IMG/VR virus record: IMGVR_UViG_3300048823_000079
Location: 1-20,848 of that record
DNA from: a virus
Length of the DNA: 20,848 nucleotides
Strand: one strand, 5' to 3'
Below, piece after piece: positions 1 through 20,848 of the stretch. Both the position numbers and the translations under genes were made by a program. Positions within the stretch are counted from its first letter, which is position 1. Each line of letters begins with the position of its first letter. The notes under the pieces are model-generated. The model was not told where the DNA came from, searched no databases, and saw nothing but the letters and a program-made list of their open reading frames with translations.

Positions 1-1
1 C

Positions 2-94
2 GACACGCCGTTCGGTCGTATCGACGAGACCGGGCCCGGCGTGACATCCGGCGCGACCAACACCGCGACCGGCATTCGATTTGGAGACGCATAA
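2..94 (+). CDS. C-terminal end of an upstream protein (partial)
   Basis: An open frame enters from the left edge and reads 30 codons to a TAA at 92-94, ending in the residues GIRFGDA. It stops one base before the capsid gene start at 96, and the capsid ribosome binding site lies inside its last codons, the tight packing expected of real phage genes. The residues are Gly/Thr-rich with no recognisable motif. Its place directly before the major capsid gene is where a scaffold, prohead protease or decoration protein usually lies, but the fragment is too short to choose. Confidence 0.55.
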   Translation, partial: DTPFGRIDETGPGVTSGATNTATGIRFGDA

Positions 95-95
95 A

Positions 96-1523
96 ATGCC
101 GCTGAAAATTGGAGCACCCGAATTTACCCCCGGTACCGATCAGTTCGGCGGGATGCCGCGCAACGGCGGCGCCATGGAGTTCGCCGGCCAGCTTGCCGAA
201 TGGTCGACGGACGCGCTGACACCTCACCTGCGGGGATACCAGCTTGCCGCGCAGAAGTCGAACGCGCAGCACAACCGGCGCGTCAACGAGGCCGCGCGAG
301 TCCTGAGCGATGTCATAAGCGGCAAGCTCGATCCCGTGTTCTGGCGTGAGGCGCTGAGCCCGCGCAATCCGGTGCTTGTCGAGCACATGCGCCAGACCTA
401 TCCCGCCTACTACAGTAACCAGGGGCATCAGATGTCCTTGCGTGAAACGATGGCGGTCACCGACTACCAGGCGCTGTACGCCGACGTGCTCGACCGGCTG
501 TACTACTCGAACTTCGCGGCGTGGCCCATCACCAATATGCCGCTGGTCATGGACAAGGATCTGCGCGACTTCCGGCAGGTCAAGCGCTATATGTACGACG
601 GTCTCGTGACGCCGTACACCGGCAGCGATCCTGGCGCACCGCCTCCGCAGCAGGCGATGTTAGGGCCGGCCCCGCAGAACGGAGCGATTCCGCCGACGTC
701 GGCCACCAGCACCGCGGCAGTGACGTACTCGCCGCTGCTGTATCAGTCTTCCGCCAGCATCAACTGGGCGGCGTTCGTTGGCGACGATCTCGGCATCTTC
801 CGCGACGTGCCGAAGCGGCTCGCGATCAAGGGCAACCGCGGTATTGCCAAGTTCATCACCGGGCTGTACGCCGACATCAACGGGCCGAACACTTCGACCC
901 CGAGCGCCAATCCTCTGTTCCAGTCGGGCTACCACAACCAGTTGACCACTGCGAACGGCGCGAGCTCGAGCAATCCGCGGCTGAACATTCAAGGGCTGGT
1001 GGATGGCTACAACATCCTCGCCGGCCAGCTCGACGCGACCGGCGATCCCATCATGATCGGCGGCCCGATGTATCTGGTCTATGGCGCCAGCGATTACGGC
1101 ACCGCGAAAAACCTGGCGAACTCTCTCGACATCATGACCACCGCGCAAGGCGGCGTGCCCGGCACCTCCACCTCGAACCTCATCAACCAGTTGATCCGCG
1201 TGAAAAACTGGGCGATGGAAAATCTTACGCTGATCTATGACCCGTACCTGACTTTGGTCGCGACGAACAATCCGCACTCCTGGTTCTTGGTCTGCGATCC
1301 GAAGTCACAGGAGCGGCCCGGCGTCGAATGGGGCGCATTGACTGGCTTCAAGGAGCCACAGCTTTTCAGCGAGATCCCGACGACGCAGCGCATGGGCGGC
1401 GGCCCCGACCCCACCATGGGCAACTTCTGGAGCAACAACCAGAATCTAAAGATCATGGGCGTGATGGGCGGATCGCCAATTGACGGCAGAAGCTGGGTGG
1501 GTTCCAACGGGAGCGGATCGTAG
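96..1523 (+). CDS. Major capsid protein, HK97-fold type
   Basis: A 475-residue protein that would form the icosahedral head. The N-terminal ~110 residues are helical and charged, like the delta/N-arm region of HK97-type capsid proteins. The segment after it (ALYADVLDRLYYSNF..WP..., then DFRQVKRYMYDG) resembles the start of the capsid core, where a conserved aromatic/Pro stretch precedes the E-loop. A proline-rich stretch (GAPPPQQ) follows. The ATG at 96 is preferred over an in-frame TTG at 81, because GGAG at 83-86 sits 9 bases before the ATG while the TTG lies upstream of that site. The following genes are neck and tail genes, the usual siphovirus order, and the gene ends just before a strong terminator, which fits very high separate expression. 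The family call rests on motif feel and gene order. Confidence 0.75.
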   Translation: MPLKIGAPEFTPGTDQFGGMPRNGGAMEFAGQLAEWSTDALTPHLRGYQLAAQKSNAQHNRRVNEAARVLSDVISGKLDPVFWREALSPRNPVLVEHMRQTYPAYYSNQGHQMSLRETMAVTDYQALYADVLDRLYYSNFAAWPITNMPLVMDKDLRDFRQVKRYMYDGLVTPYTGSDPGAPPPQQAMLGPAPQNGAIPPTSATSTAAVTYSPLLYQSSASINWAAFVGDDLGIFRDVPKRLAIKGNRGIAKFITGLYADINGPNTSTPSANPLFQSGYHNQLTTANGASSSNPRLNIQGLVDGYNILAGQLDATGDPIMIGGPMYLVYGASDYGTAKNLANSLDIMTTAQGGVPGTSTSNLINQLIRVKNWAMENLTLIYDPYLTLVATNNPHSWFLVCDPKSQERPGVEWGALTGFKEPQLFSEIPTTQRMGGGPDPTMGNFWSNNQNLKIMGVMGGSPIDGRSWVGSNGSGS

Positions 1524-1573
1524 TTCGCCACTGGGGCGGAATGGACCCGGCCCACCGGGGGACGGCAAAGAAG

Positions 1574-1619
1574 AAGCCGCCGCATCACTCTGAGGAGGGT
1601 GGACGGCGGCTTTTGTTTT
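1574..1619 (+). terminator. Intrinsic terminator after the capsid gene
   Basis: A perfect 9-bp stem (AAGCCGCCG at 1574-1582 with CGGCGGCTT at 1604-1612) is followed by a T-rich tract (TTTTGTTTT, 1611-1619). The 21-base loop contains CACTC and GAGGGTG, which could extend the fold. It sits 50 bases after the capsid stop and 12 bases before the next gene, so it probably lowers expression of the connector genes relative to the capsid. Confidence 0.85.
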
Positions 1620-1630
1620 GAGTAAGCCTA

Positions 1631-2077
1631 ATGTCTTTCACTAATACGCCCAACACGTTTATCTTCGCCGTTCGCTCGCTGATCCCGGACACGAACTCGG
1701 CGAGCCCAATTTTCTCCGACGAGGAAATCAATGGCTTCGCGGCGATCAACTCGGCGATCTGGCAAAGCTCGATGTACTACTCGTATCAACAAGGGCGGCA
1801 GTCCCTTCCCTTGACACCGCAAAATCCGTTTCGCTGCGCTGCTGTGGCGCTCAACGTTCTGGCCGGCAACGCATCGCGGCTGTCGGCGGTCCTCGGGTTA
1901 CTCGACGTGAAACTCAACGCGCAGGTGGGGGACCAGCTCCGCAAGCAGGCACAGGCGTGGCTCGACATGGACGATAACTCGGGGGCGTTCGCTATCTACG
2001 AGCAGTGCAACACCGTTTGGGCGTTCCGCGACCGCTGGATTGCGCAACTACAGCGGCAGACCGGAGGCTCGTGGTGA
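1631..2077 (+). CDS. Head-tail connector (adaptor) protein
   Basis: A 148-residue protein resembling phage head-tail adaptors, which dock under the portal ring. The N-terminal segment reads RSLIPDTN then SPIFSDEEIN, matching the usual pattern of these proteins: a Leu-Ile-Pro/Gly-Asp-Thr motif, then an FSDEEI motif opening a helix. The rest is helical: an alanine-rich helix (AAVALNVLAGNASRLSAVLG) and a helix carrying LRKQAQAWLDM, both typical. It is the first gene after the capsid terminator and its stop overlaps the next start (TGATG). The upstream Shine-Dalgarno site is weak (GAG at 1620-1622), suggesting modest translation. Confidence 0.72.
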   Translation: MSFTNTPNTFIFAVRSLIPDTNSASPIFSDEEINGFAAINSAIWQSSMYYSYQQGRQSLPLTPQNPFRCAAVALNVLAGNASRLSAVLGLLDVKLNAQVGDQLRKQAQAWLDMDDNSGAFAIYEQCNTVWAFRDRWIAQLQRQTGGSW

Positions 2078-2472
2078 TGACATGGCAGGTAGTTATCGCT
2101 TGTTGCGTCGGGCTTATATCTATCCTAGGAAGCGTCGTCACGGTGACCGCCGTGATTATCCAAATGAAAGCCAATATCACGCGGCTCGAAGGGTCCGACT
2201 CAAAGCGGCTCGCCAAAGAAGAGGCTATTGACAAACAGGTAATGGATCTGATTGTCATGCTGAAGGAATTCATGGGCGTGCAGAGCCAGGTCAACGTGAA
2301 CGTTGCTAATCAGCTGGAAAATCAGAGCAACACGAATGAACGCGTGGCGCAGGTGCTCACCGACGTGGTATCGCGGCTTGCATCGATGGAACATTCGACG
2401 GTAGAGGCCGGGCAGATTGTTTCGCTACTCACTGAAGTGCTCAAACAACAGAGGGTGATTACCCAATCATGA
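2077..2472 (+). CDS. Small membrane-anchored coiled-coil protein
   Basis: A 131-residue protein of unknown function. Residues ~3-28 are hydrophobic (VVIACCVGLISILGSVV...) and would form one membrane segment; nearly all the rest is polar, heptad-like helix rich in Glu, Gln, Asn and Val. The start is the ATG at 2077, overlapping the previous stop (TGATG) with GGAGG at 2063-2067 nine bases upstream. In-frame GTG codons at 2071 and 2074 are possible but closer to the site. It overlaps the next gene by four bases (ATGA), so it is co-translated with neck genes. An N-terminal anchor plus coiled coil is the architecture of Rz-type inner-membrane spanins, but the position among connector genes is unusual for one. 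Confidence 0.7.
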   Translation: MTWQVVIACCVGLISILGSVVTVTAVIIQMKANITRLEGSDSKRLAKEEAIDKQVMDLIVMLKEFMGVQSQVNVNVANQLENQSNTNERVAQVLTDVVSRLASMEHSTVEAGQIVSLLTEVLKQQRVITQS

Positions 2473-2897
2473 ACCAGGCTACAATCACTCTCGCGATTTC
2501 CGGCGTGATGCCAGCCGCCATCGCAACGGGGCTGTTCGTCTCGCTGTTCACCGCGCAGGAGCCTGTCCCGCTGCAGGACGCGCAGGGCGGAATCGAGTTC
2601 GCGTACACCAACGTGGCTGGACTGATCGACATCCCGTGCACCGCGCCGCCAGAGAGTTCGGGCAGTATTGTCGCAACCGAAATGCGCGAGCTGGACGAGA
2701 TCCGCGGATCCGAAACACACCACGTGCTGCTCGACGCATGGTATCCACTGCTCGATGCGGGATGGCGCGGTGAGAACCCTGACGGTAAGGGCGCCTGGAT
2801 CGCGCTGATCGATGGGTTTCAGTACCAGATCAGTGGCGTGGAAAGCGACAGCCAGTCTCAAATGACGCGCGTCACTTGCAAGCTGGTGACCTTGTGA
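2469..2897 (+). CDS. Head closure / stopper-like neck protein
   Basis: A 142-residue protein likely to close the connector channel between adaptor and tail. The central part shows the pattern common to this group: a tyrosine-containing strand (FAYTNVAGLIDIPCTAPP) giving a Gly-Leu-x-x-Ile-Pro-Cys motif, then an ASp/Glu-rich helix, then HHVLLDAWYPLLDAGWRGE and a final strand DGFQYQISGVESDSQSQMTR. The GVxSDSQxQMTR ending is a good marker for these stopper-like proteins. The first ~25 residues (AISGVMPAAIATGLFVSLF) are hydrophobic but probably form a buried helix. The start ATG at 2469 overlaps the upstream stop (ATGA), and its end overlaps the next gene (GTGA). Family assignment is by pattern and gene order. 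Confidence 0.66.
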   Translation: MNQATITLAISGVMPAAIATGLFVSLFTAQEPVPLQDAQGGIEFAYTNVAGLIDIPCTAPPESSGSIVATEMRELDEIRGSETHHVLLDAWYPLLDAGWRGENPDGKGAWIALIDGFQYQISGVESDSQSQMTRVTCKLVTL

Positions 2898-3235
2898 TAA
2901 CCGTCAAAGCCACGAACGAGGGATTGGCCGGAAAGGCCACGGCATCTGGCTATGTGATCGATCTCGTCGTGTGCTTCGTCGCGCTGCCTTCCGAGCAGGC
3001 GCTCGGGGCCTTCGTTCGGCTCTGGAACCCGCTGAACAATGCGCGATGCATTGCGCAGGTGCTCGACGTCGGGCCGTGGCACACCAACGATAACGACTAT
3101 GTTTTCGGCGGCGCACGGCCGGCGGCTGAATTGCAATCGAACACGAATGGCAGCGGCATCGACCTCGGCGGGAAGGCGTGGGCACTTCTCGGGATGATCG
3201 ATAACACGGAAGTCGGATGGGAGTTCGTATCATGA
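2894..3235 (+). CDS. RlpA-like double-psi beta-barrel protein
   Basis: A 113-residue protein with features of the RlpA/expansin double-psi barrel fold. The order is: SGYVIDLVV, then FVALPSEQALGAFVRLWNP, then ARCIAQVLDVGPWHTNDNDYVFGG and GIDLGGKAWALLGM, ending GWEFV. The VxDVGPW segment corresponds to the VxDRGP strand that carries the key aspartate in RlpA, and GIDLGxxAWxxLG matches the closing helix. There is no signal peptide, so it is probably a virion or cytosolic protein, perhaps acting on peptidoglycan during entry. GTG at 2894 overlaps the previous stop (GTGA); an earlier TTG at 2876 is less likely. It also overlaps the next gene by four bases. The fold is likely; enzymatic activity is not shown. 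Confidence 0.6.
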   Translation: MITVKATNEGLAGKATASGYVIDLVVCFVALPSEQALGAFVRLWNPLNNARCIAQVLDVGPWHTNDNDYVFGGARPAAELQSNTNGSGIDLGGKAWALLGMIDNTEVGWEFVS

Positions 3236-3660
3236 GCTTCACTCCTCTGCAAGTCAAGCTGTTCACCGCCGCCAAAGTCGACACGACGCTGCAAGGGTAT
3301 CTTCAGCAATCCGAGGTATTCTGCTGGTTCCCAATTCAACTGCCGAAGGGGTTCATTTACCGGAGTTCGTGCGTCGTCACCAGGCAAATCTCGGACGTGC
3401 TGCCGTACGTGCAGAGTGGCCCGTTAGCACTTGATGGAGTCATGATGCAGATCGAGTGCCGCGACCTCGATTCGCTGGTTGCGCAGGCACTCGCTAACTA
3501 TCTCGTGACGGTATGGTTTCCGTCGAATGGATTCGCCACCGGCGGCGCTGCCGCCAATTTCAAGCTCTCGCAACAATCACGCCTCGATTATGAGGTTCAG
3601 CCACAACCCGCGTGGGTGGAAATTCTCACCTATCGCATCTTCAACAACGTGAACACTTAG
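3232..3660 (+). CDS. Tail terminator / tail completion-like protein
   Basis: A 142-residue protein placed exactly where siphoviruses encode the tail terminator, between the neck genes and the tail tube gene. The start at 3232 overlaps the upstream stop (ATGA); an in-frame upstream ATG at 3217 is less likely. The C-terminal two thirds show alternating strands and helices (CVVTRQISD, LDGVMMQIECRDLDSLVAQALANYL, RLDYEVQPQPAWVEILTYRIF) resembling DUF3168 or gpU-like tail completion proteins, in which the MQIxCxDxDxxxAxxLA helix is typical. These proteins cap the tail tube and fix tail length. The call depends mostly on gene order plus this weak pattern. Confidence 0.55.
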   Translation: MSFTPLQVKLFTAAKVDTTLQGYLQQSEVFCWFPIQLPKGFIYRSSCVVTRQISDVLPYVQSGPLALDGVMMQIECRDLDSLVAQALANYLVTVWFPSNGFATGGAAANFKLSQQSRLDYEVQPQPAWVEILTYRIFNNVNT

Positions 3661-3670
3661 GAGAACACCA

Positions 3671-4129
3671 ATGAGTTCATTAGCACTTCCGGCAATCGCA
3701 TCTTTCAACAGCCAGTTGTATCTCGGCGGCCCAACGTCGCCTCCCACTTACGTGCTTCAGGCACGTATCGGCAACGTCAAGTTTGGCGGCATCGCGATTG
3801 ATGTCGTCGACGTATCCAACCAGACCAGTACGGCGCACCGCAAGCTCGCCACGCTGCTGAACCCCGGCGATGTGACGTTCGACCTGTATTACGAGCCGTC
3901 CAGCACGCAGGACGAGGGCCTGTTCAATCTGGTCATCGCGGAGCCGCCCGTGCTCCAGCAATGGAAAGTCGTTCTCGCGGCTGGAACCGACAACTGCCAG
4001 TTGCTGTTCAACGGCTACTTGAGCAAGTTCCCGATTGACGCGAGCATCGGCAAGGCCCTGATGGCGTCCGGCTGCACTATAGCTATCGACGGTTCGATCA
4101 CGCCGGCCTATGGCGCTGGTCCCACGTAA
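3671..4129 (+). CDS. Major tail tube protein
   Basis: A 152-residue protein preceding the frameshifted chaperone pair, the standard site of the tail tube gene. It is beta-rich, with IGNVKFGGIAIDVVDVSNQTST in the region where tail tube proteins carry the D-x-V/T-D-x-S motif, followed by HRKLATLLNPGDVTFDLYYEP, a match to the G-L-x-D-x-G-x-V-x-x-x-L pattern of lambda-like tail tube proteins. The C-terminal half (VVLAAGTDNCQLLFNGYLSKFPID) also fits the small beta-sandwich. GGAG lies 7 bases before the ATG at 3671. Hexamer rings of this protein would stack to make the tube around the tape measure. Confidence 0.75.
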   Translation: MSSLALPAIASFNSQLYLGGPTSPPTYVLQARIGNVKFGGIAIDVVDVSNQTSTAHRKLATLLNPGDVTFDLYYEPSSTQDEGLFNLVIAEPPVLQQWKVVLAAGTDNCQLLFNGYLSKFPIDASIGKALMASGCTIAIDGSITPAYGAGPT

Positions 4130-4141
4130 GGAGCTGACCAG

Positions 4142-4552
4142 ATGACCGGCATTAAATACCCGACCATCACCGTCGGTGAGCACAAAGATCTCATCGTGCG
4201 TTTCTCTCTCGCGGCGCAGTTCCTCTTGCGCCGCCGTGGCATCGAACCCGTGCAGTTGGGCGAAGCACTCGCACCGACTCTGCCGCCGCACACTAAGACC
4301 GCGCCGCCGAATCCGAAGTGCGTCGAGAACTACGTGATTCTGTTCTCGTGCATGGTAGCCGAAAACTTTTTGGATAAGTCGTGCCAGACGCTCGAACTCA
4401 AGTCGGCTCCAACCGCTGATTATTGGGCCACTCAGATTGTCGACTTTGCGGAGGTCGAAACCGCCGTAACCGAGGCGCTAAAAAAAGCCGCGGAGGAGCG
4501 GCGGAAGAAGCTGGCGGCGGTTCCTCCGGCACAGACGGAAGCGGCCAGCTAG
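4142..4552 (+). CDS. Tail assembly chaperone, short (G-type) product
   Basis: A 136-residue product read entirely in the first frame, equivalent to lambda gpG. It should bind the tape measure protein and guide tail tube polymerisation, without remaining in the virion. The N-terminal part is a compact mixed domain (HKDLIVRFSLAAQFLLRRRGI); residues ~85-136 are helical and charged, ending in a Lys/Arg/Ala-rich tail after the slip site. AGGAG lies 8 bases before the ATG at 4142. Residues 114-115 are the two lysines of the slippery AAA AAA codons. Identity comes from its position between tail tube and tape measure genes and from the overlapping -1 frame extension. Confidence 0.75.
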   Translation: MTGIKYPTITVGEHKDLIVRFSLAAQFLLRRRGIEPVQLGEALAPTLPPHTKTAPPNPKCVENYVILFSCMVAENFLDKSCQTLELKSAPTADYWATQIVDFAEVETAVTEALKKAAEERRKKLAAVPPAQTEAAS

Positions 4553-4866
4553 AACCGCTGCCATTTTCGGACGAATATTTCCTCAATCTCTGGGCCTTCG
4601 GGACGTCAAGCGACGGGCTCGGACGCTCAGAGATTCCCTTTTGGCTGCTGACGCATGCGGAGTTCACGGCGCTCAAGCGAGAATGGTGCCGTGCGCGCAA
4701 CATCCCGATGTACACCAAGGAGCAGAAAGAGAATCTCGAGAATGGGCGCCAGTACATTCAACAGGCGTTCATCCGCGCATATGCCCGACAGGCTGAGAAG
4801 GTGCGCGCGAGTGGTCTCCATGTCGTAAGCAGCATTCCTGAGCGGAAGGAGCCCCGAAATGGCTGA
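4142..4866 (+). CDS. Tail assembly chaperone, frameshifted (GT-type) fusion
   Basis: If ribosomes slip back one base at 4480-4486, the first 115 codons are joined to a -1 frame continuing to the TGA at 4864-4866, giving a 241-residue protein like lambda gpGT. The T part starts with a flexible Ser/Gly/Ala-rich linker (to about residue 145), then a helical domain with EPLPFSDEYFLNLWAF, IPFWLLTHAEFTALKREW and TKEQKENLENGRQYIQQAF. It overlaps the tape measure start by eight bases. The -1 frame has no plausible start codon and ribosome site of its own at the right place, while its protein-like region begins exactly after the slip site. Both observations favour frameshifting over an independent gene. 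Confidence 0.78.
4480..4528 (+). promoter_or_regulatory. Programmed -1 frameshift signal
   Basis: In the first frame the bases read CTA AAA AAA GCC, so A-AAA-AAA at 4480-4486 is a canonical X-XXY-YYZ slippery heptamer. Four bases after it, CGGAGGA (4491-4497) can pair with TCCTCCG (4522-4528), giving a 7-bp stem with a 24-base loop that could stall the ribosome. An alternative smaller stem, GCCGC 4487-4491 with GCGGC 4498-4502, starts directly after the heptamer. The position, in the last third of the short chaperone, is the classical one. Confidence 0.82.
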
Positions 4867-7800
4867 CGCGAGCGAAGAGATTATCGGCGCTATTGGCGTA
4901 TCCATCACCGGGGATTACTCGGAACTCAAAGCGAGCTACTCGCAGGCGCAGTCCGACGCGGAGGCGGCTGGCGAGGCAGTCGCCGGCGCATTCAACGATG
5001 GCGTTTCGTCCATCTCCGACGCCGCTGACATCGTCACCGCGGCGCTCGACCCCATCGGGCCGGCTGCGGACGGAGCGGGCGACGGACTCGACAGCTTCGC
5101 AGAATCGGCGTCTTCGGCCGGCAGCGCGGCCGAAGAAGCCGGCGGCGGCCTATCGGGGCTGGCAGAGCAACTAACGGCGGTCGGCGAAGCGCTCGTTATT
5201 ACCGAGGGACTGAAGGAACTCGGCACGGAGGCGCTCGACGCCGCCGACGCCATCACTCACGCGTCAATCGCGCTGACGACCATCACCGGCAGCGGCGACC
5301 AGGCCGAGACGACGATTCAAGGCCTGGAGCAGTTGGGCATGGCTGACGGTCTGTCGATGCCGTCGCTATTGACGGCCGCCACGCGCATGCAGCAGATCCT
5401 TGGGCCATCTGCTGATGTAGTGACAGAACTCGGGAGCGTGGCCAACGGCGCCGCGATCATGGGTACTGACATTGCGACGGCGGCCACCAAGTTCGACCAG
5501 ATGGCGACCGCGGGAACGGCGAGTGCGCGCACCCTGACGTCGCTCGGGATATCTCTCGCGGGACTGGCGACCGCATTCAATGTGGTCGTGCCTGGCGCGG
5601 ATGCGACTAGCGCCAGCGTTGCCGCGATGTTCAAAGCGCTCGATCAATCGCAGCGCGTGGATGTCCTCAATCAAGCGTTGAGCGGCCTCGGTGGCACCGC
5701 GCAACAGGTCGCAGAGCAGACATTCGGTGGCCAGTGGCAGCAGCTCGCAAACGCCTGGGAAGGCATCATGGTGCAGGTTGGGCAGGCAATTCTGCCTGTG
5801 ATTTCCGACTTGCTCGACTTCACGAAAACGGATATCGTCCCATTCATTCAGGGAGTCACTTCCGCTTTTTCTTCTTTGGCTGACCCGATCAAAGACACCG
5901 TAGTCGTTGTCGGGCTTGCGGCTGCGGCTCTCATTCCTTTGACCGGCGGACTCGCGGCGCTCGGTCTGGCATTCGAGGGACTCGAGGGATTGATGCCGGC
6001 CGTCACCGGGCTGCTGGAGACATTCGGCGTAGCGACCGAAGCCGTGGGTGCGGAAGCGGCGACAGCGGCCGGAGCGGAAGGAATCGCCGGTCTGGGGATC
6101 GCGGCGACAGCGGCCGAAGTCGGAATCGGTGGTCTGGCCGGCGGCATCGGTGCCTTGGCTGGCGTGATTGGCGTTGGCTTAGTGTCTGGCCTCGCGGCTG
6201 CCGCATTCGGGTTCACTGATCTCAAAGCATCGCTCGCGGCGGCTTATTCCGGCATGGAGCAGTTTTCCCAGGGCAGTTTTAATACCTGGATCACAGCCGA
6301 GATCGCCGGGCTGAAATCGGCGCAACTCACCACTGACGACGCAGCCGCGGCAACCACAAGGTTTCAACAGGCGCTAGCCCTCAGCGTCATCACAGAGGAG
6401 CAACATAAGACAGCCCTCAATAACATCGCGACCGCTGAGAAATCTCTAGCGGCGCAGGATATGGCCGCGATCACGGCCCAGTATTCCGCCGGGCTCACTA
6501 TCCTCACAACCAACACTCAGCGAGCCGCGGATCAAACCAGTGTTTTGAAGCAAGCTTTCACCGACGCGACGAACGCATTTATCATTGCCGATGCGGCCTA
6601 CAAAAACGGGACGATCACTGCGGAGGCGTACCAGAGCGCTGTAAATAAGGTCACCAGTGCGCAGACGGCGTACAACGGCGAACTGGATGCATCTGCCGCC
6701 TCGATGGGCCCGATTCCCGGCTCCATGGACGCGATCACGGCGGCGGCCACGACACTGGCGGCTCAGACCGGATTCGTCGTCTCGGCACAACAGGAGCAGG
6801 CTAACGAGCAGGCTGATGCGACCGCGGCTGTGGACCTGGCGACGAACGCGTACAATCAATCTGTTGCGAAGCTCGATCTGCTCAAGGCCGCGCTCGACGA
6901 CACAAACGCCGCGTACGCCGCCGGCACGGCAAGCCGCGCGCAGGTTCTCGCAGCCGAAAACAACCTCCAGACCGCTTACGCCGCATCGCAAAAGGAACTG
7001 ACGGGGCTAAACACGACTGCCGAAAACTATGCGCAGTACATGGCAGCCATCGTCCCGTCGCAAGCCCAAGTCTTGGCTGGACTTCAGAATCTCTATCAAG
7101 ATCTCGGCCCGACAGTCGCCGGATTCAGCGGCCTCGATACGACCATCGAAGCACTGCAATCCACGATGCCGAATTTCGGCGTCATTATGACGACGTTATC
7201 GAGCGGGCCGCTTGCCGGACTGCGCTCGGCGCTCACCGAGGCATCGGCCAAAGTAGCGGATCTTGGCGCACAAATGCAGGCGGGTGCCAACGTCGGGCAG
7301 CAATACGAGAAAGCCCTCACTCAGCAGTTGAATGCACAAGTCGCGCTCGACCAGGAAATGGCGGTCCTCAACACGGGGCTGCAAGGCGCGACGGATGCGT
7401 ACTCCCTAGCGACCGTCGCCGTTGCCGCGGCACAGGCGAAGGTCAATGACCTCACCACGGCCTACCAGAATGGAACCGCGACCTACGCCCAAGTGCAGAG
7501 CGCGCAGAAGGCGCTCGCAACCGCGCAGACCGAACTCAACACGGTGACAGGGCAAGGGACGACTCTGGTGGATTCGTTGAGCGCTGCCTATCCTAATCTC
7601 ACAGCCAGCGTCGACACAGCCACGACGGCCCTCGCAGCCAACGTCACCCAACTGCAATCGGTCGCGACAGCCGTGCAGCAAGTCGAGAGCGATATCGCAT
7701 CCGCAGTCAGTGGCTTGAGTGGAGCCACATCGGCGGCGAGTGGCGGCACGAACGCGGGCGGCGGATACAACAGCGGTGGGCCGGGCTGGAAAGTCAGCCA

Positions 7801-8818
7801 GATTGGCATTGGCTCTTTTGGGCAACCTATCGAGTCGGCGACGTACACGCCGAATCTCACGCAGGCGCAGTTTGACGATCTGGTTGCGTGGAAGGGACTC
7901 GCTTACGCGCAGCAGGTCGAGGCGTCGTACAACGAGCTCGGCTACAACGACAACTACACACCTACGGCGGTGACCGCGGCCAGCGGAGCATCCAGCACAG
8001 CATCGAGCGGCGCATCGGGCAGCACGGGCGGCGCACAATCGCCGATCATTGTCAGCGGCACACTTGGCGGCACGACAACCACGACGACTGGTACCGTCTC
8101 CACGGGGTCAACCGCCGGCACGACGAGCGTTGGCGGGTCGAGCGGCGGCGGCACCTCGGCGATAGATGGCGGCAGCTACCAGGCTGTCACGGCGCACCAG
8201 GCGGTTGGCGAAGTGTGGGCAGTGACGACTGGAGCCGCGAGTTCTGGCGGCGGCGGGACGGTCAGCGCGATTACCGAGACGATCAGCAACACCGTGAACT
8301 CTACCGCAGGATCTGGGGATCTCTCGTCAGTGACAGGCGCGGTGGGGGGTGCGGTGCAGGAGCTCGCGAGCAATGGCCAGAGCCTGCTCAATTTGGCCAC
8401 TGCGGTCGCGGCATCGACGACGGCGACTCAACAGATTGCCGAAGCCGTCGCGGGTCTCGTGGAGAAGATCGCGACCGGATCGACAGTGAGTTCGCAACCG
8501 CTGGCAACGGCAACGGGCGGATCCGGCACCGCGTCCAGCGTAGGGGGCGTCATCATGGTGACCGGATCCGGCACGGGCAACCCGCAAGGACCTGCCGCTC
8601 CTCCGGTGTCGACGCCGATCAACTCAGTACCCGGCTATAATCCGTTTGCGCCTGGGCCCACAAGCACCGGGACGAACAGCAGCGCACAGCAGGTTACGAT
8701 CAATGTCGACGCACGCGGGGCCATCGGTATCAACACGGCGGCCATGACGGCGCAGATTAGTGCCGTGGTGAGTTCGACTCTGGTGGCAAATCTGAGAGCG
8801 CAGGGGGCGCGATTTTGA
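4859..8818 (+). CDS. Tail tape measure protein
   Basis: A 1319-residue protein, the longest in the window, that would set tail length and be ejected with the DNA. By the rough rule of 0.15 nm per residue the tail would be near 200 nm, a long siphovirus tail. Residues 1-345 are Ala/Ser/Asp-rich helix of TP901-type tape measures. Residues ~346-451 are strongly hydrophobic and could insert in the host membrane. Residues ~455-945 are coiled coil with three related hairpins. Residues ~947-1274 are an extended Gly/Ser/Thr-rich region. The end (QQVTINVDARG... TLVANLRAQGARF) matches the usual closing beta-strand plus helix of tape measures. AAGGAG lies 6 bases before the ATG. Its stop overlaps the next start. 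Confidence 0.92.
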   Translation: MADASEEIIGAIGVSITGDYSELKASYSQAQSDAEAAGEAVAGAFNDGVSSISDAADIVTAALDPIGPAADGAGDGLDSFAESASSAGSAAEEAGGGLSGLAEQLTAVGEALVITEGLKELGTEALDAADAITHASIALTTITGSGDQAETTIQGLEQLGMADGLSMPSLLTAATRMQQILGPSADVVTELGSVANGAAIMGTDIATAATKFDQMATAGTASARTLTSLGISLAGLATAFNVVVPGADATSASVAAMFKALDQSQRVDVLNQALSGLGGTAQQVAEQTFGGQWQQLANAWEGIMVQVGQAILPVISDLLDFTKTDIVPFIQGVTSAFSSLADPIKDTVVVVGLAAAALIPLTGGLAALGLAFEGLEGLMPAVTGLLETFGVATEAVGAEAATAAGAEGIAGLGIAATAAEVGIGGLAGGIGALAGVIGVGLVSGLAAAAFGFTDLKASLAAAYSGMEQFSQGSFNTWITAEIAGLKSAQLTTDDAAAATTRFQQALALSVITEEQHKTALNNIATAEKSLAAQDMAAITAQYSAGLTILTTNTQRAADQTSVLKQAFTDATNAFIIADAAYKNGTITAEAYQSAVNKVTSAQTAYNGELDASAASMGPIPGSMDAITAAATTLAAQTGFVVSAQQEQANEQADATAAVDLATNAYNQSVAKLDLLKAALDDTNAAYAAGTASRAQVLAAENNLQTAYAASQKELTGLNTTAENYAQYMAAIVPSQAQVLAGLQNLYQDLGPTVAGFSGLDTTIEALQSTMPNFGVIMTTLSSGPLAGLRSALTEASAKVADLGAQMQAGANVGQQYEKALTQQLNAQVALDQEMAVLNTGLQGATDAYSLATVAVAAAQAKVNDLTTAYQNGTATYAQVQSAQKALATAQTELNTVTGQGTTLVDSLSAAYPNLTASVDTATTALAANVTQLQSVATAVQQVESDIASAVSGLSGATSAASGGTNAGGGYNSGGPGWKVSQIGIGSFGQPIESATYTPNLTQAQFDDLVAWKGLAYAQQVEASYNELGYNDNYTPTAVTAASGASSTASSGASGSTGGAQSPIIVSGTLGGTTTTTTGTVSTGSTAGTTSVGGSSGGGTSAIDGGSYQAVTAHQAVGEVWAVTTGAASSGGGGTVSAITETISNTVNSTAGSGDLSSVTGAVGGAVQELASNGQSLLNLATAVAASTTATQQIAEAVAGLVEKIATGSTVSSQPLATATGGSGTASSVGGVIMVTGSGTGNPQGPAAPPVSTPINSVPGYNPFAPGPTSTGTNSSAQQVTINVDARGAIGINTAAMTAQISAVVSSTLVANLRAQGARF
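6545..7540 (+). repeat. Three diverged helical-hairpin repeats within the tape measure
   Basis: Protein-level copies at nt 6545-6685 (residues 563-609), 6872-7000 (672-714) and 7400-7540 (848-894). Each has a helix, a turn of the form Ala-Tyr-x-(Asn/Ala)-Gly-Thr-(Ala/Ile)-(Thr/Ser), then a second helix with spaced Ala and Gln. The turns read AYKNGTITAEAY, AYAAGTASRAQV and AYQNGTATYAQV. The DNA is not closely conserved, so the duplication is old. Repeated hairpins in this protein may relate to changes in tail length. Confidence 0.7.
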
Positions 8819-11544
8819 GCTACATTCCAGTCCCCAATTCGCAGTCTCTTACCCTGTATTTGGGCATCTGCGGAACTGGCCGCGCGGTAGCCAGCAGCAC
8901 CAGCCTGACCGACATGGCATTCGGCACGGTCTACAATCCGCGCCCATCGATCACGTTCGACCCGTCAGACGTCGGAATGCCGATTGCTATCGTCGGCGGT
9001 GGCCCGGTGGACGCCGACATGCCGCCGGTGTATTTCGTGCAGGGGGCGCTGTTCCACACCACCATCGCGGCGTACGTGTCGCCGACCGAAGTCACCCTGA
9101 CCGATGCGCCCGACACGAGCATCTACAACTCGGGGTTCGCCACCGTCATCCTGTACCGCCCGTGCCCCATCGCCTCCGATGTCGCCACCACCTTGCCCTT
9201 GCAATTCCAGTTCAACTCGTCAATCGCGCCCGGCACGAACGACACGATGCAATTTAGCACGTTCAACACTCTCGGCGATGCGGACAATCCTTACGTGGAC
9301 CGATTCGGACCGATCCTGTTGGGCCAGCCGGTGTATCTCACGCGCACGGATCCGACCGACGGCGTGGTGGAAGTCTTCGGCGGCTACATCGACTCGTTGA
9401 CGACCTCGAGCATGCCTGGTGTGGCTGGCGTGCCGTATTCCTGGTCGGCGCAGTGCGTGTCATGGAGCGGCCTCGCGCGCCGCCGCGTGGTACCTCCGGC
9501 GAATCCGCAGACGTTTACCTCGGTCGCGGGAGACCAGGTCTTCCGCCACGTCGTGCTGGACTACGTCAGCGATGACGGCGTGGCGGTCAGCGTCTCGACG
9601 GCGCCGGATATTACCCTCGCGTGCGCGGTCGGTGCCAACATCGGGCAACTCCTCGATCAGATCGTCGGATTGGTCTCCACTGCCGACACAGCTTGGTATT
9701 GGACGACCGATGCCTGGCGCACGTTCATCCTCGCGACCCGCACGGCTGTTTCGGCGCCGTGGAATATCACGAGCGGCGATGATCTCCTGGCGGGCGAAAC
9801 GCCGTACCAGCAGTCGGTTACCGCAACTCACAACCAGATGGCGAACACCGTCTACACCATCGGCACTCAGACGCTGCTCAACACGCTCCAGGCGATTGTA
9901 GTCGGCAACGGCACGGCGGTGACGTTCAACCTGCCGGAACCCATCGGCGCGGCTCCCACGATCACGTTGAACGCCGGGAGCCAGACTGTCGGTGTACTCG
10001 GCGTCGACACCGGCGTGGACTGGTATTGGTCGCAGGGGTCGGCGGTACTCACGCAGGACAGCGGCGGCACGGTGCTGGCTCCCTCCGATACGCTGGATGT
10101 GACATACACTCCGCTGTCGCCAGCCGTGGCGCAAGCGCTGAACGTCGCGAGCCTCCAGCAGCTTCAGGCCATCGAGGGAACATCTGCCACTTACGGGTAC
10201 TCACAGCAGATCACCCAGCCGATTCTACCGGCCGATCTGCTGGCGTTCACGACCGCTTACGAGATCGAGTACGGCGAGCCAGCGACCACCTGCCAACTCT
10301 ACACGCTATGGCCGGGGCTCGCGACGGGGCAACTCCAGTCCATCGCGCTACCCGAAGCTGGAATCCCCAGCGGCGATTACCTGATCGCCACCGTCCAAAT
10401 GACCACGATAGATGGCGTGATTATGTGGCAGTACACAGCGTTCGGCGGCGCCAACATTGGCAATGCACTGACCGCCTTGACGCAATTTATCAATCGCGAT
10501 CAAGCCACGCTGGCGCTCATTACCCCGACAACCCCTATCGTTTCGCCAGTGGCCGTCGGCAACCCGATCAACCAGACGAGCAGCGGTACAGCGTTCATCC
10601 CGGTCGCGTTTCCAACTCCGGTGACACAGGGTAATCTGTTGGTCATCGTCGTGTGCGGACCGGCTGGGGTCGCGCAGACATTCTCCGACACCCTCGGCAA
10701 CACATGGACGCAGGCGGCGCGCTTCGATGGCGGGACCCATTTTTCGGCAATCTTTTGGGCCATCGCCAACTCCAGCGGGGCGGACACGCTATCTAATGGC
10801 ATCGGCCTGCCGGTTGCGTTCTTCGGCTTCGAGTTTCCTGGCATCTATGCCGTGTCTCCGATTGACGCGACATCCGGCGGTGCGACGGCGCAATCCGTCA
10901 CGACTAACTACCTGTACGATCTCGTCATTACGGCTTTTTCCAACTTCGGCGACGCGCCTTCCGTGATCGCGCCGGAAACAATCCTGGCGAGTTTCCTTGA
11001 CCCGTTGCACGGCAGTGGGCTGTCGGTGGGCAAGGACTCGCCGGCATCACCGGGGAGTTTCACGAGCTCGTTGATTTCTTCGCCAGTCGGGGACGCGTAC
11101 GCTACCGTGGCGTTTCGGCCGATTCCGACTTCGCCACCCGCGCAGACCACTACCGTGCAAGCCAACCCACAGGGGACGGTGAGCCATTCGACGGGCGCCC
11201 TGACGCTCAACGAGCCGATATTCGGAAACGGGGGCGGCGATATCAAAGTCGGGACAAAGACCGGCAACACGGAGCAGGTGCAGTGCGCGAGCGGGTCAGC
11301 TGGCGCGACGGACGCACCCCTGAAGTACGACGCCAGCGGCAACGCTGTGGCGGGAGCGGTGGGGCAATTCGTCCCGACCGGCGGAACAGCGGGTCAGGTG
11401 CTGACCAAAAACAGCAGCACCGATTACGACGATAGCTGGATAACCCCGGCAACCGGCACGCACTCCGAATCACTGACGGATGGGAATTCCAATTTCATTT
11501 TTGCCATCGGCGACATTGTAACCGTCGTCGGTGTGCCCAACTGA
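8815..11544 (+). CDS. Tail hub / tail-tip protein with C-terminal surface modules
   Basis: A 909-residue protein following the tape measure, where siphoviruses encode distal tail and hub proteins. Residues ~100-590 have hub-like features: VFGGYIDSL near residue 186, then AQCVSWSGLARRRVV and a series of strands resembling the ring-forming hub domains. Residues ~605-770 form a beta-rich module (GNLLVIVVCG, FSDTLGNTWTQAARF, AIFWAIAN) of a type seen in bacterial surface and adhesive proteins. Residues ~786-909 look like tail fibre sequence, including GGTAGQVLTKNSSTDYDDSW near 856. The start is a TTG overlapping the tape measure stop (TTGA), with an AGGGGG site about 8 bases upstream. Structural role is likely; a receptor-binding role for the C-terminal part is inferred. 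Confidence 0.75.
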   Translation: MSYIPVPNSQSLTLYLGICGTGRAVASSTSLTDMAFGTVYNPRPSITFDPSDVGMPIAIVGGGPVDADMPPVYFVQGALFHTTIAAYVSPTEVTLTDAPDTSIYNSGFATVILYRPCPIASDVATTLPLQFQFNSSIAPGTNDTMQFSTFNTLGDADNPYVDRFGPILLGQPVYLTRTDPTDGVVEVFGGYIDSLTTSSMPGVAGVPYSWSAQCVSWSGLARRRVVPPANPQTFTSVAGDQVFRHVVLDYVSDDGVAVSVSTAPDITLACAVGANIGQLLDQIVGLVSTADTAWYWTTDAWRTFILATRTAVSAPWNITSGDDLLAGETPYQQSVTATHNQMANTVYTIGTQTLLNTLQAIVVGNGTAVTFNLPEPIGAAPTITLNAGSQTVGVLGVDTGVDWYWSQGSAVLTQDSGGTVLAPSDTLDVTYTPLSPAVAQALNVASLQQLQAIEGTSATYGYSQQITQPILPADLLAFTTAYEIEYGEPATTCQLYTLWPGLATGQLQSIALPEAGIPSGDYLIATVQMTTIDGVIMWQYTAFGGANIGNALTALTQFINRDQATLALITPTTPIVSPVAVGNPINQTSSGTAFIPVAFPTPVTQGNLLVIVVCGPAGVAQTFSDTLGNTWTQAARFDGGTHFSAIFWAIANSSGADTLSNGIGLPVAFFGFEFPGIYAVSPIDATSGGATAQSVTTNYLYDLVITAFSNFGDAPSVIAPETILASFLDPLHGSGLSVGKDSPASPGSFTSSLISSPVGDAYATVAFRPIPTSPPAQTTTVQANPQGTVSHSTGALTLNEPIFGNGGGDIKVGTKTGNTEQVQCASGSAGATDAPLKYDASGNAVAGAVGQFVPTGGTAGQVLTKNSSTDYDDSWITPATGTHSESLTDGNSNFIFAIGDIVTVVGVPN

Positions 11545-11551
11545 GGAAACC

Positions 11552-12151
11552 ATGAGCACTCTCGCATCGGTAGTTATCTACGACATCTACAGCAACCTGC
11601 CAGCGGCGGGGATTCCTGGCCGCATGTTCTATGTCAGCGGCGGGGGCACAAACGCGGGCAACGGGTACCGCGACAACGGCTCATCGTGGGACCTCGTTAT
11701 CACTCCTGGCGGCGGATCTTCGCCGCTGACGACCAAGGGCGACATCTTTGGATTCGACTCAGCCGATGCGCGTATCCCAGTCGGCGTCGATGGGGAAGTC
11801 CTCACCGCCGACTCTTCGCAGGCGCTCGGGGTAAAGTGGGCGTCGGCGGCTGGGGGAATCGGCATTCTCGGGACCGCTGTATTTTCTGCATCCGGCGGCA
11901 CAATTTCTGGGCTTGTCATTGCAGGAAATATCACGAGCGTGACCAGGACAGCAATCGGACAGTACGTCGTCGCGATCAGCGGCTCACCGGCGAATTACAT
12001 CATACAGATGACCACTGGAGACCCGGCACAGATTGCGGTCATCCAGGTAGATCCGGCCACCAGCTACACGAGTTCTGGGTTTACCGCGCAGGTTAACGCC
12101 CCCGGTGGAATCTACGACCCGGCACTCGTATTCATTACCGTCATCGGATGA
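11552..12151 (+). CDS. Tail fibre-like protein
   Basis: A 199-residue protein directly after the hub gene. Its middle part reads SPLTTKGDIFGFDSAD then RIPVGVDGEVLTADSS and GVKWASA, a motif widely shared by phage tail fibres and collar/adhesin proteins (LTTKGDL..., RLPVGxxGQVLTAD..., GVKW). The N-terminal 45 residues include GRMFYVSGGGTNAGNGYRDNGSSWD, a small beta unit common at fibre attachment sites. The C-terminal ~70 residues are beta-rich and could be the tip. The ATG at 11552, preceded by GAGGA at 11543-11547, is preferred over an in-frame start at 11531. It probably attaches to the hub protein, with which it shares the GQVLT motif. Confidence 0.75.
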   Translation: MSTLASVVIYDIYSNLPAAGIPGRMFYVSGGGTNAGNGYRDNGSSWDLVITPGGGSSPLTTKGDIFGFDSADARIPVGVDGEVLTADSSQALGVKWASAAGGIGILGTAVFSASGGTISGLVIAGNITSVTRTAIGQYVVAISGSPANYIIQMTTGDPAQIAVIQVDPATSYTSSGFTAQVNAPGGIYDPALVFITVIG

Positions 12152-12159
12152 GCGCCAGC

Positions 12160-12777
12160 TCAATTCTTGCACGCGCCGCCATTCGCGGCGATGATCTCGT
12201 TAATCACTGCGACCAGGTTGCAGGCGATCCCGCTGATTGGGCAAGCCGTTATCCCAAGCGCGGCATTGATCAGGATCTGCACGTCCGCGGTGTTCACCAC
12301 GCCATCGCTATTGAGATCGCATGGGCTCAGGACTTTGATCGCTGCCGGACTGCCGGAGATCATGCCGTTCACGTTCACTCCGGCGCCATTGATCTCGGCC
12401 GCCGCGAATAGCCCGCTGAGTGCCAGTGAATCGCTCCCCGCGGTCGCAAACGTGAGTGGAATTGTCGCAACGGCACCATCCGCCACCACAGCAGTCCCGC
12501 CGGCGACAATACACGTCCCGTTGGCCGGATTGCAATATCCGCTGTTGCCGGCGGCGGCCCACGCACTAGCCGCGACAGGTGCGCCCAGCGAGACGCCCGC
12601 GGGTAGCGTGATCGTCCACTGGACGGCCGTGACGCTCTGCGCCTGACAGCCCGTGCAACTCACAGTGAGGGTAGCGGATCCGCCAGCGGGTACGGACGCG
12701 GCAATCGTCGGCGTAATCGTGGTGGTCTGGCCGTAAAGCGAAGCGGCGAGGAGGATCGGTAGCAATCTGTGCAGCAT
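12160..12777 (-). CDS. Secreted cohesin-like and dockerin domain protein (moron)
   Basis: A 205-residue protein on the opposite strand to its neighbours. Residues 1-16 are a signal peptide (basic start, LLPILLAAS core). Residues ~22-140 form a beta-rich domain resembling cohesin or a related carbohydrate-associated sandwich, with cysteines at 41, 44, 82 and 89 that could pair outside the cell. Residues 153-176 are a dockerin half with a textbook calcium loop (D154, N156, D158, N162, D165) followed by VQILINAALG. The second half (186-205) keeps the helix and flanking cysteines but lacks the calcium loop. The gene converges on the fibre gene with 8 bases between stops. It is probably a host-derived gene expressed independently, for example during lysogeny. 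Surface attachment or polysaccharide binding is inferred. Confidence 0.85.
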   Translation of the reverse strand: MLHRLLPILLAASLYGQTTTITPTIAASVPAGGSATLTVSCTGCQAQSVTAVQWTITLPAGVSLGAPVAASAWAAAGNSGYCNPANGTCIVAGGTAVVADGAVATIPLTFATAGSDSLALSGLFAAAEINGAGVNVNGMISGSPAAIKVLSPCDLNSDGVVNTADVQILINAALGITACPISGIACNLVAVINEIIAANGGACKN

Positions 12778-12809
12778 AATCTTTACTCTACACTGGACGA
12801 TGCGATGCG

Positions 12810-12818
12810 TGATATGAT
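12810..12818 (+). promoter_or_regulatory. Candidate extended -10 promoter
   Basis: TGATATGAT fits an extended -10 element (TG-n-TATGAT, one change from TATAAT). No good -35 is visible at 16-18 bases upstream, which extended -10 promoters can tolerate. It lies 22 bases before the GTG start at 12840, just after the minus-strand gene, where a new promoter would be needed to restart + strand transcription. No experimental-type evidence. Confidence 0.35.
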
Positions 12819-12839
12819 TTCAAGCGAAAGGCTCAGGCC

Positions 12840-13385
12840 GTGAACATCTTGTACGCAATTTACGTAGCCATCGGCACCCTATTGCAGGAGATGGCAAAGC
12901 TCGCCACAGCGGTCCAGTCTAACAGCGACAAGCTGGATCAGGTCCTGACAATTTTAACCGAGGTGCCACCCATCGCTGGTGCCGAAATCACATTCAAGGA
13001 GGTCCCTATGAAAGCACTTTCACACGGGCACAAAGGCAAAATAAAGTTTGTTCTCAACGACAATGGCACCGCGACCGGTACCATCTCTTTCACCGATCCC
13101 GTTGGCGCTCCGACTGTCGAGGCTACCGGCGCAACCAACCAAACCACGCTCACCAGCAACAATCCTGCCGTGACTTTTGTCGCGGACGCTACGGGGCTGA
13201 TCGTCACGGCCACGCCGGTTACTCCGGTGGTATTGCCGTTGGCGACCGGCGTGATTGTGACGGCCAGCATTACCGTCACCAACCCCGATGCCAGTGTGCT
13301 CGGGCCGTTCGCGTGTGACAACAGCGCGGATCCGATGAACGTTACGGCCACCGGCCCCGGTGGCGCGTCGATCACGTTCGCGTAA
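12840..13385 (+). CDS. Beta-rich protein of unknown function, two possible starts
   Basis: The long form begins at GTG 12840 and has 181 residues: a hydrophobic/helical N-terminus (ILYAIYVAIGTLL, then a short coiled coil SNSDKLDQVLTILTE) followed by a beta-rich domain. An in-frame ATG at 13008 has a near-perfect AAGGAGGT site four bases upstream and would give a 125-residue short form starting MKALSHGHKGKIKF. The GTG has only a weak GAAAGG site. The beta domain (FVLNDNGTATGTISFTDP, VTFVADATGLIVTATPV, VTASITVTNPD) looks like an immunoglobulin-like sandwich. Possible readings are one protein starting at 13008, a long anchored form only, or both. It precedes the peptidase-like gene and probably shares its transcript. 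No family recognised. Confidence 0.7.
   Translation: MNILYAIYVAIGTLLQEMAKLATAVQSNSDKLDQVLTILTEVPPIAGAEITFKEVPMKALSHGHKGKIKFVLNDNGTATGTISFTDPVGAPTVEATGATNQTTLTSNNPAVTFVADATGLIVTATPVTPVVLPLATGVIVTASITVTNPDASVLGPFACDNSADPMNVTATGPGGASITFA
12996..13010 (+). promoter_or_regulatory. Internal Shine-Dalgarno and start codon
   Basis: AAGGAGGT (12996-13003), CCCT spacer, ATG at 13008, in frame with the GTG start at 12840 and 56 codons downstream of it. This is the strongest ribosome site near this gene, and it decides whether a short product is made. Confidence 0.7.
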
Positions 13386-13401
13386 GTTCAGGAGGCGCAT
13401 T

Positions 13402-14172
13402 ATGAATTTCAAACTCGGTCGAAACCGTCCGCCAGTCAAGCGCATGATGCGCCTCCGCGACTACCGCACTGCAGTCGTCCTTCCCACTCCACCACTTTCG
13501 TGCTCGTACGCGCCGAAAGCAATGCCCGCGCTTAGTCAGATGTATCTCAACGACGAGCTTGGCGATTGCGTAATCGCCGGCATGGCGCATCTGGTGGGCG
13601 TGTTCACGGGCAACGCAGGACAGGTGCCGGACCAGTTCACCACAGACCAAATCACGGGGATGTATTCGGCCATCGGCGGGTACGTGCCTGGCGATCCGTC
13701 GACCGATCAGGGCTGCGACGAACGCACCGCCATGGCCTACTGGCAGTCTCAGGGCGCGCCGGCCGGGAGCAACCAAATTGCCGGGTGGGTGTCCATCGAC
13801 GGGACTAACATTCAGCGCGTCAAGACGGCGCTCTGGTTGTTCGAGAATTTGCTCTTCGGCGTCGAGTTGCCGGACAGGTGGGTCAACCCCGCGCCCGAGG
13901 CCCCCGGCTTCGTGTGGGACATCGCGGGCCCGGCGGTCGAAGACAACGGTCACTGTTTCGTGGGAGTCGGCTACGATCAACAGGGCGTCACCATCGACTC
14001 GTGGGGGATGCTCGGCAAGATAACGTACCAGGCGATTGCGGCGTACGCTACTGCAGGTGGATCGGGAGAGCTCTACGCGGTCATTAGTCCCGAGGTGATC
14101 GCGCGGGCGACCGCCAAATCACCCACCGGGTACGACTGGACCGCGCTGCAAGCGGACTTCCAGAGCTTCTGA
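13402..14172 (+). CDS. Papain-like (C1-type) cysteine peptidase-fold protein
   Basis: A 256-residue protein with the spaced catalytic pattern of papain-fold enzymes. NDELGDCVIAG places a candidate nucleophile at Cys56 at the start of a helix. DNGHCFVGVGYD gives His184, and VTIDSWG gives Asp199 before Ser-Trp-Gly, like the Asn-Ser-Trp-Gly of papain. There is no signal peptide; the first 30 residues are basic. I recall similar unannotated proteins in phages and proteobacterial genomes but cannot name a family. The ATG at 13402 has AGGAGG at 13389-13394; an upstream in-frame start at 13360 would overlap the previous gene and is rejected. It sits directly before a lipoprotein gene, so host wall or lysis roles are possible. 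Peptidase activity is inferred from motif spacing only. Confidence 0.72.
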   Translation: MNFKLGRNRPPVKRMMRLRDYRTAVVLPTPPLSCSYAPKAMPALSQMYLNDELGDCVIAGMAHLVGVFTGNAGQVPDQFTTDQITGMYSAIGGYVPGDPSTDQGCDERTAMAYWQSQGAPAGSNQIAGWVSIDGTNIQRVKTALWLFENLLFGVELPDRWVNPAPEAPGFVWDIAGPAVEDNGHCFVGVGYDQQGVTIDSWGMLGKITYQAIAAYATAGGSGELYAVISPEVIARATAKSPTGYDWTALQADFQSF

Positions 14173-14182
14173 GGAGGACACC

Positions 14183-14695
14183 ATGAACACACGCCGAACG
14201 ATTTCCGCCGCGATTGCGGCACTGCTGATTCTTTCGATGGTCGGCTGCACCACGAGCCCGATCCAAATCCTTGACCTTGCCGTCGGTGCCGCGGAACTGG
14301 TGCTGCCGCTGATCGGCTCCGCGGCGCATATCGACCCGGCGGTGCAGGCTGCCGTCGAGGGCTACCTGTCGGCTGCGTCGGGCGCCATCGCGCAGGCGTC
14401 GGACATTCTCGCCGGCCCCGGGGCCGATGGGCAGAAGTCGGCGGCTATCGTCGCGGCGTTCGCCGGCATCGCAGTACCAATAGTACCAGCGCAGTACCAA
14501 GCCATCGCCAACGCTGTGCAGGCTTTGGCCCAGTACATAGCCCAATTTCTCGGATCTCTGCCGGCTCCGATGGCGATGGCACACACCGCCACCGCCAAGG
14601 CCTCAGTCCACACCCTCAGTACCTCGGACCAGGCCACACTGACGAAGATCAAGGCGCGCGCGCTGGCGGTCCGCGCTGCTTGCAAAACGCACTGA
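14183..14695 (+). CDS. Alanine-rich lipoprotein
   Basis: A 170-residue protein with a lipoprotein signal peptide: basic N-terminus (NTRR), hydrophobic core AAIAALLILSM and a lipobox-like Met-Val-Gly-Cys ending at Cys22. The mature part is Ala-rich and helical (residues ~30-130), with no recognised domain and a basic C-terminus. GAGGAGGA lies just before the ATG and 11 bases separate it from the peptidase-like gene, so the two are co-transcribed, and a terminator closes the unit 36 bases later. Outer-membrane attachment would fit an outer-membrane spanin or superinfection-exclusion role, but neither is shown. Confidence 0.75.
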   Translation: MNTRRTISAAIAALLILSMVGCTTSPIQILDLAVGAAELVLPLIGSAAHIDPAVQAAVEGYLSAASGAIAQASDILAGPGADGQKSAAIVAAFAGIAVPIVPAQYQAIANAVQALAQYIAQFLGSLPAPMAMAHTATAKASVHTLSTSDQATLTKIKARALAVRAACKTH

Positions 14696-14730
14696 TCCGG
14701 CGCATAATCTCAGCCAGTCGTAAATCTCCG

Positions 14731-14768
14731 GCCGCCCGGTCGTTCTCCGAGGATCGGGCGGCTTTTTT
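14731..14768 (+). terminator. Strong intrinsic terminator closing the late block
   Basis: GCCGCCCGGTC (14731-14741) pairs with GATCGGGCGGC (14752-14762) through 11 base pairs including one G-T pair, with a 10-base loop, followed by TTTTTT (14763-14768). It lies 36 bases after the lipoprotein stop and marks the boundary between the structural/late unit and the small-gene block. Confidence 0.92.
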
Positions 14769-14797
14769 GTGTCTTACATCCATCGGTGCTATCTACA

Positions 14798-14815
14798 GAT
14801 AACAGTACAGTTATC
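14798..14815. promoter_or_regulatory. Palindromic operator candidate in the regulatory gap
   Basis: GATAACAGTACAGTTATC: six-base arms GATAAC/GTTATC around AGTACA, whose GTAC core is also symmetric, so 16 of 18 bases obey two-fold symmetry. It lies in the 198-base gap between the terminator and the first small gene, where a dimeric repressor or activator would be expected to act. The rest of the gap (14769-14865) holds no convincing gene. CATACTAG at 14853-14860 could be a weak -10, but a good -35 is not seen. Confidence 0.45.
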
Positions 14816-14865
14816 GGGGATTCTCCCTATCGTTTCCGCGCTTGCAATGTCGCATACTAGTCTCA

Positions 14866-14887
14866 GATCGAATCCATCGATCAGGAG
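14866..14887 (+). repeat. Leader repeat, partial copy R0 (hairpin plus SD)
   Basis: GATCGA-ATCCA-TCGATC (14866-14882) is a 6-bp hairpin abutting AGGAG at 14883-14887, before the ATG at 14894. It matches the second hairpin of copies R1 and R2 (GATCGC-ATCCA-GCGATC) except for one base pair swapped on both sides (A-T for C-G). The upstream hairpin of the full repeat is missing. The bases TCAGGAGAGCAAAATGAC (14881-14898) recur exactly at 15162-15179. Confidence 0.75.
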
Positions 14888-14893
14888 AGCAAA

Positions 14894-15178
14894 ATGACCC
14901 GCACTTTGGGCACGATCAACACAGAAAAGGGCATCGCGGCTTTGATCCACGATGACCAATCCGCGGAGTTTACCGCCAACTACCCCGATGGCACCAGCGA
15001 GCACTTGGGCGATTACTACCCCACTAAATCCTGGCGCGCGGCCCGCAAACAAGCCATTGCGTGGTACACCGATCCAGGCGCCTACCACGATAGCTGGGTG
15101 CTCTGCCTTCGGCCCATCCGCACCCTCCAGCTCATGAAATCAGAGGAGCAATATGCCGATATCAGGAGAGCAAAATGA
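14894..15178 (+). CDS. Small hypothetical protein behind leader R0
   Basis: A 94-residue protein with no recognised family. It is mixed, with an N-terminal strand pair (GKGIAALIHDDQSAEFTANYPDG, part) and a helix with KSWRAARKQAIAWY. AGGAG sits 6 bases before the ATG, directly against a hairpin. It is the first gene after the late terminator, so probably the first gene of the early/middle unit. Its end overlaps the next start by four bases (ATGA). Trp and Tyr are frequent. Early small proteins of phages often disturb host functions, but nothing here points to one. Confidence 0.75.
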   Translation: MTRTLGTINTEKGIAALIHDDQSAEFTANYPDGTSEHLGDYYPTKSWRAARKQAIAWYTDPGAYHDSWVLCLRPIRTLQLMKSEEQYADIRRAK

Positions 15179-15453
15179 CACAGGTAGAATTCATTGAGGC
15201 CAATAAAAGGCTGGCGCGCTGGGTGGTCGAAAATGCGACGACCGAGCACCTGCTGAACGGCCGCTATCCCGCGCTCAATAGCATGACGTATGAGCAGATC
15301 TGCTGGGCACTGCAGCAGATAGATGGACCGCGCGAAGCTCGCCTGATCGAGCGCATGGAGCGCGCCGGCGGCCCAGCGGCATATCGAGAGTCGGTTCGGG
15401 GGGGCAATACTTCATTCCCCGACACCGATCCTAGTGACAATTTCGACGCATAA
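15175..15453 (+). CDS. Small hypothetical protein
   Basis: A 92-residue, mostly helical protein (EFIEANKRLARWVVENATTEH, MTYEQICWALQQIDGPREARLIERM) with an acidic, disordered C-terminus (PDTDPSDNFDA). No family recognised. The ATG at 15175 overlaps the upstream stop (ATGA), and its ribosome site TCAGGAGAGCAAA is an exact copy of that of the preceding gene. The stop is immediately followed by full leader copy R1. Co-translation with the preceding gene is likely. Confidence 0.72.
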   Translation: MTQVEFIEANKRLARWVVENATTEHLLNGRYPALNSMTYEQICWALQQIDGPREARLIERMERAGGPAAYRESVRGGNTSFPDTDPSDNFDA

Positions 15454-15515
15454 CTGAGCCTGTCTCAACTGCCTGACCAGCACAAGAGGTCAGATCGCAT
15501 CCAGCGATCAGGAGA
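15454..15515 (+). repeat. Leader repeat, full copy R1
   Basis: A 62-base element starting at the upstream stop codon and ending in the SD GGAGA. It contains, in order, TGAG-CCTGT-CTCA; CTGACC-AGCACAAGA-GGTCAG (15473-15493); and GATCGC-ATCCA-GCGATC (15493-15509). It matches copy R2 (15907-15969) at 61 of 62 positions plus one inserted A. The conservation of untranslated DNA is far above that of the neighbouring genes. Confidence 0.88.
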
Positions 15516-15520
15516 TTGAG

Positions 15521-15574
15521 ATGAGCACAGTAGACATACTGGCTGAGTCGAAATGCGACATGCTGTACCGCTAG
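15521..15574 (+). CDS. 17-codon mini-ORF behind leader R1
   Basis: ATG at 15521 with GGAGA six bases upstream opens a frame of 17 codons (MSTVDILAESKCDMLYR) ending at TAG 15572-15574. It occupies the exact slot that each other leader copy uses for its gene. It could be a real microprotein, a leader peptide that couples to the next gene, or the stump of a gene that lost its body. Nothing longer is open from this start. Length alone gives no coding evidence. Confidence 0.4.
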   Translation: MSTVDILAESKCDMLYR

Positions 15575-15599
15575 ACAATGAGACATGGAGGCAGTGCAA

Positions 15600-15884
15600 A
15601 TGAGCAGAGCAGAAGAAATCCAAGAATGGGAAGCCAGAATGGCAAAAGACGCGAGGACCGCCGATGAACACGAAGACATGGCGGCAGAAACGCAGAGGGA
15701 GCGCGAGGTGACCCCTATGACCAGATACGAGGCAATGGAATTGATCGCGGATTACGAGGCTGATCCCTCTGGAGTATCCACTTGCGACAATCTTTGTACC
15801 GTATTGGACGGGCTGCCGGAGCAGCCTCCGGAAGGCGAATACACCCCAGATGAGGTCCGCCAGATGGTCCGGGAGCAACTCTAA
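15600..15884 (+). CDS. Small acidic helical protein
   Basis: A 94-residue protein, strongly charged. Residues 1-40 (AEEIQEWEARMAKDARTADEHEDMAAETQRERE) look like one long helix or coiled coil; the C-terminal half (MTRYEAMELIADYEADPSGV..CDNLCTVLDGLPEQPPEGEYTPDEVRQMVREQL) is a separate acidic unit. The ATG at 15600 with GGAGG seven bases upstream is preferred over ATG 15585, which overlaps that site. An internal ATG at 15717 also follows a GAGGTG, so a 55-residue short form is possible. No family recognised. Leader copy R2 begins 22 bases after the stop. Confidence 0.7.
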   Translation: MSRAEEIQEWEARMAKDARTADEHEDMAAETQREREVTPMTRYEAMELIADYEADPSGVSTCDNLCTVLDGLPEQPPEGEYTPDEVRQMVREQL

Positions 15885-15906
15885 ATGTCTCGCTCCACTA
15901 TCTTCG

Positions 15907-15969
15907 CTGAGCCCGTCTCAACTGCCTGACCAGCACAAGAGGTCAGATCGCATCCAGCGATCAAGGAGA
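15907..15969 (+). repeat. Leader repeat, full copy R2
   Basis: Near-identical to R1: one T-to-C change in the first loop and one extra A before the SD (AAGGAGA). Hairpins CTGACC-AGCACAAGA-GGTCAG at 15926-15946 and GATCGC-ATCCA-GCGATC at 15946-15962. Ends five bases before the ATG at 15975. Unlike R3 and R4, its first TGA is not used as the upstream stop. Confidence 0.88.
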
Positions 15970-15974
15970 AGAAA

Positions 15975-16124
15975 ATGTATAGAGCTTATGAAGGTCCGAA
16001 TGGCGGCTGGTACGTGGCATGGGAGAATGCCGAGGGATTTCACCACCAGCCGGATAGCGGAGGTGAGCTGAGCGAAGCCTCGGCCAAACGGATTGCGCGC
16101 CGGAAAAATGACGATCTCCGCTGA
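15975..16124 (+). CDS. 49-residue hypothetical protein behind leader R2
   Basis: Reads MYRAYEGPNGGWYVAWENAE at the start, then a helical end containing GELSEASAKRIARRKND. The first half looks like a small beta unit with an aromatic strand (GGWYVAW); the second is a basic helix. This order (strands, then a GELSE-A..IA helix) is common in tiny phage proteins of unknown role. AAGGAGA lies about 6 bases before the ATG. The stop TGA is the first part of leader copy R3. It is below usual gene-length cut-offs, but its start, ribosome site and exact fit between two leader copies support it. Confidence 0.7.
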   Translation: MYRAYEGPNGGWYVAWENAEGFHHQPDSGGELSEASAKRIARRKNDDLR

Positions 16125-16170
16125 GCCTGTCTCAGCTGCCCGACCAGCACAAGAAGGTCAGGAGGACCAG
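16121..16170 (+). repeat. Leader repeat, shortened copy R3
   Basis: Begins with the upstream stop (CTGAGCC), keeps TGAG-CCTGT-CTCA and the GACC-AGCACAAGAA-GGTC hairpin, then passes directly to AGGAGG. The GATCGC hairpin of R1/R2 is deleted. Ends at the ATG of the zinc-ribbon gene at 16171. The shared loop core AGCACAA is unchanged. Confidence 0.8.
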
Positions 16171-16356
16171 ATGATCTTCACCTGCGCGGAGTGCCATAGG
16201 ACTTTCGAGGATGTTTCGTCTGGCTCTGACGCCGAGGAATTGCAGGAAACATTCGGGCGGCAATTTGAAATTTCGGATTGCGCCAGAGTATGCGATGACT
16301 GCTACAGACAAATCATGGCGTTACTGGGTAAGATTCGCGCCGCGACCAGCCGCTGA
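16171..16356 (+). CDS. 61-residue zinc-ribbon-like protein
   Basis: A short protein with Cys5-x2-Cys8 near the start and Cys37, Cys41 and Cys44 near the middle (DCARVCDDCYRQ), a spacing that suits a zinc ribbon holding one metal ion, followed by a short basic helix. AGGAGG at 16160-16165 decides the start at 16171. Upstream in-frame codons run through leader copy R3 (reading AEPVSAARPAQ), and a longer form would have to translate that leader. Lies between leaders R3 and R4, and its stop TGA is the first part of R4. Likely nucleic-acid or protein binding; no family recognised. Confidence 0.75.
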   Translation: MIFTCAECHRTFEDVSSGSDAEELQETFGRQFEISDCARVCDDCYRQIMALLGKIRAATSR

Positions 16357-16406
16357 GCCTGTCTCGGCTGCCCGACCAGCACAAAAGGTCCAGAAAAGGA
16401 GAAACC
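16353..16406 (+). repeat. Leader repeat, shortened copy R4
   Basis: Starts at the upstream stop with CTGAGCCTGTCTCGGCTGCC, then GACC-AGCACAAAA-GGTC and an AAAAGGAGAAACC ribosome site before ATG 16407. Like R3 it lacks the GATCGC hairpin and carries CCC in place of CCT before GACC, so R3 and R4 form one subtype and R1 and R2 another. Confidence 0.8.
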
Positions 16407-16730
16407 ATGGCACAGATTTCAGCCTCCATCAGCACTGAATACGGTAGTAGTTTCGAGATTTCGACCAGCGTGCAGGGTCTGCTCAACATCACCGCGAGGA
16501 CTTATATTCTCAGTGGATACAACAACCCGGACGGCTCACCGAGAGTCCACCTCTACTCCAACGATGTGCTCAACATCCACGGGACACCCGCCGATCTCCG
16601 CTTGTTTGCGGAAAAGATGATAGACGCGACGGAGGACCCCGCACCGGAGTCCGACGCGCAGATCGACGCCGCGCGCGAGGATAGCGCGTACGCCCCCGGC
16701 GCCGGCGACGTGGAGGTGTTGCGTGGCTAA
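16407..16730 (+). CDS. Hypothetical protein before the recombination genes
   Basis: A 107-residue protein. Residues 1-60 are beta-rich with many Ser/Thr/Ile (SASISTEYGSSFEISTSVQG, LNITARTYILSGY); residues 60-80 form a helix (TPADLRLFAEKMIDATED); the tail is acidic and disordered. The layout (strands, a helix opening LRxFAEKM, then an acidic tail) is common for small early phage proteins. AGGAG lies about 8 bases before the ATG. The last codons overlap the start of the ERF gene and contain its GGAGGTG ribosome site. No family recognised. Confidence 0.72.
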   Translation: MAQISASISTEYGSSFEISTSVQGLLNITARTYILSGYNNPDGSPRVHLYSNDVLNIHGTPADLRLFAEKMIDATEDPAPESDAQIDAAREDSAYAPGAGDVEVLRG

Positions 16731-17469
16731 CGAACTCGCAGTGCACCAGGGCGCGGAAGTGGCGATCCACATCGCACCGACCCCGATGGAGATGATCGCG
16801 GCTATCGCCCGCGATCCGAGCATCCCTGTGGACCGCATCGCGGCTCTGATCGGCCTCCAGGAGCGCATGGAGGCGCGGGACGCCGAGCGCGCGTACAATC
16901 AGGACTTCGCAGCGGCCATGATGGAGATGCCCCGCGTGGCCAAGCGCGGCGCCAAGAAGATGGGAGACAAGGGCACCATCATGTACGCCACCTATGAAGA
17001 TGTCGATGCGGCAGTGCGTCCGGTGGAGACGCGGCACGGGTTCGCGCGGAGTTTCGCCACTCGCCCGAGTGACAAGGCAGGTGTAATCATGACGCTGCGC
17101 CTCACCCACCGGTCGGGGCACAGCACGACATCGGAGCGATTTTGCCGGCCGGACCCGGGGCCTGGTCGTAACGACATCCAGGCCGAGGGCAGCGGCGAGA
17201 GTTATGGACGCCGCTACCTAACGCTGGCGGTCTGGAATATCGTCACGGTGGGCGCCGACGACGACGGCGACTCCGCGGATCCGATCACGGACGAGCAGGC
17301 ACTCGACATCCGCACGATGCTCGATCACCTGGCGATGACGCCGCCGCAGGCCGAGAGGTTCTGGGCCTGGGCGGAAGTGCCGAGCAAACGGCCTGAGGAC
17401 ATTCAGAAGCGTCAGCACGATAAGGTTCGCAGGTGGCTGGCGGATCGGTGTAAGGGAGGTGCGAAGTGA
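16723..17469 (+). CDS. erf: ERF-family single-strand annealing protein
   Basis: A 248-residue protein matching the ERF superfamily (P22 Erf-like), which anneals complementary single strands during phage recombination. Family marks in order: an N-terminal helix with LQERMEARDAERAYNQDFAAAM, the MYATYEDVDAAVRPVETRHGF segment (residues 88-107), LRLTHRSGHSTTSE, then the conserved GSGESYGRRYLTLAVWNI (157-173) and acidic GADDDGD (177-183). The last ~60 residues are a separate helical tail. GTG at 16723 is preceded by GGAGGTG. Its stop overlaps the next start (GTGA), tying it to the exonuclease, its expected partner. Confidence 0.88.
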   Translation: MANELAVHQGAEVAIHIAPTPMEMIAAIARDPSIPVDRIAALIGLQERMEARDAERAYNQDFAAAMMEMPRVAKRGAKKMGDKGTIMYATYEDVDAAVRPVETRHGFARSFATRPSDKAGVIMTLRLTHRSGHSTTSERFCRPDPGPGRNDIQAEGSGESYGRRYLTLAVWNIVTVGADDDGDSADPITDEQALDIRTMLDHLAMTPPQAERFWAWAEVPSKRPEDIQKRQHDKVRRWLADRCKGGAK

Positions 17470-18215
17470 CGCCTAACTACCGCTTCGACATCGCGCAGGG
17501 TTCGGATGAGTGGCTCGCGATCCGGCTGGGCATTCCGACCGCGTCAGAGTTCGACCGTATTGTCACCCCGAAGAAACTGGACCTCGCCGCGGCCAGCAAG
17601 GTCTACATGCACAAGCTGCTCGCCGAGTGGATGTATGGCGCGCCGCTGGAGGCGTTTGTCTCACCGTGGATGGAGCGCGGCAAGGCGCTGGAGGCCGAGG
17701 CCATCCACTACTACGAGATGGAGCGCGACGTCGAGACGCAGGCCATCGGCTTCGTGCTCACGGACGACGGCATGGCCGGGGCTTCACCGGACCGTCTCGT
17801 GGGCGACGACGGGCTGCTGGAGCTCAAATGCCCGGCGCTCGAAACGCACGTCGGATACATGCTCGATCCGGCTTCGCTCCTGGCTGAATACTGGATGCAG
17901 GTACAGGGGCAATTGTGGGTCTGTGATGATCGCGATTGGTGCGACGTGATGAGCTACTACCCCGGCTTCCCGTCGGTCATGTGCCGCACGCACCAGTCTG
18001 ACGGCTCCGACTGCAAGTGCCGCGAGCACATGACGCAGTGCGCTTTGAGCATCCACATTCCGGCCTTCGTCGAGACCATGCTGGCCGCCCGCGTGAAGCT
18101 CACCCAGACGTACGGCGAGCTCCGGCGGGAGCGTGTCTCGGCTGGGCAGCGCGTCGAGGCATCTCGCGCGGCGTTCGATGAGTTTGTGAATTCCCCCATC
18201 GGAGGTGTGGTGTGA
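17466..18215 (+). CDS. YqaJ / lambda-type exonuclease
   Basis: A 249-residue PD-(D/E)XK nuclease of the YqaJ/lambda exonuclease group, which would resect DNA ends to make strands for the ERF protein. Marks: GSDEWLAIRLGIPTASEF near the start; KALEAEAI (Glu76 region); SPDRLVGDDGLLELKCP with Asp109, Glu119 and Lys121 as catalytic residues; and YWMQVQGQLWV as the Gln motif. An unusual Cys/His-rich stretch (Cys173, His176, Cys183, Cys185, His188, Cys192) lies after the core. GTG at 17466 has GGGAGGTG upstream and overlaps the ERF stop. Ends with a GTGA overlap to the next gene. Confidence 0.9.
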   Translation: MTPNYRFDIAQGSDEWLAIRLGIPTASEFDRIVTPKKLDLAAASKVYMHKLLAEWMYGAPLEAFVSPWMERGKALEAEAIHYYEMERDVETQAIGFVLTDDGMAGASPDRLVGDDGLLELKCPALETHVGYMLDPASLLAEYWMQVQGQLWVCDDRDWCDVMSYYPGFPSVMCRTHQSDGSDCKCREHMTQCALSIHIPAFVETMLAARVKLTQTYGELRRERVSAGQRVEASRAAFDEFVNSPIGGVV

Positions 18216-18493
18216 TTTCCGACACCGGGCTCGATATCGGACGGCGGGTGAAATCTAAACGAATCGCCGCGGCAATCCGCTCTCTCGGGGGCACCGCAGA
18301 CGATGCGCGCAAGTTCACCGATGTCGACTGGCTGAACGCGGACAAGCTCTCCGTGCAGCAGGCCGGCCACAGTCGGTCCAAGCGAGGACAGGAATGGCGC
18401 GCGCCATCCGACGTCACCCGAGCCCTGGTGCTGGAGATCCTGTCGCGGTCGGATGACGCGCCGCGCGACGAAGACATCCCGCCGGAGCGCTAA
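18212..18493 (+). CDS. Small basic hypothetical protein after the exonuclease
   Basis: A 93-residue protein, basic in its first half (GRRVKSKRIAAAIRSLGG) and helical at the end (SDVTRALVLEILSR) with an acidic tail. The basic helix and Arg/Lys/Ser-rich middle suggest nucleic-acid binding, but no motif is diagnostic. GTG at 18212 overlaps the exonuclease stop (GTGA) with GGAGGTG upstream, so it is translated with the recombination pair and may work with it. Confidence 0.7.
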   Translation: MISDTGLDIGRRVKSKRIAAAIRSLGGTADDARKFTDVDWLNADKLSVQQAGHSRSKRGQEWRAPSDVTRALVLEILSRSDDAPRDEDIPPER

Positions 18494-18504
18494 CTATCGA
18501 CAAC

Positions 18505-18527
18505 CGGGGATCTTCCCGATTTCCCCG
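18505..18527. promoter_or_regulatory. Inverted repeat in the gap after the recombination genes
   Basis: CGGGGA (18505-18510) and TCCCCG (18522-18527) can form a 6-bp stem with an 11-base loop and no T tract. The first 16 bases (18505-18520) match 13 of 16 bases at 14815-14830, beside the palindrome before the small-gene block. The gap spans only 18494-18543, so this may be an operator or a processed hairpin between two transcription units. Confidence 0.35.
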
Positions 18528-18543
18528 AACCGCGGAAAGGAAC

Positions 18544-18888
18544 ATGATAGTAAGTATGAACAGCGCAGAAAAAAGGATAAACAAGGAAATTGCCAAGACC
18601 GTGGCGCGGCGCTCGTCTCAAGGCTGGACCGCTGACAAGATCGCCGCTAGAATCTGGCTATGCTACGGCCATCTGTGTAGCGTGCGGGGTAACGTGCTCT
18701 CAGTAAGAATGGCCGGCGGCGTTCAGAATTTCGTGATTTCTCAGGAGGTGTACGTGACCTACGATGAACTGCCTGAGGCGTGGAAGGCAGTAGAAACGGC
18801 CGCGATGAAATATTTGAGAGAAATGAACGATGAAAACCGGGCAGAGCAAGCCGAAATTCAAATCGAGCAACAAAGGGAAAGGTCATAG
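18544..18888 (+). CDS. Hypothetical protein with helix-turn-helix-like segment
   Basis: A 114-residue protein. Residues ~8-40 (SAEKRINKEIAKTVARRSSQGWTADKIAARIW) are helical and basic and could include a small helix-turn-helix. The middle is beta-like (SVRGNVLSVRMAGGVQNFVISQEVYVTY), and the C-terminus is a charged helix. The ATG at 18544 is very close to the AAAGGA site and a second in-frame ATG at 18556 is rather far, so the start is uncertain by four codons. It opens a new run of overlapping genes. No family recognised. Confidence 0.65.
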   Translation: MIVSMNSAEKRINKEIAKTVARRSSQGWTADKIAARIWLCYGHLCSVRGNVLSVRMAGGVQNFVISQEVYVTYDELPEAWKAVETAAMKYLREMNDENRAEQAEIQIEQQRERS

Positions 18889-18892
18889 AACT

Positions 18893-19045
18893 ATGATTAC
18901 GACATTGATTGGAATGACGGCGGCATGGGTTCTCTTGCTCGCCACACTCGCGCAGCCGCGCCGCCCACTGCTCGATTACCTGGTGGCAGCCACGCTGCTC
19001 TTTGCGGGATGCCTTGGCGCGGCGATCTACCTGGGGGTGATGTGA
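18893..19045 (+). CDS. 50-residue two-span membrane protein
   Basis: Two hydrophobic segments, residues ~2-20 (ITTLIGMTAAWVLLLATLA) and ~28-48 (LDYLVAATLLFAGCLGAAIYLGV), are joined by a basic turn (QPRRP), so both ends should face outward. The ATG at 18893 is used, with AAAGG about 11 bases upstream; an in-frame ATG at 18830 lies inside the previous gene and would add a polar stretch. Holins and antiholins can look like this, but small early membrane proteins are common and the site is far from the late genes. The stop overlaps the next start (TGATG). Confidence 0.65.
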   Translation: MITTLIGMTAAWVLLLATLAQPRRPLLDYLVAATLLFAGCLGAAIYLGVM

Positions 19046-19278
19046 TGTCTGAATCGCTTCCCGACCGCGCCTCCGACTCCGGTCCCGAGCCTTCCTGGCC
19101 TGCGGATGCGGATTGGCGCGATTGGCTCTGTATCGCCGAAGAGAATTGCGCTGCAGCCCGGCGCATGGAGAAAGACATGCTCTTCGGGTATGATGAGCGC
19201 CACAACCGAAGCCGGATCGCGGCTATCAACGCGGCCTTGGATGCGCTGCAAAAAGCGAAGGAGCTGCTATGCAGTTAG
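19045..19278 (+). CDS. Small helical hypothetical protein
   Basis: A 77-residue protein: an acidic, Pro/Ser-rich start (residues 1-22), then helices containing DWRDWLCIAEENCAAARRMEKDM and RIAAINAALDALQKAKELL. The second part resembles a two-helix hairpin. The ATG at 19045 overlaps the previous stop. No family recognised. Its end overlaps the next gene by 10 bases, with that gene's AAGGAG site inside it. Confidence 0.65.
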   Translation: MSESLPDRASDSGPEPSWPADADWRDWLCIAEENCAAARRMEKDMLFGYDERHNRSRIAAINAALDALQKAKELLCS

Positions 19279-19427
19279 CCACGCAGCAGGACGCGGCCCT
19301 CGTCGCAGCGATGGCACGTCAGGCGCACGACGATGCCGATCTGATCGACGGCGCGGTCCTAACTGAGCGCGAGTCCCGCGCGCTCTGGACGCTCGAGGCG
19401 CTGGGAGTGGGAAAGGAACTGAGTTAA
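19269..19427 (+). CDS. 52-residue helical hypothetical protein
   Basis: Reads as one long Ala-rich helix pair (ATQQDAALVAAMARQAHDDAD, then LTERESRALWTLEALGVGKEL). AAGGAG lies inside the previous gene, about 8 bases before the ATG at 19269, and the stop TAA touches the next ATG. It is short, but the overlap at both ends and the ribosome site make it likely real. No function visible. Confidence 0.6.
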   Translation: MQLATQQDAALVAAMARQAHDDADLIDGAVLTERESRALWTLEALGVGKELS

Positions 19428-19592
19428 ATGGCTTGCAAGTGCGTGACATGCCCGGACTGTAACGGACTTGGGCAAGTGGAGTACAGGACCGGCTCCTATC
19501 CAGAGACGGATTTGGAGACTTGCTCTACCTGCCGCGGCTCTGGTGTATCAGAAAAGTGCTGGGAATGCGAAGACTTCAGTGAGGATTACTAA
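19428..19592 (+). CDS. 54-residue DnaJ-type zinc-finger protein
   Basis: Eight cysteines in 54 residues. Two units match the DnaJ cysteine-rich motif C-x2-C-x-G-x-G: CPDCNGLG (Cys8, Cys11) and CSTCRGSG (Cys32, Cys35). Further cysteines stand at 3, 5, 44 and 47 (CWEC). This would hold one or two zinc ions and resembles only the zinc-finger part of DnaJ, with no J domain. The ATG at 19428 directly follows the previous TAA, with AAGGA about 9 bases upstream. Such isolated modules in phages might hold a host chaperone or bind nucleic acid; both are inference. Confidence 0.75.
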   Translation: MACKCVTCPDCNGLGQVEYRTGSYPETDLETCSTCRGSGVSEKCWECEDFSEDY

Positions 19593-19946
19593 ATGGAAAA
19601 TCATGATATCAATCCGACCGAACAGTGCGACCCGCTCGGGCGAGATGAGCCGGCGGGAGCTGGGAGTTATACGCCGGTGTGCGCCTGGCCGGAGGACTGT
19701 CTCGTACAGTGGGGCGACCGCGGCCTGGTCCTTCGCCGCGAGAAGAGTGGTGGTTCTTATACGACGGCCTTCTTTGAGGCCTTTCCGAATAACCTGACGT
19801 TTATCCGCGGCGAGGGTGTCTCTGTCGAGGAAGCAGAACGATTGGCGTTCAAGCAGTTTGAGGAACTCCAGGACGAAGGCCCAGATAACGTGCTGCCGAT
19901 GGACGACGCGGTGGCAGAACTGGACGGTGCTGAATGTCCGTTCTAG
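19593..19946 (+). CDS. Conserved-type phage hypothetical protein (RGEG-EEAE motif)
   Basis: A 117-residue protein. The middle reads YTTAFFEAFPNNLTFIRGEG then VSVEEAERLAFKQFEEL. I recall a similar strand-turn-helix block (TFxRGEGxTVEEAExxAF) in small proteins of actinobacterial and phage genomes, usually with a cysteine cluster after it. Here the end is acidic and has only one Cys (AECPF). GAGGA lies 7 bases before the ATG, which touches the previous stop. No function is known to me. Confidence 0.7.
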   Translation: MENHDINPTEQCDPLGRDEPAGAGSYTPVCAWPEDCLVQWGDRGLVLRREKSGGSYTTAFFEAFPNNLTFIRGEGVSVEEAERLAFKQFEELQDEGPDNVLPMDDAVAELDGAECPF

Positions 19947-20158
19947 GGCCGGTCAGTGGAATCGCGCGAAAGAGCCGCTCTGACAAGGGCGTGAGTCGGA
20001 AGTCCACGCTCGACGCTTTCTGCGACCTGTTCCGCTGGATGTCGCTATCGGAGCAGGCCACCGCGCTCGAAGTGCTTCGTCAACTGCAACGACTCGGCCA
20101 TGCTGGGTACGAAAAGGAGGATGATTCCACGGATGCTGCTGCGAGGATACAGCCATGA
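19934..20158 (+). CDS. Small basic hypothetical protein
   Basis: A 74-residue protein whose start overlaps the previous gene by 13 bases. Residues 1-24 are basic (GIARKSRSDKGVSRKS); residues 25-57 are helical (TLDAFCDLFRWMSLSEQATALEVLRQLQRLG); the tail is acidic. The layout could suit a DNA-binding or protein-binding helix bundle. The ribosome site is weak. It ends in an ATGA overlap. Confidence 0.58.
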   Translation: MSVLGPVSGIARKSRSDKGVSRKSTLDAFCDLFRWMSLSEQATALEVLRQLQRLGHAGYEKEDDSTDAAARIQP

Positions 20159-20451
20159 CCGAAAAAGAAAACATCATCAACTGCAAGATTGCAGCCGGCA
20201 AGGACCACCCGGACGTGTGGCGACGTATAAACAAGCTCGTGACGATGGAGCGCGCCGATTACGCCAAAGTCTATGCGATGCGCTGCCGCACGTGTAAGAC
20301 GATCTGGGACGACTGCGAGCTGGTCGACCCACTCTTTGTGGCGTGCTCTAACTGCTACTCCGACAACGTGGAGATCGTCAAGCTGAAGATGATCGTGGTG
20401 TATCCAGAGACGATCGTGGTGTATCTAGATGCTCAGGAGGAAACAAAATGA
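20155..20451 (+). CDS. Zinc-ribbon-like hypothetical protein
   Basis: A 98-residue protein with paired cysteines at 44/47 (CRTC) and 64/67 (CSNC), plus Cys54, a spacing typical of zinc ribbons. The first 40 residues are helical (NCKIAAGKDHPDVWRRINKLVTMERADYAKVY). The C-terminal strands contain a repeated IVVY unit matching a 21-base duplication in the DNA. The ATG at 20155 overlaps the previous stop (ATGA), with GAGGA upstream. Nucleic-acid binding is likely for the fold, but not shown. Confidence 0.72.
   Translation: MTEKENIINCKIAAGKDHPDVWRRINKLVTMERADYAKVYAMRCRTCKTIWDDCELVDPLFVACSNCYSDNVEIVKLKMIVVYPETIVVYLDAQEETK
20391..20429 (+). repeat. Short tandem duplication inside a gene
   Basis: An 18-base unit (GATCGTGGTGTATC-C/T-AGA) occurs at 20391-20408 and 20412-20429, offset by 21 bases (seven codons) and differing by one base. 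It gives IVVYPET/IVVYLDA in the protein. High identity suggests a recent in-frame duplication. Confidence 0.85.
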
Positions 20452-20729
20452 GCCAAACACCGATGCTCAACAGCTGGGACGAGAGGATGCTTAAATCGAT
20501 GGGCATCTCGCCCGCCGATGCGCACAACGAGTGCATGGTCCGCTGGATCGAGGAGCGCTCGAAGCGGTGCATCGCCGAGGAGTCGTGCATCAAGAACGCG
20601 CAGGCTTACGAGAAGATCCGCGAAGGGCTGGAGACCGAAGCGTGGAAGTGGGAGCGCCGCTGCTGGCGCCTCGCGTTCATTCTCGCGATTGTGTGTAGCT
20701 GGCTGCTGGTCATGGTGTTTCGGAGATGA
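20448..20729 (+). CDS. C-terminally membrane-anchored small protein
   Basis: A 93-residue protein. Residues 1-73 are polar and helical with many Glu/Lys/Trp (DERMLKSMGISPADAHNECM, VRWIEERSKR, EGLETEAWKWERRCW); residues ~74-91 form one hydrophobic segment (RLAFILAIVCSWLLVMVF) with a basic end. It is thus a tail-anchored protein with its body in the cytoplasm. AGGAGG lies 7 bases before the ATG, which overlaps the previous stop (ATGA). No family recognised. Confidence 0.72.
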   Translation: MSQTPMLNSWDERMLKSMGISPADAHNECMVRWIEERSKRCIAEESCIKNAQAYEKIREGLETEAWKWERRCWRLAFILAIVCSWLLVMVFRR

Positions 20730-20731
20730 AA

Positions 20732-20848
20732 ATGACAACAGAAGAGATTTACGCAATTGCACCAAACAAGGATGGATGGCGTGTTTTACCTTCCGGCAAC
20801 GGGGTGAAGCTCGGCAACGAGGTGACGCTCGGCGACTGGGTGAAGCTC
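20732..20848 (+). CDS. Start of a protein with GVKLG/VTLG repeats (partial)
   Basis: An open frame of 39 codons runs off the right edge. The first ~20 residues are mixed (MTTEEIYAIAPNKDGWRVLP); the rest is a run of five- to six-residue units GNGVKLG-NEVTLG-DWVKL, resembling hexapeptide left-handed beta-helix repeats. CGGAG lies 6 bases before the ATG at 20732; another in-frame ATG at 20726 is too close to it. Because the protein is cut, its length and role (acyltransferase-like, fibre-like or other) cannot be told. Confidence 0.65.
   Translation, partial: MTTEEIYAIAPNKDGWRVLPSGNGVKLGNEVTLGDWVKL

Follow-up and report, generated by a model that had tools for sequence, protein, structure and literature searches.

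Repeated hairpin leaders before unrelated small genes of a phage: probable portable 5′ leaders and recombination seams

Small genes in one part of the phage genome analysed here are preceded by copies of a leader repeat that runs up to the ribosome-binding site. From comparison of sequences we consider it probable that these repeats are portable 5′ leader modules that serve at the same time as recombination seams. One of their hairpins, H3, combines a constant loop with a stem that changes on both sides, and covariation strongly supports it as a conserved RNA secondary structure at the ribosome-binding site. Close relatives differ in which genes they have and in what order, and most of the breaks in the sequences compared fall in leaders.

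The window, meaning the whole stretch of DNA that was analysed, is virus record IMGVR_UViG_3300048823_000079 (20,848 bp, positions 1 to 20,848). Read from the sample numbers, the habitat of the phage would be of soil type. The left part of the window encodes virion proteins, with head protease and tape measure matches. The small rightward genes A to F span 14,894–16,730, with ERF and then YqaJ genes downstream. The features of the region are as follows.

14798..14815, no strand: palindrome GATAACAGTACAGTTATC, upstream of the first leader
14853..14858, + strand: −10-like box CATACT, 6 nt before the predicted start AGATCG; −35 weak
14866..14887, + strand: partial copy R0, with H3 GATCG-AATCCAT-CGATC and SD AGGAG; promoter-proximal, before gene A
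14894..15178, + strand: gene A, 94 aa, without family match
15161..15179, + strand: additional tail copy ATCAGGAGAGCAAAATGAC at the gene B start, hairpin lost
15175..15453, + strand: gene B, 92 aa, no function assigned
15454..15515, + strand: copy R1, with H1–H2, H3 at 15493–15509 and SD at 15510–15514; start codon at 15521
15521–15574, + strand: open reading frame after R1, 17 codons only; the next real gene runs from 15600
15600..15884, + strand: gene C, 94 aa, with its own SD GGAGG
15907..15969, + strand: copy R2, with H1–H2 (H2 at 15927–15945), H3 at 15946–15962 and SD at 15963–15968; start codon at 15975
15975..16124, + strand: gene D, 49 aa
about 16120..16170, + strand: copy R3, with H1, H2 at 16142–16159 and SD AGGAGG at 16160–16165; without H3
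16171..16356, + strand: gene E, 61 aa, small four-cysteine protein, zinc-ribbon-like
about 16352..16406, + strand: copy R4, with H1, H2 at 16374–16390 and SD at 16396–16401; without H3
16407..16730, + strand: gene F, 107 aa
16723..17469, + strand: ERF-family single-strand annealing recombinase (PHROG 155, E=2.6e-27; Pfam ERF)
17466..18215, + strand: YqaJ-type exonuclease (Pfam YqaJ, E=5.3e-18), likely the partner of ERF

The small genes between the repeats have no significant similarity to one another, as an earlier note made from the sequence alone had said of those separated by R1 and R2, and none matched a defence-system library. Gene A has a 90% identical protein in the related contig L009, where the gene order is different. 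For gene E all Pfam zinc matches were below cut-off. The C-terminal end of gene F is common to many relatives, its N-terminal part being replaced in L006 and L007. The palindrome GATAACAGTACAGTTATC, with one exact match and three matches at ≤2 mismatches against 0.26 expected, is a possible regulator site.

Four copies and a partial fifth lie where the earlier note had placed them. R1 and R2 are 97% identical over 62 nt, R2 having one additional A before AGGAG; identity to R1 is 93% for R3 (40 nt), 89% for R4 (38 nt) and 92% for the R0 tail (14863–14888, 26 nt). No exact direct repeat in the window is longer than the 49 nt common to R1 and R2; in 20 Markov shuffles the longest reaches 13–15 nt. 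At the gene B start, CAGGAGAGCAAAATGAC (15163–15179) repeats 17 nt of the R0 tail (14882–14898) without a mismatch, with 0 such copies expected in shuffles. R0 to R4 and this tail copy all stand before an ATG on the + strand, and the gene products are unrelated.

The complete copies, R1 and R2, have three parts. H1 is a weak hairpin over or adjoining the stop codon of the previous gene; H2 is GACC-AGCACAA..-GGTC (in R1 TGACC-AGCACAAGA-GGTCA, 15474–15492); H3 is GATCG-CATCCAG-CGATC, followed after 0–1 nt by AGGAG. H2 and H3 are predicted to fold as drawn in both copies, which thus keep the two-hairpin plan described earlier; that plan fails for R3 and R4, where H2 itself stands before the SD and H3 is missing, and for R0, which is H3 without H1–H2. 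A covariance model of H3 gives R0 44.5 bits and rejects R3 (8.7 bits, E 0.52), so H2 and H3 are different elements. Of the copies said to begin at or near an upstream stop, R3 and R4 begin inside the TGA, R1 directly after a stop and R2 22 nt after the gene C stop. The H1 of R3 (GCTGAG-CCTGT-CTCAGC) contains the gene D stop codon and that of R4 the gene E stop codon. The H1–H2 stems hardly vary, GACC/GGTC being constant and changes in the H1 stem one-sided only; their secondary structure is a prediction from folding.

The layout makes the element kin of start-associated leader repeats, as the earlier note had recognized. In mycobacteriophages of cluster K, start-associated sequences (SAS) are repeats in one orientation directly upstream of the start codons of genes of different families; the upstream stop codon is sometimes included, and their function is unproven (PMC3203893, 2011). 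A second, inverted-repeat element, ESAS, accompanies about half of SAS sites; it is an imperfect 17-bp inverted repeat with a 4–13 bp spacer, and the authors found little to support its forming a hairpin in mRNA (PMC3203893). The repeats described here share the single orientation, the place directly before starts of unrelated genes and, in some copies, the upstream stop codon. Their sequence differs: the SAS consensus GGGATAGGAGCCC is at chance level in the window (4 matches at ≤3 mismatches, 5.8 expected), with none at the repeats. The arms differ as well, being 5–6 bp in H3 and 4–5 bp in H2 against the 17 bp of ESAS, and the 5-bp H3 stem, unlike ESAS, shows strong compensatory change.

The H3 core consists of a 5-bp stem and a 7-nt loop NNNCCAN, then AGGAG, with ATG a few bases on. 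Relatives were collected as 16 IMG/VR loci retrieved via the ERF protein. Across 15 distinct leaders the H3 stem pairs in 100% of cells and four of the five pairs change on both sides; the covariation score is 0.585, compared with 0.169 for shuffles and at most 0.124 for slid versions. Because some rows of this set came from searches favouring pairing or the GATCG stem, the test was repeated without a stem rule, taking sites by loop CCA, 6 nt, AGGAGA and ATG. Fifteen of these 16 stem-blind sites pair 5/5, against 0/96 in control registers, and the single failure is the recombinant seam at L006 4227. When L141, L350 and L356, whose loci came from H3-directed searches, are left out, the count is 9/10. 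The earlier proposal of RNA structure is thereby strongly supported for H3.

What stays invariant in H3 leaders is the loop CCA, the closing G-C pair and GGAGA. The stem alleles include GTCAG-CCACCAA-CTGAY in L011, L017, L020 and L350 and GGCCG-CTACCAA-CGGCC in L012 and L019, all with the same CATACT promoter box. L141 carries TCCCG-CATCCAG-CGGGA alongside GATCG/CGATC copies in one phage, a G-U pair is tolerated in L017, and a new allele, GTCCG-CTACCAG-CGGAC, was met in the L018 genome (covariance model E=1.8e-9).

Run over whole records, the covariance model matches in 16 of 19 virus records, 15 of them strongly (E below 1e-8). A single strong copy is usual for a record; the window has three, the L006 type two and a broken one, and L141 four. 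Scanning for AGATCG..ATCCA.CGATCA found 14 contigs; GGAG follows directly, with ATG behind, in L141 (three copies), L146, L147, L148 and close relatives. Over the stretches compared, L141, L146, L147 and L148 have no protein in common with the window at E<1e-3. H3 is thus, by these scans, far more widespread than the AGCACAA hairpin. Among the matches listed, the H1–H2 block occurs in this phage and four close contigs, L006, L008, L009 (these three near-identical) and L007. The AGCACAA core, which the earlier note had suggested as a search key, does recover these four, but it is the less informative half of a repeat whose H3 is in many phages; it has at least 120 matches in viral contigs, and those listed beyond close relatives are chance. 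Likewise a scan with CTGCCYGACCAGCACAA gave close relatives and chance matches only. The four contigs come from other IMG/VR samples and hold the same block in different gene contexts, which rules out an assembly duplication.

Outside these contigs, the region has no match in isolated phages, where leader matches are at chance level. In cellular genomes 42 leader-pattern matches were judged chance, their contexts and stems being unsuitable. Allowing one mismatch, the leader was found in 3 of 396 Acidobacteriota and 1 of 385 Alphaproteobacteria, never in leader context, so that a host origin is unsupported. The 4227 covariance models of Rfam gave nothing in the early region of the window to E=1 except one chance-level snoRNA match, and nothing above gathering score in seven relative loci.

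Most relatives have one leader copy that heads an operon, mostly starting at the predicted transcription start. Such starts were predicted from consensus. Exactly 6 nt separate AGATCG from the end of a −10-like hexamer in nine copies with non-repeat upstream sequence, which would put the first base of the hairpin at message nucleotide 1 or 2. Most of the nine also have, another 17 nt upstream, a −35-like hexamer, as in L147 (TTGACA-17-TAGACT), L148 (TTGACA-17-TACACT) and L006 (TTGCTA-17-TATTAT). Compared with random positions, promoter scores at this fixed geometry have per-site p values ranging from 0.03 down to less than 0.0005 (0.02 for R0). The CATACT box of R0 also precedes the leader in L010, L011, L012, L017, L019, L020 and L350. 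The distance from the −10 box to the hairpin is greater, about 11–17 nt, in L012, L019 and the L018 genome. R1, R2 and the copy at L006 4434 have no promoter-like signal in front (p 0.46–0.94), from which the internal copies appear to lack a promoter.

Gene exchange at the leaders is clearest between L006 and L007, whose flanks are 98–99.7% identical around one swapped, unrelated gene (gene A in L006). The left break lies in H2 and the right break at the next start codon: gene D and H1–H2 up to the H2 right arm are common, after which L006 has H3 and gene A, and L007 another gene. Against the window, the gene D cassette at 15949–16154 equals L006 4225–4428 at 93% identity. The order of cassettes D and A differs, since in the window gene E follows D and gene A is far upstream, behind the promoter. 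In window coordinates, the ends of blocks common to the window and L006 fall in the R0 loop (14872), immediately ahead of the gene B tail copy (15158), in the R2 stem (15949) and in the R3 loop (16154); in L006 there are ends at 4432 and 4723. A further end, at 16667, is inside gene F and not in a leader.

Other pairs give further examples. L011 and L020 are alike over 400 nt up to the SD–start region and then have unrelated genes, and the agreement of L011 with L320 is limited to the stretch −13 to +42. L012 and L019 have promoter and leader in common and different first genes; the first gene of L012 resembles that of L006, whose leader is a different allele, so leaders and genes reassort. 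L018 has no small genes between a terminator-like hairpin and gene F, which makes the region look like a slot for accessory genes. The gene breaks at leaders and the single-gene swap support the repeats as seams for gene-cassette exchange, in agreement with the homology that the earlier note had offered as one of its explanations. The seams may have been made by homologous recombination, and by ERF; illegitimate joining, with selection then keeping leader–gene units, would leave a similar picture.

By comparison of sequences, H3 and H1–H2 have jointly been copied to internal places in this phage, giving unrelated small genes each a leader of their own. In the function we propose, the hairpin would act as RNA at translation initiation, with the SD kept open and shielded from upstream sequence, and at promoter copies it would cap the 5′ end of the message. 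5′-terminal stem-loops such as the ompA leader stabilise mRNA (review PMC3997798), and the promoter-copy hairpin, predicted to start at message nucleotide 2, is placed like them; unlike them it adjoins the SD, has a conserved loop and occurs in internal copies. The repeated leaders would supply short homology for exchanging cassettes, plausibly via the adjoining ERF and YqaJ proteins. The conserved CCA loop, which exceeds the needs of a purely mechanical insulator, suggests recognition by something, perhaps a host factor, because it occurs in phages that have no detectable proteins in common. For the same reason we suggest, tentatively, that the promoter-anchored CCA-loop hairpin is a new RNA element read by a factor of a common host, serving in some phages as a start module that can be exchanged and as a seam for recombining early gene cassettes.

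One alternative is a translational operator, in which a phage or host RNA-binding protein would read the CCA loop and thereby repress or activate every gene with the leader, as a post-transcriptional regulon. We regard this as rather unlikely. The operator hairpin of gene 43 in T4 and RB69, of 18 and 16 bases with a conserved loop (PMC3014915), offers the pattern: it too is short, lies upstream of a ribosome-binding site and keeps its loop bases, and in H3 the loop CCA and closing G-C pair are likewise invariant around a freely varying stem. A host factor would suit the leaders of L141, L146, L147 and L148, in which the stretches compared have no detectable protein homology to the window. The T4/RB69 operator, though, serves a single gene with a known binder and has loop UAAC, whereas here there are many genes, loop CCA and no candidate protein; besides, most relatives have one copy only, and R3 and R4 lack H3.

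The palindrome GATCG-N7-CGATC, repeated and placed at +1 of promoters, might instead be read as DNA, as the site of a repressor like SPBRE of SPbeta or the stoperators of L5. SPBRE, the DNA site at which the MrpR repressor acts in promoter regions of the Bacillus phage SPbeta (PMC10516654), is also a phage-specific element repeated in intergenic regions, and co-changing arms would fit repressors of differing immunity. But with two arm sequences in L141 the half-sites are not uniform within one phage, the loop is asymmetric and always gene-oriented, the L017 stem tolerates a G-U pair, and the 0–1 nt spacing to AGGAG is fixed even where a promoter is lacking. A DNA operator is therefore improbable, and the same four features make it most likely that H3 works as RNA at translation initiation.

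It is also quite unlikely that the leaders are a by-product of cassette duplication, copied along with their genes and acting as ordinary ribosome-binding sites only. R1 to R4 are indeed close copies, and the H1–H2 block is confined to one clade; the hairpin, in contrast, has kept its pairing through several stem alleles, with an invariant loop in dissimilar surrounding sequence.

A translation switch, one of the readings in the earlier note, is very improbable in the form where the SD or start is paired with upstream repeat sequence until translation of the previous gene releases it: GUCUCAACUGCC of R1 can pair with GGAGAUUGAGAU, and CUCC of the upstream gene in L006 with GGAG, but this pairing is not conserved among copies, and the predicted SD accessibility is intermediate (unpaired probability 0.34–0.70), within about one standard deviation of controls with shuffled upstream sequence and with no consistent difference from them. 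Predicted folding likewise gave no consistent sequestration for an attenuation or SD-sequestration switch. Two further candidates were rejected, a loop-to-SD pseudoknot, sterically unlikely with a 1-nt linker, and a mimic of the anticodon arm, which only the dimensions support (5-bp stem, 7-nt loop).

Portable leaders that double as seams would bear on an old question. Conserved boundary sequences have been proposed as a driver of phage mosaicism and are not seen at most junctions (PMC3029335), and such invisibility has made their role hard to study. Here too a short common sequence lies at gene junctions and genes are replaced there; unlike those described, it is a structured leader in several copies per genome, adjoins a pair of phage recombinase genes, and is accompanied by a near-recent single-gene swap. 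Because the boundary is visible, structured, repeated and caught in a swap, the boundary-sequence idea becomes directly testable. The leader is in addition a compact RNA element, absent from Rfam, with a testable stem and loop, and gives a means of locating early genes that can be swapped; genes of this class often act on the host.

Features of the window and of related IMG/VR virus contigs (L numbers) are as follows.

Window 14798-14815: perfect 18-bp palindrome, GATAAC-6-GTTATC
L010 ~1523, L017 ~3945, and upstream of the leader in L320 and L350: element GTTAACTTCAGATAG
Window 16171, L006 4015, L012 1400: small cysteine-rich (zinc-ribbon-like) proteins
L018 4560-4740: relative without small-gene cassettes
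Window 15885-15929: 14-codon open frame
Window 20794-20848, L007 4150-4774, L008 5213-5522, L018 7680-8052: array of 18-bp tandem units
L017 4305-4342 and 4651-4688, also the second leader of L012 and L019: second intergenic leader type
L010 1874-1899 and 2205-2230: 26-nt repeat, 92% identical

The palindrome, a possible operator, lies ~50 bp upstream of the predicted start of the first leader, and weaker matches to it occur twice in the window, at 3089 and 19788. Element GTTAACTTCAGATAG, 5′ of the early promoter, is common to relatives whose leader alleles (stem versions of hairpin H3) differ.

Small cysteine-rich proteins recur as swappable cassettes, either first or internal. In L018 a terminator-like hairpin leads directly to gene F and the ERF recombinase gene, an arrangement that resembles an unoccupied cassette slot. 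The 14-codon frame begins immediately 3′ of the gene C stop, enters leader copy R2 and terminates in an arm of its hairpin H2; it may encode a leader peptide or be due to chance.

The 18-bp unit (CGGCAACGGGGTGAAGCT in the window), whose predicted product is a six-residue repeat, reaches high copy number in relatives. Both the window and L007 terminate within the array, which therefore probably broke the assembly.

The second leader type has its own hairpin, GGTGGTACC..., GGGG-TGCGCAAG-CCCC, followed by AAAGGAG. The L010 repeat, containing AAGGAGCTTCA close upstream of two start codons, is a further start-associated repeat besides these leader types. Since the second type is duplicated in L017 (38 nt, copies exact) and present as a stem variant of that form in L012 and L019, other phages of the group repeat different leaders.
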